Origin: Sideroxydans sp. CL21
GTDB lineage: Bacteria > Pseudomonadota > Gammaproteobacteria > Burkholderiales > Gallionellaceae
DNA: 64,000 nucleotides
Assembly (NCBI RefSeq): GCF_902459525.1
Contig: NZ_LR699166.1
Span: 907,501 to 971,500, forward strand
Reading direction: 5' to 3'
In this document: piece by piece, positions 1 to 64,000 of the stretch
Layout: every line of letters starts with the position of its first letter
Numbering within the stretch: position 1 is the stretch's first letter
Notes under the pieces: generated by a model
The model's database searches: none
What the model saw: only the letters and a program-made list of their open reading frames with translations
Told to the model about the DNA's origin: nothing
Position numbers and translations under genes: made by a program

Positions 1-1281
1 TTCGAACTCACTTCACTTCCCATGGTGCGTAATTCGCTGACCGGGGAATACATCGAAGTCAATGAAGCATGGTGCAAATTGTTCGGTTACAGCCGGGAAG
101 AAGTGTTGTCGCAACATCTGACCTGGCAACAGCTTACCCACCCTGACGATTTGGGACCCAGTGACTCGATGTTGAAAAAAATGCTGGCGGGTGAGATGGC
201 AGACTACAAGATCGAGAAACGCTATCTCCACAAGGATGGCAGGATGCTGTGGGCGAGCGTGCAAGTGACGTTGGTACGCAATGAACAAGGTGAGCCTGAT
301 TTCACCATCGGCACCATTCAGGACATCACAGAGCGCAAGCAGGCAGAAAAAATGATCAACTTCATGGCCTATCACGACAGGCTGACTGGTCTGCCCAACC
401 GGGCATTGTTGTTCGACCGGTTGTCGCAAGCCATGTCGCAGGCCAAGCGTGATGGCAAGTCTGTGGCCTTGCTGTTTGCCGACCTGGACGGTTTCAAGGC
501 GGTCAATGACATGCACGGGCATGAAGCCGGGGACAATGTACTGAAGATGGCGGCGCAACGGTTTCTGGCCTGTGTGCGGGAGGTTGACACGGTGGCGCGT
601 TTCGGCGGAGATGAATTCGCAATCATCCTGGGCAATCTGGATGACTCGCAACAAGCGAAGGGCGTTGCCGAGAAAATCGTTCAGGCATTTGCCCAAAGCA
701 TGGCTCTGGCGGACGGAAGCGAGTGCAGCGTTGGGGCAAGCGTGGGAATCAGTGTCTATCCGGAGAACGGCAGCGCGATGGATAACCTGATGACTGCGGC
801 CGATCAGGCAATGTATGAAAGTAAACATATAGGAAGAAATTCCTATACTTTCTACCGGGCCAAGACCTCGCTCAAGGACGATCCTGTATGGTTCAAAATC
901 GAAGATAGTCATCTGGTGGGCGTGGATGAGATCGACGAACAGCATAGAAATCTGGTTTATATGGTGAATCGGTTGAATGACGCGTTGAAGCGCGACGACT
1001 CGTCGGAGACGATTTTGCTGATGTTCGATGAACTGCAGGTGGCGACCAAGCATCACTTCGATACGGAAAGCCGGTACATGGCCAATTGCGATTACCCGGA
1101 GCGGGACGCGCATGAGGCAGAGCATGCCCAACTGTTGAACCAGCTGCAGCGCTTCAAGGTGCAATTCAACGAGGGGCGCGAATTATTGGTCTTGCAGTCG
1201 ATCAAGGACTGGCTGCTGGGACACATCACTTACTCGGACAAGAAGATGGCAACCTATCTGGCGCAGCACGGAGTGGAGTGA
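1..1281 (+). CDS. PAS-GGDEF-hemerythrin diguanylate cyclase (5' partial)
   Basis: The 3' part of a signalling protein that makes c-di-GMP. The reading frame is open to the window edge and begins inside a PAS fold (FELTSLPMVRNS), so the true start lies upstream and the ATG at 22 is internal. Order: PAS (to about base 340), GGDEF domain with an intact GGDEF at 604-618 and a product-inhibition RxxD (REVD, 577-588) five residues before it, then a C-terminal bacteriohemerythrin domain (about 890-1278) with the expected ligand motifs DEQH, HHFDTE, HEAEH and HITYSD. Hemerythrins bind O2 at a di-iron site, so oxygen or redox control of cyclase activity is a reasonable inference. No EAL domain is present. 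The gene converges on mutM with one base between the stops. Confidence 0.93.
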   Translation, partial: FELTSLPMVRNSLTGEYIEVNEAWCKLFGYSREEVLSQHLTWQQLTHPDDLGPSDSMLKKMLAGEMADYKIEKRYLHKDGRMLWASVQVTLVRNEQGEPDFTIGTIQDITERKQAEKMINFMAYHDRLTGLPNRALLFDRLSQAMSQAKRDGKSVALLFADLDGFKAVNDMHGHEAGDNVLKMAAQRFLACVREVDTVARFGGDEFAIILGNLDDSQQAKGVAEKIVQAFAQSMALADGSECSVGASVGISVYPENGSAMDNLMTAADQAMYESKHIGRNSYTFYRAKTSLKDDPVWFKIEDSHLVGVDEIDEQHRNLVYMVNRLNDALKRDDSSETILLMFDELQVATKHHFDTESRYMANCDYPERDAHEAEHAQLLNQLQRFKVQFNEGRELLVLQSIKDWLLGHITYSDKKMATYLAQHGVE

Positions 1282-1282
1282 G

Positions 1283-2098
1283 TCAGCGCTGGCATGCCGG
1301 ACAATAAAATGTTGAACGCTGTCCCTGCCTTATTTGCTTGATGATCGAGCCGCATACGCGACAGGGCTCCCCGGTACGGCCATAAACGAAATAACTCTGC
1401 TGGAAATAGCCGCTGCTGCCGTTGCTGTGCACGAAATCTCGCAGCGTGCTGCCTCCTTGCGTGATGGCCTCAAGCAATACCTCTTTTATATTCTGTGCAA
1501 GGCGCCGGCAGCGCGGCAGGGAGAGCTTGTTGGCGGCCAGTTGCGGGCGAATGCCGGCTCGAAACAGGGATTCATTGGCGTAGATGTTGCCTACGCCGAC
1601 AACCAGATGGCTGTCCATGATTGTCATCTTGATTGCAGCGCTGCGTGAACGGGTGGCAAGGTGCAGATATTCCCCATTGAAGTCCGGTCCCAACGGTTCA
1701 GGGCCGAGCGCTGCCAGCAATGGATGTTCTGCGATATCACCGGCGTGCCAAAGTACTGCGCCGAAGCGGCGGGGATCGCGCAGACGCATCAACTGCCCGC
1801 CTTCCAGCACCAGGTCGAAATGGTCGTGCTTTTCGGCCGGCGTACCCGGCTGCTGAATACGCAGGCTGCCGCTCATGCCCAGATGCAAAATGAGCGTGCC
1901 ATGCTCGAATTCAATGAGCAGATATTTGGCACGGCGCCGCAAGCCGCGTATGACATGCCCGCGCAGCAAGTTCGGCAGGTCTTTTGGAATGGGCCAGCGC
2001 AGTTTGGGATTGCGGACGACGACATCCGCGACGCGGCGTTGGCTGAGGTGCGGTGCGATGCCGCGCAGGGTGGTTTCGACCTCGGGTAGTTCTGGCAT
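1283..2098 (-). CDS. mutM: Formamidopyrimidine-DNA glycosylase MutM (Fpg)
   Basis: Base-excision repair glycosylase/AP lyase that removes 8-oxoguanine and related oxidised purines. 271 aa, the usual length. The N-terminus MPELPEVET carries the catalytic Pro2 and Glu3; the RRAKYLL segment holds the conserved Lys; the C-terminus has the four-cysteine zinc finger (CRVC ... CPAC). It starts 3 bases after the stop of the upstream ABC-exporter gene, so it is probably the last gene of that minus-strand transcript, although no strong Shine-Dalgarno is visible. Confidence 0.97.
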
Positions 2099-2101
2099 CG
2101 T

Positions 2102-3430
2102 TCAGTGTTTTCTGCGCCACCATTGCAGCGTGCCTATAGCGATGAGCAACAGCGGCAGCAAGACGAGGAAGCTTACGCTGATCGTGGTCAACTGGTTTTT
2201 GCTCAGGGCGATCTTGCCGTCTTTCGCCGCGTGCGGCTGTACGGTGATGAGGCGCTCTTCTTTTGCCAGCCAGTTCACCATGTTGACGCCCAGATCGAGG
2301 TTGCCTCCGTTGCCGGAATAGATGTTGGCGAGGAAACTGCCGGTGCCGACCACGATGATGCGTTGTTCCCTGTCGTTTACGGTGCGCTGCAGTGTGACGG
2401 CCAGACTGAACGGGCCAGGGATGTCGCGGTTCTTGTCGAGGTGTTTGCTGATCCCGTGATCGCTGGTCCAGCCGCGCGGCGCTCCTTCAACCAGAGGGTG
2501 GATTTGCCATCCATCCTTCTGGTCGAAAGAAATTGCACGCGCGTCCGGGAAGACCGTGATGAGGTCGAAATTGCGCGTTATGGCTTGCGGCGGGTAGCCT
2601 GTGCCCAGTGTCCAATTCAAGGGAGCGTTCATTTCTTGTGCGGCGGGATCGATCACGATGCCGGGAATGAACGATATTCCCAGCTTTTCGGCCAGCGGTT
2701 CCAGGCCGCGTAACGGCTCTGCATCCACCAGCCACAGCAGATTCCCGCCGTTATCGATGTAATGCAGCAGCTTGCTGACTTCACCCGGCATCAATCTTAT
2801 TTGCGGATGGGTGATCACCATCATGCTGGTGTTGGCGGGTATATCCTGCGCCAACGCAAGATTGAGGCTGACAGTGCTGTAGCCGAGCTGTTTCAGTCGG
2901 GCCCCGAAGTCACCGAGGTCGTCGTTGGCGATGCCTTCCAGCTTGCGCTCGCCGTGGCCGCCCAGATACATCAGCGTTTGGTCCTTGTCGTGAGCCAGGC
3001 TCAGCAAGGCGCTGGAAAGCGTCTGCTCGTTCAGTGTGGTGAGGTGCTCATTGCGCCCCGCGTACTCCACCACCATTTCACCGTTACCCTTGATGGTGAC
3101 TTTGCGCATCGCTTCCGGTTCTTTGACGGGATCGACGAAGGTCAGCGAGATGTCGGGTTTGTAGCGTTGGTATAAGGCAACGAATTCACTGATGAATTTG
3201 CGTATGTCGCCAAATCGCGCGTCCTGCTGGGTGGCATACACCGTGATCTTTACCGGTCCTTTCAACAGGGCCAATGCATCCACGCTGCCGGGCTCCAGGC
3301 TGTTGAGCGCATTCTGCGTGACGTCCCACTGCGCGGGATAACGCGCAGCCAGCTGGAACAGCGCGCCCGCAGCCACCAGTACGAGCAATAGCGCAGCGAT
3401 TCGTTTGAGCGGGGGCAGGAAGCGTTTCAT
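2102..3430 (-). CDS. GldG-like ABC exporter auxiliary protein
   Basis: Membrane-anchored protein of the GldG/ABC-2 auxiliary family. One N-terminal membrane segment (about residues 9-29) is followed by a large extracytoplasmic region containing the family hallmark YLGGHGERKL, and a C-terminal membrane segment (LVLLPLLLIAIGTL) precedes a WWRRKH tail. I chose the ATG at 3430 (442 aa) because it forms a 4-base ATGA overlap with the preceding permease; an upstream in-frame ATG at 3475 would add 15 residues and lie inside that gene. It is the third gene of an ATPase-permease-GldG operon. The substrate is unknown; the name comes from Bacteroidetes gliding genes, and gliding itself is not implied here. 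Confidence 0.85.
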   Translation of the reverse strand: MKRFLPPLKRIAALLLVLVAAGALFQLAARYPAQWDVTQNALNSLEPGSVDALALLKGPVKITVYATQQDARFGDIRKFISEFVALYQRYKPDISLTFVDPVKEPEAMRKVTIKGNGEMVVEYAGRNEHLTTLNEQTLSSALLSLAHDKDQTLMYLGGHGERKLEGIANDDLGDFGARLKQLGYSTVSLNLALAQDIPANTSMMVITHPQIRLMPGEVSKLLHYIDNGGNLLWLVDAEPLRGLEPLAEKLGISFIPGIVIDPAAQEMNAPLNWTLGTGYPPQAITRNFDLITVFPDARAISFDQKDGWQIHPLVEGAPRGWTSDHGISKHLDKNRDIPGPFSLAVTLQRTVNDREQRIIVVGTGSFLANIYSGNGGNLDLGVNMVNWLAKEERLITVQPHAAKDGKIALSKNQLTTISVSFLVLLPLLLIAIGTLQWWRRKH

Positions 3431-4173
3431 GATGCGCGGAGCCGCTCGTCGTTCAAATGGCGTATCGTCAGCCACAGCAAGGTGGCGATGAACAGCACAA
3501 AATAGATCAGGTCGGCACTGTTGATCAGTCCCGCGTTAAGCGTCTGGAAGTGCGAGTTCGGCGAGATTGCGCGCAGAAAACCGCGGCTGTCGCTGGCGGT
3601 TAAATCAAGCATCCACAGGCCGAACGATATTCCCAGCGCACCGGCGGCGGCGATGACGGGTTGCTTGTTCAAGGCTGAAAAATACAGGCCCAGCGCAGCA
3701 TAGCTGGCGGCGAGCAACAGCACACCCAGAATATTGGCGAGCATAAGCCCGATATCGGCATGCGTGCCCAGCAACAGCGTGGATAGCATTGCAGAGCAGC
3801 ATGCGACGATGAACACGATCAGCATCATCAGGCCGAGGAATTTGCCCAGCACGATTTGGGTGGCAGAAACGGGGGCGGTGAGCAGCAGCACCCATGTCCG
3901 GTTGCGGCGTTCCTCCGCGATCAGGCGCATGGTGAATAGCGGGATCAGCATCATCAGCATCAGCGCCAGCACGCTGCACAACGGGGAGGCGATGGCGATG
4001 GTCGCTCCCGGCCCGTTGTCGAGCTGGGCCAGTTGCGCCTGCACTTGCAGATAATCGTCAATGCGTCCGAAGTAGAACCAGGCGAACAGGAATTGCATCA
4101 GCGCCAATATCCACCAGGTGGAAGGTGCCGAGACCAGACTGAGTAATTCCTTTTTTGCGATGATGCGGATCAT
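3427..4173 (-). CDS. ABC-2 type permease (GldF-like)
   Basis: Inner-membrane permease of 248 aa with about six hydrophobic segments; the first is near residues 16-34 and the last near 220-237. The segment MRLIAEERRNRTWVLLLTAPVS is typical of ABC-2 and GldF-like permeases. It overlaps the upstream ATPase gene by 4 bases (ATGA) and the downstream GldG-like gene by 4 bases, so the three are translationally coupled and probably form one exporter. Confidence 0.88.
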   Translation of the reverse strand: MIRIIAKKELLSLVSAPSTWWILALMQFLFAWFYFGRIDDYLQVQAQLAQLDNGPGATIAIASPLCSVLALMLMMLIPLFTMRLIAEERRNRTWVLLLTAPVSATQIVLGKFLGLMMLIVFIVACCSAMLSTLLLGTHADIGLMLANILGVLLLAASYAALGLYFSALNKQPVIAAAGALGISFGLWMLDLTASDSRGFLRAISPNSHFQTLNAGLINSADLIYFVLFIATLLWLTIRHLNDERLRAS

Positions 4174-4904
4174 GTAGAAGCAGCCTCGTTTTCGGTGATC
4201 AGCAAGAATGCCTCTTCCATATTGCCGTTCGTCAGCATTTCCGCACTGCTTCCGCTATAAATCAGGCGGCCTTTTTGCAGAATGATGACGCGGTCGCAGA
4301 GGCTCTCGACTTCGTTCAGCAGGTGCGTGGAAAGAATCACGCTGCTACTGTTCCCGAGTTCGCGGATGAGCGCGCGAATGTCGCGGATCTGTGCCGGATC
4401 GAGGCCGACGGTGGGCTCGTCCAAAACCACAACTGCGGGGTTGTGGATGATGGCCTGGGCGATGCCCACACGTTGCTGGTAGCCTTTGGACAGCGCTCCG
4501 ATGAGTTTCTTGCCGTAATCCTGCAAGCCGCAGCGTTGCTTCGACAGTTCCAGTGCAGCGGCAAGTTTTGAAGGAGGTATGCGGTGCAGGCGTGCGGCGA
4601 ACAGCAGAAAGTCATCGACGCGCATGTCGCGATACAGCGGAGGATGCTCCGGCAAGAACCCGATGCAGGCCTTTGCCTGTTGGGGTTGCTTCAACAGATC
4701 AAAGCCGCATACCTCAATCTGCCCGCTTTGCGGCGGCAATGCGCCCGTGAGCATTTGCAAGGTCGTGCTTTTTCCGGCGCCGTTGTGTCCCAGCAGGCCT
4801 AACACCTCGCCCCGCCTCAGTTCCAGCGACACGTTGTTCACCACCAGATTGTGGTCGCGGCGACGCACCAGATTTTGTGCCGAAAGGGTGATGGGAGGAT
4901 TCAT
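4170..4904 (-). CDS. ABC transporter ATP-binding protein (GldA-like)
   Basis: Cytoplasmic ATPase subunit, 244 aa. Walker A is GHNGAGKST, the signature motif is LSKGYQQR, Walker B is VVVLDEPTVGLDP, and the H-loop sits in LSTHLL. It is the first gene of the minus-strand set ATPase-permease-GldG-like-mutM and energises the exporter. The closest general families are ABC-2/NodI/GldA. The substrate cannot be told from sequence. Confidence 0.92.
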   Translation of the reverse strand: MNPPITLSAQNLVRRRDHNLVVNNVSLELRRGEVLGLLGHNGAGKSTTLQMLTGALPPQSGQIEVCGFDLLKQPQQAKACIGFLPEHPPLYRDMRVDDFLLFAARLHRIPPSKLAAALELSKQRCGLQDYGKKLIGALSKGYQQRVGIAQAIIHNPAVVVLDEPTVGLDPAQIRDIRALIRELGNSSSVILSTHLLNEVESLCDRVIILQKGRLIYSGSSAEMLTNGNMEEAFLLITENEAAST

Positions 4905-5319
4905 TGCGGTTGCGATATTTTATTCATGCGCATTGTCGGAATATAACCCAATATCCGGAATCGCACCAAAGCAGTGGGTCATGCAAGCTCAAAACCTTCA
5001 GTTGAAGTCATCGAAATGTCACTTTACATTCATATCATCTGAATGCAGAATCCGCGCTTTTATTTTGCCGGGTTCCATTTGTGGGTATTTATTCGAGAAT
5101 ATAGTAGTTTTTCTGTCGGCAAGACAGGGGAGTAATCGGCACACTATCGCGCAGTTCGCTGCCTTTAACTCGCCGAGTGCGGGAAGCGGCATCAATGACC
5201 TGTCAAACGGTTCTACCCTTTTCCTTACTATCAATAACGCTGCTTGTGCTCAGGCCAACGGCGATATGTTTTGAATATCCCTGCTTCAGGTTTCCGCCTT
5301 AACAAGTAAGGAGAGGGCT
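4905..5319. other. Divergent intergenic region
   Basis: 415 bases between the divergent ABC operon and the OprB-like porin gene, AT-richer than the flanks. It must contain both promoters, but I see no convincing -35/-10 pair or operator. A short hairpin (CTGTC-ggcaa-GACAG, 5113-5127) is the only clear local structure. Short open frames here have no ribosome binding site or recognisable product. Confidence 0.5.
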
Positions 5320-6687
5320 GTGCGTTTTAAATTACCAGGCTTTCTGGGTGTAGTTTTCTCCTCGTTAGGGTTCGTGCTTGTATTGTTCGGGTGCGCCATC
5401 CCGTTCCGGTGCCAGGCAGACACATCCGATGTCGAGGATACGACCGCACGATTTCAGATGACATACAACTGGCAGAGACACCCTGCCTACCCGGCGGCTT
5501 ATTCGGGGCCGAACAGCTTGAATGCGTACGCGGAGACGATGTACACATTCTCTGCGGACGCTTTTCTGGGGTTTCGCCCCTGGGAAGGAGGCGAAGTCTA
5601 TTTCACTCCGGAACTCTTTCAGGGGGTGCCATTTTCCAACAATCTGGTTGGCATGGGCGGTTTCACCAACGGCGAAATCACCCGTGCCGCCGGACCCAGC
5701 CTCACTCTTTACCGGCAAAAACTTTTCTTGCGGCAGACCTGGGACAACGGTGGCGGTACTGAACATATCGAATCAGATCTCAACCAGATGGCCGGTTGGC
5801 ATGACAAGAACCGCTTCGTCCTGACGATAGGTAATTTTTCGACGCTGGATGTTTTCGATCCGAATACCTATGCCAAGGATCCGCGCACCCAGTTCATGAA
5901 CTGGGGGAACATGACTTATGCGGCCTACGACTATGCAGCCGATGCGCGCGGCTTCGGCTGGGGTTTTGCGGGCGAGTGGTATCAGGACGACTGGGTGCTG
6001 CGCTTCGGCCGAATGACAGGGCCCACGCAGCCCAACATGCTTTCAGTCGATACGGCAATCGGTTCCCATTACGGAGATCAGGTTGAAGTCGAACATGCGC
6101 ATACGCTGTATGGCCGTCCCGGCAAAGTGAGGGTGTTGGGCTGGAGGGATCGTGCCGTACTCGCCAGTTTCAGCGATGCACTTGCCTGGCTCAATGCCCA
6201 TCCGGGACAGTACACCGGACCGGATGCGCTTTACGCGGTACGCAATACCAACAAGATCAAATATGGCGTTGGCGTCAATGTTGAACAGGAGATCAGCGAC
6301 AGTACGGGATTCTTCATGCGCGTCATGAAAGCGGACGGACGCACGGAGACTTATGCCTTTACCGAAGCCGATGCTTCGTTTTCCAGCGGTTTTCTGATCA
6401 AGGGTGACCGTTGGGGGCGCCACGAAGATAACGTCGGCATCTCATTGATGCGCAACACCATTTCGGCTGACCGTCGCCATTTCCTTGAGGCCGGCGGCAT
6501 CTCCTTCTTCATAGGCGACGGCAGGTTGAATTACCGCCCGGAAGATATTTTTGAGGGCTTCTACAGTTTGAGCCTGGGCAAGGAATATTGGTTGACCGCG
6601 GATTATCAACTCATCCAGAACCCCGCATATAACGCCGATCGCGGGCCGATCGATGTTTATGCCCTGCGCTTCCACGCCGAGTTTTAA
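5320..6687 (+). CDS. OprB-like carbohydrate porin
   Basis: Outer-membrane beta-barrel of 455 aa, similar to the carbohydrate-selective porin OprB family, which lets sugars or other small solutes diffuse into the periplasm. It has an N-terminal signal peptide (MRFKLPGFLGVVFSSLGFVLVLFG...), repeated aromatic amphipathic strands, and a C-terminal ALRFHAEF with terminal Phe as expected for barrel insertion. The start is a GTG at 5320, placed by AAGGAG seven bases upstream. An extra Cys in the signal region (FGCAI) could suggest a lipobox but lies early, so a lipoprotein is unlikely. It precedes the RND operon by about 160 bases; a functional link is not shown. Confidence 0.82.
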   Translation: MRFKLPGFLGVVFSSLGFVLVLFGCAIPFRCQADTSDVEDTTARFQMTYNWQRHPAYPAAYSGPNSLNAYAETMYTFSADAFLGFRPWEGGEVYFTPELFQGVPFSNNLVGMGGFTNGEITRAAGPSLTLYRQKLFLRQTWDNGGGTEHIESDLNQMAGWHDKNRFVLTIGNFSTLDVFDPNTYAKDPRTQFMNWGNMTYAAYDYAADARGFGWGFAGEWYQDDWVLRFGRMTGPTQPNMLSVDTAIGSHYGDQVEVEHAHTLYGRPGKVRVLGWRDRAVLASFSDALAWLNAHPGQYTGPDALYAVRNTNKIKYGVGVNVEQEISDSTGFFMRVMKADGRTETYAFTEADASFSSGFLIKGDRWGRHEDNVGISLMRNTISADRRHFLEAGGISFFIGDGRLNYRPEDIFEGFYSLSLGKEYWLTADYQLIQNPAYNADRGPIDVYALRFHAEF

Positions 6688-6845
6688 CCGGTGGTTGCAT
6701 TTCATGTCACTTGCAAATAGCAATAATCCAATCGAGTCTGGGGATTATTCGAGATATTCATTAAAAGTCGGTTAAAATCGTTTTCCTTCTTGGTTTCGTT
6801 TCATTTTTCCATGTGCAATTCCGGTTTTTTATCAAGGTGATCTGC

Positions 6846-8393
6846 TTGAAGGTACTGTTAAAAAATTCTGTGTCTCTTTGTCTGCTGGGCGTTTTATGCG
6901 GTTGCGCGGCAGGACCGGATTTCAAACGTCCGGTAGCGCCCGCGGCGACAGGTTATGGCTCGCCTGCCGTGACACAGGAAACTGCGTCGGCACAAGCACC
7001 GCTTGGCGAAGCGCAGAAATTCGTTCCGGCCCAGGACATACCTGCGGACTGGTGGACGCTGTTCCAGTCGCCACAGATCGATGCGCTGATCAAACGTGCC
7101 TTCAAAACCAACCCCGATATCGAAGCAGCTCAGGCCGCCTTGCGACAGGCGGAGGAGTATACGGCTGCCCAGCAGGGCTTTTTCTACCCCACGGTCGGGG
7201 CGAGCTACTCGCCTTCGCGCAACAAGCTGGCGGGCAACATGGGCGGCAACTCGCCCGGCATTCAAGGCAACGGCTCGGTCATCCAGACTTATTCCAACCC
7301 GGCGGGGCCGAAATACAACGGCCCGGCTTACTACAACTTCCACGTTGCGCAACTCACCGTCGGCTATGTACCGGATGTGTTCGGCATGAACCGCAGGGAA
7401 GTGGAATCGGCGCATGCGCAGGAAGAGGTGCAACAAATGCAGCTGGAGGCAACGTATATCACGCTTGCCTCCAACGTGGTGGCGGCCGCGATTCAGGAAG
7501 CTTCATTGCGTGCCCAGATCGAGGCGCAACTCAAGATCGTCAGCGTGAACCAGCAAGCGCTGGAAATCGTGCGCAACCAGCTCAAGCTCGGTTATGTCTC
7601 TGACATGGAAGTGACGCAGCAGGAGATGACTTGCGCGCTGGCCCAGCAAGCGCTGGCTCCATTGCAGCAACAACTGGAACAGACGCGGAACCTGTTGCGC
7701 GTCCTGGCGGGCAATACTCCGGATCAGGATATCGACGAGACATTTACCCTGGATTCGCTGCATTTGCCGCAGAAATTGCCGCTGAGTTTGCCTTCAAAAC
7801 TGGTGGAACAGCGTCCGGACGTGCGCATTGCCGAAGCGCAGCTGCATTACGCCAGCGCCCAATACGGAGTCGCTATCGCCAATACACTGCCGCAGTTTGC
7901 CATCACCGGCGCGATTGGAGGGATGGCTTCGTCGCCGAACTGGATGTTCAAGAACGGCGGCGGTTTCTTTGATCTGACCGGTAATGTTGCGCAGACCATT
8001 TTCGACGGCGGAACGCTGCGCGCCAAATCGCGTGCAGCGCAACAAGGACTGAATCTTGCCGGTGCGCAATACCGCGGCGTAGTGATGTCTGCATTGCAGA
8101 ACGTGGCCGATGCCCTGTATGTCATTCAATCCGATGCACAGGCATTGAAAGCGGCTGCGACAGCGGCAGAGGCGGCGGGAAAAATGGGCGATCTGACCCG
8201 GAAACAGTACGAGGCGGGCGCGGTGGATTTTCAGACCTTGCTGGTAGTGCAGCAGAACGAGCAGCTGGCAAATATCAATCTGGTGCAGGCGCAGACCAAC
8301 CGGCTTGGGGACACGGCCGCACTGTTTCAGGCGCTGGGTGGCGGTTGGTGGAATCGCGCAACAAAAGAGATGGCAGGGGCTAAAACAGAGTGA
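6846..8393 (+). CDS. RND efflux outer-membrane lipoprotein (NodT/OprM/CusC family)
   Basis: Outer-membrane channel of a tripartite efflux pump. The lipobox is LCGC (cysteine about residue 20 from the TTG start) followed by AAGPDFKRP, the typical NodT-family leader; two TolC-like halves follow, with a repeated NTLPQFAITG-type signature. I prefer the TTG at 6846 because AAGGTGA lies 5 bases upstream and it gives a normal 20-residue lipoprotein signal; the alternative GTG at 6813 has no clear ribosome site and adds 11 residues. It overlaps the adaptor gene in GTGA (8390-8393), so outer-membrane channel, adaptor and pump are translated as one operon in C-B-A order. Confidence 0.9.
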   Translation: MKVLLKNSVSLCLLGVLCGCAAGPDFKRPVAPAATGYGSPAVTQETASAQAPLGEAQKFVPAQDIPADWWTLFQSPQIDALIKRAFKTNPDIEAAQAALRQAEEYTAAQQGFFYPTVGASYSPSRNKLAGNMGGNSPGIQGNGSVIQTYSNPAGPKYNGPAYYNFHVAQLTVGYVPDVFGMNRREVESAHAQEEVQQMQLEATYITLASNVVAAAIQEASLRAQIEAQLKIVSVNQQALEIVRNQLKLGYVSDMEVTQQEMTCALAQQALAPLQQQLEQTRNLLRVLAGNTPDQDIDETFTLDSLHLPQKLPLSLPSKLVEQRPDVRIAEAQLHYASAQYGVAIANTLPQFAITGAIGGMASSPNWMFKNGGGFFDLTGNVAQTIFDGGTLRAKSRAAQQGLNLAGAQYRGVVMSALQNVADALYVIQSDAQALKAAATAAEAAGKMGDLTRKQYEAGAVDFQTLLVVQQNEQLANINLVQAQTNRLGDTAALFQALGGGWWNRATKEMAGAKTE

Positions 8394-9550
8394 GCAGTCA
8401 GTTGAAAAAAATATTGGCGGGTTTGACGGTGGTGATACTGGCTGCAGTTGGCTACACCGGTTGGCAAAAATTCCAGGCCTCCTCGAGGGCGGAATCCAGT
8501 GTTGAGAAGCCTGCTGTGCATACGCCAAAGGACACGATACGCTTCGCGGAGAATGCGCCGCAACTTGCTTTTTTGCAGATCAAGCCGGTGGAAAGTTATC
8601 CGGAGCCCATGGTCGATTCCCTGAATGCACGCCTCGCCTATGATGACAACCGGACTGCACGCGTGTTTCCCCCGATTGCAGGGCGTGTGCTGAAGATCAC
8701 GGTAGATGCGGGAAGCGAGATCAGGGCGGGCGATGAACTCCTCGTGCTGGATGCCCCCGACTATGCCCAGGCCACTTCGGATGAAGTGAAAGCCAGGGCA
8801 GACCTGGAGCGCAAGCGCCAGGCGAATGATCGGGCCGGCGAGTTGTTGAAAGTGAATGGCATCTCGCTCAAGGATGCGGAATCGGCCGCAGCCGATTTTC
8901 ACCAGGCCGAGGCTGAGGCGCAGCGCACCGAGGCGCGGTTGCGCAACCTGCAAAGCATGGCGTCGATGACGGATGGAAAGTTCATCCTGCGCGCACCCAT
9001 CGGCGGGACGGTAAGCGAACGCCAGGTGAATCTGGGCAGTGAGGTCCGCACCGATGCGGCCAATCCGATTTTTGTCATTACCGATTCGAAAAAATTATGG
9101 GCATTGATCGATTTGCCTGAGCTCTACCTGGATAAAGTGAAGGTGGGGCAGGCGGTGTCGGTGGAAGTGGATGCCTACCCCGGCGAGGCTTTCAAGGGGA
9201 AAATCACGGTCATTGCCGAGGCGCTCGATCCGGTTACCCGTCGTATCCAGGTGCGTGCCGAAATCGATAACAGTTCGCACCGCCTCAAGCCGGAAATGTT
9301 CGCAAGAGCCACACCGGTGGCGGACAGTCGTCACAACATGCCGCGTATTCCGAACACTGCCCTGTTCTCGCAGGGACTGCACAGTTTCGTGTTTGTCGAG
9401 CAATCTCCGGGTGTGCTGCAACGCCGTCACATCGAGCTCGGCCTGCAAAGTCACGAATACAGCTACGTCAAGGAAGGGCTGCAGCCCGGCGAACGTGTGG
9501 TCACTACCGGGGCTTTGCTGCTGAATTCAGAGTTGTCGGGCAATGACTGA
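8390..9550 (+). CDS. RND efflux periplasmic adaptor (CusB/CzcB/HlyD family)
   Basis: Membrane-fusion protein of 386 aa linking the inner-membrane pump to the outer-membrane channel. N-terminal membrane anchor (residues 7-24), a barrel-sandwich (lipoyl-like) domain interrupted by an alpha-hairpin (about residues 120-190), then beta-barrel and membrane-proximal domains. GTG start overlapping the previous stop. No His-rich or Met-rich N-terminal metal-binding extension is evident, so substrate cannot be assigned from this subunit. Confidence 0.92.
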   Translation: MSSQLKKILAGLTVVILAAVGYTGWQKFQASSRAESSVEKPAVHTPKDTIRFAENAPQLAFLQIKPVESYPEPMVDSLNARLAYDDNRTARVFPPIAGRVLKITVDAGSEIRAGDELLVLDAPDYAQATSDEVKARADLERKRQANDRAGELLKVNGISLKDAESAAADFHQAEAEAQRTEARLRNLQSMASMTDGKFILRAPIGGTVSERQVNLGSEVRTDAANPIFVITDSKKLWALIDLPELYLDKVKVGQAVSVEVDAYPGEAFKGKITVIAEALDPVTRRIQVRAEIDNSSHRLKPEMFARATPVADSRHNMPRIPNTALFSQGLHSFVFVEQSPGVLQRRHIELGLQSHEYSYVKEGLQPGERVVTTGALLLNSELSGND

Positions 9551-9571
9551 TCGCGGCCTGTTAGTGACAAC

Positions 9572-12500
9572 ATGTTAGACAAACTACTTTCCTTTGCGCT
9601 GCAACAGCGGGTGTTCGTGCTGGCGGCAGCGCTGGTGCTGGTGATCGTCGGTTGGCGCGCGGTGCAGGATATGCCGATCGAGGCTTTTCCCGATGTGCAG
9701 GATGTACAGGTGCAGATCGTCACCCAATCGCTGGGTCAGGCGCCGGAAGAAGTCGAGCGTAGCATCACATTGCCTATCGAGCGCGAGATGAGTGGTGTTC
9801 CGCGCATGACGCAATTGCGCTCCGTTTCCATCACTGGCCTGTCGGTCGTCACGCTTACTTTTGCCGACAATACCGACGATTATTTTGCGCGGCAGCAGGT
9901 GATGGAGCATCTGCAGAACGTTACCTTGCCGCCGGGCCTGCAACCGGGCCTTGCTCCGCTTACCAATGCCGTCGGCGAGGTGTACCGCTATGTGCTGGAT
10001 GCTCCATCCGATATGTCGCTCAACGAAGTACGCGCATTGCAGGACTGGGTATTGCGTCCTGCAATTCGCCAGGTGCCCGGAGTGGCCGATGTAAACGACT
10101 TTGGCGGCACGGTCAAGGAGTATCAGGTTCGCATCAATCCGTTCCTGCTGCGCAAATACGGCGTAAGTATCGACCAGGTGTCTCAGGCGATTAGCGCGAA
10201 CAGCAGCAATACCGGCGGCGGAGTTATCCGGCGCGGCGATGAGGCGTTGGTGTTGCGCAGCATCGGGCTGTTCAAAAATCTGGAGGATATCGCGCGTGTC
10301 GTGGTCACCGCAAAAGACGGCAAAACGGTATTGGTGAGCGACGTCGGCGAAGTCGCCATCGGATACCGACCGCGTTCGGGTATCGTTGCCTTCAATAATT
10401 ACGACAACATCGTGCAGGGCATCGTGCTGATGACCAAGGGGCAGAATGCTAGCAAGGTGGTGGAAGCACTCAAGCAGCGGCTCGACCAACTCTCGCAAAA
10501 GCTGCCGCCGGGTGTGAAGATCGTCCCTTATTACGACCGCACCGATCTGGTACGCCATACTGTCCATACCGTTACCGAAAATCTGATTGTCGGGGCGGTG
10601 CTGGTGGTTGCCATACTGATCCTGTTCCTGCGCAACTGGTATGCGGCCTTGACTGTGGCCGTCATCATTCCGCTGGCCATGCTGTTCGCCTTCATTCTGA
10701 TGGATGCGCGCGGCGTTTCCGCCAATCTGATTTCGCTGGGCGCAGTCGACTTCGGTATCATCATCGATAGTGCGGTCGTGCTGGTGGAAGCTTTGATGGT
10801 GAGGCTTGCCCTGGCCAAAGCGGATGATCTGGCGCAGCACCACACTTACGGGTGGCGCATACACCTCATCAAGCAGACCGGCATAGAGTTGGGCCGCCCC
10901 ATCCTGTTTTCCAAGCTGATCATCATTCTGGCCTTTGTGCCGATCTTCACTTTCCAGCGGGTTGAGGGGAAGATTTTCTCGCCGATGGCATTTACGCTGA
11001 CTTTTGCATTGCTGGGCGCGATCCTGCTGACGCTGACTTTGGTGCCGACTTTGCTGTGCTACGCAGTGAAGAACAAGGACCTTGCCGAAAAACACAGCAA
11101 CTGGATGCATAACCTGCAACAGCGCTATCGCCGCCTGTTGTTGTGGGCAGAGACGCGGCGCAAAACCATTGTGATAGCCGCGATCAGCATGCTGGTGGTG
11201 GCCTTGGCTGGTTCGCCCCTGTTGGGCAGCGAGTTCCTCCCCAAGCTGGACGAAGGCAACATCTGGCTGACGATCAGCCTGCCACCCGCGACCGCACTGG
11301 ACAAGACTAAAGAAGTCGAGCGCCAGGTGCGCGCCATTCTCAAGTCCTATCCCGAGGTCAATAACGTGACCACTCAAGTCGGACGGCCGGACGACGGTAC
11401 CGATCCGAAAGGGCCGAATAACCTTGAAATCATGGCCGATCTCAAACCGCACGACACCTGGCGCTTTGCGGACAAGGAAGAGCTGATCGCCGACATGACG
11501 AAGCAGATACACAGCATTCCGGGCGTGCCGACCAATTTCTCGCAAGTCATCCAGGATAATGTGGAGGAGGCGTTGTCCGGCGTGAAAGGCGAGATCGCGA
11601 TCAAGATCTTCGGCCCCGACCTTGAGATACTCGAAGACAAGTCCACGCAGGTTGCTGACGTCCTGAGCGGTATACGCGGAGCAGCGGATGTGGCTGCGAT
11701 CAAAGTTGGCGGGCAGACCGAGCTCAATATCACACTGAGCCGTATTCGCATGTCGCGCTATGGGCTCAATATCAATGACGTGAATGCGACCATTCAGACT
11801 GCATTTGGCGGAAATGCGGCCAATGTGTTTTACGAAGGCGACCGCCGCTTCGATGTGACTCTGAGGCTGGATTCTGAGGACCGCGATGCCGTTGATGATG
11901 TACCCAACCTGCCGATCACGCTGTCGACCGGAGGAACCATACCGCTTGGCTCCATCGCCGACATCGAGGTGCGCCAGGGAGCTGCGCGGGTCGGGCGTGA
12001 GGCGGGTGGCCGCGTCGTTGCGGTGAAGGCCAACCTGCTCGGACGCGACCAGGGCAGCTTTGTCGCCGAGGCGATGGAAAAGGTCAATCAGCAAGTGGTG
12101 TTGCCGCCCGGTTACACCATGACCTGGGGCGGACAGTTCGAGAATCAGCAGCGTGCGCTCAAACGGCTTAAAGTCATTGTCCCGGTGTCCGTATTGATGA
12201 TCTTCGTACTGCTGTTCTGGGCATTCAAGTCCATGCGCAAAGCGCTATTGGTACTCCTGATGGTTCCGTTCACGCTGATCGGCGGTTTGGCTGGCCTGGG
12301 GTTGGCCGGATTGCATCTTTCCGTTTCTGCCGCGGTCGGTTTTATCGCCGTGGCCGGCATTTCGGTGCAGAACGGCGTCATCATGGTGGAGCAATTCATC
12401 GAAGGGATGCGCAACGGGCTTTCATTGGTTGATAGCGTGATGGAAGGTGCGGTTGCGCGTCTGCGGCCGATCCTGATGACGGCTTTGATGGCCGGTATCG

Positions 12501-12691
12501 GTCTGATGCCGGCTGCACTGTCGCACGGTATTGGTTCTGAAACGCAGCGCCCCTTTGCCGTGGTGATAGTGGGAGGCATCGTTTCTGCCACTTTGTTCAC
12601 GCTGCTGCTGTTGCCGCTGCTGTTCCCTGTATTTGCCGAAGAGGGATATACCAAGGGTCACAAGGACAATCAACCGCTTGTCCCAGAATAA
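9572..12691 (+). CDS. RND efflux pump, CusA/CzcA (HME) family
   Basis: Proton-driven inner-membrane pump of 1039 aa with the full RND architecture: TM1 at the N-terminus, two large periplasmic loops and two six-helix blocks. The TM4 proton-relay motif reads DFGIIIDSAVVLVE; its two Asp and one Glu correspond to residues needed in CzcA, which supports the heavy-metal-efflux (HME) subfamily over drug pumps. Classical CzcA has DG rather than DS in this motif. It starts 21 bases after the adaptor. No metal-responsive regulator (CzcRS, CusRS or MerR type) is encoded nearby, so inducer and metal are unknown. Confidence 0.93.
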   Translation: MLDKLLSFALQQRVFVLAAALVLVIVGWRAVQDMPIEAFPDVQDVQVQIVTQSLGQAPEEVERSITLPIEREMSGVPRMTQLRSVSITGLSVVTLTFADNTDDYFARQQVMEHLQNVTLPPGLQPGLAPLTNAVGEVYRYVLDAPSDMSLNEVRALQDWVLRPAIRQVPGVADVNDFGGTVKEYQVRINPFLLRKYGVSIDQVSQAISANSSNTGGGVIRRGDEALVLRSIGLFKNLEDIARVVVTAKDGKTVLVSDVGEVAIGYRPRSGIVAFNNYDNIVQGIVLMTKGQNASKVVEALKQRLDQLSQKLPPGVKIVPYYDRTDLVRHTVHTVTENLIVGAVLVVAILILFLRNWYAALTVAVIIPLAMLFAFILMDARGVSANLISLGAVDFGIIIDSAVVLVEALMVRLALAKADDLAQHHTYGWRIHLIKQTGIELGRPILFSKLIIILAFVPIFTFQRVEGKIFSPMAFTLTFALLGAILLTLTLVPTLLCYAVKNKDLAEKHSNWMHNLQQRYRRLLLWAETRRKTIVIAAISMLVVALAGSPLLGSEFLPKLDEGNIWLTISLPPATALDKTKEVERQVRAILKSYPEVNNVTTQVGRPDDGTDPKGPNNLEIMADLKPHDTWRFADKEELIADMTKQIHSIPGVPTNFSQVIQDNVEEALSGVKGEIAIKIFGPDLEILEDKSTQVADVLSGIRGAADVAAIKVGGQTELNITLSRIRMSRYGLNINDVNATIQTAFGGNAANVFYEGDRRFDVTLRLDSEDRDAVDDVPNLPITLSTGGTIPLGSIADIEVRQGAARVGREAGGRVVAVKANLLGRDQGSFVAEAMEKVNQQVVLPPGYTMTWGGQFENQQRALKRLKVIVPVSVLMIFVLLFWAFKSMRKALLVLLMVPFTLIGGLAGLGLAGLHLSVSAAVGFIAVAGISVQNGVIMVEQFIEGMRNGLSLVDSVMEGAVARLRPILMTALMAGIGLMPAALSHGIGSETQRPFAVVIVGGIVSATLFTLLLLPLLFPVFAEEGYTKGHKDNQPLVPE

Positions 12692-12752
12692 GGCATTGCC
12701 CGATGGGGGTGGAGTTCAGCTAATATATGCTCCCGCCCCGAAACAAGCCGAT

Positions 12753-14498
12753 ATGATGAATTTTTCGATACGTTATTACCTGTTCGCCTTCATTCCTTTA
12801 TTGGCTGCCTGTGCGCACGCGCCGCAACAGCAGGTCGATAGCACGCCCACGCCGACAGCCAAAACGAACCTGGAGCAGATCGTCGAGGCGCCCAAGCCGG
12901 ATTTGCCGAAGGTGCCGCTGACCGACCAACTGCTGTATGAATTCCTGCTGGGTGATATCGCCGCGCAGCGCGACCAGCCGGAGTTGGCGGCACAGGCATA
13001 TCTCGACCTGGCCAAGACCACACGCGATCCTCGCGTGGCGAGGCGCGCCGCGCAATTGGCGTACGAGTCACGCCAGTACGACACTGCCGTCGAGGCATTC
13101 AAATTATGGCAAGACCTGGAACCTTCCTCGCCGCTGGCCAGACAGATGCTGCTCTCGCTGTTGTTGAGCGGCGGCAAGCTGCAGGAAGCGAGCCCGGTTC
13201 TGGCGGAGGTCCTGCAGGCCGATCCTGCCAATGCCGGACGCACTTTTACCGGCGTTTATCCTTTGGTCGCGCGTGCGCCGGACAAGTCTGCCGTACTCGA
13301 TTGGCTGATCGAGGTGACTCATCCCTATCCTGACGTGGCGGAAGGTCATTGGGCGGTAGCACAGGCAGCGGTAGCGGCAGGCAAGAACGATTTGGCACTG
13401 ACCGAGATTCACAAGGCAGTCACATTACGCCCGGATTGGGATGTGGCTGCCGTGTTCGAAGCGGAGTTGTATCTGAATGTAGATCCACCCAAAGGGCTGG
13501 AGCTGCTGAAGAAGTTCCTGGCGGCGCACCCGGATAATAAGGATCTGCGTCTGTACTACGCGCGAGCCTTGCTTGGCCAGAAGCAATTTGCCGCTGCGCG
13601 CGAAGAATTCGAGCGCTTGCTGAAAGACCGCCCGGACAGCCCGGACCTGGCTTTTGCCGTTGCCCTCATTTCCATGCAGATGGGCGATTACGCACGGGCG
13701 GAACAGGAGTTGCAGCAAGCCTTGAGCAAGGGTGGCAAGGATGAGAGTACGGTGCATTACTATCTCGCTCAGCTGAATGAGGTGAGACAGAACGATGCCG
13801 TTGCCTTGGAGCAATACCGCCAGGTGAAGGACGGTGAATATAGCTATGCTGCCCGTTTGCGCGAAGTCGCTCTGTTGGACAAAGCGGGCAAGCTGGTCGA
13901 GGCACGCGAAGCTTTGCACCATGCCGAGCCGAAGACCGATCAGCAACGCGCGCAATTGATCATGATCGATGCGCAACTGCTGCGCGAGGATAAAAAATAC
14001 GAAGACAGCTATCAGGTGCTGACGCAAGGACTGGAAAAATTCCCCGAGAATCCGGACCTGCTATACCAGACAGCCATGGCGGCAGATAAGCTGAACAAGG
14101 AGGAGTTGTTCGAGCAACTCATCCGCAAGCTGATGAAGGTCGCACCGGATGATGCGCATGCCTACAATGCGCTGGGCTACAGCCTGCTGGATCGCAATCA
14201 GCGTATCCCGGAGGCAATCAAGCTGGTGGAGAAGGCCTACCAGCTTGCGCCGGACGATGCGGCCATCATCGACAGTATGGGATGGGGACAGTACCTGCTG
14301 GGAAATCTGGACAAGAGCATTGAGTTCTTGAACAGGGCGTATAAGGCCGATCCCGACCCCGAAATTGCCGCCCATCTGGGTGAAGTCCTGTGGAAGCGTG
14401 GCGACAAGGATGGGGCGCGCAAGGTTTGGGCCGACAGCGCCAAAGCCAATCCGGACAACGAAGCGCTTAAAGCGGTGATGAAGCGTTTCCTTCCCTAG
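12753..14498 (+). CDS. Tetratricopeptide-repeat lipoprotein
   Basis: Predicted outer-membrane-anchored protein built from many TPR helices (about residues 60-580), a scaffold fold for protein-protein contacts. I chose the tandem ATG at 12753/12756 because it immediately gives a lipoprotein signal ending in LLAAC; an upstream ATG at 12633 lies inside the RND gene and would bury that signal. No good Shine-Dalgarno is seen. It ends 2 bases before lolB, and this TPR-lolB-ispE order is common in betaproteobacteria, suggesting a role in envelope biogenesis that sequence alone does not define. Confidence 0.88.
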   Translation: MMNFSIRYYLFAFIPLLAACAHAPQQQVDSTPTPTAKTNLEQIVEAPKPDLPKVPLTDQLLYEFLLGDIAAQRDQPELAAQAYLDLAKTTRDPRVARRAAQLAYESRQYDTAVEAFKLWQDLEPSSPLARQMLLSLLLSGGKLQEASPVLAEVLQADPANAGRTFTGVYPLVARAPDKSAVLDWLIEVTHPYPDVAEGHWAVAQAAVAAGKNDLALTEIHKAVTLRPDWDVAAVFEAELYLNVDPPKGLELLKKFLAAHPDNKDLRLYYARALLGQKQFAAAREEFERLLKDRPDSPDLAFAVALISMQMGDYARAEQELQQALSKGGKDESTVHYYLAQLNEVRQNDAVALEQYRQVKDGEYSYAARLREVALLDKAGKLVEAREALHHAEPKTDQQRAQLIMIDAQLLREDKKYEDSYQVLTQGLEKFPENPDLLYQTAMAADKLNKEELFEQLIRKLMKVAPDDAHAYNALGYSLLDRNQRIPEAIKLVEKAYQLAPDDAAIIDSMGWGQYLLGNLDKSIEFLNRAYKADPDPEIAAHLGEVLWKRGDKDGARKVWADSAKANPDNEALKAVMKRFLP

Positions 14499-14500
14499 AT

Positions 14501-15052
14501 ATGCGTCGTTTTTTTCCGTTGCTTGTAATCCTGCTTGCGGGTTGTGCGGCAGCACCTGTTGCCGTGCTGCGACCGGCACAGCAGGATGCTCCATTTGCAT
14601 TCAACGGGCGTGTCGCCGTTAAGCAGGGCAATGCGCACGACAGCGCCGGAATGCGTTGGGTGCACAATGCCGCAGAAGATGAAATCCTGCTGCTCGCCCC
14701 GCTGGGGCAGACGGTGGCGCGCATCCATCGCGACATGAACGGGGTCACGCTGGATACCTCCGGCAAACATTACACCGCCCAGGATATGGAGACCTTGATG
14801 CAGCAAGCGCTGGGATGGCAATTGCCGCTTTCGGGCCTGCGTTACTGGGTCACTGCCTTGCCTGCGCCGAATATCGAGTCCAGCCTGGAACGCGATGCAA
14901 ACGGGCAGGTGGAGACGCTACGCCAGCAAGGATGGGAGATCAGCTATTCCCGTTATGCGGCGCTGGCATCGGATGCGTTGCCGTTGCGCCTGAAACTGCA
15001 CCGGGACGGCACGGAGGTATTGTTGCTGATCGATGAATGGGAAGCGCAGTGA
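14501..15052 (+). CDS. lolB: Outer-membrane lipoprotein localisation factor LolB
   Basis: LolB accepts lipoproteins from the periplasmic carrier LolA and inserts them in the outer membrane. 183 aa with a short lipoprotein signal ending LLAGC, then the family's single antiparallel sheet; PFAFNGRVAVKQG and the LGWQLPLSGLRYWV segment are typical. It is sandwiched between the TPR lipoprotein gene (2-base gap) and ispE (4-base overlap). The window encodes many lipoproteins that would use this route. Confidence 0.95.
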   Translation: MRRFFPLLVILLAGCAAAPVAVLRPAQQDAPFAFNGRVAVKQGNAHDSAGMRWVHNAAEDEILLLAPLGQTVARIHRDMNGVTLDTSGKHYTAQDMETLMQQALGWQLPLSGLRYWVTALPAPNIESSLERDANGQVETLRQQGWEISYSRYAALASDALPLRLKLHRDGTEVLLLIDEWEAQ

Positions 15053-15924
15053 ACAAACTCACCTGTCCGGCACCGGCCAAGCTCAACCTGTTCTTGCACG
15101 TGGTCGGACGCCGCGCCGACGGATATCACCTGTTGCAAACCCTGTTTCGTTTCATCGACCTGAACGACACCCTGCATTTCACGTTGCGCGCGGATGGCGA
15201 AGTGCGCCGCATCAATGCGCTCGAAGGTGTGCCGCCGGAGCTAGACCTGTGCGTGCGTGCCGCGCGACTGCTGCAACAGCAGACCGGCTGCAGGCTGGGC
15301 GTGGATATCGAGCTGGAAAAGCATATTCCGATGGGGGGCGGCCTGGGCGGGGGGAGTTCGGATGCGGCGACCACTTTGCTGGCTTTGAACCGCCTGTGGC
15401 AGCTGGGATTGTCGCGCCAGCGCCTGATGCAGTTGGGCTTGTCGTTGGGGGCGGACGTACCGGTGTTCATTTTCGGCGAGAACGCATTTGCAGAGGGGGT
15501 GGGCGAGCAATTGCAGTCCTATCCCTTGCCGGATGCGTGGTATGTCGTGTTGTGCCCCCCCGTGCAGGTGCCAACGGTGCAGATATTCACTCATCCAGAA
15601 TTGACACGAAATACGATTTCGATGACAATGCGCGCCCTTCCGAAGGGGTTGGACTTTCGAGCAGGGAACCGGAACGGGCTGAAAAACGATCTGCAGGCAG
15701 TGGCATGCAAGTTGTATCCGGTAGTTGGCGAACATCTGGCGTGGCTGGCGAAATTCGCTCCCGCACTGATGACCGGATCGGGAGCTTGCGTGTTTGCTGA
15801 ATTTGACACGGAAGCGGAAGCACAAGCGGTATTGCAGCAGTTGCCTTCGAATATGCGCGGATTTGTCGCGCATGGATTGCAGCAGCATCCGCTGAAAGAT
15901 TTTGTTGTGACAGAAACTGTTTAA
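15049..15924 (+). CDS. ispE: 4-diphosphocytidyl-2-C-methyl-D-erythritol kinase IspE
   Basis: GHMP kinase of the non-mevalonate isoprenoid pathway; it phosphorylates CDP-methylerythritol. The N-terminal CPAPAKLNLFLHV, the ATP-binding glycine loop MGGGLGGGSSDAA and the C-terminal MTGSGACVF loop are all present. I chose the GTG at 15049 (291 aa), which overlaps the lolB stop as GTGA; an in-frame ATG at 15037 would add four residues and is the alternative. It is followed at once by tRNA-Gln and prs, the standard order in this class. Confidence 0.96.
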   Translation: MNKLTCPAPAKLNLFLHVVGRRADGYHLLQTLFRFIDLNDTLHFTLRADGEVRRINALEGVPPELDLCVRAARLLQQQTGCRLGVDIELEKHIPMGGGLGGGSSDAATTLLALNRLWQLGLSRQRLMQLGLSLGADVPVFIFGENAFAEGVGEQLQSYPLPDAWYVVLCPPVQVPTVQIFTHPELTRNTISMTMRALPKGLDFRAGNRNGLKNDLQAVACKLYPVVGEHLAWLAKFAPALMTGSGACVFAEFDTEAEAQAVLQQLPSNMRGFVAHGLQQHPLKDFVVTETV

Positions 15925-15968
15925 AACGTAGCGCAAGCAGTGGTTTAAACGGCTTCTGAGCAGTTAAT

Positions 15969-16043
15969 TGGGGAGTCGCCAAGTGGTAAGGCATCGGATT
16001 TTGATTCCGACATTCGTAGGTTCGATCCCTACCTCCCCAGCCA
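15969..16043 (+). tRNA. tRNA-Gln (anticodon UUG)
   Basis: 75 bases including an encoded CCA. The acceptor stem TGGGGAG (15969-15975) pairs with CTCCCCA (16033-16039), the discriminator is G, and CCA is 16041-16043. The anticodon stem TCGGA/TCCGA encloses the loop TTTTGAT, giving anticodon TTG. The T-arm is GTAGG-TTCGATC-CCTAC. Its position between ispE and prs is conserved in betaproteobacteria. Confidence 0.98.
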
Positions 16044-16063
16044 GATTCTTCAATCAAGTCGTG

Positions 16064-16085
16064 ATGGGCGTTTCCGCCCATTTTA
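16064..16085 (+). terminator. Probable terminator after tRNA-Gln
   Basis: A 7-bp perfect stem ATGGGCG / CGCCCAT with loop TTTC (16064-16081) followed by TTTT. The T-run is short, so termination may be partial and allow some read-through into prs. Confidence 0.6.
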
Positions 16086-16101
16086 AATTTGCGAGGTACT
16101 C

Positions 16102-17049
16102 ATGTCCGGCGACATGATGGTATTCACCGGTAATGCCAATCCCAAGCTCGCGCAAGACGTGGCGAAGCATCTGCACATTCATCTCGGGCGCGCCACGGTA
16201 GGTCGGTTCTCCGACGGCGAAGTGATGGTCGAGATCCTTGAGCATGTACGCGGCAAGGATGTGTTCGTGCTGCAGTCCACTTGCGTGCCGACCAACGACA
16301 GCCTGATGGAAGTGATGGTGATGGTGGATGCGCTTAAGCGTGCTTCTGCCGCCCGTATCACGGCCGCCCTGCCGTATTTCGGCTATGCCCGTCAGGACCG
16401 TCGTCCGCGCTCTGCTCGTGTGGCGATCACCGCCAGAGTGGTGGCGGACATGCTGGTCGGCGTTGGCGTCGACCGCCTGCTGACCATGGACTTGCACTCC
16501 GACCAGATTCAGGGCTTCTTCGATATCCCGGTGGACAACATCTATGCCGCGCCTATCCTGCTGTCCGACGTATGGAAGCAGAATTTCCAGAACCTGGTGG
16601 TGGTCTCGCCGGACGTGGGCGGCGTGGTGCGTGCCCGTGCATTGGCCAAACGTCTCGAGTCCGACCTGGCGATCATCGACAAGCGCCGCCCCAAGCCGAA
16701 CGTGGCCAAGGTCATGAACATCATCGGCGATGTCGCCGGCCGCACCTGCATCATCATGGATGACATGGTGGATACCGCCAACACCCTGTGCGAAGCGGCC
16801 AATGCCTTGAAGGAAAAGGGTGCCGAGCGCGTGATCGCGTACTGTACCCACCCGGTGCTGTCCGGCCCCGCGATCGAGCGCCTTGAAAAGTCGGCGATTG
16901 ACGAACTGGTGGTGACCGACACCATCCCGTTGCGCGAGGAAGCCCGCAACTGCAAGCGCATCCGCCAACTGAGCGTGGCGGAATTGATGGCCGAAACCAT
17001 GCGCCGCATCAATGCGGAAGAATCGGTCAGTTCGCTGTTCATGGATTAG
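16102..17049 (+). CDS. prs: Ribose-phosphate pyrophosphokinase Prs
   Basis: Makes PRPP from ribose 5-phosphate and ATP, feeding nucleotide, His and Trp synthesis. 315 aa, full length. It has the class I landmarks [10 protein letters not shown], the metal-binding [11 protein letters not shown], the catalytic loop KRRPKPN and the PRPP-binding loop [11 protein letters not shown]. The ATG at 16102 has GCGAGGT upstream. It lies between tRNA-Gln and rplY. Confidence 0.98.
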
Positions 17050-17060
17050 GATCAGTTTTT

Positions 17061-17083
17061 GCGGTTGCCACGTTGGCAATCGC
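17061..17083 (+). promoter_or_regulatory. Hairpin in the rplY leader
   Basis: A 10-bp stem GCGGTTGCCA / TGGCAATCGC (one G-U pair) with loop CGT in the 86-base gap between prs and rplY, without a following T-run. It could be an mRNA processing or stability element, or a feedback site for L25. This is a structural observation only. Confidence 0.4.
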
Positions 17084-17135
17084 GCAACCCGAAGCCTCTG
17101 GTCGCGGAGCGCTTCACAAGAAGTGGAGAAGTAAA

Positions 17136-17816
17136 ATGGCTATCGAAATTGCTGCAACAACACGCAAAACGCAAGGAACGGGTGCGAGCCGCCGTCTGCG
17201 TAAAACGAACCGCGTCCCGGGGATCGTTTACGGAACAGGCGAAGCATCCATGATCGAACTCGATCACAACACACTGTATTTCGCACTGCGCAAGGAAGCG
17301 TTCCACGCTTCCGTTCTGTCGCTGGATCTGGACGGCAAGAAGCAGTCCGTTCTGCTGCGCGACTTCCAGATGCACCCGTTCCGCCAGCAAGTGCTGCACA
17401 TCGACTTCCAGCGCGTCGATGCGAAGAAGAAGATCCACATGAAGATACCGTTGCACTTCATCAACTCTGATATCGCGCCCGGCGTGAAGACCGGCGGCGG
17501 TATCATCAGCCACGTGTTGAACGATCTGGAAATTGCCTGCTTGCCGGCCGATCTGCCGACAGCAATCGAAGTGGATCTGGCCAGCCTGGATCTGGGCCAC
17601 TCCATCCACGTCTCCGATATCAAGCTGCCCAAGGGCGTTGAAGTGGCCGGCCATCACAAGGCAGTCGATGCCGTGGCGACGGTACAAGTGCCGCGCGGCG
17701 CAGTGGAAGCCGCAGCTGATGCCGCAGCTGCCGAAGCCGCATCTGCCGCGTCTACAGCTGCCGCTGCCGCAACTGCAGCCACAGCTGCGAAGCCTGCAGC
17801 AGACGCCAAGAAGTAA
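17136..17816 (+). CDS. rplY: 50S ribosomal protein L25 (CTC-type, long form)
   Basis: L25 binds 5S rRNA in the large ribosomal subunit. 226 aa: N-terminal L25 domain ([23 protein letters not shown]..., about 1-90), C-terminal TL5/CTC domain (about 95-190), then an unusually long low-complexity tail of Ala, Thr and Ser ending in AKK. The start is the ATG at 17136, preceded by GGAG; an upstream in-frame start at 17073 lies in the leader hairpin. The Ala-rich tail varies in related bacteria and is probably disordered. Confidence 0.96.
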
Positions 17817-17832
17817 TCTGCAAACTGTACGA

Positions 17833-17869
17833 CCCGCCATGCGATCTAACGGTGCATGGCGGGTTTTTT
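17833..17869 (+). terminator. Rho-independent terminator between rplY and pth
   Basis: Perfect 10-bp stem CCCGCCATGC / GCATGGCGGG (17833-17842, 17854-17863), 11-base loop and TTTTTT. It ends the prs-rplY transcript five bases before the pth start, so pth needs read-through or its own promoter. Confidence 0.92.
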
Positions 17870-17873
17870 CATT

Positions 17874-18452
17874 ATGAGCGAACCAATCAAGCTGATCGTC
17901 GGGTTGGGCAACCCCGGCAGGGAATACGAAGCCACACGCCACAACGCCGGATTCTGGTGGGTGGACGAGCTTGCTCGCAATAGCGATGCGAATTTCAGGA
18001 ATGACAGCAAGTTTCACGGGCTGGTCGCCCGCACCGCATTGCACGGACATGAAGTCCATCTGCTCAAGCCGCAGACTTTCATGAACGTGAGCGGGCGGGC
18101 AGTGGTCGCGCTGGCACTGTTTTACAAGATATTGCCGGACCAAATACTGGTGGTGCATGACGAGCTCGACCTGCCGCCGGGTAGCGCGAAGCTCAAGCTG
18201 GGGGGCGGGCATGGCGGACACAACGGCCTGAAAGATATCATCGCGCATCTCGGTACCAAGGATTTCTGGCGCCTGCGCATCGGTATCGGTCACCCCGGCG
18301 AGCGCTCGGAAGTGGTGAATTACGTGCTGAACGCACCGCGCAAGGAAGAGCAGGTTTTGATCGAAGAAGCGTTGCAACGCGCACTGGATGTCGCGGGGCC
18401 GGTCATCGAAGGAAAAATGGAAGCAGCGATGCTGAAGCTGCATAGCAATTAG
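17874..18452 (+). CDS. pth: Peptidyl-tRNA hydrolase Pth
   Basis: Releases peptides from prematurely dropped peptidyl-tRNA. 192 aa from the ATG at 17874. Motifs: [21 protein letters not shown] with the catalytic His, and [11 protein letters not shown] with the catalytic Asp. An upstream in-frame ATG at 17856 is rejected because it lies inside the terminator stem. No clear Shine-Dalgarno is seen. Confidence 0.96.
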
Positions 18453-18514
18453 GATTCGGGATACGGGATGCAGGATTCAGGGGCGGGTTTGCGGTATCCC
18501 GTATCCTGTATCCT
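18451..18514. repeat. Imperfect inverted repeat between pth and ychF
   Basis: Two 24-base arms (18451-18474 and 18491-18514) built from the unit GGATACGGGATAC/CAGGATAC can fold into a long hairpin with a few mismatches around a 16-base loop; the left arm overlaps the pth stop. There is no T-run after it. It resembles short dispersed extragenic palindromes; copy number cannot be judged from one window. Confidence 0.6.
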
Positions 18515-18540
18515 GACTCCCCTTAATAGAGAGAAAAAAC

Positions 18541-19632
18541 ATGAGCCTCAAATGCGGTATCGTCGGTCTCCCCAACGTGGGCAAATCCACGCTGTTCAAT
18601 GCGCTCACCAAAGCGGGCATCGCTGCGGAAAATTACCCGTTCTGCACCATCGAGCCTAACGTTGGCATCGTCGAAGTGCCGGATCCGCGCATGGCCGAGC
18701 TGGCGAAGATCGTCAATCCGCAACGCATGCAACCGGCCATCGTCGAGTTCGTCGATATCGCGGGCCTGGTTGCTGGAGCCTCCAAAGGTGAAGGTCTGGG
18801 CAACCAGTTTCTCGCCAACATCCGCGAGACCGATGCCATCGTCAATGTCGTGCGCTGCTTCGACGATCCCAACGTGGTGCACGTTGCAGGCAAGGTCGAC
18901 CCGATCTCCGATATCGAAGTCATCCTCACCGAACTGGCGCTGGCCGATCTGGCTGTAGTTGAACGTACCCTCCAGCGCGATGGCAAAAAGGCCAAGTCCG
19001 GCGACAAGGATGCGCAGAAGCTGGTTTCCATTCTGGAAAAACTGCTGCCGCATCTGAATGAAGGCAAGCCGGCGCGTACGTTCAGCTTGAGCGACGATGA
19101 CAAACTGATCATCAAACCACTGTGCCTGCTGACCATCAAGCCTGCGATGTATGTGGGTAACGTGCTGGAAGACGGTTTCGAGAACAATCCGCATCTGGAT
19201 AAATTGCGCGAACACGCGGCAAAGGAGGGCGCTCCCGTCGTTGCGTTGTGCGCCAAGATCGAAGCCGAACTGGCCGATCTCGACGATGCCGACAAGAAGG
19301 AATTCCTCGCCGACCTCGGTCTGGACGAGCCGGGCTTGAATCGCCTGATCCGCACTGGCTACGAGTTGCTTGGCCTGCAAACTTATTTCACGGCCGGAGT
19401 GAAAGAAGTGCGCGCATGGACCATCCACAAGGGTGATACCGCGCCGCAAGCGGCGGGTGTGATCCACACCGATTTCGAGAAGGGATTCATCCGCGCGCAG
19501 ACCATTTCCTACGCCGACTTCATCGCCTGTGGCGGTGAAGCGGGAGCAAAGGAAAAAGGCAAGATGCGCGTGGAAGGAAAAGACTACGTCGTGCAGGACG
19601 GCGACGTGATGAATTTCCTGTTCAACGTCTGA
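18541..19632 (+). CDS. ychF: Ribosome-associated ATPase YchF (Obg family)
   Basis: Obg-like P-loop protein that prefers ATP and binds ribosomes. 363 aa, full length. G1 is [10 protein letters not shown]3 lies in VDIAGLV, a coiled-coil insertion spans about residues 130-200, and the C-terminal TGS domain ends [17 protein letters not shown]. The ATG at 18541 is preceded by AGAGAGAAAA. It follows pth as in most betaproteobacteria. Confidence 0.97.
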
Positions 19633-19647
19633 TCGACGCTATAAGAA

Positions 19648-20658
19648 CTATTCCTGGCGGGCAGTCGCCATACTGACGATTGCATCACCCAGCTCGCGTT
19701 TCATGATGGCGTCGGCCTGATCCATGGCGCGCTGGACAGCTTCGGCCGCATTCTGGGCGTTGCCTTTGATACTCCATTGTTTGGTTCCGCGTACCCGGTT
19801 ATTGGCTGTTTCGGTCAGGGTGATTACCAGATTGCCGCGTTGCCAGTACCAACCGTCTATTAATCCCAGATCGTTCAGATTCATGCGGGCTTGCAGCACG
19901 TAGGCGGGATGATCGCCGGTATCAGGCATGAAACCGGCTCTTGCCAACGCCCCGGCGACGATTTCCTCCAATCCTGCGGGCGAACCGGCAGCCGCACGCG
20001 GGGCAATGCTGACTCGTTTCAGTAAATCTCCCAAGTCGGCCTTGAGCTTGTCGCTGTTCCACTGCGGTTCAATTCCGCGTCCGGTGATATCCACGACTTG
20101 CAGGTTCTTTTGCAACCCTTCGCGTTCCAGTTGCGTTTCCAGCGCATGGTTGGCAGCTGCGATTTTCACGAACAGGTCATCTTCCCTGCGCGATTGCTCG
20201 ATGTAGTTACGGGTTGCATCGTCGAGACCACCGATTTGCTGGCGCAGGCTGGTTGCCGTCTGCAGGCGCGGCAGGACAGCCAGCACATGGACGTTGCCGT
20301 TGGCCGGGTTTTTCCACATATCCGCGATCTGGATGCCGCTGATGATTTGGTCGGTGCTCGTGCTGATGTGGCGCGAGGCTTGTTCCTCGAACTGCACTGC
20401 GCCGGAGGCATCCGATTTTGAGCGCTGTGTGTCGTCAGTATTTGCGACTACAGCAACCTGAAATACCTTGGCTACATCGGCGCGGGCACGATCCTTCGCT
20501 TCCTCTTGGGTGTCGGCGCTACCGCGTCCGATCAGGTATTGGTCACTCTTGTACTTGGCGCTTTCACCGGATACCCAGTCGGGTACGGTTGGCTGGCTGG
20601 CACATCCGGAAAGAAAAAAGAGGGTCACGGCAAATACGGCAAAGGTAGAGAGTTTCAT
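19648..20658 (-). CDS. LPP20-family lipoprotein
   Basis: Predicted outer-membrane lipoprotein, 336 aa, lipobox LSGC followed by ASQPTVPDWV. The N-terminal half (about 25-140) matches the LPP20 fold, with the pattern PDWVSG ... GRGSADTQEEAKDRARADVAK; the C-terminal half (about 190-330) looks like a second LPP20/CsgG-like alpha-beta domain. AGGAGA precedes the ATG. It is the last gene of a four-lipoprotein operon. In Vibrio some LPP20 proteins (FlgP) support the flagellar outer-membrane ring; that role is only one possibility here. Confidence 0.82.
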   Translation of the reverse strand: MKLSTFAVFAVTLFFLSGCASQPTVPDWVSGESAKYKSDQYLIGRGSADTQEEAKDRARADVAKVFQVAVVANTDDTQRSKSDASGAVQFEEQASRHISTSTDQIISGIQIADMWKNPANGNVHVLAVLPRLQTATSLRQQIGGLDDATRNYIEQSRREDDLFVKIAAANHALETQLEREGLQKNLQVVDITGRGIEPQWNSDKLKADLGDLLKRVSIAPRAAAGSPAGLEEIVAGALARAGFMPDTGDHPAYVLQARMNLNDLGLIDGWYWQRGNLVITLTETANNRVRGTKQWSIKGNAQNAAEAVQRAMDQADAIMKRELGDAIVSMATARQE

Positions 20659-20682
20659 TTTCGTCTCCTGATTACGTCATGA

Positions 20683-22122
20683 TTATGGCATTGTATGCTG
20701 GCTCAGGTAAGTCTTGTGTTCCTTGCGGATGGCGACTTGCGGGAATACATTGGTTTCTATTACTTGACCGTTGTTTCCGAGCAGTTCAACGGTCACATCG
20801 TAGGTGCCCTGCGGCAGGGGAAGCCTGGCCATCTGGACGTCGGCTGGCAATGTCAGCCAACTGCGGGTGTCGGCGCGTTCGGTCGCGATCGTGGCGACCC
20901 GTACGAGCAATGAGCCGATCAGTTGTACCGCTGGGTCGTCCCTGTTTTGTCCCGACCTGTCCACGGATTCCTGTATCACGCCCTTGGCAACTGCTCGCGC
21001 TATGGCACGAGCCGTGATGGCTGGCATGCGTGCGTTCAGGCTGGCGCGGGCGATGGCATCAATGTTTTCCATCATCTGGGTGTCGGCCTGCCTGCCGGAG
21101 ACGCTGATGCGGGCGCCGGACACCCTGTTGGGACGCGATTCATAATAGGGCAGCGCGATGTCGACCATTACCGGTGGAGTAGGTTGCCCCGAGTTCATGT
21201 ACTCGGACCGTCTGCGCGCATTCACGATGGTCGAAGGGGGAGGCGCAAAGGTGCGGATGACTCGTTCGCGTTTGATGGGTGCCAGACCGCTGTTCAGAAC
21301 AAAAACCAGTTCGCCCTCGGGGTCGCTGTCGGCCGTATTTCTTTTCGCGGGAATTATGCCGAATTCCTTTTCGTAGCGGCCAAGCTCGTCAGTCAGGCCT
21401 TCCCGCTGCGCCAGCCGCACCAGATCGAATTGGAGCATGGGCGGCATCGGCATGGAAAAATTGACCTGGTATTTCTTGTAGGCTTCATACGCCTTGCGGT
21501 AGGAGATCATGGCATCGCTCCACTCACCCAACTCGTCGTAAATCAGTCCGGAGAGGTATTCCGACAGGGCATCCTCGGTGAACTTGCTGCCGGGTATCTT
21601 CTCCTCGATCTCGCGCAGCTTGATATCGATCTGCTGGGCCTCGACCCGGGCTTCATAAGGCTGACCCAGTTCCAGATAATTGAGCGCCATGTACAGATGC
21701 ACCAGCACCTGCTCGTAATCGTCACCCGCGTAGCTGACCGTTGCATCGTTGATCACGAAGGACAATGCATTCTGGCTGACGCTGGCGGCATACAGGCTTT
21801 CCATCTCATGCTTTGCGGCTTCCAGGGATTCGTTGGATGCCACAAAGTCACGTTTCATGCGCAGCACCATGCCTTTGTTGAGCAGATACAACACATGATC
21901 CTTTTTGTCCTTGGACTGCTTGTCGATCGTCTTCAGGGCAGCGTCGTATTGCTGCTTTTCCAGCTGGTGCTCGATGGTTGTGAACGAGTTGCTGTAAGTT
22001 GCGCATCCGTTCAAAGCCAGGACACAGGCCCATGCGGCCAGCCAGATGGAAAGCCTGCCGCAACGCGGCAGGCTTTCCATCCTGTCGCGCGAGCGCAGGG
22101 CGGGAACCGGGGACCGAATCAT
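20683..22122 (-). CDS. COG3014-like lipoprotein with TPR-like repeats
   Basis: Predicted lipoprotein, lipobox LALNGC followed by ATYSNS. Residues about 40-230 form helical TPR-like repeats (QYDAALKTIDKQ, YLLNKGMVLRMKRDF, DYEQVLVHLYMALNYLELGQPYEARVEAQ), and the rest is a beta-rich domain as in COG3014 proteins that accompany LpoB. Two starts are possible: ATG at 22122, seven bases after the lpoB-like stop, or ATG at 22080, which opens a perfect 16-bp palindrome. The latter gives a compact 26-residue signal. Third gene of the operon. Confidence 0.8.
   Translation of the reverse strand: MIRSPVPALRSRDRMESLPRCGRLSIWLAAWACVLALNGCATYSNSFTTIEHQLEKQQYDAALKTIDKQSKDKKDHVLYLLNKGMVLRMKRDFVASNESLEAAKHEMESLYAASVSQNALSFVINDATVSYAGDDYEQVLVHLYMALNYLELGQPYEARVEAQQIDIKLREIEEKIPGSKFTEDALSEYLSGLIYDELGEWSDAMISYRKAYEAYKKYQVNFSMPMPPMLQFDLVRLAQREGLTDELGRYEKEFGIIPAKRNTADSDPEGELVFVLNSGLAPIKRERVIRTFAPPPSTIVNARRRSEYMNSGQPTPPVMVDIALPYYESRPNRVSGARISVSGRQADTQMMENIDAIARASLNARMPAITARAIARAVAKGVIQESVDRSGQNRDDPAVQLIGSLLVRVATIATERADTRSWLTLPADVQMARLPLPQGTYDVTVELLGNNGQVIETNVFPQVAIRKEHKTYLSQHTMP
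22046..22080. repeat. Perfect 16-bp palindrome over a translation start
   Basis: ATGGAAAGCCTGCCGC (22046-22061) is followed by AAC and then its exact reverse complement (22065-22080). On the minus strand it begins exactly at the candidate ATG of the COG3014-like gene and encodes MESLPRCGRLSI in the signal-peptide n-region. In mRNA it would hide that start codon in a very stable hairpin with a 3-base loop. Confidence 0.93.
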
Positions 22123-22129
22123 TTTCGGG

Positions 22130-22741
22130 CTAGAAGGTCAGCGTGCTGCGCTCCACCAGTTTCTTGATTTTTTTCTGTCCCATCCATACCAGGCGGTTGT
22201 CTGCCAGGCTGATCAGGTTCAGGTCCACCTGGTAGTATCGCAGCTGAGTCTTGCCGGAGGCATCGATGATGGTGTTGATGGTGCCTTTCAACATGAAGTC
22301 GGCGCCTTTCTCCTGGCCCATCGCCTTGCGCGTGGCCTCGCTGGCATTCAGGTCCTGGTCTTTGCGCTCATCGCGGATTTCCTGCCGTTCGGTGGACGAT
22401 GCGACAAACTGCACCCTTCCCGAATTGATCAGGTTGCGCTCTACTTCCGAGACGAAAGTGTTGACGTTGATGTGCTCGTTGCTCAGGTTGCGAACTTCGC
22501 CCACGATCACCGATGGCTGCCGCTTGTGCTCACGGTTGAAGTCGTCGATCCAGACGCGGTTCAGCACGTCTTTCATCATTTCTTCCGCCACCAACTGGGA
22601 GTCCGTGTCATTCCATGCGCCGCTCAGGTCGATCGCCTTGTTTGCATCCACCCGTTGCACTTCTGTCGAGCAGCCGCCCGCAAACAATGCCAGAAACAAC
22701 ACTGCAACAGCTGATTTTGTCGAAAACATGGACCGGCTCAT
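22130..22741 (-). CDS. lpoB: LpoB-like penicillin-binding-protein activator lipoprotein
   Basis: Lipoprotein of 203 aa, lipobox FAGGC followed by STEVQRVD, then an LpoB/CsgG-like alpha-beta domain (about 55-200) with VIVGEVRNLSNEHINV and the end pattern LNLISLADNRLVWMGQKKIKKLVE. In E. coli LpoB spans the periplasm to activate PBP1b for peptidoglycan synthesis; that this protein does the same is inference. GGAG precedes the ATG, which overlaps the upstream stop by one base (TAATG). It sits between LPP20-family and COG3014-like lipoprotein genes. Confidence 0.85.
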   Translation of the reverse strand: MSRSMFSTKSAVAVLFLALFAGGCSTEVQRVDANKAIDLSGAWNDTDSQLVAEEMMKDVLNRVWIDDFNREHKRQPSVIVGEVRNLSNEHINVNTFVSEVERNLINSGRVQFVASSTERQEIRDERKDQDLNASEATRKAMGQEKGADFMLKGTINTIIDASGKTQLRYYQVDLNLISLADNRLVWMGQKKIKKLVERSTLTF

Positions 22742-23304
22742 TATTTTTTCTCCTTGGCAACGCGGTCAAAAACATTGTCCGCATGGGTTTCGATATAGCG
22801 TTTCAAATCGGTGTTCATTTCCTGTACCCCATTCAGTGTGTCCTTGACCTGCTTCATGTCCAGCTCGGCGATGGAATAGATGATGTTGCTCTTCGGGTCG
22901 CGCCAGGAACCGATGATTTTGGCGCCGGTCAGGTTGACCTTGCTCAGGTTCTTTATCTGGCGCGATACCGATTCATCCGCCACGTCGGCGCCGCCCGATT
23001 TGGCAGAGTCCATATAGTCGCTGGATAACACATCCATGTAAGACGACAATACACGCGCTACCTCGGCGCGAGCCCGGTCATCCGCCACGGATTTTTGCAG
23101 CGACATATCTCCCATCGGGGAAGCCGAGCCTACCCCGTGGAACAGGCGCCCGCCCTTGTCGCTAAGGACGCTGCTGCCCTGGTTGACCCAGTCGGGCGCT
23201 CCTTTGAGACCGAGGTCGCTTTCCACTTTTGTGGTGCTGGAACAGGCTGAGACGAACAAAGCCAGCGCTGCAACGGAGAGCAATTTTGCAATTGATATTT
23301 TCAT
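22741..23304 (-). CDS. LPP20-family lipoprotein
   Basis: Lipoprotein of 187 aa, lipobox FVSAC followed by SSTTKVE, then an LPP20 domain with GAPDWVNQGSSV and a helix of the form VADDRARAEVARVLSSYMD. AGGAG lies before the ATG. First gene of the four-lipoprotein operon, divergent from rhlE; the promoter should be in 23305-23560. Its LPP20 domain is paralogous to that of the operon's last gene. Confidence 0.85.
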   Translation of the reverse strand: MKISIAKLLSVAALALFVSACSSTTKVESDLGLKGAPDWVNQGSSVLSDKGGRLFHGVGSASPMGDMSLQKSVADDRARAEVARVLSSYMDVLSSDYMDSAKSGGADVADESVSRQIKNLSKVNLTGAKIIGSWRDPKSNIIYSIAELDMKQVKDTLNGVQEMNTDLKRYIETHADNVFDRVAKEKK

Positions 23305-23560
23305 GACGTTCTCCTGGAATGAAAAAATGGGTTCTTAAGGTTGGTGCAATAAAATCCTGCGATGTCGGCAACAGCGTCATCATAATGCGAGCCGAGAGCA
23401 GCCGCAATTAAACTGCGGCATAAAGTGCTACAATGCGCGCCGCGATATCGTTTCAGTCTAGTTGTCGCCGCCGATTCCGGTTCGTAGTTCCCACCTCATT
23501 CTGCCTCAGACTGGCGCCCATCAAGGGCGACAGGCCGTTTGTAAAAAGAAAGTTAATAAT

Positions 23561-24955
23561 ATGTCATTTGCATCTCTCGGCTTGTCCGAAGAACTCGTTC
23601 GCGCCGTCACCGAGCGCGGTTATACCGAACCTACGCCCATTCAGGCGCAAGCTATCCCCGTCATTTTGAAAGGTGGCGACCTGATGGGCGGCGCCCAGAC
23701 CGGCACGGGCAAGACCGCCGGCTTCACGCTGCCGCTGCTGCAACGTCTTATGGATAAACCTGTCACAGGCAAGGCTCATATCCGCGCGTTGGTACTTACT
23801 CCGACACGCGAGCTTGCGGCACAAGTGGAAGAAAGCGTGCGCCTGTACGGCAAGCATCTTCCGCTCAAGTCCATGATGATGTTCGGTGGTGTGAACATCA
23901 ATCCGCAGATCAAACAATTGCATGGCCGCGTGGATATTCTGGTGGCAACACCGGGGCGTTTGCTCGATCATCTGCAGCAAAAGACAGTTGACTTGTCACA
24001 TGTCGAGATACTGGTGCTGGACGAAGCCGATCGCATGCTGGACATGGGCTTCATCCGCGACATCAAGCGCGTTCTAGCCGTGCTGCCCAAGCAGCGCCAA
24101 AACCTGCTGTTCTCCGCCACCTTCTCCGACGAGATCAAGCTGCTGGCCGATGGCCTGCTCAATAACCCCGTGCTGATCGAAGTGGCACGCCGCAATGCGA
24201 CTGCCGAACTGATCGAGCAGCGCGTGTATCCGGTCGATCGCGAAAAGAAACGCGTGCTGCTTACGCATCTCATCAAAGAGCACAACTGGTTCCAGGTACT
24301 GGTGTTCACGCGCACCAAGCACGGCGCGAACAACCTGGCGGATCATTTGAACAAGGAAGGCATCCCGGCGCTGGCGATTCACGGCAACAAGAGCCAGGCG
24401 GCGCGTACCCGCGCGCTGGCCGAGTTCAAGACCGCGAAGCTGCAAGTGCTGGTGGCGACCGACATCGCGGCGCGAGGCATCGATATCAGCGAACTGCCGC
24501 ATGTGGTGAATTACGAACTGCCGAATGTACCGGAAGATTACGTGCACCGCATCGGTCGCACCGGGCGTGCGGGCAGCAACGGTGAAGCGAGTTCGCTGGT
24601 ATGCATCGACGAACACAAATTGCTGCATGACATCGAACGCCTCATCAAGCGCGAGATTACCGTAGTGCAAGTGCCCGGTTTCGAACCGGATCCGCGCATC
24701 AAGGCCGAGCCGATCCTGAATGGACAAAACCGCGGGAATGGCCAGAATCGCGGCCAGGGCGGACGCGGACAGGGACAAGGTCGCAGTCAATCCGCACCGA
24801 GGGCGGGCGGCGGACAGGCTCGTGCGGCAACTGGACAAGCTCGCACTGGCGGTGGGCCGCGCAGTAGCGCATCCGGCAAACCGGCAGGTGGAGCAGGTCG
24901 CGGTGCTGCGGTGCCCGCTGCAGCGCAACACCGCTCCGGCGGGCGTGGTCGTTGA
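23561..24955 (+). CDS. rhlE: DEAD-box RNA helicase RhlE
   Basis: ATP-dependent RNA helicase acting in ribosome assembly and RNA decay. 464 aa from the ATG at 23561. Motifs in order: Q-motif [38 protein letters not shown] and HRIGRTGR. A disordered RG/GQ-rich tail (about 390-464) is typical of RhlE and other cold-related helicases and promotes RNA binding. An extended in-frame start at 23462 gives an unlikely leader. The stop overlaps the next start (TGATG). Confidence 0.96.
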
Positions 24956-25527
24956 TGAGCACTCCAATCACCAATGAAGAGGCCATCGCCGCCACCAAAC
25001 TGTGGGTAGAACGTGCGGTGATCGGTCTTAACCTGTGTCCGTTCGCCAAGGGCGTGCAGGTCAAGGATCAAATTCACTACGTGGTGAGTGCAGCGCAGAC
25101 GCCAGAGGAGTTGCTGGCCGATGTTCTGCATGAATTCGAAGTGTTGGCTGAGTCCAGCCCCGAAGCAATAGATACCACCCTGCTGATCCATCCGCATGTG
25201 CTGGGCGACTTTCTCGACTACAACGATTTTCTGGCCGTGGTCGATGCGGCGCTGGAGGATGTCGATCTGGCGGGTGAACTGCAGGTGGCCAGCATGCACC
25301 CGCAATACCAGTTCGCCGACACCGAACTGGACGACATCACCAACTATACCAACCGCTCGCCATACCCGACTTTGCACATATTGCGCGAAGACAGCATTGA
25401 CAAAGCGGTGGCCGCATTTCCCGAAGCCGAACAGATATTCGAAAAGAATATCGAAACCATGAGCAAATTGGGGCATGAAGGCTGGAATGCGTTGGGGCTG
25501 GCGGAAGTGCAGCGGGACAAAAAGTAA
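24955..25527 (+). CDS. DUF1415 family protein
   Basis: Soluble cytoplasmic protein of about 190 aa of unknown function. Family features: TKLWVERAVIGLNLCPFAKGV near the N-terminus (a conserved Cys-Pro), PHVLGDFLDYNDFL and the HPQYQFAD segment, followed by NRSPYPTLHILRE. It overlaps the rhlE stop by one base, suggesting coupling, but no shared job is known. Confidence 0.88.
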   Translation: MSTPITNEEAIAATKLWVERAVIGLNLCPFAKGVQVKDQIHYVVSAAQTPEELLADVLHEFEVLAESSPEAIDTTLLIHPHVLGDFLDYNDFLAVVDAALEDVDLAGELQVASMHPQYQFADTELDDITNYTNRSPYPTLHILREDSIDKAVAAFPEAEQIFEKNIETMSKLGHEGWNALGLAEVQRDKK

Positions 25528-25727
25528 TTCGCAAACCTGCTGCGCGGCTGGCCCGTAAGTTCCCTGACTGGCACTGGCAGTGTGCGCGCGCAAGCTCGCT
25601 GACTGCTCAGTCAGCCCGGCGGCTTTGCCGCCACCCGTCCGCACGCTGTGTTGCATCAATTTCCAAACACTCTGAACTTGCATGATGGATTGCACGCATC
25701 CTGCAAATCAGCGGTATCCTTGCGTCC

Positions 25728-26717
25728 ATGGATACGAATAACGATCACTCCTTTTCTTCACTCACTCCGGACTGCGTGCTGAACGCGCTGGAGAGCGTTG
25801 GACTGCGCTGCGACGGGCGTCTGCTTGCGCTCAACAGCTACGAGAATCGCGTGTACCAGGTGGGCATCGAAGACAGTGCGCCGCTGGTGGCCAAATTCTA
25901 CCGTCCCGCACGCTGGACAGATGCAGCCATCCTGGAAGAGCACGCTTTTGTACAAGAGCTGGCCGAGCGCGAGATACCTGTCGTGCCGGCCCTCGTGATC
26001 GACGGCAAGACATTGCTTCCCTTCGGGGGATTCCGTTTCTCGATTTTTCCCAAACATGGTGGTCGAGCCCCCGAACTTGAAGACCGCGACACGCTGGAAT
26101 GGCTGGGCCGTTTCCTCGGGCGTATCCATGCTGTCGGCGCAATCAGCAATTACCGGCATCGCCCTGAGCTCAACATCGAAACATTCGGCACCGAACCGCG
26201 TGATTTTTTGCTGACGAACGGATTCATCCCCGCAGACATCGACGCGGCCTACCGCAGCGTGTCACAACAGGCGCTGGATGGCGTGCGTCAATGCTTCGAT
26301 CGTGCGGGAGAACTGAAAAGTTTGAGACTGCATGGCGATTGCCATGCCGGCAATGTGCTGTGGACGGACGACGGCCCCCACTTTGTGGACTTCGACGACA
26401 GCCGCATGGGCCCGGCGGTGCAGGACTTGTGGATGCTGCTTTCCGGCGAGCGCGAGGACCGAGTGCGGCAGATGGGCGATGTGCTTGCAGGCTACGAAGA
26501 CTTTTACGAATTCGATGCGCGCGAATTGCACCTCATCGAAGCCCTGCGTACCCTGCGCCTTATCCATTACTCCGCATGGCTCGCACGGCGCTGGGACGAT
26601 GCCGCCTTCAAGCAGGCATTTCCCTGGTTCAACACGCAGATATATTGGCAAAATCGCATCCTGGAATTGCGCGAACAGATTTCGCTCATGGATGAGCCAC
26701 CGCTGTGGCAAAACTGA
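25728..26717 (+). CDS. srkA: Stress-response Ser/Thr kinase SrkA (YihE/RdoA)
   Basis: Aminoglycoside-phosphotransferase-fold protein kinase linked to envelope and oxidative stress survival in E. coli. 329 aa. The N-terminus has the family pattern LNSYENRVYQVG and AKFYRP with the ATP-binding Lys; the catalytic loop is LHGDCHAGNVLW and the metal-binding motif VDFDDSRMGP. The 200 bases upstream carry short hairpins (GCTGACTGCTCAGTCAGC; GGCGGC-TTT-GCCGCC) that may end the upstream transcript. Its 3' end overlaps the YchJ-like gene by 13 bases. Confidence 0.93.
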   Translation: MDTNNDHSFSSLTPDCVLNALESVGLRCDGRLLALNSYENRVYQVGIEDSAPLVAKFYRPARWTDAAILEEHAFVQELAEREIPVVPALVIDGKTLLPFGGFRFSIFPKHGGRAPELEDRDTLEWLGRFLGRIHAVGAISNYRHRPELNIETFGTEPRDFLLTNGFIPADIDAAYRSVSQQALDGVRQCFDRAGELKSLRLHGDCHAGNVLWTDDGPHFVDFDDSRMGPAVQDLWMLLSGEREDRVRQMGDVLAGYEDFYEFDARELHLIEALRTLRLIHYSAWLARRWDDAAFKQAFPWFNTQIYWQNRILELREQISLMDEPPLWQN

Positions 26718-27094
26718 CTAATCCCTGTCCCTGCGGCAGCAACAGGAATTTTTCGGATTGCTGCGCCCGCTACCTGGAAAGAAACGAACCGGCACCGACT
26801 GCCGAAGCGCTGATGCGCTCACGCTACACCGCTTACACGCTGTTGCGTGAAGACTACCTGCTGGCGACCTGGCATTCTTCCACCCGCCCGTCTGCATTGG
26901 GTCTGGCAGAAGAAGTGCCCACCCAATGGATCGGCCTGCAAGTCAAACGCCATGAGCAACCGGATGCGGAACACGCCAGGGTCGAATTCGTTGCGCGCTA
27001 CAAAATAAATGGGCGCGCGCACCGGTTGCATGAAGTCAGCCGCTTCGTGCTCGAAAACGGGAAATGGTTATACGTGGATGGGAAGATTGAATGA
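26705..27094 (+). CDS. YchJ-family SEC-C protein (UPF0225)
   Basis: 129 aa, GTG start inside the end of srkA. N-terminal SEC-C zinc-binding motif CPCGSNRNFSDCC, then the family core ALMRSRYTAYTLLREDYLLATWH with the NTF2-like fold. The family is widespread and its function is not established; SEC-C motifs bind zinc and are also found at the end of SecA. Confidence 0.92.
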   Translation: MAKLTNPCPCGSNRNFSDCCARYLERNEPAPTAEALMRSRYTAYTLLREDYLLATWHSSTRPSALGLAEEVPTQWIGLQVKRHEQPDAEHARVEFVARYKINGRAHRLHEVSRFVLENGKWLYVDGKIE

Positions 27095-27119
27095 GGGAGC
27101 AGCAAGCTTTGCTGTTCCC
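27095..27119. terminator. Hairpin between converging genes
   Basis: GGGAGCAGCAA / TTGCTGTTCCC (one G-U pair) around loop GCT, directly after the YchJ-like stop and before the converging CDGSH gene stop. It lacks a good T-run, so it is a probable but weak bidirectional terminator. Confidence 0.5.
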
Positions 27120-27141
27120 CCATTGATTACATCTTCCGGGA

Positions 27142-27387
27142 TTACAGCTTCTGGTGGGTGCCGTCGCAAGTCATGCCGTTGCCGCTGTGCTTGCAGCCGC
27201 AGAAATAGACAGTTTCCGATTTCTCGGCCTTGTATTCCTTTGGAGTGAATTCGCTGCCTTTGTGGCTGCCATCGCAAAAAGGTTGTCCGGCGCTTTTGCC
27301 GCAAGTGCAGCACCAGTAGCTCTTGCCGGCTTCAACCGCGACGGCGAAGGGGGATTTCTGGGCGATATGGGGTTTCTTTTCGGACAT
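27142..27387 (-). CDS. CDGSH iron-sulfur protein (tandem motif)
   Basis: 81 aa with two CDGSH 2Fe-2S motifs: CTCGKSAGQPFCDGSH and CGCKHSGNGMTCDGTH (three Cys and one His each). Such MitoNEET-related proteins carry redox-active clusters in the cytosol. I chose the ATG at 27387 because GAGGAAAC lies just upstream; an in-frame ATG at 27423 would add 12 residues. It is a single gene with a long upstream region holding a palindrome. Confidence 0.93.
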   Translation of the reverse strand: MSEKKPHIAQKSPFAVAVEAGKSYWCCTCGKSAGQPFCDGSHKGSEFTPKEYKAEKSETVYFCGCKHSGNGMTCDGTHQKL

Positions 27388-27754
27388 GTTTGTTTCCTCT
27401 GATTGTTGTGGCTGGTTAATCAAGGTACTTTGGGTACCAAATATCGTGGCCTATTTTTCAATTGCAGCGGAACGGCGCTGCCCCATTGGGCTCTCTATTT
27501 CCTGCTTGCTGGAAGGAAAGTGCCTGCATGTTAGGTTGCAGGCAGGGAAAGATAAAGCGGTTAATACGGGATAGGATGTTCCATAAATGGAACAAAAAAT
27601 ATTTCTGCCACAGGAGTCATCCTGTTTTCCCGATTTAAACTTGAGCGGTCATCACAATGTTCGATTGTGGTCGTCGCAAGACTGGTGTCCTCAGAACATG
27701 CGTGAGATAGATAATTCCTTGTTTTCTGCAATGCCCATGTTCGCACCTGCCCAT
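27388..27754. other. Intergenic region upstream of the CDGSH gene
   Basis: 367 bases between the CDGSH start and the end of the reductase-like gene, both on the minus strand. It holds a palindrome at 27577-27594 and an inverted repeat TGCCTGCA ... TGCAGGCA (about 27521-27544). Short frames on either strand have no support. Confidence 0.5.
27577..27594. promoter_or_regulatory. Operator-like palindrome
   Basis: TGTTCCAT-AA-ATGGAACA, two perfect 8-base arms with a 2-base spacer, about 190 bases upstream of the CDGSH start. It reads like a dimeric regulator site; the regulator is unknown. An A-run rather than a T-run follows on the plus strand, so it is not a classical terminator. Confidence 0.5.
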
Positions 27755-28339
27755 TTATTGATCACGGTTTAATTTGTAATGCAGACATACCACGCCCGAC
27801 GCAAAAATTTTACTTTTTACCAGCGTGAGTGCGGTTCTGTCCTTGATGTTTTTGAATAAGGGAATACCTTGCCCCAGCAAAATCGGATTGATGAACAGCC
27901 AATACTCGTCGATGAGGTTTTCCGCCATCAGCGCGTGGGTGGCGGTGGGACTGCCAAACATCAGGATTTCGCTACCCGCACCTTGCTTCAGCTTGTTGAG
28001 TTCGTCGCTTAAATTACTGCTGATGATTTTTGTATTGACGTGATTTTTTTCTTGCAGCGTTTTCGATAATACGATTTTTCCGGCATTTTTATACCAGCGC
28101 GAATGTTCAATATCGTGTCGAGTGGGATTGGGTTTATCTGCCGCAGTGGGCCAATACGATTCCATCATCTGGTAAGTATTGCGTCCGTACAATGCAGTGT
28201 CGGCCTGCTGAATCCTGTGCTCCACATATTCAAATAGATCGTCACTAAGACTTATCCAGCCGAGACTAGCCATGCCCTCATCGGTCGAGGCTACAAAACC
28301 ATCCAGTGACACATGTACAAACGAAACGATTTTTCTCAT
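27755..28339 (-). CDS. Dihydrofolate-reductase-like (RibD C-terminal) protein
   Basis: 194 aa with the RibD_C/DHFR fold: N-terminal KIVSFVHVSLDGFVAS, the nucleotide-site pattern ADTALYGRNTYQMM, and IDEYWLFINPILLGQGIPLF near the end. These proteins probably use NAD(P)H to reduce an unknown small substrate. It is the third gene after an ArsR regulator and a double AHSA1 protein, a frequent cassette arrangement, with 14 bases separating it from the AHSA1 gene. Confidence 0.88.
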   Translation of the reverse strand: MRKIVSFVHVSLDGFVASTDEGMASLGWISLSDDLFEYVEHRIQQADTALYGRNTYQMMESYWPTAADKPNPTRHDIEHSRWYKNAGKIVLSKTLQEKNHVNTKIISSNLSDELNKLKQGAGSEILMFGSPTATHALMAENLIDEYWLFINPILLGQGIPLFKNIKDRTALTLVKSKIFASGVVCLHYKLNRDQ

Positions 28340-28353
28340 GATTCCCTCCCTGA

Positions 28354-29334
28354 TCAGACTTTTGATAAATAGCCTGCAAGACGTGCCAATGTTTGGTGTC
28401 CGCCTTCAATCGCACCATATTTCTCCACCACCATGTTGCGTGCTTCCGCTGTAGGGAAGACCAGATGTATGGTCACTTTTGTTTGTCCGTCCAACACCTC
28501 AAACGTCCATGTCGCATCAAAATTCGCATTCGGATCGCCCTTATATGTGCCTCCATTGCATAACTCGATGCGTTCAGGTTCAACGATGGCAGTGAACACA
28601 CTGTTGTTCGGATAGTCCGTACCGTCTGGTCCGTGCATGATGTGCTTCCACACTCCACCCACGCGAAGATCCATTTTCTCCAGCGTGTTGGTAAAGCCAT
28701 TCGGTCCCCACCAATGCACGACATGCTCGGGCTTGGTCATCGCCTCCCACACCAGTTCGCGTGGGGCGTCGAAGACGCGACTGATGACGATCTCTCTGTC
28801 CGCTGTGTTCGTTCTTTGTTTTTCCAGATACGCATCGAGTTGCGCGAACGTCCCGCCCCAGCCTTGTTCCATGCTGTTGAGTGCCGCGTTGAAGGTGGCG
28901 CGTTCTTGTTCGGTGGCGTTCCAGGGTGACCAGCGTATGGTGAGTCTGGTCTTGTCTCCCTGTGCCTCGAATGTCGTCGTGGATAGCATTTCCAGCGGCC
29001 AGTCGGCTGACAGGGGATGACGCGTGATGCCGCCTTTTGCGTCCGAGAATGAGCTGATCAGTACCAGTCTTGACGGGGCGGCAATCTCGCGAAACGTCCA
29101 CTTCCCCCACATCTCGTGCCCGTCGGGCATACGCATCGCATAGTGGAAAGTGCCGCCGACCCTCAGGTCGAGCGCGGCGTGGGAGAGGGTGCAACCCTGC
29201 GGTCCGAACCACTGCATCAGTTGCTCGCGTTCCGTCCAGGCCAACCATACTTGCCTGCAGGGGGCATTGAAGTTACGCGAGATGACGAATTCTTCCTGGA
29301 TTGCAGCGGTATTCACGGTTGCGTCCATGTCCAT
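28354..29334 (-). CDS. Tandem AHSA1/SRPBCC-domain protein
   Basis: 326 aa composed of two SRPBCC/AHSA1 (START-like) domains: residues about 10-160 (FVISRNFNAPCRQVWLAWTE) and about 168-326 (IVISRVFDAPRELVWEAMTK). Each has the WFGP/WWGPxGF pattern and a hydrophobic ligand cavity fold. Most homologues carry one domain, so this is a fusion or duplication. The ATG at 29334 has AAGGAGA just upstream; the open frame runs further upstream but only through the ArsR gene in another frame. Ligand unknown. Confidence 0.88.
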   Translation of the reverse strand: MDMDATVNTAAIQEEFVISRNFNAPCRQVWLAWTEREQLMQWFGPQGCTLSHAALDLRVGGTFHYAMRMPDGHEMWGKWTFREIAAPSRLVLISSFSDAKGGITRHPLSADWPLEMLSTTTFEAQGDKTRLTIRWSPWNATEQERATFNAALNSMEQGWGGTFAQLDAYLEKQRTNTADREIVISRVFDAPRELVWEAMTKPEHVVHWWGPNGFTNTLEKMDLRVGGVWKHIMHGPDGTDYPNNSVFTAIVEPERIELCNGGTYKGDPNANFDATWTFEVLDGQTKVTIHLVFPTAEARNMVVEKYGAIEGGHQTLARLAGYLSKV

Positions 29335-29350
29335 TCTCCTTGGGTTAGCG

Positions 29351-29719
29351 TCATGCCTTTTTCTTGTTCTTGCGAACGGTCTTCTTTCCCTGTTCCTGTT
29401 TTTGCAGTTCCTGCAGATAGCTGTCCAGACGGTCGAAGCTCTGTTCCCAGAACTGGCGGTACTGCTCGATGAAGCTGGCTGCTTCCTGTAACGGTGCGGC
29501 TTCCAGCTTGCACGGACGCCATTGCGCCTGGCGGCCCTGGGTGATGAGCCCGGCACGCTGCAATACCTTGAGATGCTTGGTGACGGCGGGTGGACTGATC
29601 GAGAACGGGGCGGCCAGTTCGGCGACGGATGTTTCACCCAGCGCCAGCCGGGCAAGAATCGCACGACGGGTGGGATCGGCGAGCGCCGCAAAGGTGCTGC
29701 TGAGACGGTCGACTGGCAT
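29351..29719 (-). CDS. ArsR-family transcriptional regulator
   Basis: 122 aa winged-helix regulator. The start is typical of the AHSA1-linked ArsR group (FAALADPTRRAILARLALGE); the recognition helix lies in SISPPAVTKHLKVLQRAGL, and the tail is Lys-rich. The metal-binding ELCVCDL box of metal-sensing ArsR members is absent, so it probably senses something else or nothing. First gene of the ArsR-AHSA1-reductase operon, likely autoregulated. Confidence 0.93.
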   Translation of the reverse strand: MPVDRLSSTFAALADPTRRAILARLALGETSVAELAAPFSISPPAVTKHLKVLQRAGLITQGRQAQWRPCKLEAAPLQEAASFIEQYRQFWEQSFDRLDSYLQELQKQEQGKKTVRKNKKKA

Positions 29720-30008
29720 TTTCAGGATACCTGATTATTAATTAACCGATTGGTAAATTACGCTCGCCGATTGATTTCGTCAAGTATTAACAGGACTGGC
29801 AAGAGGGGGAGATTCATCGTGAGGCAATTGAAGCGGTAATACAGGTCGATACCGACGACGCCCTGGTCTTCTTCTTCGCGCAGTTTGAGTCGCAAATCAC
29901 GGCGGTTTGATGCCACTTATTTGTGCTGCCCATTTTTTTACCAAGTATGGAAAGACGGCAGCACAGAGCAATTGCTGGGCGACGGATAAACGTTGAACTG
30001 TTCTGTTT

Positions 30009-30024
30009 TGTGACAGTTGTCACA
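30009..30024. promoter_or_regulatory. CRP/FNR-type operator
   Basis: TGTGA-CAGTTG-TCACA, a perfect dyad identical to the CRP consensus half-sites, centred at 30016.5 and 178 bases before the dehydrogenase start. It could serve a class II promoter with the weak -10 GTAAAA at 30046, or act as an upstream activator site for the sigma-54-like element. Confidence 0.65.
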
Positions 30025-30110
30025 GTTTGGAGCGATGTGCAATACGTAAAAAGTTAATGAATTGTAATTTAAATTTTTAATAATCAGTGAATTAACATGC
30101 CAATTTGCAT

Positions 30111-30126
30111 TGGCACGTTACTTGAG
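30111..30126 (+). promoter_or_regulatory. Candidate sigma-54 promoter
   Basis: TGGCAC-GTTAC-TTGAG matches the sigma-54 consensus TGGCAC-N5-TTGC except that the -12 GC reads GA, an important position. Start of transcription would be near 30138. The palindrome at 30009-30024 lies 87-102 bases upstream, a usual enhancer distance. Many related aldehyde dehydrogenases are sigma-54 controlled (AcoR or EraR type), which fits but is not proof. Confidence 0.4.
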
Positions 30127-30201
30127 ACATAGATATCGCAGCAACACATCGGAAACGATCCTGCAATCGCCAATAGATATATTGAACTGAGGAGAAAAAA
30201 C

Positions 30202-31722
30202 ATGATTTACGCAGCCCCCGGTAGCGCCGGTGCCAAAATTTCTTTCAAGAAGCAATACGACAACTTTATCGGCGGCAAGTGGGTTGCCCCGGTCAAAGGT
30301 CAATATTTTGACGTCATCACCCCGATCACAGGCAAGCCCTACACCAAGGCTGCGCGTTCCGGTGCCGAGGATATTGAACTGGCGCTCGACGCAGCGCATG
30401 CCGCAGCCGACAAGTGGGGAAAGACCTCAATTACGGACCGCTCCAATGTGCTGTTGAAGATTGCCGATCGCATTGAAGCCAACCTGGAACTGTTGGCTTA
30501 CGCTGAAACAGTAGACAACGGTAAAGCCATCCGCGAGACGCTGAATGCCGATATTCCTTTGACCATCGATCATTTCCGTTATTTTGCCGGCTGTTTGCGT
30601 GCCCAGGAAGGCAGCTTGTCTGAGATCAACGAGACAACTATCGCCTATCACTTCCATGAACCGCTGGGCGTGGTCGGCCAGATCATTCCTTGGAATTTCC
30701 CCATCCTGATGGCAGCTTGGAAACTGGCGCCAGCCATCGGTGCCGGTAACTGCGTGGTGCTGAAACCGGCCGAGTCCACCCCGATCAGCATCCTGATCCT
30801 GGCTGACCTGATTGCCGACCTGCTGCCGCCCGGTGTGCTGAACATCGTCAACGGTTTGGGACGCGAAGCAGGTATGCCGCTTGCCACCAGCAAGCGCATC
30901 GCCAAAATCGCCTTTACCGGTTCCACCACAACTGGGCGCGTCATCGCCCAAGCCGCAGCGAACAACCTGATTCCTGCAACACTGGAATTGGGCGGCAAGT
31001 CGCCCAACATTTTCTTTGCCGATGTCATGGACAAGGATGACGGCTTCCTGGACAAAGCGATCGAAGGTCTCGTGCTGTTTGCCTTCAACCAAGGCGAAGT
31101 GTGCACCTGCCCATCGCGTGCGCTGATCCATGAATCCATATACGACAAGTTCATGGAGCGTGTACTCAAGCGCGTTGCCGCCATCAAGCAGGGCAATCCG
31201 CTCGACACCGATACCATGATGGGCGCCCAAGCATCGAAAGAACAGCTGACCAAGATTTTGTCCTACCTTGATGTCGGCAAACAGGAAGGTGCCAAAGTGC
31301 TGGCGGGCGGCGGACAGGCTCACCTGGGTGGCGATCTGGAAGGCGGATACTACGTGCAGCCGACGTTATTCAAAGGTCACAACAAGATGCGCGTCTTCCA
31401 GGAAGAAATCTTCGGACCGGTACTGGCCGTCACTACCTTCAAGGATGAAGCAGAAGCACTCGCTATCGCCAACGACACCTTGTACGGTCTCGGTGCAGGT
31501 GTGTGGAGCCGCAACGGCAACGTCGCTTACCGCATGGGCCGTGCCATCAAGGCCGGTCGTGTGTGGACCAACTGCTACCATGACTACGCAGCCGGTGCAG
31601 CATTCGGCGGCTACAAGGAATCCGGTATCGGACGCGAAACGCACAAGATGATGCTCGACCACTACCAGCAAACCAAGAACCTGCTGGTCAGCTACAGCGA
31701 GCAGAAGCTGGGCTTCTTCTAA
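30202..31722 (+). CDS. NAD-dependent aldehyde dehydrogenase (AcoD/ExaC-like)
   Basis: 506 aa enzyme oxidising an aldehyde, probably acetaldehyde, to the acid. PWNFP and GSTTTGR form the NAD site, LELGGKSPN carries the general-base Glu, and [12 protein letters not shown] the catalytic Cys. GAGGAGA precedes the ATG. Its DUF779 partner gene follows after a terminator-like hairpin, the classic AcoD/ExaC arrangement in ethanol and acetoin catabolism. Confidence 0.95.
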
Positions 31723-31759
31723 GCAATACGCTTGACTTTGGTTGCGGGCAACTTTATAT

Positions 31760-31785
31760 GGGGCGGGAAACCGCCCCGTTTTTTT
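31760..31785 (+). terminator. Terminator-like hairpin between the dehydrogenase and DUF779 genes
   Basis: GGGGCGG-GAAA-CCGCCCC, then G and seven T. A strong intrinsic terminator whose T-run abuts the ribosome site (TTGGAGA) of the DUF779 gene, so that gene is probably expressed at a lower level by read-through. Confidence 0.88.
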
Positions 31786-31798
31786 GGAGATCAAAATC

Positions 31799-32161
31799 AT
31801 GGTTGAAAAAGTGATTGCTACAGAAGCCGCACTGGAGCTCATCGATTTTTTGAAACGTAAACATGGCGAATTGATGTTTCATCAGTCAGGTGGCTGTTGC
31901 GACAACAGTGCCGCCAATTGCTATTTGCCGGGTGAGCTCACCATTGGTGCCGGAGACGAATTTCTGGGCGAGATCGGCGGCTGCCCTTTTTACATCAGCA
32001 AATCGCAATATGAGTACTGGAAGCACACCCAACTGATCATCGACGTGATCGAGGGGCGCGGCGGCACGTTTTCGCTGGAGGGGCCGGAGGGCAAGGCTTT
32101 TCACACGCGTTCGCGCGTGTTTACCGATGCCGAGTGGGCGGAGTTAATCTCTTCGGGTTGA
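31799..32161 (+). CDS. DUF779 protein, aldehyde-dehydrogenase partner
   Basis: 120 aa, start ATG 31799 with TTGGAGA upstream. The family pattern is complete: LMFHQSGGCCDNSAANCY with paired Cys, EIGGCPFYISKSQYEYWKHTQLIIDV, and FSLEGPEGKAFHTRSRVF. It is found almost only beside AcoD/ExaC-type dehydrogenases; its biochemical job is not established. The conserved Cys suggest a metal site. Confidence 0.92.
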   Translation: MVEKVIATEAALELIDFLKRKHGELMFHQSGGCCDNSAANCYLPGELTIGAGDEFLGEIGGCPFYISKSQYEYWKHTQLIIDVIEGRGGTFSLEGPEGKAFHTRSRVFTDAEWAELISSG

Positions 32162-32385
32162 ATTCCCCGCCGCTTGCGGCGTAAGCTCTGCTGATGAGCG
32201 AATATATCCATAATAGTCACAAGGTAACGGTGCTGATGTACCACTTGGTATTTCCGGCGAAGTGTCGACGAGCCGTGTTCGACGGCAGGATTGATGAGGT
32301 TTTGAAAGAGGTATGTTTGGAAATTGAGGAGCGCTATCAAATGAAGTTTTTGGAGATAGGGACGGACAAGGATCATGTTCATCGG
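32161..32385 (+). mobile_element. Truncated IS200/IS605-family element (dead tnpA)
   Basis: The left end has the hairpin CGCCGC-TT-GCGGCG (32168-32181), as in IS200/IS605 subterminal ends. From ATG 32194 the frame reads as a TnpA_IS200 N-terminus (KVTVLMYHLVFPAKCRRAVF ... EIGTDKDHVH) and reaches the HUH metal motif (HVH), then turns into unrelated sequence and stops at 32433. The segment with the catalytic tyrosine is missing, so the element is inactive unless rescued in trans. Confidence 0.85.
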
Positions 32386-32544
32386 CAGAGTGAAAGACTG
32401 TCGTTTTTCCAAACTGTATTAACCCGAACATGATTTGACACAATCTCTCAGATTGCTGCAATCGCATTTCAGTGCCTCACGCACATGCGAATAGAAGTTG
32501 AATTACCTGAAAGCAGACAGTGGCGACCGGCAGAAATTAACCGG

Positions 32545-32759
32545 TTGTGTTGAAAAACTCTTTTTTCGCATCCCTCGAAAATTTTGCGAATTGCAGCAGC
32601 ATCTGTAAATCGCACTTGCTTGTCCATAGTGACGCAGCTTATTGGCTCATGGTTGAGTTTAAGTGTGGCTAGGGTACCCACCCGCGTCGAAAATATCTGA
32701 AGCGCCGTATGAGGCTAGAATTTTTTCAAGGTACCCCGGAAAAGAGTTTTTCAACACAA
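32545..32759. mobile_element. MITE-like element with 20-bp perfect terminal inverted repeats
   Basis: The arms at 32545-32564 and 32740-32759 are exact reverse complements (core TTGTGTTGAAAAACTC) flanking 175 bases without a full gene. The sequence TAACCGG occurs just left of the element (32538-32544) and again seven bases beyond its right arm (32767-32773), possibly a target duplication with an asymmetric end. End sequences of this type occur in several DDE insertion sequences; I cannot name the family. Probably an internally deleted IS. Confidence 0.7.
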
Positions 32760-32800
32760 TCGACCCTAACCGGTCATATAGCCTTCCCGATTGCGGGCGC

Positions 32801-35728
32801 TCAACTATATTTGAGCAACGCCTCGAACAGCTCAATCGGTACCGGCTTACCAAACAGGTAACCCTGGTGGTAAGCGCAACCGCCACCCAAAAGAAATTGA
32901 CGTTGTTGTTCAGTCTCAACCCCTTCAGCAATGATGTCCAGATTCAGGTTTTGTGCCATCGCTATGATGGTGTGCACAATCGCCCTGTCGTTGTTGTCGG
33001 TGGCGATATCGCGCACGAACGACTGGTCTATCTTGAGCTGGTCGAGCGGCAGCCTTTTGAGGTATTGGAGGGAAGAATAGCCAGTACCGAAATCGTCCAA
33101 TGAAAGCCGGACGCCAATTTCCTTCAGGGCGTTCATGGTGGCAATGGTGTCCTCAATGTTCTCAAGTAACATGCTTTCGGTGAGTTCCAGCTTGAGCAGG
33201 TTTGGATTGATGGCATGTCGCTGCACGACATCTCTCACTTCGGCCACAAATGCGATTTGGTGGAACTGTTTCGCACTGACGTTCACGGAGAGAATTAACT
33301 TGCTTGTGAGCACAGCTTGTTGCCATGACTTGAGCTGGGTGCACGCCGCCTCCAGTACCCATCGTCCTATGGGCTGGATCAGCCCCGTTTCCTCTGCTAG
33401 TGGAATGAATTGTGCCGGAGGCACGAGACCCCGTTCCGTGTGGCGCCACCGGATCAATGCCTCTGCTCCTATTGGATTAAGCGAGCCGTCCACCTGAATC
33501 TGGTAATACAGCTGGAATTGCCCGTTCTCGAGCGCCTCGCGTAATTCGCCTTCGAGGACAGCTCGGGCATTGATGGTGTCCTGCATCTCTTGGTCAAAAA
33601 AACGCATGGTGTCGCGCCCGGCCTTCTTTGCCTGGTACATGGCAATGTCGGCTTGCTTCATCAAGTCCTCTATTGATTCCTGATGTCCGGCAAACAAGGA
33701 GATGCCAATGCTGCATGTGCTGCGGGTTTCATGCGCGGCAAGCTGGTAGGGTTCCCTTAGACTGCGGAGTATCTTCAGTCCTATGGACTCTGTCTGGGCT
33801 GCCGCATCGAGGGCATGTTCGCTCAAGTCTTCCAGCATCACCACGAACTCGTCGCCGCCCAGCCGGGCCACGGTATCGCCTTCGCGCACACAGAAAATCA
33901 GGCGCTGTGCGACCTGCTGCAGCAACAAGTCTCCTACGGCATGGCTCAAGGTGTCGTTCAGGAGCTTGAAATTGTCCAAGTCGATGAACAAGAGCGCGCC
34001 TTGCCGCCCGGAGCGTCCAGAGGAAACCAGCGCCTGCTGAAGCCTGTCTGCCAACAGTCGCCGGTTGGGCAACTCTGTAAGCGGGTCATAGTAGGCAAGA
34101 TGCTCGATTTCCTCCTCGGACTTCTTGCTCAGCGTGATATCGGCAAGTGCAGCAACGTAATTCGTCACAGCGCCATCGGAATCCTTAACTGCAGTGATGG
34201 TCAGATGTTCTGGGTATATTTCACCGCTCTTGCGTCGATTCCAGATTTCTCCTTCCCAAAAGCCAGCGTTGTTGATGCTCTCCCACATGGCTTTATAGAA
34301 TTCTGCATCATGGCGACCGGAATTGAGCAGGCGCGGGTTCTTGCCGATGACTTCGTCGGCGGTGTAGCCCGTGATACCGGTGAAGGCGCGGTTCACCCTA
34401 AGTATCCTCCTGCTGGCATCCGTGATCATCATCCCTTCCTGACTCTCAAAAGCAGTGGCGGCGATTCGAAGTTCATCTTCAGCCTTCTTGCGCTCGGTGA
34501 TGTCACGCGAAGAATTGAACAATACCGGTCTGCCATCCAGCTCAAGCGAAAGACCGCTGACCTCGACATCGAATACAACACCGTCCTTGCGCCGGTGACG
34601 AGTCTCGAACTGGGAACGTTTTTGCTGCAAAATTTGTTTCTTGATTTCCCCGGCAAGTTCGGCTTTGGTCAGTTTGGCATCCCATTGGGTGACGTTCATG
34701 CCAATCATCTCGTCGCGCTCGTAGCCCAGCATGTGACAGAATGAATCGCTGACCTCGATGATGTTGCCCTCTGTGTCGAGAATATGGATGCCATCGCTGG
34801 CGCCCCGTAAGAATGTAATGTTCTTCTCGCTTTCCCTCTTAAAAGCCTCCTCGACCTTCTTGCGCTCAGTAATATCGGAATGCGTACCGATCATCCGTAA
34901 TGGATTGCCATTGGCATCACGACTAACTAACTTACCCTTGGACAGAATCCATTTCCAAGAGTCATCCTTGCAACGCATGCGGAACTCGACAGCATAGAAA
35001 GGTTTGCTGCCTGAGAAATATTTCTGGACAGTAGATAACACGCGAGCCTTATCGTCGGGATGCAAATGTTCCATCCATGCGGCTCCTGTGTTCGGAAATT
35101 CATGTTCGGCGTAACCAATAATTCCCTTCCAGCGTACAGATAACAACGCCTCATCGGTTTGCGGATTCCAATCCCATACGCCGTCGCCCGCGCCTTCAAG
35201 GGCAAATTTCAAGCGCTCCTCACTTATGCGCAGTAACTCTTGGCTTTCCCTGAGCGTAGCAGTGCGTTCAACAACTTGGCTTTCGAGTTCGGCTCTGCTC
35301 TTGTCGAGTTGGCTGAGGTACTCTCGCTTTTCGAGAGTTGTCGCGATCACATTGGCGATGTTCTGAACAAAAGCCTGGTAAGGCGAGAAAGCCTCTTTGT
35401 CGCCGATTGACAGTATCAATTTTCCGAATAGATGGTGAGGGGAGCACAGCGGAATGATAATGCGGCAATCAGTGTCAACAGCGTGATCGAGGCTGGAACC
35501 TGAAGCGCGCCATGCCGCCTCATCTTCGGCGCAGACCTTGTCGAATTCTTTGGATGGAGGATATAAAAATCCATCCACGCAGAGGAACATGTCGACTACT
35601 CCAGGGATTTCACTCAGGGCGCGGCGTAAAAAAGCGGCGATGCCCGCGCTATCAGGCAGAACCTCCAAAGCCTCCTGAATCAGAAAAAGCTTGCCGAGAA
35701 TGTCGGCTCTGATCGTCATCCGATCCAT
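32801..35728 (-). CDS. GAF/PAS/GGDEF/EAL c-di-GMP signalling protein
   Basis: 975 aa cytoplasmic protein without membrane helices. Order: N-terminal GAF-like region (about 1-140), short coiled coil (to 170), three PAS domains with ITERKK-type ends (about 170-295, 300-415, 420-540), GGDEF (about 545-705) with intact GGDEF and an RxxD inhibition site (REGD), and EAL (about 720-970) with EALIRW and DDFGTGYSSL. Both output domains look catalytically competent. The start lies five bases after the MEDS gene, so sensor and enzyme are co-transcribed. Confidence 0.92.
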   Translation of the reverse strand: MDRMTIRADILGKLFLIQEALEVLPDSAGIAAFLRRALSEIPGVVDMFLCVDGFLYPPSKEFDKVCAEDEAAWRASGSSLDHAVDTDCRIIIPLCSPHHLFGKLILSIGDKEAFSPYQAFVQNIANVIATTLEKREYLSQLDKSRAELESQVVERTATLRESQELLRISEERLKFALEGAGDGVWDWNPQTDEALLSVRWKGIIGYAEHEFPNTGAAWMEHLHPDDKARVLSTVQKYFSGSKPFYAVEFRMRCKDDSWKWILSKGKLVSRDANGNPLRMIGTHSDITERKKVEEAFKRESEKNITFLRGASDGIHILDTEGNIIEVSDSFCHMLGYERDEMIGMNVTQWDAKLTKAELAGEIKKQILQQKRSQFETRHRRKDGVVFDVEVSGLSLELDGRPVLFNSSRDITERKKAEDELRIAATAFESQEGMMITDASRRILRVNRAFTGITGYTADEVIGKNPRLLNSGRHDAEFYKAMWESINNAGFWEGEIWNRRKSGEIYPEHLTITAVKDSDGAVTNYVAALADITLSKKSEEEIEHLAYYDPLTELPNRRLLADRLQQALVSSGRSGRQGALLFIDLDNFKLLNDTLSHAVGDLLLQQVAQRLIFCVREGDTVARLGGDEFVVMLEDLSEHALDAAAQTESIGLKILRSLREPYQLAAHETRSTCSIGISLFAGHQESIEDLMKQADIAMYQAKKAGRDTMRFFDQEMQDTINARAVLEGELREALENGQFQLYYQIQVDGSLNPIGAEALIRWRHTERGLVPPAQFIPLAEETGLIQPIGRWVLEAACTQLKSWQQAVLTSKLILSVNVSAKQFHQIAFVAEVRDVVQRHAINPNLLKLELTESMLLENIEDTIATMNALKEIGVRLSLDDFGTGYSSLQYLKRLPLDQLKIDQSFVRDIATDNNDRAIVHTIIAMAQNLNLDIIAEGVETEQQRQFLLGGGCAYHQGYLFGKPVPIELFEALLKYS

Positions 35729-35733
35729 GATGT

Positions 35734-36363
35734 TCAGCAGCAGGGCTGATGGTGAGCGAAGAACCTTTCAGGCTCAATGTAATAAGGATTACGTACCACT
35801 TGCCCGCGAATTATCATCATCGGGTGAACATTAAGTACGTCGAAAATCATGGCTCCATCAAAACGGCGAGCATCATATTGACAGATGGCGGTCACCGGAT
35901 ATTCTTGCAATACTGTATTGACCTCCGCTTCGTATTCCATTAACCGCTCGGAACCTGGCATCCCCCGCAGTGCCCATGACATCTCGCCACTTACGCGCGC
36001 ACCCGAAAAACCCTCGTCGCAGCTTCTCTTGTACGCCAAACGTAGCGTTTGTAGCATATCCTCCGGAACAAACATACCATTTGGGCAATATACTTCCTGC
36101 GCTGAAATTATTGAGAAGTCGCGCTCATCCATTTCCGGTGGCAAATGCACACCGAGATCGCGAAATTGTGCGCGCATTTCATTGGGAGATAACACGTCGA
36201 CGAAATAGCCGACTTTCTCATGGCCATTCAGGCCGCTTTCAAGAAACCTTGCGATTAACTCTTTCCGTTCTTTGTCATCATTGTAGATGTAACACATGTG
36301 AGTCCCGGCTGGGAATTGTTCTGCGGTAAAGCCCATCGATACTTTGCGTTCGGTATTATTCAT
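35734..36363 (-). CDS. MEDS-domain sensory protein
   Basis: 209 aa consisting mainly of a MEDS (methanogen/methylotroph DcmR-type sensory) domain: GTHMCYIYNDDKERKELIARFLESGL near the N-terminus and GEMSWALRGMPGSERLMEYEAEVN in the middle. AAGGAGC precedes the ATG. The domain is thought to sense small ligands and often sits next to signalling enzymes; here it leads directly into a GGDEF/EAL gene. Ligand unknown. Confidence 0.85.
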   Translation of the reverse strand: MNNTERKVSMGFTAEQFPAGTHMCYIYNDDKERKELIARFLESGLNGHEKVGYFVDVLSPNEMRAQFRDLGVHLPPEMDERDFSIISAQEVYCPNGMFVPEDMLQTLRLAYKRSCDEGFSGARVSGEMSWALRGMPGSERLMEYEAEVNTVLQEYPVTAICQYDARRFDGAMIFDVLNVHPMMIIRGQVVRNPYYIEPERFFAHHQPCC

Positions 36364-36952
36364 TTTTAATGCTCCTTAAAAGCTTTAAAATGCCGCTTAA
36401 CAAGCTCAGCCGACAATACGAAGTCTGTCGTTCAATAATTGCCTGTTGCATCGAAAAACATAACGGCAGCATTGGGGAGCTAGCCTAAGCGATGCTTAGT
36501 CTTGGCCGCGGATTGGTACGTCCTTGTAATTCACCTGGCTGTCCATCACTGATGCTAGCCGGAGCTTGATCTTGCCAAACTATCCTCCACAAAACGGGCA
36601 GCCGCGATCGGTTGAAAACGCAGTTGCACAGCGACCTTCCTTCATACTTACCAGCTAACTTCTGTTCCGCATTCTAAACCTGCCTTTCGAAGATCAAACT
36701 TTAATCTTTCATTGAAATTAACGATTATTTTACACAGCACGCTCAAATATTCTGTATATAACGCTTTCGTGCATAAATGTACGTTTGGGTGTTGCGAAAT
36801 CTAACGGTTGCTCCTAAGTTATCAAGATTAAATGCCGATAGGCATAGCAGAATTATAAAAATATATACAAGCTTAAGTTCACTATGGCTTGTTAACAAAT
36901 GTGCGATATGAAATATCAGTGCATTTGGAATAGTTTCAGGGAGGTAATAAAA
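36364..36952. other. AT-rich intergenic region
   Basis: 589 bases between the divergent MEDS gene and the small gene and chemoreceptor. No gene is supported. It contains a sigma-28-like promoter (36815-36841). Base composition is clearly AT-richer toward 36700-36900. Confidence 0.6.
36815..36841 (+). promoter_or_regulatory. Candidate sigma-28 (FliA) promoter for the chemoreceptor
   Basis: TAAGTTAT - 11 bases - GCCGATAG against the consensus TAAAGTTT-N11-GCCGATAA: the -10 matches 7 of 8 and the -35 5 of 8, with exact spacing. Chemoreceptor genes are typical FliA targets, which supports the call. Confidence 0.6.
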
Positions 36953-37177
36953 ATGCGATCTGCGCCAATAATTCTGGCCGAAAGAAAGTCGTCAGATTTG
37001 CCTGCCATTTTGTCAACAGCATTGTTGATGGATTTGCTAATACCTTCCCGGAATATCCCACCTCCAGATCTCGCCTCGGATCTGGAAATTTTCAATTCGA
37101 CACGCAAGTCGGGTTCCAATAGGAAGTCTCATTTTGAACTCTATGTCTTAGCGAACATCACAAAGGAGTTTCCATGA
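36953..37177 (+). CDS. Small protein translationally coupled to the chemoreceptor
   Basis: 74 aa, unrecognised. The case for a gene is translational: GGGAGGT lies nine bases before the ATG at 36953, and its stop overlaps the chemoreceptor start as ATGA (37174-37177). The protein ([20 protein letters not shown] ...) has no signal or membrane segment and no known motif. It may be a true small gene or a leader that sets translation of the receptor. An upstream ATG at 36899 has no ribosome site. Confidence 0.45.
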
Positions 37178-38919
37178 GGAATAATCAACCAGTCACTCAG
37201 CGGGAGTATTCGTTAAAGTCAGGTTCCGTATTGGTTTCTCGTACCAATGCCAAAGGACAAATCGATTACGCAAATGAGGATTTCTACACGGCCGCTGGAT
37301 TTGCGCAAAAGGATATTATCAATCAACCACACAATATAATCCGTCATCCCGATATGCCCGCGGAGGCATTCCGCGATTTGTGGGAAACTTTGAAAAGAGG
37401 TCGTCCATGGAGTGGTTTGGTAAAGAATCGTCGTCAAAATGGCGATCATTATTGGGTACGAGCCAACGTCAATCCTCACAGTAATGGTGGTTACCGTTCA
37501 GTAAGAGTAGCACCATCTAAAGCTGAGATTACTTCGGCCGAAGCTCTTTACGCGCAAATGCGCGCCGATAACGGAATTACTTTGCATGAGGGGCGAGTAT
37601 TTCAAAAAGGCACCTGGACCAACATAAAGTTATGGGCCGAGAGAATAACGATTTCGCAGCGCATGCTTCTAATGGGAGGAATAGCGAGCGTTGTATTCTT
37701 GATAAGTATCAGCATGGCGTATTTGAGTTTGACCAATGCGCATGAAACCCTGTTGGCGGTTCAGAATGAGACGTTATTGCCAAATGTTCAAGTGGTCAAT
37801 ATTCAACATGCAGTGGCAGAAAAATACAACACATCAGCAGTCCAGCTAAGTGTAGGAATCACCATATTGAGTGCAGCCCTGGTGGGCGGCCTGATCAGTC
37901 TGGTAATAGGTGTTATGGTATTTTTGCGTTTGAAGCGCGGATTTGCTTCCACCCAAGCGATCGCCCAATTAATCGCGGATGGAGATTTGACCAGTGCAAT
38001 TCCGCTGGAAGGCAGTGATGAGATTGGACACCTGGTCGCGCAAATCACCATCATGCGCAATAATCTTCAGGAATTGATTGGCGATTTGGGTACCAGTCTC
38101 GAAAAACTAGCTGTGGACTCCAGGGAGCTTCGCAATGTGGCGGCTGAAAGTGCTGAGGTGGCGAATGGCCAATCAGAAAGTTCTACAAGCATCGCAGCAG
38201 CGGTTGAAGAACTTTCTGTGTCTATCGACCAGGTCGAGGAGCATGCGAGTGAAGCCTATAAAATCACGAAAACAACATCAAGTAAGGCAATTGATTCTGC
38301 TGCAATGATCGATAAGATCGCAACATCGATACAAGACATTGCGACATCAGTTCAGACGACTGCAAGTGAGATGCGCTCACTTGAGCAAATTAGCAATCAA
38401 ATATCCAGCATCGTGAAAGTAATCAGTGAGGTGGCTGATCAAACGAATCTGCTTGCGCTCAATGCGGCAATTGAAGCTGCGCGGGCTGGAGAACAGGGCC
38501 GAGGGTTTGCGGTAGTTGCAGACGAAGTGCGCAAGCTGGCAGAAAAAACAAATCGTTCAAGCAAAGAGATCACTCAAATGATCAGTAATATTCAGAACGC
38601 GGCCCACGGAGTGGTTATGGCGATGGAAAATGGAGTAGAACGTGTAAACTTAGGTGTCACTTTGTCTCGTAATGCTGCCGAATCAATGGTGTCGATCCGC
38701 ACTGATCAGACGTCTGTGACTCAAGTTGTTGATGGGATCGCGGGCGGGTTATCCGAACAGGCAACTGCCACCCGGGATATTGCAGTTAGGATAGAAGAAA
38801 TCTCCCAAGGGACAGAAAAACTGGCGGGTAAAGCTCGCCAGACAAATGAATCTGCGAAGCGTTTAGAAGAGCTTACTGCCCATCTTCGACAACTCGCAGC
38901 AAATTTCAGAGTGGTTTAG
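37174..38919 (+). CDS. Aer-like PAS-containing methyl-accepting chemotaxis protein
   Basis: 581 aa. An N-terminal PAS of the Aer type (about 15-115; [41 protein letters not shown]) commonly binds FAD and senses redox or oxygen. Two membrane helices (about 164-186 and 224-248) flank a short periplasmic loop; then a HAMP-like segment and a signalling domain with the conserved hairpin [32 protein letters not shown]. No C-terminal NWETF-type CheR pentapeptide. AAGGAG precedes the ATG. A role in aerotaxis is inferred. Confidence 0.93.
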
Positions 38920-39235
38920 CGAAATAGTAAAGAGCTACATATTAGATCCCCCCCATAATTCAGAATCAAACTTTAACGGAGGTCCGCAGAAAACTGGACA
39001 GCACACGCTTATGTCCGCTTCGGCAATCATACATAGTCAGCGGACTGCATGATAGCAGCCACCCGAGACATGTATAACCCAACCCATTCAGTCATTCAAT
39101 TTTTTTCCAATGCCTCCGCCCAATTTGCTATAAAGTGCGCCGCGATTCTCTGGGCGTGCATTTTGGTTATCGGCGTTGCCGTCCGGCACGCATATCGGAT
39201 TTAATGATTTTTGAAGCGACTAACAGGAGTTTGCC
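38920..39235. other. Intergenic region after the chemoreceptor
   Basis: 316 bases with no supported gene. It contains an inverted repeat GTCCGCT / AGCGGAC (39013-39019, 39039-39045) and an extended -10-like TGCTATAAA at about 39128-39136 that may drive the downstream lipoprotein gene. No T-run terminator is evident after the receptor. Confidence 0.45.
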
Positions 39236-39565
39236 ATGCAGTTTTCAAAAGGAATATTAGCCATCGTTGTCATCGTGCCACTGATTGCCGGGTCGAGCGG
39301 ATGTGCAAACAACATCCTCATCGGGGTTCACGAAGGAGCAGATCAAGTGACGCTGGCGGAAGCAAACCAGGTTGCCAGCTGTCAGTCCAAGGGTTCAGTC
39401 ATCGTTAGCGTCTTTGCCAAATATCGAATTGAAAAGGATGTAGAAGCAAATTTGTATCAATTGGCACGCAATGAGGCTGTTGATGCAGGTGCAGACACGG
39501 TTGTTAAGGGTGATTCGTCCGAGTACGGCAAGCGAACTTTCAAGTTGTACAAATGCCGGCCGTGA
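39236..39565 (+). CDS. DUF4156-like small lipoprotein
   Basis: 109 aa with a signal peptide and the lipobox-like SSGC (MQFSKGILAIVVIVPLIAGS...), then the DUF4156 pattern GADQVTLAEANQVASCQSKGSV and a C-terminal LARNEAVDAGADTVVKG ending in KLYKCRP. Two further Cys may form a disulfide. Family function is unknown. AGGAG lies before the ATG. Confidence 0.8.
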   Translation: MQFSKGILAIVVIVPLIAGSSGCANNILIGVHEGADQVTLAEANQVASCQSKGSVIVSVFAKYRIEKDVEANLYQLARNEAVDAGADTVVKGDSSEYGKRTFKLYKCRP

Positions 39566-39875
39566 TTTGATTGGTGGCGATGGCCTGCCCATATTGCCAC
39601 GCTCGCTGACTGCTGTTTTCCCGGCGGATAACTGAAGTCTGCTCCTGGTTTTCGTCGCTGCAAAGAAGCTATTCGCGACTATCTTATGGTCATGTGAGTT
39701 GAGTTCAGTTGCATCGCCCGCGACCTGATGGCGTATCGGCATCAATCACGGTGCCGTGGGGTGGTGTGGAGCAAATCAACAGATCGCCTGCGCCTGGCTG
39801 GCTTTACCCGAAAACCCGGTTAGACATTCCCCCTCCAAGCCATTAGACTTGCGGCCTTTTTCACAGGCAAGCACC
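39566..39875. other. Intergenic region upstream of prfC
   Basis: 310 bases without a supported gene; the prfC frame stays open upstream (to 39756) but that leader has no ribosome site and no family similarity. I see no convincing promoter or operator motif. Confidence 0.45.
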
Positions 39876-41516
39876 ATGTCAGCTGATACAGAACAGACTC
39901 TGAAAGAACCCGCAGCCGTTCCGCGCGACCAGATCTCGCGCGAAGTGGCGCGGCGCCGTACTTTCGGCATCATTTCCCACCCCGATGCGGGCAAGACCAC
40001 GCTCACGGAAAAACTCTTGCTGTTCTCTGGCGCGATCCAGCTGGCGGGAGCAGTGAAGGCGCGCAAGAGCGGTCGCCATGCCACCTCCGACTTCCTCGAG
40101 ATCGAAAAGCAGCGCGGCATCTCGGTCGCCAGTTCGGTGATGCAGTTCGAATACCGTGACCATGTGGTGAACCTGCTCGACACACCCGGCCACCAGGATT
40201 TCTCCGAAGATACCTACCGCGTGCTCACCGCCGTGGACTCGGCGCTGATGGTGATCGACGCGGCCAAGGGCGTGGAAGCACAGACCATCAAGCTGCTCGA
40301 TGTGTGCCGCATGCGCGACACGCCCATCATCACCTTCATGAACAAGATGGACCGCGAGGTGCGCGATCCGCTGGAGCTGCTGGACGAGGTGGAGTCGGTG
40401 CTGAAGATACAGTGCGCGCCGGTGACCTGGCCCGTCGGCATGGGCAAGACCTTCCGCGGCGTGTATCACCTGCTACGCGACGAAATTTTGCTGTTCACGC
40501 CGGGCGAAGAAAAGGCTGACGGTGAAGTTGAGGTCATCAAGGGTATCGATAACCCTATCCTGGCCGAACGCTTCCCACTGGAAATCGAACAGTTGAAGAT
40601 GGAGGTGGAACTGGTGCACGGCGCATCGCACCCGTTCGACCTGCAACGTTTCCTCGACGGCCAGCAGACGCCGGTGTTCTTCGGCTCGGCCATCAACAAC
40701 TTCGGGGTGCGCGAAATCCTGAATGCGCTGCTGGACTGGGCGCCGTCTCCCATTGCGCGCGACGCCACGGCGCGTGTCGTGAATCCCAACGAGCAGGCAT
40801 TCTCCGGCTTCGTGTTCAAGATCCAGGCCAACATGGACGCCAACCACCGCGACCGCATTGCCTTCCTGCGCGTGTGTTCCGGTCATTTCGAACGCGGCAT
40901 GAAGATCAAGCATCTGCGCATCAACCGCGAGATACGCGTGTCCAACGTGGTGACCTTCATGGCCTCCAGCCGCGAGCAGGTGGAAGAGGCCTACGCGGGC
41001 GACATCATCGGCCTGCCCAACCACGGCAACATGCAGATCGGAGACAGTTTCTCCGAGGGCGAGGTGCTGCAGTACACCGGCATTCCTTATTTCGCGCCGG
41101 ACTTCTTCCGCTCGGTGCGCATTCGCAACCCGATCAAGGTGAAGCAGTTACACAAGGGACTGCAGCAGCTGGGCGAAGAGGGCGCAGTGCAGGTGTTCAA
41201 GCCGGTGGACGGCGGCGACCTGATCCTGGGCGCGGTCGGCATGCTGCAGTTCGACGTGGTTGCCAGCCGTTTGCAGGGCGAATACGGCGTGGATGCGATG
41301 TTCGAGGGAACCAGCACCACCAGCGCACGCTGGGTCACCTGCGACGACAAGAAGATACTGGCCGATTTCGAGAAGGCGCTGTCGCACAACCTCGCGATCG
41401 ATGCGGCGGGCAACCTGGCATATCTCGCGCCGAACAACGTCAACCTCAAGCTGACGCAGGAACGCTGGCCGAAAGTGGTGTTCCATACGACGCGCGAACA
41501 TGCGGTGAAATTGTGA
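39876..41516 (+). CDS. prfC: Peptide chain release factor 3 (RF3)
   Basis: GTPase that recycles RF1 and RF2 from the ribosome. 546 aa from the ATG at 39876. G1 [10 protein letters not shown]2 region [11 protein letters not shown]3 DTPGHQDF, G4 NKMD; the EF-G-like domains II and III follow to the end. An alternative start at 39756 would add 40 residues that do not look like RF3. The stop overlaps the next ATG by one base. Confidence 0.96.
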
Positions 41517-41731
41517 TGCAGGAAATCGAATTCCAACTGCGCGGCGAGTTCGTCGAGCTGAACCAGCTGCTCAAACTCACCGGCGTGTGCGACAGCGGCG
41601 GGGCAGGCAAGGCGCTGGTTGCAGAGGGTGTGGTCTCCGTTGACGGTCAGGTTGAACTGCGCAAGACCGCCAAGATTCATGCAGGGCAGGTGGTGACGCT
41701 GGGCGATGTGCTGATACAGGTGTTGGGGTGA
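41516..41731 (+). CDS. S4-domain RNA-binding protein (YbcJ-like)
   Basis: 71 aa, starting in the last base of the prfC stop. It is a single S4 RNA-binding fold: FVELNQLLKLTGVCDSGGAGKALVAEG, VSVDGQVELRKTAKIHAGQVV. Small YbcJ/RqcP-type S4 proteins bind structured RNA. In this place, between prfC and arfB, a ribosome-related role is likely but inferred. Confidence 0.88.
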   Translation: MQEIEFQLRGEFVELNQLLKLTGVCDSGGAGKALVAEGVVSVDGQVELRKTAKIHAGQVVTLGDVLIQVLG

Positions 41732-41756
41732 ATAGGGCTGTTCGGGAATACTTCTC

Positions 41757-41780
41757 CCTTCTCCCGCAGGCGGGAGAGGG
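41757..41780. repeat. CTCCCGC/GCGGGAG hairpin
   Basis: About 11 base pairs (one G-U) around a 2-base loop between the S4 gene and arfB. Very common type of extragenic hairpin in proteobacteria; without a T-run it is more likely an mRNA-end or spacer element than a strong terminator. Confidence 0.5.
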
Positions 41781-41827
41781 AATGTGGATGTCTTGATGTC
41801 CAATTGAAGTTTCCTAAAAATTAGGCC

Positions 41828-42241
41828 ATGTTATATATCTCCCACAACGTCATCATTCCCGAACGCGAGATCGAACTGACCGCGGTGCGCGCACAGGGCG
41901 CGGGCGGTCAGAACGTGAACAAGGTGTCGAGTGCGGTGCATCTGCGTTTCGATGTAGGCGCTTCATCTCTGCCGCAGGAATTCAAGGAACGTCTGCTGCA
42001 GCTCAACGACCAGCGCATCACCAAGGACGGCGTGGTCATCATCAAGGCGCAGGAATACCGCAACCAGGAGCAGAATCGCACTGAAGCATTGCGTCGCCTG
42101 AAAGCCCTGTTGCTGTCGGTCGCCGTGAAACCGAAACCGCGCGTTGCGACCAGGCCTTCCCGCAGTGCCAGGAAGAAACGTCTGGAGAGTAAAGTCAGAC
42201 GCGGAGAAACCAAAGCCTTGCGCGGCCGGGTGAACGACTAA
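41828..42241 (+). CDS. arfB: Alternative ribosome-rescue factor ArfB (YaeJ)
   Basis: 137 aa peptidyl-tRNA hydrolase that frees ribosomes stalled without a stop codon. The catalytic GGQ is in AVRAQGAGGQNVNKVSSAVHLRF and the essential basic tail (SARKKRLESKVRRGETKALRGR) is intact, which enters the empty mRNA channel in known ArfB. The gene overlaps the converging signalling gene by 4 bases at the stops. Confidence 0.96.
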   Translation: MLYISHNVIIPEREIELTAVRAQGAGGQNVNKVSSAVHLRFDVGASSLPQEFKERLLQLNDQRITKDGVVIIKAQEYRNQEQNRTEALRRLKALLLSVAVKPKPRVATRPSRSARKKRLESKVRRGETKALRGRVND

Positions 42242-45200
42242 ACAGTTACGCTGTTTCCCAGATAACGGTCGAAATCGTTTGCCGGCATCGGTTTGGCGAA
42301 CAGATATCCCTGCCCGAAGTCGCACCCGGCCGCCACCAGCAAATCCCTTTGCTCCACAGTTTCCACACCTTCGGCAACAACCTTCATGCCGAGCTTGTGA
42401 GCCATGACGATGATCGCCTCGGCGATGGCATGATCGCCGGGGTTTTGCACCATGTTGCGCACGAAGGACTGGTCTATCTTCAGGTAATCGATGTCGAAGC
42501 GTTGCAGATACGACATCGCCGAATAGCCGGTGCCGAAATCGTCGAGCGAGACCTGGATGCCCGCGTCGCGGAAGGCCAGCAGCTTTTCCTGCACCTCGGC
42601 ACGGTCGTCCATCAGCAACCCTTCGGTGATCTCCACCACGATGCAGCTTGGCGGGATATCGAGTGCACGCAGCCAATCGAGCAAGCCAAGATTGCTTTCG
42701 CCCGTGATGAATTGGCGCGGCGACTTGTTTACGCTGATCTGCATGGCAGACAAAGGGCGGCTATTGTTGGAGCACCACTGTTTGGCCTTGAGCGCGGCCT
42801 GACGGAACACCCAGTCGCCGATGCTGTTGATCAGGCCGATTTCCTCAGCCAGCGGAATGAATACGGTGGGGCTGACCAGGCCGAGTCTGGGGTGATGCCA
42901 GCGCAATAGTGCTTCGGCCTTGGCGGGTTGCCCGGTAGCCAGGTCGATGATGGGTTGATAGTAGATTTCGAACTGCCCGCCATCAAGCGCTTTCCGCAGA
43001 TCGTTGCTGAGTTGCAAACGGGTCTGTGCGGCTTCCTGCATGGACGAAGTGAAGTAGCTGTATTGGTTGCGCCCCTTGCCCTTTGCAACGTACATCGCCT
43101 GATCCGCATTTTTCAATAGCGAAGTCAGGTTGTCCGCGTCCTGCGGGTACAACGTGATGCCGATACTGGCGGAGACATAGGCGGTCGAGTCGCCGATCAT
43201 GAACGGTCTGGCGATGATCTGGATGATGGTGTCGGCCAGTATGCCCAAGCGTTTGGGATCCGACAGATTTGGCAGAATGATGGTGAACTCGTCGCCGCCC
43301 AGCCGTGCCAGGGTGTCCGATTCGCGGATGCATCCGGCGATGCGCTTGGAGGCTTGGACCAGCAGATTGTCGCCAGCCTCGTGTCCCAGCGTATCGTTCA
43401 CTTCCTTGAAATGGTCGAGGTCGATGAACATCAGCGCAAGGGAATGTTGTTCGCGTTCTTCGCGCTTCAGTTCCTGCATGAGGCGGTCATGGAACAACCG
43501 GCGGTTCGGCAGTCCGGTGAGCACGTCGTAGTTGGCTTGCCGCCAGATGATTTCCTCGCTGCGCTTCTTGTCGGTGATGTCGGAGAAGATGGCGATGCGT
43601 TGCCGCACTGCACCGTTCTCGTCGCGCACAGTGTTGATGGTCAGCCATTCTGAAAATATCTCGCCGTTCTTGCGGCGGTTGACGATCTCGCCCTGCCAAT
43701 TGCCGAAGGTCTCGATGGTAGACCACATTGCGCGATAGAACTCTTTTCCCTGCTGCCCCGAGCTGAGCAGCTTGGGATCGCGCCCCACCGCTTCGGCGGC
43801 ATCATATTGCGTGATGCGGGTGAAAGCCGGATTGACAGCGATGATCTTGTTGTTCGCATCGGTAATGACGATCGCTTCAGAGCTGGTCTGGAATACGGTG
43901 GAGGCAAGTTGCAGATCTTCCTCGTCCAGCTTGCGTTCGACCGCGATGCCGACGATCTTCGCCATCTCCTCGATGAGAAGAGTCTGAGCTGCATCCGGCG
44001 AAGCAACCTGGCGCTGATACAGCGCCAGCGTGCCCAGTATCTTTCCTTTGGATGAGAATACGGGTTCGGACCAACACGAGGCAAAACCGGCTTGGCTCGC
44101 CAATTTTCTGTATGGCGCCCAGTTGGGATGATGCTGGATATCGGAGACGATGGCGCGTTCGCCGGTGGCGGCAGTGTGGCCGCAGGAACCGCGTCCGGCA
44201 CCTATTTCAAAACCCTGCATGGCCTTGTTGAAAAAATCGGGAAAACTTGGTGCTGCGCCAATGTTCAGATGCTTGTCATTCTTGTCCAGTAGCAGGATGG
44301 AACACAGCACCTGAGGTTGTTCGGACTCTACCTGATGCACGATGGCTTTGAGTATCTCGCTCAATTCACCGCCGCGAGCCAGCATTTCCAGCACTTCGCT
44401 GCGTATCCGTTCACGCTGCAGCGCCTGTTCACGATCGGTGACATCGTTGATGACGGAATAAAGCAAATCCCTGCCGCGGTATTCCACATGTCCGGAGTGT
44501 ACTTCGACATCGCGCACCTCACCCGAGGCCAGGCGATGCTGGAACCGGAAAAACTGGCGCTGTTCGCGCATGGCGAGCTCCATTTCATGTTTCAACAATT
44601 CCGGTTTCAAGGTGTTGATGTCGGTGATGCGCATCCTGCGCAATTCCTTCACCGGCCAGCCATAATAGTTTGCCGAGGCGGGATTGGCATCCACGATCAT
44701 GCCGTCCCTGGGATCGATCAGCAGCTTGACTGCCGAGTTGTTGGTGAACATCGAGCGATACAACGCCTTATCTGCAAGCAGGTCGACTTCGTCATTCAGG
44801 AGCCTTTCCTGCAATCGGTTGAAGCTTGCCTGCATCTTTCGAATCTCCGGGCTTCCCTCAAGCGGAATGTGGCGCAAAGGAGAAATTTTGCTGTTGGCAA
44901 GCTGTTCGACCAGCTCGGCTGAACGCGACAGGGGAGAAAGCTCGTGGCGCAAGAACAGCCAGAGCAGCACGATGGTGAACAGGGAAACAATGCTGGCGGT
45001 GGCAATTGCTTCGTTGCGGATGTGCGCGATGTGTTCAAACGCCATGGAGGTGGGCAGGCGAGCCACTACGAACCAGCCGGTGCTGGGAATGTGCCGGGAC
45101 GACGTGAGCTCTTCGACGCCATAGGCATTGACCGTGATACCGGAACCTTCGTAACCGTTCATGTAGCGGTCATGCATCTTGTTGATGCCCGGGGCAGGGA

Positions 45201-45882
45201 GAGGCTTCAAGGTACGCAGATTGTCGGTGTCGATGACGAACAGGTTGTCGCGGGGAGAGATGACCAGGTAGGCGCTGCTATAGGGGTGTGACTTGGTGTC
45301 GAAGTTGCTCAAAAGTTTGTTGTTGCCCAGGCTGGTGACGCCTGCGAACACTCCACTGATGTGGTGGTGGTTGTCGAAGATGGGCACCGCGATGACCAGA
45401 TGCGGTTCTTTTACGAAGCGCCCGAAACTTGGTTTAGAGAAAGAAGGCTTTCCCGTTGTCATTACCTGGCGGTAAAAATCGGTCTGGCTGAAGTCTGCAT
45501 TCCCCCTTCCTTCAATCTGCGGAAAATCGGCAATGCCATGCCCGTCTTTGGAAATCAAGATGAGCCCCAGATTGAAAAGTGAATTGATGGTTCTGCGCTC
45601 TTCCAGGAAGGAAGAGATGCGATTCCGATCTGCCATCATTGACGGAGTAATCGAACTGGAGACCAAAGCAAGCGAGTCGACGCGCAACCTGATTGCGCTG
45701 TCTATGCTTTCTGCAACAAATGAGACTTCGGAAAACTGCTGGTTGGATAACGATACCTCCATCTCCTGTTCAAGATGGATCGAAAACTGGTAAGTAATCA
45801 CTGCAATCGAGAGCAGGAACAGGCCCAGGGTGAACACGGTCACCTTGATTTTTAAACTGAGATTTTGAAATGCACGAAACAT
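42238..45882 (-). CDS. Cache/PAS/GAF/PAS/GGDEF/EAL membrane sensor
   Basis: About 1214 aa. An N-terminal membrane helix (about 12-32), a periplasmic double-Cache-like sensor (to about 285), a second helix (about 288-310) and a HAMP-like segment lead to cytoplasmic PAS, GAF (about 490-650), PAS, GGDEF (intact, with RESD inhibition site) and EAL (EALLRWHHP, DDFGTGYSAM) domains. It probably turns an external ligand signal into c-di-GMP synthesis or breakdown. I chose the ATG at 45882 (MFRAFQNLS); AGGAGAAGG lies 13-21 bases upstream, somewhat distant. An in-frame ATG at 45915 is the alternative. Confidence 0.9.
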   Translation of the reverse strand: MFRAFQNLSLKIKVTVFTLGLFLLSIAVITYQFSIHLEQEMEVSLSNQQFSEVSFVAESIDSAIRLRVDSLALVSSSITPSMMADRNRISSFLEERRTINSLFNLGLILISKDGHGIADFPQIEGRGNADFSQTDFYRQVMTTGKPSFSKPSFGRFVKEPHLVIAVPIFDNHHHISGVFAGVTSLGNNKLLSNFDTKSHPYSSAYLVISPRDNLFVIDTDNLRTLKPLPAPGINKMHDRYMNGYEGSGITVNAYGVEELTSSRHIPSTGWFVVARLPTSMAFEHIAHIRNEAIATASIVSLFTIVLLWLFLRHELSPLSRSAELVEQLANSKISPLRHIPLEGSPEIRKMQASFNRLQERLLNDEVDLLADKALYRSMFTNNSAVKLLIDPRDGMIVDANPASANYYGWPVKELRRMRITDINTLKPELLKHEMELAMREQRQFFRFQHRLASGEVRDVEVHSGHVEYRGRDLLYSVINDVTDREQALQRERIRSEVLEMLARGGELSEILKAIVHQVESEQPQVLCSILLLDKNDKHLNIGAAPSFPDFFNKAMQGFEIGAGRGSCGHTAATGERAIVSDIQHHPNWAPYRKLASQAGFASCWSEPVFSSKGKILGTLALYQRQVASPDAAQTLLIEEMAKIVGIAVERKLDEEDLQLASTVFQTSSEAIVITDANNKIIAVNPAFTRITQYDAAEAVGRDPKLLSSGQQGKEFYRAMWSTIETFGNWQGEIVNRRKNGEIFSEWLTINTVRDENGAVRQRIAIFSDITDKKRSEEIIWRQANYDVLTGLPNRRLFHDRLMQELKREEREQHSLALMFIDLDHFKEVNDTLGHEAGDNLLVQASKRIAGCIRESDTLARLGGDEFTIILPNLSDPKRLGILADTIIQIIARPFMIGDSTAYVSASIGITLYPQDADNLTSLLKNADQAMYVAKGKGRNQYSYFTSSMQEAAQTRLQLSNDLRKALDGGQFEIYYQPIIDLATGQPAKAEALLRWHHPRLGLVSPTVFIPLAEEIGLINSIGDWVFRQAALKAKQWCSNNSRPLSAMQISVNKSPRQFITGESNLGLLDWLRALDIPPSCIVVEITEGLLMDDRAEVQEKLLAFRDAGIQVSLDDFGTGYSAMSYLQRFDIDYLKIDQSFVRNMVQNPGDHAIAEAIIVMAHKLGMKVVAEGVETVEQRDLLVAAGCDFGQGYLFAKPMPANDFDRYLGNSVTV

Positions 45883-46085
45883 ACCGGTGAAGCACCCTTC
45901 TCCTGCCTGCTGCACGTCGTGTCTTTGCAGTGTTTTGCAGCTTTAGTCGACCGACAGTGTCTATTTATAGAGCTATTGGTGAATTTTACACCTTTGTGTT
46001 TCGAAGACTTTTGCGTTGTCACGCATGAAGCACTTTTTATTACGAATAAATATCCCATGTTTAATTTGTGGGATTTAAAAATGAT

Positions 46086-46112
46086 TAAAGTTGTCCTGAT
46101 TTTTGCCGATAT
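46086..46112 (+). promoter_or_regulatory. Sigma-28 (FliA) promoter
   Basis: TAAAGTTG - 11 bases - GCCGATAT, matching 14 of 16 positions of TAAAGTTT-N11-GCCGATAA with exact spacing. Transcription would start near 46120, about 48 bases before the small protein gene at 46168. Confidence 0.85.
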
Positions 46113-46167
46113 CATAGGATGTAGACACGTGGAATAGTGTCCATTCCAGACAAATAAGGAGATACAC

Positions 46168-46410
46168 ATGGCAGTCAATCCGGCCAATGCAAATGCAGGC
46201 AGCAGTTATGTGTCACAAGTTCAGCCGCAGCCGCAAACCCAGGCTGAGCGGGCCGGTGAGGTGGAAAACGATAACGATGGTGATGACTCCAAAAAGGCCG
46301 CTGCAGCCGGTGTTCAAGCTCAGCCCCAAACTCAGCCCCAAACTCAGCCCAAACCTACAGTGAATACCAGCGGTCAGACGGTAGGCGCTATCATCAACGT
46401 CAAAGCCTGA
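46168..46410 (+). CDS. Small Gln/Pro-rich protein of the flagellar regulon (putative)
   Basis: 80 aa, no signal peptide. The N-terminus is MAVNPANANAGSSYVSQVQ; an acidic patch (ENDNDGDD) follows, then PQTQ-type repeats from three 12-base tandem units (about 46319-46354), and the end VNTSGQTVGAIINVKA. That C-terminal pattern resembles short YjfB-like putative motility proteins, from memory. AAGGAGAT precedes the ATG, a strong terminator follows, and a near-consensus sigma-28 promoter precedes it, so it is a complete monocistronic unit. Function unknown. Confidence 0.8.
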   Translation: MAVNPANANAGSSYVSQVQPQPQTQAERAGEVENDNDGDDSKKAAAAGVQAQPQTQPQTQPKPTVNTSGQTVGAIINVKA

Positions 46411-46437
46411 CGACAGAACAATACACGCAACCCTAAA

Positions 46438-46468
46438 CGGGCATGGTCGCAGACCATGCCCGTTTTTT
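46438..46468 (+). terminator. Rho-independent terminator
   Basis: Perfect 11-bp stem CGGGCATGGTC / GACCATGCCCG with loop GCA, followed by six T and preceded by AAA. It ends the small sigma-28 gene and may work in both directions against the converging gene at 46544. Confidence 0.93.
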
Positions 46469-46543
46469 CTTGTTTGTTAGGCCGGTGAGCGGAGATATAA
46501 CAGTCTCCCGAATTGTGAACACGGTGGGCGCCGCCCGCGAACA

Positions 46544-47539
46544 TTATTGGGTTCCGTCGAACAGCATTTCGAGTCGCAAACTGAGCATCGCATTGTTATG
46601 AAAGTTGAGCGCTCTTGGGAAATGCAGTTGCGGACTCACTTCAAAGAACATCCACTCCCGGTGCAGGCGATAGCGATATAGCATCAAGACGACATATTCT
46701 GTCACCACCGTATTCGGGCGACTCACCGCGAAGGCGCTTGCCTGATACATAAGGGCAGTGCGCTCATCCAGTTTGTGGAAGACTGTCAGGTCCTGACGCA
46801 TATCGAAATATTGTGTCCTGTCGAGCCAAACCGAAACGCTGGTGGAGCGGAACGAGACGGGTTCGCTGATAGGGCGGTCCAGATCGAGTTCGGTGGTTTC
46901 GCCTACGCCTGTTGTATTGAACCAGTACGCAGTTTCTGAAAACCTCACGCGCCACAGATCCAACGGGACTGCCAATACGGCTCCTGTACGTGCAAAGGGC
47001 GCCGTATTAAGTCCGGCGAATTTCAGGCCCCCGTCCAAATTGAAATGCCATTTCTCCGCAGCGACTTCCTCTATGCGCAAGGCAGCAGCATAGCTCTGCA
47101 GGCTGGAGGGTTGCGCGAGAGGTGGCGACAGTGTCTGCCTCGGGTTGACAGTCGCATTCTTGTCCGGGTCTGTTTCCAGCAACAGGTGAAGTTTTCTTTC
47201 CGCAATGGGCAGATGTACATTTGCTCTGGCCGACAAGACGAACGAACGATTTCCGCCGTATCCCGATACCCGCATGATATCGAGTTGCATCACACTGTCA
47301 TTTGCATCCTGATAATTGCGATCACTGCCAAAGAAGCGGTCGACATAGCTGACGAAGTCGACGAATTCATCGGACAGATAATCGCGGGAGTTATCCAGCT
47401 TGTTTCTTCTATCGGGAATCGGGGGAGGAGCAGGCGGGCCGACAAAATCATCTCCAAACGCCAATCCCGGAAACATGGTGAGTGCACCCAATGACAACAG
47501 AGACAGAATTCCGGTTAGTACGGTGGATTGAAGCGTCAT
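46544..47539 (-). CDS. Predicted outer-membrane protein of unknown family
   Basis: 331 aa from the ATG at 47539, with a signal peptide (LTGILSLLSLGALTMFPGLAFG) and a mature part starting DDFVGPPAPPP. The rest alternates aromatic and polar residues in strand-like blocks (FVLSARANVHLPIAERKLHLLLETD, VSVWLDRTQYFDMRQDLTVFHKL, VVLMLYRYRLHREWMFFEVSPQLHFP), as expected for a beta-barrel. I do not recognise the family. An in-frame ATG at 47623 would add 28 residues and hide the signal peptide, so I reject it. Confidence 0.75.
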   Translation of the reverse strand: MTLQSTVLTGILSLLSLGALTMFPGLAFGDDFVGPPAPPPIPDRRNKLDNSRDYLSDEFVDFVSYVDRFFGSDRNYQDANDSVMQLDIMRVSGYGGNRSFVLSARANVHLPIAERKLHLLLETDPDKNATVNPRQTLSPPLAQPSSLQSYAAALRIEEVAAEKWHFNLDGGLKFAGLNTAPFARTGAVLAVPLDLWRVRFSETAYWFNTTGVGETTELDLDRPISEPVSFRSTSVSVWLDRTQYFDMRQDLTVFHKLDERTALMYQASAFAVSRPNTVVTEYVVLMLYRYRLHREWMFFEVSPQLHFPRALNFHNNAMLSLRLEMLFDGTQ

Positions 47540-47934
47540 GATTCTCTTCTGGTATAGACATAATCTCAACGGGAGGTACCAAACTATTCGCCCGGTGAAC
47601 ACCCAGCCGTATTGCAAGTGCAATCACGCTATTGCTTCTCGATGATTTTTCGCAAGACAGAAGCTATAGCAGGGATCAGTTTTTGTATGTGCGTTTGCAT
47701 ACAGTGAGAGGGTAATGATCAAAATCAGAGACAGCCGCGCGTCGAAATAAATGAGAAAGGATTTGATCCGGCATGCAATTGTGGGCCATATGAGCGATAG
47801 CGAACAGAGAGTTTTCCGACAGAAGGGGATAAAGACCCTACCTTGACGCGCGGCGTAAAGGAACGTCACTGCAAAGGATCGCATTTGGCCAACAAGATCT
47901 CATTTCGAGATTTCGTCTTTCGGGAGAAACAAAC
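47540..47934. other. Divergent regulatory region before the first DUF3494 gene
   Basis: 395 bases between the outer-membrane protein gene and the first DUF3494 gene. It carries the weakest of the three promoter-like elements shared by the DUF3494 genes (47791-47833). An 86-residue minus-strand frame (47624-47884) lies across it, without a ribosome site or known product. Confidence 0.6.
47791..47833 (+). promoter_or_regulatory. Class II activator promoter element, DUF3494 gene 1
   Basis: Dyad TGAGC-GATAGC-GAACA centred at 47798.5 and GATAAA at 47828-47833, with ACAGAG at 47804. Spacings are identical to the elements before DUF3494 genes 2 and 4, but the dyad is degenerate here. Confidence 0.6.
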
Positions 47935-48768
47935 ATGTACAAAACTAAATTCATTTTCAAGCCACTGACGTGGACAATGACATTGCTGATGACTGCTTTG
48001 ACAACTGGATGCTGGATGGACGGAAGTGGTGGAGGGAGTGTGTCGGCCGCGGCCGCCGGTCCTGCAAGTGCTGGTCCGGTGGGGACGGCTTGTGTGGGAG
48101 CGAGTTGCGTGCCTCTTGGAACGGCGGCCAATTACGTGATTCTGGCAAAAACAGGCGTTTCAACCGTTCCCAATTCTGTGGTAACCGGGAATATCGGATT
48201 GAGCCCGGCCGCGAGGACATTTCTGACCGGATGGTCACTGATATCCGAATCGACGGATACCTCTTTTTCATCTGCTCAAGTTGCAGCACCCGGAAGGTTA
48301 TATGCGGCCGACAATGTGGGCGGGACGACGTCAGTCAATCTGACGACGGCAGTTGGCGACATGCAGACTGCTTATACCGCTGCCGCCGGCAAGGCGGGAG
48401 GATCGTGTCCGGGGGTTGGCATTATGAGTGGGTTGACCATTGCGCCTGGCGTCTACACCTGTGCCAACGGCGTTACCATACCAACGAGTATCACACTCAG
48501 CGGCACGGCAACGGACGTGTGGGTGTTCCAGTTTGCGCAAGGGTTAACACAGTCTGCCGCAACGCAAGTCATCCTGGCAGGAGGTGCGTTACCCAAGAAT
48601 GTGTTCTGGCAGGTTGCGGGCGCAGTGGATATTGGAACGACCGCACTCATGCAGGGAGTGATATTGTCGCAGACATCGATCAATCTGCAGGCGGGTGCAA
48701 AGGTGAACGGCAGACTGCTGGCGCAAAGTGCCGTGACGCTCAATCAGAACACGATCACAGTTCCGTAA
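47935..48768 (+). CDS. DUF3494 (ice-binding-like) lipoprotein 1
   Basis: 277 aa. A lipoprotein signal ends TTGC (Cys26), then a short Gly/Ala linker and one DUF3494 domain (about 58-277): LGTAANYVILAKTGVSTVPNSVVTGNIGLSP, then APGVYTCANGVTIPTSITLSG, WVFQFAQGL, KNVFWQVAGA and the closing NGRLLAQSAVTLNQNTITVP. DUF3494 is the fold of microbial ice-binding proteins, a beta-solenoid beside a long helix; not every member binds ice. CGGGAGA precedes the ATG. The simplest of four paralogues, with no Ig-like module. Confidence 0.92.
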   Translation: MYKTKFIFKPLTWTMTLLMTALTTGCWMDGSGGGSVSAAAAGPASAGPVGTACVGASCVPLGTAANYVILAKTGVSTVPNSVVTGNIGLSPAARTFLTGWSLISESTDTSFSSAQVAAPGRLYAADNVGGTTSVNLTTAVGDMQTAYTAAAGKAGGSCPGVGIMSGLTIAPGVYTCANGVTIPTSITLSGTATDVWVFQFAQGLTQSAATQVILAGGALPKNVFWQVAGAVDIGTTALMQGVILSQTSINLQAGAKVNGRLLAQSAVTLNQNTITVP

Positions 48769-48798
48769 GCGATGAAGTGCCGGTTGTGAAGTAATGAT

Positions 48799-48878
48799 AA
48801 AGGCCGTCGCAACAAGCAGTGACTGATAGCAGTTTCATGCCGCACAGTCAAAGCTTGCCATGTAGCAGACGGCCTTTT
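48799..48878 (+). terminator. Terminator with enlarged loop after DUF3494 gene 1
   Basis: The arms AAAGGCCGTC (48799-48808) and GACGGCCTTTT (48868-48878) are the same as in the compact terminator after DUF3494 gene 3, but 59 bases separate them instead of four. The surrounding context (GTAATGA before the stem) is also shared. It may still fold, and could serve the converging pseudogene. Confidence 0.65.
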
Positions 48879-48897
48879 GTCGTGGCGGGTCCAGAAT

Positions 48898-49185
48898 TTA
48901 CAGCTTTGCAATGCTTTTCTTGGTGAATAAACAGTCCTTCAATTCGCTTGAGAACTTGGGATCGTTGCGCCGGATCCATTCCAGCAACATGGACGCATGC
49001 TCTTTCTCGTTGTCCCGGTTGTGTATCAGGATCGCCTTGAGTTCCCTGTCCTTGCAAACATCGGCGCGCTGGTTGTACCAGTCAATGGCTTCCAGTTATT
49101 CCGTGAGGAAAACTGGGGCCTTGTGCATGTTGCACACTGCTTCGGACAGTTCATGTTTGGACTCGTGATAGTCGGTATTGAACAT
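48898..49185 (-). pseudogene. Encapsulated ferritin-like protein (EncFtn) with in-frame stop
   Basis: Read from the ATG at 49185 the frame gives 95 codons that match encapsulin-cargo ferritins: MFNTDYHESKHELSEAV..., then LEAIDWYNQRADVCKD, HNRDNEKEHASMLLEWIRR and a CLFTKKSIAKL end. The only defect is a TAA at 49098-49096, in the position of the second Glu of the usual EELEAxDW motif, a metal ligand in R. rubrum EncFtn (Glu32, from memory). GAA to TAA is a single change. Other ligands (EKEH) are intact. No encapsulin shell gene is present in the window. A sequencing error cannot be excluded. Confidence 0.85.
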
Positions 49186-49236
49186 TACATACTCCTGTGG
49201 ATTGCATGAGCGTTGGAAGAATGCCGACCCTAGGAC

Positions 49237-49578
49237 TTACAAAAGTTCATTGTCGGAATCTTCGGATTTTGAACCGAGAGCGGAGGCAAGGTATTTCAGG
49301 CCGAAGAAAATGGCAGAAGGATAGAGATACAACAGGCGCCATCCGTTTTTTGCAAGGCCGACTATGCCGTGACGGCGCCATGTCAGCAGTGCCGTCATTC
49401 CGCCTGCAAACAATACGGGATGGGCTTGGATCATGCGAACCGCATGCAAGCCGACATCGACGACTGCCAATGGCCTATGCAAATGCAGGGAGGTCTCGGC
49501 CATTGCCATGCGCTGGACTTCAATCTGCTCCAGAAGTTCGAGGCGGCGTTGGGCAATACGGGCAAGATGCTTGTTCAT
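49237..49578 (-). CDS. YqjK-like protein
   Basis: 113 aa. Helical N-terminus (NKHLARIAQRRLELLEQIEVQR) followed by a hydrophobic stretch (HPVLFAGGMTALLTW) and a second near the C-terminus. It matches the YqjK family by pattern and by place, last in a YqjD-YqjE-YqjK set as in E. coli. It overlaps the preceding stop as ATGA. Function unknown. Confidence 0.75.
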   Translation of the reverse strand: MNKHLARIAQRRLELLEQIEVQRMAMAETSLHLHRPLAVVDVGLHAVRMIQAHPVLFAGGMTALLTWRRHGIVGLAKNGWRLLYLYPSAIFFGLKYLASALGSKSEDSDNELL

Positions 49579-49952
49579 GAGCGCGGAGTAAGACGATCAA
49601 TATCGTCGGACAATTCGGACAGGCTCGCGGAAAACAGTCTGGGTCTTGCGCTAGCGAGATTGCGCAAGGCGTACCAGAACGACAGACCGGCAACCAGGAA
49701 CAGCAAAGTCAGTCCGCCCAATACCTGCAGGCGATAGCTATCCCAGAACACCACGACGATAAATACTGTCAGCAGCATGATGGTCATGCCAAGGAAAAAC
49801 AGGGCAGCGCTTCCATAGAACAGCATTTGCCTGACACGCAGCCGCTCTTCCTCGATCTCGTTGCCCAGCAATTCAAGCCGTGTCTGAATGATGGCGAGCA
49901 AAGTACTCGTCATCCTCTTTAACGACTCCAGGAGTCCGGTAGCTTGCGGCAT
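49575..49952 (-). CDS. YqjE / phage-holin-like membrane protein
   Basis: 125 aa with two strong membrane helices (about 44-70 and 76-95) after an amphipathic N-terminal helix rich in Glu and Arg (LLGNEIEEERLRVRQ), the pattern of YqjE/Holin-X family proteins. It lies between the DUF883 gene (2-base gap) and the YqjK-like gene (4-base overlap). Probably an inner-membrane stress protein. Confidence 0.85.
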   Translation of the reverse strand: MPQATGLLESLKRMTSTLLAIIQTRLELLGNEIEEERLRVRQMLFYGSAALFFLGMTIMLLTVFIVVVFWDSYRLQVLGGLTLLFLVAGLSFWYALRNLASARPRLFSASLSELSDDIDRLTPRS

Positions 49953-49954
49953 GT

Positions 49955-50281
49955 TTAGCGCCGTGCGATCAACATCCCAACGATGGCTCCCACACAGGCG
50001 GAGATACCGATCGCTTTCCAGGGATTGTCGTGGACATATTGATCAGTGACTTTTGCAGCTTCCCTGGTACGCTGGATCACGGCGTCTTCCGCGTCGACCA
50101 ATTGCTCCTTCACGGTTTGCAGGCTCTTCTGGATGCGCGCACGTGCGACTGTCGCACCTTCACCGGCCTGGTTGGCAGTCGCGCGCAAAAGCTCTTCTGC
50201 ATCTGCAACCACCAGTCGCAAGTCTTCCATAAGCTTGTCTTTGGAGGTCGATATGTTTGTATGCATTGTCTTCGTAGTCAT
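49955..50281 (-). CDS. DUF883 (ElaB/YqjD) family membrane protein
   Basis: 108 aa: a long N-terminal helix (SKDKLMEDLRLVVADAEELLRATANQAGEGATVARARIQ...) and a C-terminal membrane segment with the family signature DNPWKAIGISACVGAIVGMLIARR. In E. coli such proteins are RpoS-induced, tail-anchored and bind ribosomes in stationary phase. Start ATG 50281 with AGGGAGT upstream; an in-frame ATG at 50329 adds 16 residues without a ribosome site. First of the yqjDEK-like set. Confidence 0.92.
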   Translation of the reverse strand: MTTKTMHTNISTSKDKLMEDLRLVVADAEELLRATANQAGEGATVARARIQKSLQTVKEQLVDAEDAVIQRTREAAKVTDQYVHDNPWKAIGISACVGAIVGMLIARR

Positions 50282-50353
50282 TGCTTTACTCCCTGGTTGA
50301 AATGTCATGTTTAACTGCGTTAAGGCCAACTGAACTATTGGCTAAGAGATATT

Positions 50354-50665
50354 TCACTTTTTCTGCATATCGTTCTTGACGGATTGCACGCCTTTGACAC
50401 CGGTTGCGATTTCGACTGCTTTGTCCATGTTTGCCTGCGAGCTGACGAAGCCGCTCAGCTGAACGATGCCCTTGTAAGTTTCAACGTTGATCTCGGATGA
50501 TTTCAGGGTGGATTCACTGAACAGCGCATCCTTGACCTTGGTGGTTACAACACTGTCATCGAAATACTCGCCGGTACTTTCCTTGGTTGCCGTGGAAGCG
50601 CACCCGAAGGAAAACAGCAAAGCGACAGTCATAAATAGTGCGGCAAAATATTTCAGTTGTTTCAT
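50354..50665 (-). CDS. BON-domain lipoprotein
   Basis: 103 aa; lipobox FSFGC, then one BON domain (DDSVVTTKVKDALFSESTLKSSEINVETYKGIVQLSGFVSS). BON domains bind phospholipid and occur in envelope-stress proteins such as OsmY. GGGAGATC lies upstream. A paralogue of the same type lies at 61140. Confidence 0.92.
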   Translation of the reverse strand: MKQLKYFAALFMTVALLFSFGCASTATKESTGEYFDDSVVTTKVKDALFSESTLKSSEINVETYKGIVQLSGFVSSQANMDKAVEIATGVKGVQSVKNDMQKK

Positions 50666-50769
50666 GTTCGATCTCCCGATGGATGGTTGGTCAATTTACC
50701 CGTGTGCAATTTTAAAAATATTGGCACTATCAATTCGCGGCATGCGTGCCGCGAATTATTGGGAGCACA

Positions 50770-50928
50770 TCACAATCGCCCCAACAACAACAGAATAAGC
50801 AAAACAACCAGGACTAGTCCCAGTCCCCCGCTGGGACCATAGCCCCATGACCTGCTGTGCGGCCAAGCCGGGATCACGCCGATCAGCATCAACACAACAA
50901 TGATCAATAAAATCATTCCCAATGACAT
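50770..50928 (-). CDS. DUF3309 small membrane protein
   Basis: A 52-residue protein: MSLGMILLIIVVLMLIGVIP, then AWPHSRSWGYGPSGG, then a second hydrophobic helix ending LLILLLLGRL. This two-helix layout with the WPHS-WGY-P-GG centre is the DUF3309 family, often found beside BON and other stress genes. AGGAAA precedes the ATG at 50928. Function unknown. Confidence 0.9.
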   Translation of the reverse strand: MSLGMILLIIVVLMLIGVIPAWPHSRSWGYGPSGGLGLVLVVLLILLLLGRL

Positions 50929-50964
50929 ATAAATTTTCCTTGTCTGAATTAATGGAACAGATGA

Positions 50965-51855
50965 CTAGCGCGGAGCGAAATTGCCCTTATCGTCTGAAAT
51001 GATGACTTCTACACGCCGATTCAGTTGACGGTTGGTCGCTGTATCGTTGCTCGCGACGGGAAACTCCTTGCCATACCCGCGCGTCGAGACACGATTACTG
51101 CTGATGCCCGCGTCATCGACCAGCGCTCTGCGTACTGCCTCTGCGCGACGTTCGGAGAGATCCTGATTAAGACTGTCGCTGCCGGTACTGTCTGTGTAGC
51201 CTTCGATCAGCACCTTGTGTTGCGGATATTCCTTCAGGAAATCGGCCAGTTTTTGCACATTGCGCGTTCCGCCGGATTTCAACTGTGCCTTGTTGATACC
51301 GAACAGCACATCGCCAAGCGTGACCACCAGGCCGCGATTTGTTTGCTTGGCATTCAATGCCTTGAGCTCCAGTGCCTGTTTGGCGATCAGAGCCTGGTCA
51401 TTCGCCGAATTGGCGCTGGCAGCCTCCAATTCCTTATTCTGCTGGTCAGCGGCCTTCTGCATGCTCGATACCTGTTCTTTTGCCGCGTCGGCTTCAGCCG
51501 TCCTCGCATCCAGACGAACCTGATTGCGTTCGGTCGTGGCGTTGGCGACGGCCAATTCAGCCGATTTGCGTTTGGCCGTCTCCTCTGCGATAGCCACGCG
51601 CTGATTGGCCAGGTAGGCCAGATGATTGACCAAGGCAGTGTCGTCACCGTTGCTCAGTGCGGTATCTGCGTTGTACAGGGAGTCGTTGGCTTCTTTCAAT
51701 TCAAGCGGTGCAAGATTGGTAACTTCAGGATTGGCACTTGCATTGTTGTAGTTGCTGTGTGCATCGGTGAGAGCCGAATTGGTCCTGACTGTGTTGCAGC
51801 CCGCCAGAAGCGCGATGGCGATGAGCGCCATGGGAAAGTATTGGATTTTTTTCAT
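50965..51855 (-). CDS. OmpA-family lipoprotein with DUF4398 domain
   Basis: 296 aa; lipobox LLAGC. Residues about 30-165 are helical with a DUF4398-type repeat region (APLELKEANDSLYNADTALSNGD...), followed by a coiled coil and a C-terminal OmpA domain (about 180-285) with VLIEGYTDSTGS and LSERRAEAVRRAL, keeping the Asp and Arg that hold peptidoglycan diaminopimelate. It likely staples outer membrane to cell wall. The ATG at 51855 has TGGAGT upstream; a second ATG at 51867 is possible. Confidence 0.92.
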   Translation of the reverse strand: MKKIQYFPMALIAIALLAGCNTVRTNSALTDAHSNYNNASANPEVTNLAPLELKEANDSLYNADTALSNGDDTALVNHLAYLANQRVAIAEETAKRKSAELAVANATTERNQVRLDARTAEADAAKEQVSSMQKAADQQNKELEAASANSANDQALIAKQALELKALNAKQTNRGLVVTLGDVLFGINKAQLKSGGTRNVQKLADFLKEYPQHKVLIEGYTDSTGSDSLNQDLSERRAEAVRRALVDDAGISSNRVSTRGYGKEFPVASNDTATNRQLNRRVEVIISDDKGNFAPR

Positions 51856-51873
51856 GATGGACTCCATTGAGAT

Positions 51874-52278
51874 TTACTTGGTTTTGCGGTCGATCTCGTT
51901 GCGCAACACGCGACTGTCTTCCTGTATAGCCGCGGCAGCTTTTTGTGCTTTGATAGAGCGGGCTATCAGTCCGGCCAGTTTGGCATCGACCTCCGCTTCT
52001 TCGGCCAGCTGGCTGGCAAGCTGATAATGCTCTGCAGTCATTGCCTGCTCGGCACCTTGCATTTTGTCCATCGCCGACTTGAGTTGTACCGGTGCAAATT
52101 CATTGGCTCCGGCACTGTTGGCATTGTTAAGTGCAGCCCTTGAAACTGCCATCTGCTCGATCGGGGGAGGGACGCTGGCGCAACCCGATATAAGAATCAC
52201 GGCAACAAGTGACATGCCGATCCCGCGTAGTGTTTGATGCGCTCTGGAGCTATTGAGATTTTTCATCACATTTTCCAT
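51874..52278 (-). CDS. DUF4398 lipoprotein
   Basis: 134 aa; lipobox LISGC followed by ASVPPPIEQM, then a helical DUF4398 domain (VSRAALNNANSAGANEFAPVQLKSAMDKMQGAEQAM). It is closely related to the N-terminal part of the OmpA lipoprotein encoded 18 bases downstream, and the two are surely one operon. Confidence 0.88.
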   Translation of the reverse strand: MENVMKNLNSSRAHQTLRGIGMSLVAVILISGCASVPPPIEQMAVSRAALNNANSAGANEFAPVQLKSAMDKMQGAEQAMTAEHYQLASQLAEEAEVDAKLAGLIARSIKAQKAAAAIQEDSRVLRNEIDRKTK

Positions 52279-52511
52279 TCATGAATTTAACGCTGAACTC
52301 AACCGTTACAAACGATTTCCGTAGGCTTGCAACGATTACCTGACTCTTTAAAGCTAGCATGTGCAATCCGGATGTTTGCGGACAAAAGAGCATTCGCAAT
52401 GATTGAACACCTCTTCAAATATGCTCACAGTGCGTTAGCGCACATTGATGGCAAACAGGAAGGAACGAATGGGTGTCCGCTGATTGCCTGGGACTGTTGC
52501 AGTCATGGCTG

Positions 52512-53687
52512 CTAGCGTCCAAGCAGCGCGCCGATTGGTTTAAGCGAATCGACCCGGTCGCAGATCACTTTGATGATGGCGACCAGCGGTGCGCCAAGCA
52601 GCACGCCCCATACTCCCCATAGCCAGCCGAAAAACAGCAATGCGATGAAAATCACCGCCATGTTTACATGGGCAAACTTGCTCTGTAGCCATGGCATGAA
52701 TACCAATCCGACGATACCTGTCACCAGTAGCGATACGCCCGTGACTGCAAGCGCATGAAGCAGCGAGCCGAACTGCAGGAATGCCGCGATTCCACTGGCA
52801 CCCGCGACCGAGGCCGGGCCCAGATAGGGGACGAAAGACAGTATGCCCGAGATCACACCCCATATACCTGCCTGCTTCACGCCCATCGCGCCGAATGCAA
52901 GCCAGGTTCCGATGCCGATCAGGACATTCGAAACAAGCACCGTCAGCAGGTAAAGCTGTATCTGCACATTGATCTCGTCGAGTATGCGCACGGCCTCCTT
53001 TTGTTTTGTGATCGAGGGCCCGACCAGGCCAATCAACTTGCGCCGGAAGTGTGCTCCGGCAGCGAGCAGAAAATAGGTGAGTATCAAAACGACGACCGCT
53101 TGCCCGATGATGGTGATCATCGGTGTGGACTGTGCAAGCAGGTAGTCGCTCAGCCAGGATGGCGGTTCTTTGGATAATGGTGTGAGGATGACAAGCGGCC
53201 CTTGCTTCGCACCGGCATCAGCGGCTGCGCCTTCAAGCTGTTTTGCGGCTTCCTGCATGTTCTGCAGGGCGGTCGGCCCGGTGCGCGTATCGCTCAGGTT
53301 CTGGCGCATCTTGCGCGTCATCTCGGGAAGATTCTTGATCATCGCCATGGCATCGTCATGCAAGGAGTATGCGATCCAGAATAGTCCCCCGAGAATAAAG
53401 GCAAGCACCAAGGCTGCTCCCAATGGACGCGGCACGTAACAAGCCTTGAGCCAGTTTACCAACGGGGTCAACGTGTAGCTTGCCAGAATACCGATCAGCA
53501 AAGGCACAATAAATTCCCGTGCAAGATAAAGTGCGGCGACGAAGGAGATGATCGCCAATATGCCGAGCGACACATTCATGCGCAAGTAACGGGACGAACG
53601 GATCTTGACTGCGGCGGAATCCTCGGTCGAGGTGCTGCGCAAGGTCTCATTTTCGAGAATCATGCTGTCAATAGTGGCAACAGACAT
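52512..53687 (-). CDS. AI-2E family transporter (PerM-like)
   Basis: 391 aa inner-membrane protein with about eight helices: a paired N-terminal block (LGILAIISFVAALYLAREFIVPLLIGILASYTL), a soluble insertion (about 115-200), then conserved SNVLIGIGTWLAFGAMGVKQAGIWGVISGILSFVPYLGP. The family includes TqsA (AI-2 export) and Na+/H+ antiporters, so substrate is open. I chose the ATG at 53687; the frame runs further upstream to 53744 without better support. Confidence 0.88.
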   Translation of the reverse strand: MSVATIDSMILENETLRSTSTEDSAAVKIRSSRYLRMNVSLGILAIISFVAALYLAREFIVPLLIGILASYTLTPLVNWLKACYVPRPLGAALVLAFILGGLFWIAYSLHDDAMAMIKNLPEMTRKMRQNLSDTRTGPTALQNMQEAAKQLEGAAADAGAKQGPLVILTPLSKEPPSWLSDYLLAQSTPMITIIGQAVVVLILTYFLLAAGAHFRRKLIGLVGPSITKQKEAVRILDEINVQIQLYLLTVLVSNVLIGIGTWLAFGAMGVKQAGIWGVISGILSFVPYLGPASVAGASGIAAFLQFGSLLHALAVTGVSLLVTGIVGLVFMPWLQSKFAHVNMAVIFIALLFFGWLWGVWGVLLGAPLVAIIKVICDRVDSLKPIGALLGR

Positions 53688-54148
53688 AGTCTCAATCGCC
53701 CTTCCATCGTGTTTGTCTGGTCGTTCACCCTGCATTCTGCACACCTTGATTTGATCTCTGATAGTTCATTGGGGAAGCTGATTGGTTCGCGATTTCAGGT
53801 TACGGCGATTCTCACGCTTGCTCAGAATGCACTCTGTGCGCTAGCACTCATGAGGCGAAAAATTCCCCTCAAAACACGATCCGGTACTGCCTGCCCGGGT
53901 AGTACCGATAAATTTCCCTATGTGTGCAAGTGCACAGAGCGTTGTGCACTAATGGGGGATAAACACAACTTGTACAACTTGTGCCTTTGTCTCGGCCGAT
54001 TTGATTTTGAATTGCTGTAGACCAAGCTGAGATTCACAAAGCCGCGAAGTTTGCCCTTTGAGAATATTACTGAGCGTAAGTGAATAAGCGCCAGCAAGGG
54101 CGATTGGTTGAACCGATACTGCTTGAATCAGTTAACGAGGAAAATAAA
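53688..54148. other. Regulatory region before DUF3494 gene 2
   Basis: 461 bases between the divergent AI-2E-family gene and DUF3494 gene 2. It contains the inverted repeat GGTACT-gcctgcccggGTAGTACC (about 53883-53906) and the class II promoter element at 53921-53963, leaving a leader of about 180 bases. Open frames here have no ribosome site or family resemblance. Confidence 0.6.
53921..53963 (+). promoter_or_regulatory. Class II activator promoter element, DUF3494 gene 2
   Basis: CRP/FNR-type dyad TGTGT-GCAAGT-GCACA centred at 53928.5 and GATAAA at 53958-53963. If GATAAA is the -10, transcription starts at about 53970 and the dyad centre is at -41.5, exact class II geometry. The block TATG-N11-ACAGAG-N15-GGGGATAAA is shared without gaps with genes 1 and 4. 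Confidence 0.7.
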
Positions 54149-55621
54149 ATGAACAAAATCGAGAAAGTAACAAAGCCAGTGACTTGGCTCATGGCATTAT
54201 TGCTGACGGGTTTTGTGGCGGGATGCGGCGGGAGCAGCAGTGGCGCCGTCGCCGTAGCGCCTGCGGGGCCAAAAGTGAGTTACACCATCCCTGCTGCAAA
54301 TGCCACAGGCGTCGCAACCAACAGCAAGGTCACGGCCACATTCAGTAAAGACATGGCTCCGGCAACGATCACCGCAACCAGTTTTACGCTGGTGAACACC
54401 ACATCGGGCGGGGCGGTCATAACAGGCGCAGTAGTCTACGATATCACTACCAAGACAGCGATCTTCATACCGACGGCAGCGCTACCGGCCAGCAGCGTGT
54501 TTACTGCAAAGATTTCCACCGCAGTCAAAGACGTGGCAGGTGATGCGATGGCTGCCGCTAAAACATGGAGCTTTACTACCAGTGCAGCGGCAGATACGAC
54601 ACCGCCGACCGTGAGTTCAACTGTTCCCGCGGATTTGGCAACCGGGGTGGCTCTCAATGCGACTGTCACTGCTTTCTTCAGCAAAGCAATGGATCCGTTG
54701 ACAATCAACGTTACGAACATCACGTTAATGCAAGGGATCACGCCTGTTCCAGGTGCGGTGACCTATGTGAGTGCAAACGCGTCTTTCGGCACAAGTGCGG
54801 TTTTCAAACCTACCAGCAACCTTGCGGCCAGCACCGCTTATACGGCTACGGTTACAACCGGGGTCAAGGATCTGGCTGGCAATGCATTGGCTATAGCAAA
54901 AACATGGAGCTTTACAACTGGCACAACGGTAGCCGCAGGACCGGCTCCTGTACTTCTGGGAACTGCAGCCAACTATGCGATTCTGGCAAAGACTGGCGTT
55001 TCGACCATACCGACTTCAGTCGTGACTGGAAATGTGGGTGTGAGTCCGGTTGCCAGGACATATTTGACCGGATGGTCGGAAACCTATGACGTAACGGATA
55101 CTTATGCCACCTCCACGCAAGTAGTCGCGCCCGGAAAGTTATATGCAGCCGACTTGGTGGGAGGGACGACCTCTGCCGACCTGGGCACTGCCGTGCTCGA
55201 TATGGGCACTGCATATACCGATGCCGCAGGACGGACAGCCACATCGGCTGCGACAACCAACGTGGGTGCCGGAACGCTGACCAGCTTGACACTTACACCC
55301 GGTGTGTATGAATGGGGGAGCGCAGTTTCCATACCGACGGATCTCACACTTAATGGCAGTTCAACAGATGTATGGATCTTCAAGGTGGCGGGAACGCTCG
55401 GCATGGCTTCAGCCAAGAACGTAATTCTGAGCGGAGGTGCATTGCCGCAGAATATCTTCTGGCAGGTTTCGGGTGCCGTGACCATCGGGGCAAACTCTCA
55501 CTTTGCAGGGATCATTCTGGGTCAGACATCGATCACGTTTAATAATCTTTCATCGATCAACGGCAGGCTGCTCGCGCAGACTGCGGTCGTGCTGGATGCG
55601 ACTACGGTTACACAGCCGTAG
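54149..55621 (+). CDS. DUF3494 (ice-binding-like) lipoprotein 2 with two Ig-like modules
   Basis: 490 aa; lipobox VAGC then GGSSS. Two Big_5-type Ig modules (about 45-150 and 155-265), each with VTATFSKDM or VTAFFSKAM and a closing KTWSFTT, then DUF3494 (about 273-490; LGTAANYAILAKTGVSTIPTSVVTGNVGVSP ... NGRLLAQTAVVLDATTVTQP). The Ig-like spacers would lift the DUF3494 head off the outer membrane. GAGGAAAA precedes the ATG at 54149; an upstream ATG at 54080 would hide the lipoprotein signal. No Ca-binding RTX features. Confidence 0.92.
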   Translation: MNKIEKVTKPVTWLMALLLTGFVAGCGGSSSGAVAVAPAGPKVSYTIPAANATGVATNSKVTATFSKDMAPATITATSFTLVNTTSGGAVITGAVVYDITTKTAIFIPTAALPASSVFTAKISTAVKDVAGDAMAAAKTWSFTTSAAADTTPPTVSSTVPADLATGVALNATVTAFFSKAMDPLTINVTNITLMQGITPVPGAVTYVSANASFGTSAVFKPTSNLAASTAYTATVTTGVKDLAGNALAIAKTWSFTTGTTVAAGPAPVLLGTAANYAILAKTGVSTIPTSVVTGNVGVSPVARTYLTGWSETYDVTDTYATSTQVVAPGKLYAADLVGGTTSADLGTAVLDMGTAYTDAAGRTATSAATTNVGAGTLTSLTLTPGVYEWGSAVSIPTDLTLNGSSTDVWIFKVAGTLGMASAKNVILSGGALPQNIFWQVSGAVTIGANSHFAGIILGQTSITFNNLSSINGRLLAQTAVVLDATTVTQP

Positions 55622-55636
55622 AGCAGGTAGCGGTGG

Positions 55637-55663
55637 AAAGGCCGCCGCAAGACGGCCTTTTCC
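55637..55663 (+). terminator. Terminator after DUF3494 gene 2
   Basis: AAAGGCCGCC-GCAA-GACGGCCTTTT, one mismatch in a 10-bp stem. It is a diverged copy of the perfect terminator after gene 3. Confidence 0.8.
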
Positions 55664-55684
55664 CTTTACCTCGGAATTTGCTCA

Positions 55685-55727
55685 TGAGCGCTACCGCACA
55701 GAGCAACATGCATGGAAGTGAGAGAGT
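55685..55727 (+). promoter_or_regulatory. Decayed copy of the class II element, before DUF3494 gene 3
   Basis: TGAGC-GCTACC-GCACA (centre 55692.5) and the following GAGC align with the other three elements, but the -10 position reads GAGAGT instead of GATAAA and the GGGG run is lost. This gene may therefore depend on read-through or another promoter. Confidence 0.45.
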
Positions 55728-55870
55728 GCAACCGGTGGGATTTGGTTCCGGCTGTATCAATGCCGTATTGGAACAGAACTAACCCTGGTTAAAGTCATTG
55801 CAAAACGCCAGTTTAAAGAATCAATCGATTGCACCGATGCTTTTCGGTGGCCAATAAAAGGAGAAGCAAA

Positions 55871-57664
55871 ATGAACAAATTTCAAAGCGTTACGAAATCA
55901 CTGCGGTGGTTCATGGCGTTACTGGTAGTCGCTTTTGTCGCCGGATGCGGCGGGGGCGGTGGAATAGGTGTTGCCCCGAGTTCGACCAAGGCCATTACGG
56001 CCTATTCGCTGGCGGCTTATCCTGCGGCCGTAGTCACTATAAACGAACCGCTTAAGACGATCGCAGTGATCGTACCGAGCGGTACTTCCCTCACGGCTCT
56101 GGTTGCGAAATTTACCAGCACAGGAATGGGCTCACCTACGGTGGGTGGCATTAATCAGGTAAGCGGGACAACAGCGAATAACTTCACATTGCCTAAGCCG
56201 TACGTCGTCACAGCGGCAGACGGCACGATGGCGACCTATACCGTCACCATCTCTTGGGCTGTGGCTTCTGCCAATGGCATTTCCTCCTTTTCGTTTGCCG
56301 CCTATCCCGCTTCTATCGGAACTATAACCGGTTCGGCATCGCCATTCGCCATCGCGGTGACCGTGCCTAACGGGACAGTCGTAACGAATCTGGTTGCGAC
56401 ATTCGCGACTACGGGAACAGGTGTAACGGTAGCTGGTTTAGCACAGGTGACTGGTACGACTGCGAATAACTTCACAGCTCCGGTGGTGTACACGGTCACA
56501 GCGGCGGACGGCACCACGGCGACCTATAACGTCACCGTCACTGTGGCTCCGGTTGCTGCCAAGGCGATTACTTCCTATTCATTTGCCGCAGTCCCCGGGT
56601 CTGTAGGAATCATAACCGGAACGACATCGCCATTCGCCATCGCGGTTTCTGTGCCAAACGGGACAGCCGTAACGAACTTGATTGCGACATTCGTGACCAC
56701 AGGTACTAGCGTAACAGTGGCCGCAACGGGTACTCAGGTGAGCGGTGCAGGTGGTACGCAGAATAATTTCACAAGTCCGGTAGCCTACACGGTGCATGCG
56801 GCGGATGCCACAACGGCAGTTTATAACGTCACCGTTACCGTAGCTGCTTCGGGACCAGTAGTCTGCGGGGGAACGAGCGGTACGAACTGCGTGAATCTTT
56901 TGTCTGCCGCTAATTACGCGATTCTGGACGAGGCGACAGTTACGTTCACACCGATTGCTACTAGTACCACCGTCGCTACGATCACTGGGAATGTTGCGGT
57001 GAGTCCGGCTGCAGCAAGTTTCATGACAGGATTTGCGTTGGCCCTGGATCCGGCGAAGTGTTTTTCAACATCGACTCGGGTGACTGGCAGGCTCTATGCG
57101 GCCGACTATAGTTCAGTCAACGGGTGTGCAACGGCGACGACTGACACTGCCACGATATTGACCACGGCTATAGGCGATAAAAATGCTGCATATAGTGCCG
57201 CTGCCGCGAAGCCAACAGCAGGTGGCGGGCTGACAGGAGGTGCAACTGGTACACCTCGCGAATGCCCGGGTGTCGGCGCAATGAGTGACGTGAATAATGC
57301 GTTGACAGCTGGGGGTGGTTTCGCAGCATCAGGTCTTCCCGCTGGCGTCTACACCTGTGGTGTCAATATTACGATACCGGGGACTCTCACCCTCAACGGC
57401 AACGCAACCGATGTCTGGGTATTCAAGACTACGGGAACGCTTAGCGAGTCTACCAATGTGCAGGTACTCTTGACCGGTGGCGCACTGCCCCAGAACGTGT
57501 TCTGGCAGGTTGCCGGTGGCGTGACTATTCAAGGTGGCGCGCATATTGAGGGAGTGGTCATGTCGGCAACCAACATCCAACTCGTGACTAATGCAACCGT
57601 AAAGGGCAGGCTGTTGGCAAAGACCGGGGTTCTCATGGATTCGAATACTGTCGTACAGCCGTAA
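55871..57664 (+). CDS. DUF3494 (ice-binding-like) lipoprotein 3 with three repeat modules
   Basis: 597 aa; lipobox VAGC then GGGGG. Three DUF5018-like repeats (about 35-125, 132-222, 230-325), each of the form ITSYSFAA...GTITGT...PFAIAVTVPNGT...NNFT.PV.YTVTAADGTTATYNVTV, then DUF3494 (about 330-597) with an extra insertion around the fifth turn. The repeats share long near-identical DNA stretches, a sign of recent internal duplication. AAAGGAGAAG lies upstream of the ATG at 55871. Confidence 0.9.
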   Translation: MNKFQSVTKSLRWFMALLVVAFVAGCGGGGGIGVAPSSTKAITAYSLAAYPAAVVTINEPLKTIAVIVPSGTSLTALVAKFTSTGMGSPTVGGINQVSGTTANNFTLPKPYVVTAADGTMATYTVTISWAVASANGISSFSFAAYPASIGTITGSASPFAIAVTVPNGTVVTNLVATFATTGTGVTVAGLAQVTGTTANNFTAPVVYTVTAADGTTATYNVTVTVAPVAAKAITSYSFAAVPGSVGIITGTTSPFAIAVSVPNGTAVTNLIATFVTTGTSVTVAATGTQVSGAGGTQNNFTSPVAYTVHAADATTAVYNVTVTVAASGPVVCGGTSGTNCVNLLSAANYAILDEATVTFTPIATSTTVATITGNVAVSPAAASFMTGFALALDPAKCFSTSTRVTGRLYAADYSSVNGCATATTDTATILTTAIGDKNAAYSAAAAKPTAGGGLTGGATGTPRECPGVGAMSDVNNALTAGGGFAASGLPAGVYTCGVNITIPGTLTLNGNATDVWVFKTTGTLSESTNVQVLLTGGALPQNVFWQVAGGVTIQGGAHIEGVVMSATNIQLVTNATVKGRLLAKTGVLMDSNTVVQP

Positions 57665-57694
57665 GGCATGCAGTAAAGATGCAAAGCAGTAATG

Positions 57695-57721
57695 AAAGGC
57701 CGTCGCAAGACGGCCTTTTTT
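57695..57721 (+). terminator. Terminator after DUF3494 gene 3
   Basis: Perfect 10-bp stem AAAGGCCGTC-GCAA-GACGGCCTTT with a GNRA-type GCAA loop, ending in six T. The reference copy of the terminator family in this cluster. Confidence 0.93.
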
Positions 57722-57823
57722 CGTAGGCATTGCGCTTGCCCAATCGTATCCGGCGGTCTGTGCGTGAAAGAAGCATGCACATCCGGAACGCATTTCCTGA
57801 AAGTGATCGAAAGAATCCCATTA

Positions 57824-57866
57824 TGTGCGCGAGAGCACAGAGCGGCGTGCGGGAAAGGGGGATAAA
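57824..57866 (+). promoter_or_regulatory. Class II activator promoter element, DUF3494 gene 4
   Basis: Perfect dyad TGTGC-GCGAGA-GCACA centred at 57831.5 and GATAAA at 57861-57866, placing the dyad centre at -41.5 from the predicted start (about 57873). It is the best of the four copies. The rest of 57665-58048 holds the gene 3 terminator and an unremarkable leader. Confidence 0.72.
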
Positions 57867-58048
57867 TGCAGTGAGTACGGATGTGCCCGATCCGCGGCTG
57901 ATCTGATCATGAATGAGAGCAGACCGGATTGAAGTTGGAAATCAGCCAAACAATTTTTCGCAACTATCGATTAACGCAGTGATTTGAGTGCCCGCAAAAA
58001 GTTCGGATTATCGATTCGACGCTTTCGGGAAAATTAAAGGAGAAACAA

Positions 58049-59530
58049 ATGAACAGAATCGACAGTATTACAAAACCGCTGATTGGGTTTGTGGCAATAC
58101 TACTGACCGTTTTAGCGGCGGGATGCGGCGGAAGCAGCAGTCCCATCCTGGGTGGAGGCGGTGCCGGACTTCCGGCAAAATTAGACAAGACACGGCCAAC
58201 AGTGACTGTTACCGTCCCTGCCAATTTGGGCACTCTGGCCGCCAATTCGGCAATCACGGCAACGTTCTCCAAGGATATGGCAGCTGCTACGGTCACCGCG
58301 GCTGCAACTTTTACGGTCAAGGAAACGGTCAGCGGAGCGAACGTACCGGGTGCGACAGTCACCTACTCAGTGGCCGGCAAAACCGCAACCTTTAAACCGA
58401 CGGCGCTTACGTCGGGATTGGGGTATACAGCCACGATCACCACCGCGGCCACAGACCTGGCAGGCAATGCGCTCGCTGGTAACCAGGCCGCTTTGCCCGC
58501 AGCCAGTAACTATGTGTGGACCTTTAGTGCCTCGGCAGCAGACCTTACGCCGCCGACGGTGACTCTTACAAGCCCGGTAGATGCTGCTTCGGGCGTGCCG
58601 CTCAATAGCACCGTCGATGCAACGTTCAGCAAGGCGATGGATCAGGCAACGCTCAGTACGGCCACCTTTACGCTGGCAACCAGCGCGGTGTCTCCAGTAA
58701 GCGTATTGGGCGCAGTCACCTACGACGCGGTAAACAATATTGCGATCTTTACGCCAACCAGCAATCTCGCAGCCAGCACTCCATATACCGCTACGATCAA
58801 AGTCGGCGCTAAGGATCTGGCAGGAAATGCATTGGCTGCAGGTACCAAACCTAATCCATGGTCATTTACCACAGGTACGGGGCTCGCACCCGGTGCAATT
58901 GCGCTTGGTTCAGCAAGCACCTACGGGATTATGGCAACGGCCGCGGTTACTGCTGCCAGCGCCTCGGTTATTAATGGGGATGTTTCGTTGAACCCCGGCA
59001 CTTCAATGACCGGATTTCCTCCGGCAGTCGTGAATGGCACGGTACATATCAACGATACTTTTTCTGCACAGGCCAAGAGCGACCTGCTGGCCGCGTATAA
59101 CAATGCCAAAGGTCTGGCATGTGCAACAACCGTGGGTAGCGCGGATCTGGGTGGGTTGTACGTTTATCCGACAGGCATTCCTCCGGGCGTCTATTGTTCC
59201 GGCAGCACGATGCTGGTTGGGGCACATATTGTTCTTGACGGAGGCGGTAATGCAAATGCCGTCTGGGTCTTCCAGGTCGGTTCCTCGCTGACTTCGAATG
59301 CCGACGTTACGCTGACTGGCGGTGCTCAAGCCAAAAACGTGTTCTGGGTAACCGGTTTGGATGCCACTGTCGGCTCGGGCACGACCTTCAATGGAACCAT
59401 CTTGGCTGGCCGAGACGCCAACTCTGCAGGTACTGCGACGCTCTACGGCCGGATACTGGCAGGAGCGATCTATGCCGGCACGATTGCCCTGAACGGCCCC
59501 CCCAGCACTGTTAACGTCCCAGCCCCGTAA
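58049..59530 (+). CDS. DUF3494 (ice-binding-like) lipoprotein 4 with two Ig-like modules
   Basis: 493 aa; lipobox AAGC then GGSSSP. Two Big_5-type Ig modules (about 45-165 with ITATFSKDM and 168-285 with VDATFSKAM ... NPWSFTTG), then a DUF3494 domain (about 290-493) more diverged than the other three: SASTYGIMATAAVTAASASVINGDVSLNP, PPGVYCSGSTMLVGAHIVLDGGG, NAVWVFQVGS and KNVFWVTGLDATVGSGTTFNGTILAG. AAAGGAGAAA lies upstream. No terminator follows; the OmpA gene starts 52 bases later, so they are probably co-transcribed. Confidence 0.9.
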   Translation: MNRIDSITKPLIGFVAILLTVLAAGCGGSSSPILGGGGAGLPAKLDKTRPTVTVTVPANLGTLAANSAITATFSKDMAAATVTAAATFTVKETVSGANVPGATVTYSVAGKTATFKPTALTSGLGYTATITTAATDLAGNALAGNQAALPAASNYVWTFSASAADLTPPTVTLTSPVDAASGVPLNSTVDATFSKAMDQATLSTATFTLATSAVSPVSVLGAVTYDAVNNIAIFTPTSNLAASTPYTATIKVGAKDLAGNALAAGTKPNPWSFTTGTGLAPGAIALGSASTYGIMATAAVTAASASVINGDVSLNPGTSMTGFPPAVVNGTVHINDTFSAQAKSDLLAAYNNAKGLACATTVGSADLGGLYVYPTGIPPGVYCSGSTMLVGAHIVLDGGGNANAVWVFQVGSSLTSNADVTLTGGAQAKNVFWVTGLDATVGSGTTFNGTILAGRDANSAGTATLYGRILAGAIYAGTIALNGPPSTVNVPAP

Positions 59531-59582
59531 GGTTTGATGTATTAGACAGAAATTTAATTCATCACCAATTTTGGAGAACAAC

Positions 59583-61067
59583 ATGAAATTATCAAGAACA
59601 TCAGTATCCATGGGAGTGGCGGCAGTCGCGATATGTGCCAGTCAATTTGCAGCCGCAGACGATTCATTCTGGTATATCGGTGGCAACATCGGCCAATCCA
59701 GAGCGAAGATCGACGATGCAAGGATCGCCAACCAGTTGCTGGGAGCAGGGTTGGCCTCGCCTTCGATCGCTAACGACGACAACCACTCAGCCTATAAACT
59801 CTTCGGCGGTTATCAGCTGAACAAGAATTTTGCCCTTGAAGCAAGTTATTTTGATTTGGGGCAGTTTGGTTATACCGCGACCACAGTACCGGCCGGAACG
59901 CTCAACGGCAATATCAAACTCCGGGGCGTGGGTATGGATATGGTAGGCATCCTTCCTCTGACGCAAAAATTTTCCGCGTTTGGCAGGTTGGGCATGAACT
60001 ATGCGCAAGCCCAGGATAGTTTTTCCAGTACGGGTTCTGTTGCATCGCCGACTATTCCGAATCCCAGCAAGAATGCACTCAATTACAAGGCGGGCCTGGG
60101 GCTTCAATATGATGTCACCAAGGCTTTCGGGCTGCGCGCCGAAGCAGAACGCTACCGCATCGATGATGCCGTGGGCAACAAGGGCGATATTAATATGATC
60201 TCGGTCGGTCTGGTCTATCGCTTCGACGAGAAAAAACCGGCTCCTGTTCAGAAAGAAGCACCGGCTCCGGCTCCTGTCGTTGAAGCAGCACCGATCTTCG
60301 TTATCGTGCCGGTCATCAAGCTGCAAAGATACTGCAGCATTCTCGACATCCAGTTCGAGATCAAGCAGGACGAGATTCAGCGCGAAGAGAAGGAAAAGCT
60401 CGCTGTCGTGGGAACCTTCCTGAACAAGTATCCCGACACCACCGCAGTGATCGAGGGGCACACCGACAACGTCGGCTCAAGCGAATACAACCTGAAACTC
60501 TCCTTGCGCAGGGCTGAGGCCGTGGTGAGCTATCTGGTGGATACGCTTCATATCGCACCGGCGCGTTTGTCGGCAGTGGGATACGGAGAGGCTCGCCCTA
60601 TTGCGGACAACAGCACCAGGGAAGGTCAGCAGATGAACCGGCGTATTGATGCTGTCATCGCATGCGCGACGGACGTCGCCGGTCTCAAGGTGGTACCCGC
60701 GAGGATGACCATGGCGTTGGAAATGGATTTCGACCCGAACAAAACCGATATTCAGCCGCAGTACTACGGCGAGTTGCATGAAGTGGCGAATTTCATGAAA
60801 GCAAATCCGGATGTGACCGCCGCAGTGGAGGGACACTCATCCAATATGGTCGGGAAAGTCCATATCTCCGCGGAAAAATCCATGGAAATATCCAGTCTTC
60901 GTGCCAATAAAGTGATGGATTATCTGGTCGAGAAAGAAGGCATTTCCCGTTCAAGACTTTCCGCTGAGGCATACGGCCGCACTCGCCGGGTTGCTTACGG
61001 TACGACGTTGGAAGGCCAGCAGGAAAACCGCAGGGTCAACATCATCTTCAATTACCCCAAGAAATAA
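59583..61067 (+). CDS. OmpA-type porin with two C-terminal OmpA domains
   Basis: 494 aa. Signal peptide (cleaved after ASQFAAA), an eight-strand OmpA-like barrel (about 25-215; YIGGNIGQSRAKIDD, GLRAEAERYRIDD), a Pro/Ala hinge, then two OmpA domains in tandem (about 255-360 and 375-494). The first keeps the peptidoglycan-binding pair (GHTDNVGS, LSLRRAE). The second reads GHSSNMVG, so the ligand Asp is lost, while SLRANKV keeps the Arg. Loss of function in one of two tandem wall-binding domains is unusual. GGAG precedes the ATG at 59583. Confidence 0.9.
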   Translation: MKLSRTSVSMGVAAVAICASQFAAADDSFWYIGGNIGQSRAKIDDARIANQLLGAGLASPSIANDDNHSAYKLFGGYQLNKNFALEASYFDLGQFGYTATTVPAGTLNGNIKLRGVGMDMVGILPLTQKFSAFGRLGMNYAQAQDSFSSTGSVASPTIPNPSKNALNYKAGLGLQYDVTKAFGLRAEAERYRIDDAVGNKGDINMISVGLVYRFDEKKPAPVQKEAPAPAPVVEAAPIFVIVPVIKLQRYCSILDIQFEIKQDEIQREEKEKLAVVGTFLNKYPDTTAVIEGHTDNVGSSEYNLKLSLRRAEAVVSYLVDTLHIAPARLSAVGYGEARPIADNSTREGQQMNRRIDAVIACATDVAGLKVVPARMTMALEMDFDPNKTDIQPQYYGELHEVANFMKANPDVTAAVEGHSSNMVGKVHISAEKSMEISSLRANKVMDYLVEKEGISRSRLSAEAYGRTRRVAYGTTLEGQQENRRVNIIFNYPKK

Positions 61068-61139
61068 ATACAGCACCGGGTTTCGGCAATTGAGCCGGAG
61101 CCCGGAATTCACGATATGCGCATTGGGAAAGGTAAGGAA

Positions 61140-61562
61140 ATGAAAATTTTGGAGAGCTTAAAGCGGGTCGGCATTGTGGTGCTGCTCATTAGCGGAGTCG
61201 CGGCTTGTGACAAGCCGGGCCCTGCCGAGACAGCCGGAAAGAACATCGACAGAACTGTGGATCAGGTTGGGCAGAAGATTGGTGAAACTGCCGACAAGGT
61301 CGGCGACAAAATGAGCCAGCAAAGTGAAAAGGCCGGCGTCGCGATCGATGACACCGAGATCACAACCAAGATCAAGGCAGCAATTTTTGCCGAGTCCGGT
61401 CTCAAGACGTTGCAGATCAGCGTTGATACCGTAAAGGGCGTGGTTACGTTGAGCGGATCGGTGGATACGCAGTCGCATAGTGATATGGCCAAAGCCATGG
61501 CGAGTGCCGTATCCGGAGTCAGAAAAGTCAATAACGATCTGATGGTCATGCCGAGAAAATAA
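61140..61562 (+). CDS. BON-domain lipoprotein
   Basis: 140 aa; signal ending GVAAC then DKPGPAE. A helical 11-residue-type repeat region (AGKNIDRTVDQVGQKIGETADKVGDKM) leads to one BON domain (DTEITTKIKAAIFAESGLKTLQISVDTVKGVVTLSGSVDTQ). AAAGGTAAGG precedes the ATG at 61140; an upstream ATG at 61116 is the alternative. Paralogous to the BON lipoprotein at 50354. Confidence 0.9.
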   Translation: MKILESLKRVGIVVLLISGVAACDKPGPAETAGKNIDRTVDQVGQKIGETADKVGDKMSQQSEKAGVAIDDTEITTKIKAAIFAESGLKTLQISVDTVKGVVTLSGSVDTQSHSDMAKAMASAVSGVRKVNNDLMVMPRK

Positions 61563-61597
61563 GATCGTGCAAACAACAATGGTTGAAGGAGATTTTC

Positions 61598-61885
61598 ATG
61601 GAAATCCGGGAAGCATACAAGCAAAAAAAAGCCGCGCAATTGAAAGAGTGGGGTGCGCAAATCAATTTGATGGAAGCCAAGCTGGAAAATGTCGGGGCTG
61701 ACATGCAAGTCAAACGTGCCGAACAGATCAAGGCGCTGCGCGCTCAGCAGCAAGAGGCATCGGAAAAAATGAAGGAACTGGGAAAGGCCAGTGGCGAAGC
61801 CTGGGAGCAGGTCAAAGTGACCGCGGATAAAGTCTGGGACGATCTGAAAAGTGGCGTGGCCGACGCGCATTCTAAGTTCAAGTGA
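61598..61885 (+). CDS. Small coiled-coil protein
   Basis: 95 aa, almost entirely helical and charged (MEIREAYKQKKAAQLKEWGAQ ..., KRAEQIKALRAQQQEASEKMKELG) with heptad spacing. Soluble, no signal. Similar in type to sll1863-like stress proteins, often next to BON proteins. AAGGAG lies before the ATG. Function unknown. Confidence 0.8.
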   Translation: MEIREAYKQKKAAQLKEWGAQINLMEAKLENVGADMQVKRAEQIKALRAQQQEASEKMKELGKASGEAWEQVKVTADKVWDDLKSGVADAHSKFK

Positions 61886-61961
61886 ACGATGCTGCGGGTG
61901 GCGCCGGTCAGGTCACCTGCGGCATCCGAAGTGACGGGTTACGGCATAAAGGGGTTGAAAG

Positions 61962-62195
61962 ATGAATATCAAATTGATTCTGTTGCTTGTTCTTTCAGTC
62001 CTGGCACTGGTTTTCGTGGCGCAAAATATCGTTGCGGTCGAAATCAGATTCCTGTTCTGGAGTGCTTCAATCTCAAGTTCTTTGCTGATCTTGTTTACCT
62101 TGATATTTGGATTCGCTTTGGGTTGGTATTTGAATGATTACCTCCGGTACCGGAAATATAAAGGCAGGGCTGTTTATTCACGCTCGGAATTCTGA
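61962..62195 (+). CDS. LapA-domain (DUF1049) membrane protein
   Basis: 77 aa with two membrane helices: MNIKLILLLVLSVLALVFVAQN, the short loop VAVEIRFLFWSASI, then LLILFTLIFGFALGWYLNDYL and a basic tail. This is the DUF1049/LapA pattern; in E. coli LapA works with LapB in lipopolysaccharide assembly control. No lapB is adjacent, so the role may differ. Confidence 0.88.
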   Translation: MNIKLILLLVLSVLALVFVAQNIVAVEIRFLFWSASISSSLLILFTLIFGFALGWYLNDYLRYRKYKGRAVYSRSEF

Positions 62196-62239
62196 AGCGC
62201 ACAAGAAGGACCGGGCTGTTCACCTCCAACAAAATCCAG

Positions 62240-62389
62240 ATGCGTTTCAACCTGAAAACTGCAGTTGACCGCTTGCTGACTCTGGAAGATACGCCAGAAC
62301 ACTCCAATCCTGTCCTGGAATCGAAACCGGATGAGCAGGAGAAGAAAAGTCCGGTCGCATTCACGCAGGTGCTGCAGGCCGGGCTATGA
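62240..62389 (+). CDS. Possible small gene upstream of the PqiA-like gene
   Basis: 49 codons from ATG 62240 (MRFNLKTAVDRLLTLED..., acidic-basic, no membrane segment). Its stop overlaps the next ATG as ATGA, which suggests coupling, but the ribosome site is weak. Unrecognised; it could be only a leader. Confidence 0.35.
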   Translation: MRFNLKTAVDRLLTLEDTPEHSNPVLESKPDEQEKKSPVAFTQVLQAGL

Positions 62390-63681
62390 AACTCTTCAAT
62401 ATCATTCTCTCCGCAATAACAGTCATCGCGGCAGTGCTGCTATGCCAACAGATCATCTCGAATTCCGTGATCAACCAGCAGAACAAAAATGATTATGCCG
62501 AACTCAACCATGTCAAATATGGCCTGCTCAGCATCGACGAATGGAAGCGGCAAGTCACCGTCATACTTGCCGCGGAAATCAACAAGCTATATCTGTCGAG
62601 AGCGAACGAGAGGGTGATCCGAAAACATATCGAAACTCTGTTGAATACGCTGATCGATCAGGTCGACAAGAAGATCAGGAAGGACAATTCCGAAACGGCG
62701 GGCGGGCGCCTCTCACAGTCTTTTATCGATCTGTTTGTCAATCTGAAAGAGATAAAAAAAGGAATACCGGAATATACGGATGCGGTGATGCATGAGCTGA
62801 CGAAAGCGAAGACAAAACACCAAGTCAAGGCTGTGCTCCGCAAGCAGCTGGAAAAGTATTCAAAGCTGACTTTTGATTTTCAGGACACGCCAGAGCTCAC
62901 CCGCATTCTTCTCAGGACAGGTTCCGCCGATGTCGAAACTGCCAGGGTCAAGCTGAATGATCAAATCGCACTCAAGCATGATCTGATCGTCAAGGAAGAG
63001 ATTTTGTTGATCCTGTTGGCTGTACTGCTTTTTGTCGTTTCAGGGTTTAGCAAGGAATCTCTGACCCCGTCGCGTTATGCATCCCTCGTTTTAATCCTGG
63101 TTGTCTTGCTATCCGCCGGCGTCACCACACCCACGATCGACATGGAAGCGAAAATATCGCAGATGAGTTTCATGTTATTGGGCAACCCGGTTCATTTCGA
63201 AAACCAGGTGTTGTACTTCCAGAGCAAAAGCATACTGGACGTATTCAGGATCATGATCGAGCATCGGGAAATTAAAATGAAACTGGTCGGCATTCTGCTG
63301 ATCACCTTCAGTATCATTTTTCCGCTTTTGAAAATCGCTTCGACGCTGGGATTCTATTTCGATATTCGCCATGCAAGGAGAAATCCGGTGATCAGGTTCT
63401 TTGTCCTGTATTCCGGCAAGTGGTCGATGGCCGATGTCATGGTGGTGGCGATCTTCATGGCCTATATCGGATTTGACGGAATCATTGCCAACCAGCTGAG
63501 CCATTTGAACTCAAGCGGCGAGGAGCTTGTCCTCCTGACGACGAATGGCACTTCCCTGCAACCGGGCTATTACCTGTTTCTGACTTACACCCTGCTGGCC
63601 CTGTTCTTGTCCGAACTGCTTACCAAGAAGCATCATGCAGAGGAGCGCAGGAACCCCTATGTGGAAGTAGGTCCCAAGTAA
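62386..63681 (+). CDS. PqiA-like inner-membrane protein
   Basis: 431 aa. N-terminal helix (about 3-22), a long soluble helical insertion (about 35-195), then about six membrane helices. The C-terminal half has the paraquat-inducible-protein-A signature: a helix pair around IIFPLLKIASTLGF, then GKWSMADVMVVAIFMAYIGFDG. PqiA/YebS proteins work with MCE proteins (PqiB) in lipid transport between membranes; no MCE gene is in view. The N-terminal soluble domain is not part of classical PqiA, so this is a divergent architecture. Confidence 0.75.
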   Translation: MKLFNIILSAITVIAAVLLCQQIISNSVINQQNKNDYAELNHVKYGLLSIDEWKRQVTVILAAEINKLYLSRANERVIRKHIETLLNTLIDQVDKKIRKDNSETAGGRLSQSFIDLFVNLKEIKKGIPEYTDAVMHELTKAKTKHQVKAVLRKQLEKYSKLTFDFQDTPELTRILLRTGSADVETARVKLNDQIALKHDLIVKEEILLILLAVLLFVVSGFSKESLTPSRYASLVLILVVLLSAGVTTPTIDMEAKISQMSFMLLGNPVHFENQVLYFQSKSILDVFRIMIEHREIKMKLVGILLITFSIIFPLLKIASTLGFYFDIRHARRNPVIRFFVLYSGKWSMADVMVVAIFMAYIGFDGIIANQLSHLNSSGEELVLLTTNGTSLQPGYYLFLTYTLLALFLSELLTKKHHAEERRNPYVEVGPK

Positions 63682-63751
63682 AGCAGTGTTTACCGGCGCA
63701 GCGTGAACCTGACGCGGCTAATTCATCCATAACCTTTGCGGAGGGGCAGTC

Positions 63752-64000
63752 ATGATTGATTACAAAATCGCCGTTGTCGTCGGCAGCCTACGCCAGGATT
63801 CGTTCAACCGCAAACTGGCCGACGCTGTAGTGAGCTTGGCACCGTCATATTTTTTGTTCAAGCAACTGCAGATCGGCAATCTTCCGCTTTATAACCAGGA
63901 CGACGACGATAATCAGGCCGAATCGGTCAAGCAAATGAAGAGCGAGATCAAGAGTGCTCACGGCATACTGTTCGTCACACCCGAATACAACCGCTCCATA
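63752..64000 (+). CDS. NADPH-dependent FMN reductase (3' partial)
   Basis: The first 83 codons of a flavodoxin-fold NAD(P)H:FMN/quinone reductase cut by the window end. It shows the FMN phosphate loop VVGSLRQDSFNRKL and the TPEYNRS motif. GGAGGGG lies before the ATG. Relatives include ChrR/YieF-type quinone and chromate reductases with an antioxidant role. Confidence 0.9.
   Translation, partial: MIDYKIAVVVGSLRQDSFNRKLADAVVSLAPSYFLFKQLQIGNLPLYNQDDDDNQAESVKQMKSEIKSAHGILFVTPEYNRSI

Follow-up and report, generated by a model that had tools for sequence, protein, structure and literature searches.

For the EncFtn of R. rubrum (Rru_A0973, PDB 5da5), an iron-dependent decamer with ferroxidase activity is known, and its ferroxidase ligands are Glu32, Glu62, His65 and Tyr39 (PMC5012862). 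In crystals of the E32A variant the centre is without metal, showing that Glu32 is needed for metal binding (PMC5012862). This protein, of 140 aa, is partnered by an encapsulin and carries the targeting peptide for it at its C-terminus. A shorter type of EncFtn goes by the name s-FLP in a review that does not settle its encapsulation (PMC11202242). The type member of s-FLP, NE0167 from Nitrosomonas europaea (PDB 3k6c), has 95 aa and no targeting peptide. The 3k6c structure is decameric (PMC11202242), so that a ring of ten subunits is probable for intact s-FLPs, with a di-iron ferroxidase centre where subunits meet; such proteins would oxidise cytoplasmic Fe(II) unaided by encapsulin. We infer by analogy that the short class shares the decamer and the ferroxidase chemistry known from R. 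rubrum EncFtn.

The window analysed here, a stretch of 64,000 nucleotides from Sideroxydans sp. CL21, has a G+C content of 54.6% and is part of one contig, 3,772,857 bases long. The minus-strand frame 49185-48898 reads as 95 residues with one in-frame TAA inside, followed by the true stop, and is translated MFNTDYHESKHELSEAVCNMHKAPVFLTE*LEAIDWYNQRADVCKDRELKAILIHNRDNEKEHASMLLEWIRRNDPKFSSELKDCLFTKKSIAKL. Its sequence makes it very probable that a chromosomal gene of the shell-less s-FLP type, encoding a short EncFtn, has here been inactivated not long ago. The features of the gene are:

48898..49185, minus strand: 95-codon encFtn pseudogene with terminal stop, of the short, shell-less class (s-FLP) (PF22277, 3k6c, orthologues L002 and L003)
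49192..49196, minus strand: Shine-Dalgarno AGGAG, 6 nt 5' of the ATG, kept in L002 and L003
49108..49116, minus strand: codons 24-26 (Pro-Val-Phe); P24 and F26 are absent from 116 homologues
49096..49098, minus strand: premature TAA as codon 30, aligned with R. rubrum Glu32 (translation, alignment, homologue counts)
49009..49011, minus strand: codon 59, Asn, aligned with R. rubrum Glu61 of the putative iron-exit site (PMC5012862); Glu or Asp in 116/116 homologues

The original prediction described the frame as a full-length EncFtn-type gene with one TAA, and the profile searches bear this out. With the stop entered as X, the Pfam EncFtn-like profile PF22277 matches residues 6-89 over profile positions 2-85 of 85 (E=2e-36), at 124.1 bits against a gathering cut-off of 27. 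The NCBIfam model TIGR04535 matches with E=5.6e-31 and 106.9 bits, below its cut-off of 125 bits, and an intact orthologue scores 123.1 bits. In phmmer searches 3k6c aligns with the frame over residues 1-93 (E=1.1e-33), and R. rubrum EncFtn (5da5) is matched with E=2.8e-26. A chance explanation of the EncFtn match is excluded. The frame ends in ...KKSIAKL without a C-terminal targeting peptide, like L002 and L003 and as expected for the length and tail of an s-FLP. The TAA at codon 30 interrupts the frame within the PF22277 domain, and this copy is a pseudogene rather than a working member of the family.

The alignment with R. rubrum EncFtn has an offset of 2, which places window codon 30 at Glu32; the predicted loss of a conserved ferroxidase Glu thus stands, this residue being Glu in 116/116 homologues. 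The equivalents of the ligands Tyr39, Glu62 and His65 are still encoded, as are those of the entry-site residues Glu31 and Glu34 (window Glu29 and Glu32) and of the exit-site residues His57 and Glu64 (window His55 and Glu62), whereas that of Glu61 is Asn. NE0167 shares the downstream motifs of the window gene, but is intact and has Glu at codons 30 and 59. The claim that all other motifs are intact therefore has to be amended, given N59 at the Glu61 position and P24 and F26 in conserved helix 1.

The nonsense change at the Glu32-equivalent codon would end the protein after 29 residues. Since the truncation would precede helix 2 and the ligands Glu62 and His65, no ferroxidase could form. That the N-terminal piece of 29 residues, or a shortened protein, has taken on a new role is very improbable. 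The Shine-Dalgarno sequence and the first 23 codons are largely kept, as such a role would require, but the replacements S2F, L24P and S26F all lie inside the fragment, which also lacks helix 2 and the ferroxidase centre.

Two intact orthologues without the stop were found in the same genus, L002 (genome G029) and L003 (genome G013), which are 93% and 92% identical to the window copy and supply, at the same locus, the close-relative comparison called for earlier. Compared with both, the window copy carries S2F, V/I4T, L24P, S26F, K47R and E59N in addition to the stop. We counted residues by tblastn alignment in 116 distinct homologues outside this trio. Residue 26 is Ser in all 116, residue 24 is Ile, Leu or Val in all 116, and F2, P24, F26 and N59 occur in none (0/116). 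Four of the six missense changes in the window copy are to unseen residues, as compared with 15 of 96 in controls (Fisher p ~0.01), the controls being differences from 21 pairs of like divergence that are not independent of each other. The number of replacements on the window branch (7 seen, 3.6-4.3 expected, P 0.07-0.14) is not significantly raised, and the flanking genes show an N:S ratio on this branch similar to that of the encFtn copy. With its further replacements at conserved positions, the gene has evidently drifted. As the stop is the single disabling change, with no frameshift and with Shine-Dalgarno sequence and length preserved, the break is young, in agreement with the original prediction. 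Taken together, the sequence evidence is that of a young, drifting pseudogene, and we infer that EncFtn function has been lost in this genome.

A sequencing or assembly error, with the gene intact in the living strain, had been raised as an alternative. One disabling change only, in a gene of preserved start and length with two intact orthologues in relatives, is what such an error would leave; a single error, however, does not explain the four further replacements unseen in the 116 homologues. Residual errors of high-coverage PacBio assemblies are mostly indels, not substitutions. The CL21 assembly is one contig of 3.77 Mbp with a G+C content of 54.9%, obtained by PacBio RS II at 263-fold coverage (PMC6952672). 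Because of this coverage and the four unseen residues, the stop is probably real, a substitution error in the consensus being unlikely; the alternative is thereby weakened and we regard it as improbable. Even less probable is continued production of a functional EncFtn by read-through of the stop or by restarted translation. Past the stop, the frame runs on without a frameshift as far as its natural end, as read-through or restart would need, and among the matches listed the window copy is the only full-length one with a stop, which argues against it. Of the stop codons TAA leaks least, there is no ATG, GTG or TTG start just 3' of it, and the first in-frame ATG further on, codon 66, lies beyond His63. 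The drift at conserved sites also argues against a selected product.

The gene order around EncFtn is common to the window, L002 and L003 loci: AI-2E-type transporter, DUF4398-like, OmpA-like, BON, DUF883, YqjE, YqjK, EncFtn and ice-binding-like gene. The first three are tentative family assignments; the neighbours from BON to the ice-binding-like gene were assigned by Pfam:

50354..50665, minus strand: BON-domain protein (PF04972)
49955..50290, minus strand: DUF883 (YqjD/ElaB-type) protein (PF05957, PF19029)
49575..49952, minus strand: YqjE / holin-3_6 membrane protein (PF07332)
49237..49578, minus strand: YqjK-like protein, the upstream neighbour, 51 nt before the encFtn ATG (PF13997; synteny)
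47935..48768, plus strand: ice-binding-like (DUF3494) protein, downstream and convergent (PF11999, E=1.9e-58; place kept near L002 and L003)

A scan for promoters and terminators found nothing. Short EncFtn genes recur near such a DUF883/YqjE/YqjK/BON cluster of envelope-stress-like genes (48898-52278 in the window, and L032, L063, L069, L073, L077, L081 and L099), in hosts from the Gallionellaceae, Thiobacillus, Sulfuriferula and the Rhodocyclales. This recurrence suggests a shared stress regulon. Within a 12-kb part of the window there are four ice-binding-like (PF11999) proteins (47935-48768, 54080-55621, 55829-57664 and 58049-59530), two of which carry Big_5 Ig-like domains; the nearest relatives also have several. 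In Candidatus Contendobacter, one EncFtn (L058, match 6001-6279) carries Tyr in place of His65, a residue invariant elsewhere, and the same genome holds a second copy (L035). In the genus of the window genome EncFtn is patchy, being found in 10 of 34 genomes searched (window genome included; many genomes are incomplete), and the gene is therefore dispensable.

No encapsulin shell gene accompanies the window gene, as had been predicted: a PF04454 (encapsulin) profile search of the whole genome gave no match, the controls did match, and the genome thus shows no shell gene beside its cargo in the sense of TIGR04535. The original prediction took the neighbouring encapsulin to be missing, but its absence is normal for a gene of the short, shell-less class. 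In a class-level sample, 65 of 80 EncFtn genes are not beside an encapsulin gene, and 61 of 75 further EncFtn-bearing genomes of the class are without any encapsulin. The remaining 14 have encapsulin, and in these EncFtn adjoins the shell gene; an additional EncFtn lies elsewhere in four of them (G074, G256, G296 and G307), and likewise in G050, which belongs to the window's order. The survey speaks against encapsulation of short EncFtn in most hosts. Among 80 genome-collection loci, tblastn with one encapsulin query found a match in 0/80 fetched flanks, several of which end at contig ends. These 80 relatives measure 90-101 aa from the matched start, and the nearest ones end ~10 residues after the last helix with no targeting peptide. 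In contrast, the EncFtn of G050 (L015), 47% identical to the window copy over the domain, has 126 aa, and ends in ...RLTVGAMKGA, the matched domain being followed after ~120 bp by an encapsulin gene. EncFtn and encapsulin are also adjacent at G122:C86:23717-24876 and G256:C227:5531-6205; in G256 the two matches point to the same 492-aa open frame, which may be a fusion of the kind known from archaea.

A second EncFtn copy, suggested as a check, was not found in the complete genome. PF00210 (ferritin, bacterioferritin, Dps) gave no match in the window genome at E<=0.001 and matched 14/14 control genomes, and a bacterioferritin model gave none either. A weak PF00210 match at G000:C1:238713 was rejected as a hidden ferritin, being a rubrerythrin (PF02915, E=4.6e-19). 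Nearly all members of the genus have a strong PF00210 match, which in G028 comes from a Dps-like protein encoded close to ubiA and recG. At this place the window genome (G000) and G013 have instead:

G000:C1:238434-240450 (L150 8435-10451): rubrerythrin, rubredoxin-like frame and FAD-dependent reductase, beside ubiA/recG

Direct searches for Dps in G000, G013 and G029 found nothing, G029 being only 64% complete; G013 (92% complete) has two intact EncFtn genes. As no other EncFtn, encapsulin, bacterioferritin or Dps was found and only rubrerythrin remains, the broken encFtn is, among recognised families, the only candidate ferritin-type store found in the genome.

An important part in buffering intracellular iron is ascribed to ferritin-type proteins, above all under a high flux of Fe(II), and the organism, an iron oxidiser, does handle much iron, as had been surmised. 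Neither ferritin nor encapsulin is mentioned in the main text of the CL21 and Gallionellaceae pangenome papers. A pseudogene by itself is ordinary; a possibly ferritin-free iron oxidiser may be the interesting part. On the genomic evidence, we give an even chance to CL21 being an Fe(II) oxidiser without a working ferritin-superfamily store (no Ftn, Bfr, Dps or encapsulin, and EncFtn broken). EncFtn would then have been the last store to go, since the nearest relatives, though likewise without Dps, have one or two EncFtn genes still intact. The survey, in which most host genomes are without encapsulin, bears on the question of whether short EncFtn are encapsulated. If CL21 is indeed a cultivable iron oxidiser without ferritin, with near relatives that have EncFtn, it would offer a direct test of the need for iron storage in neutrophilic iron oxidisers.
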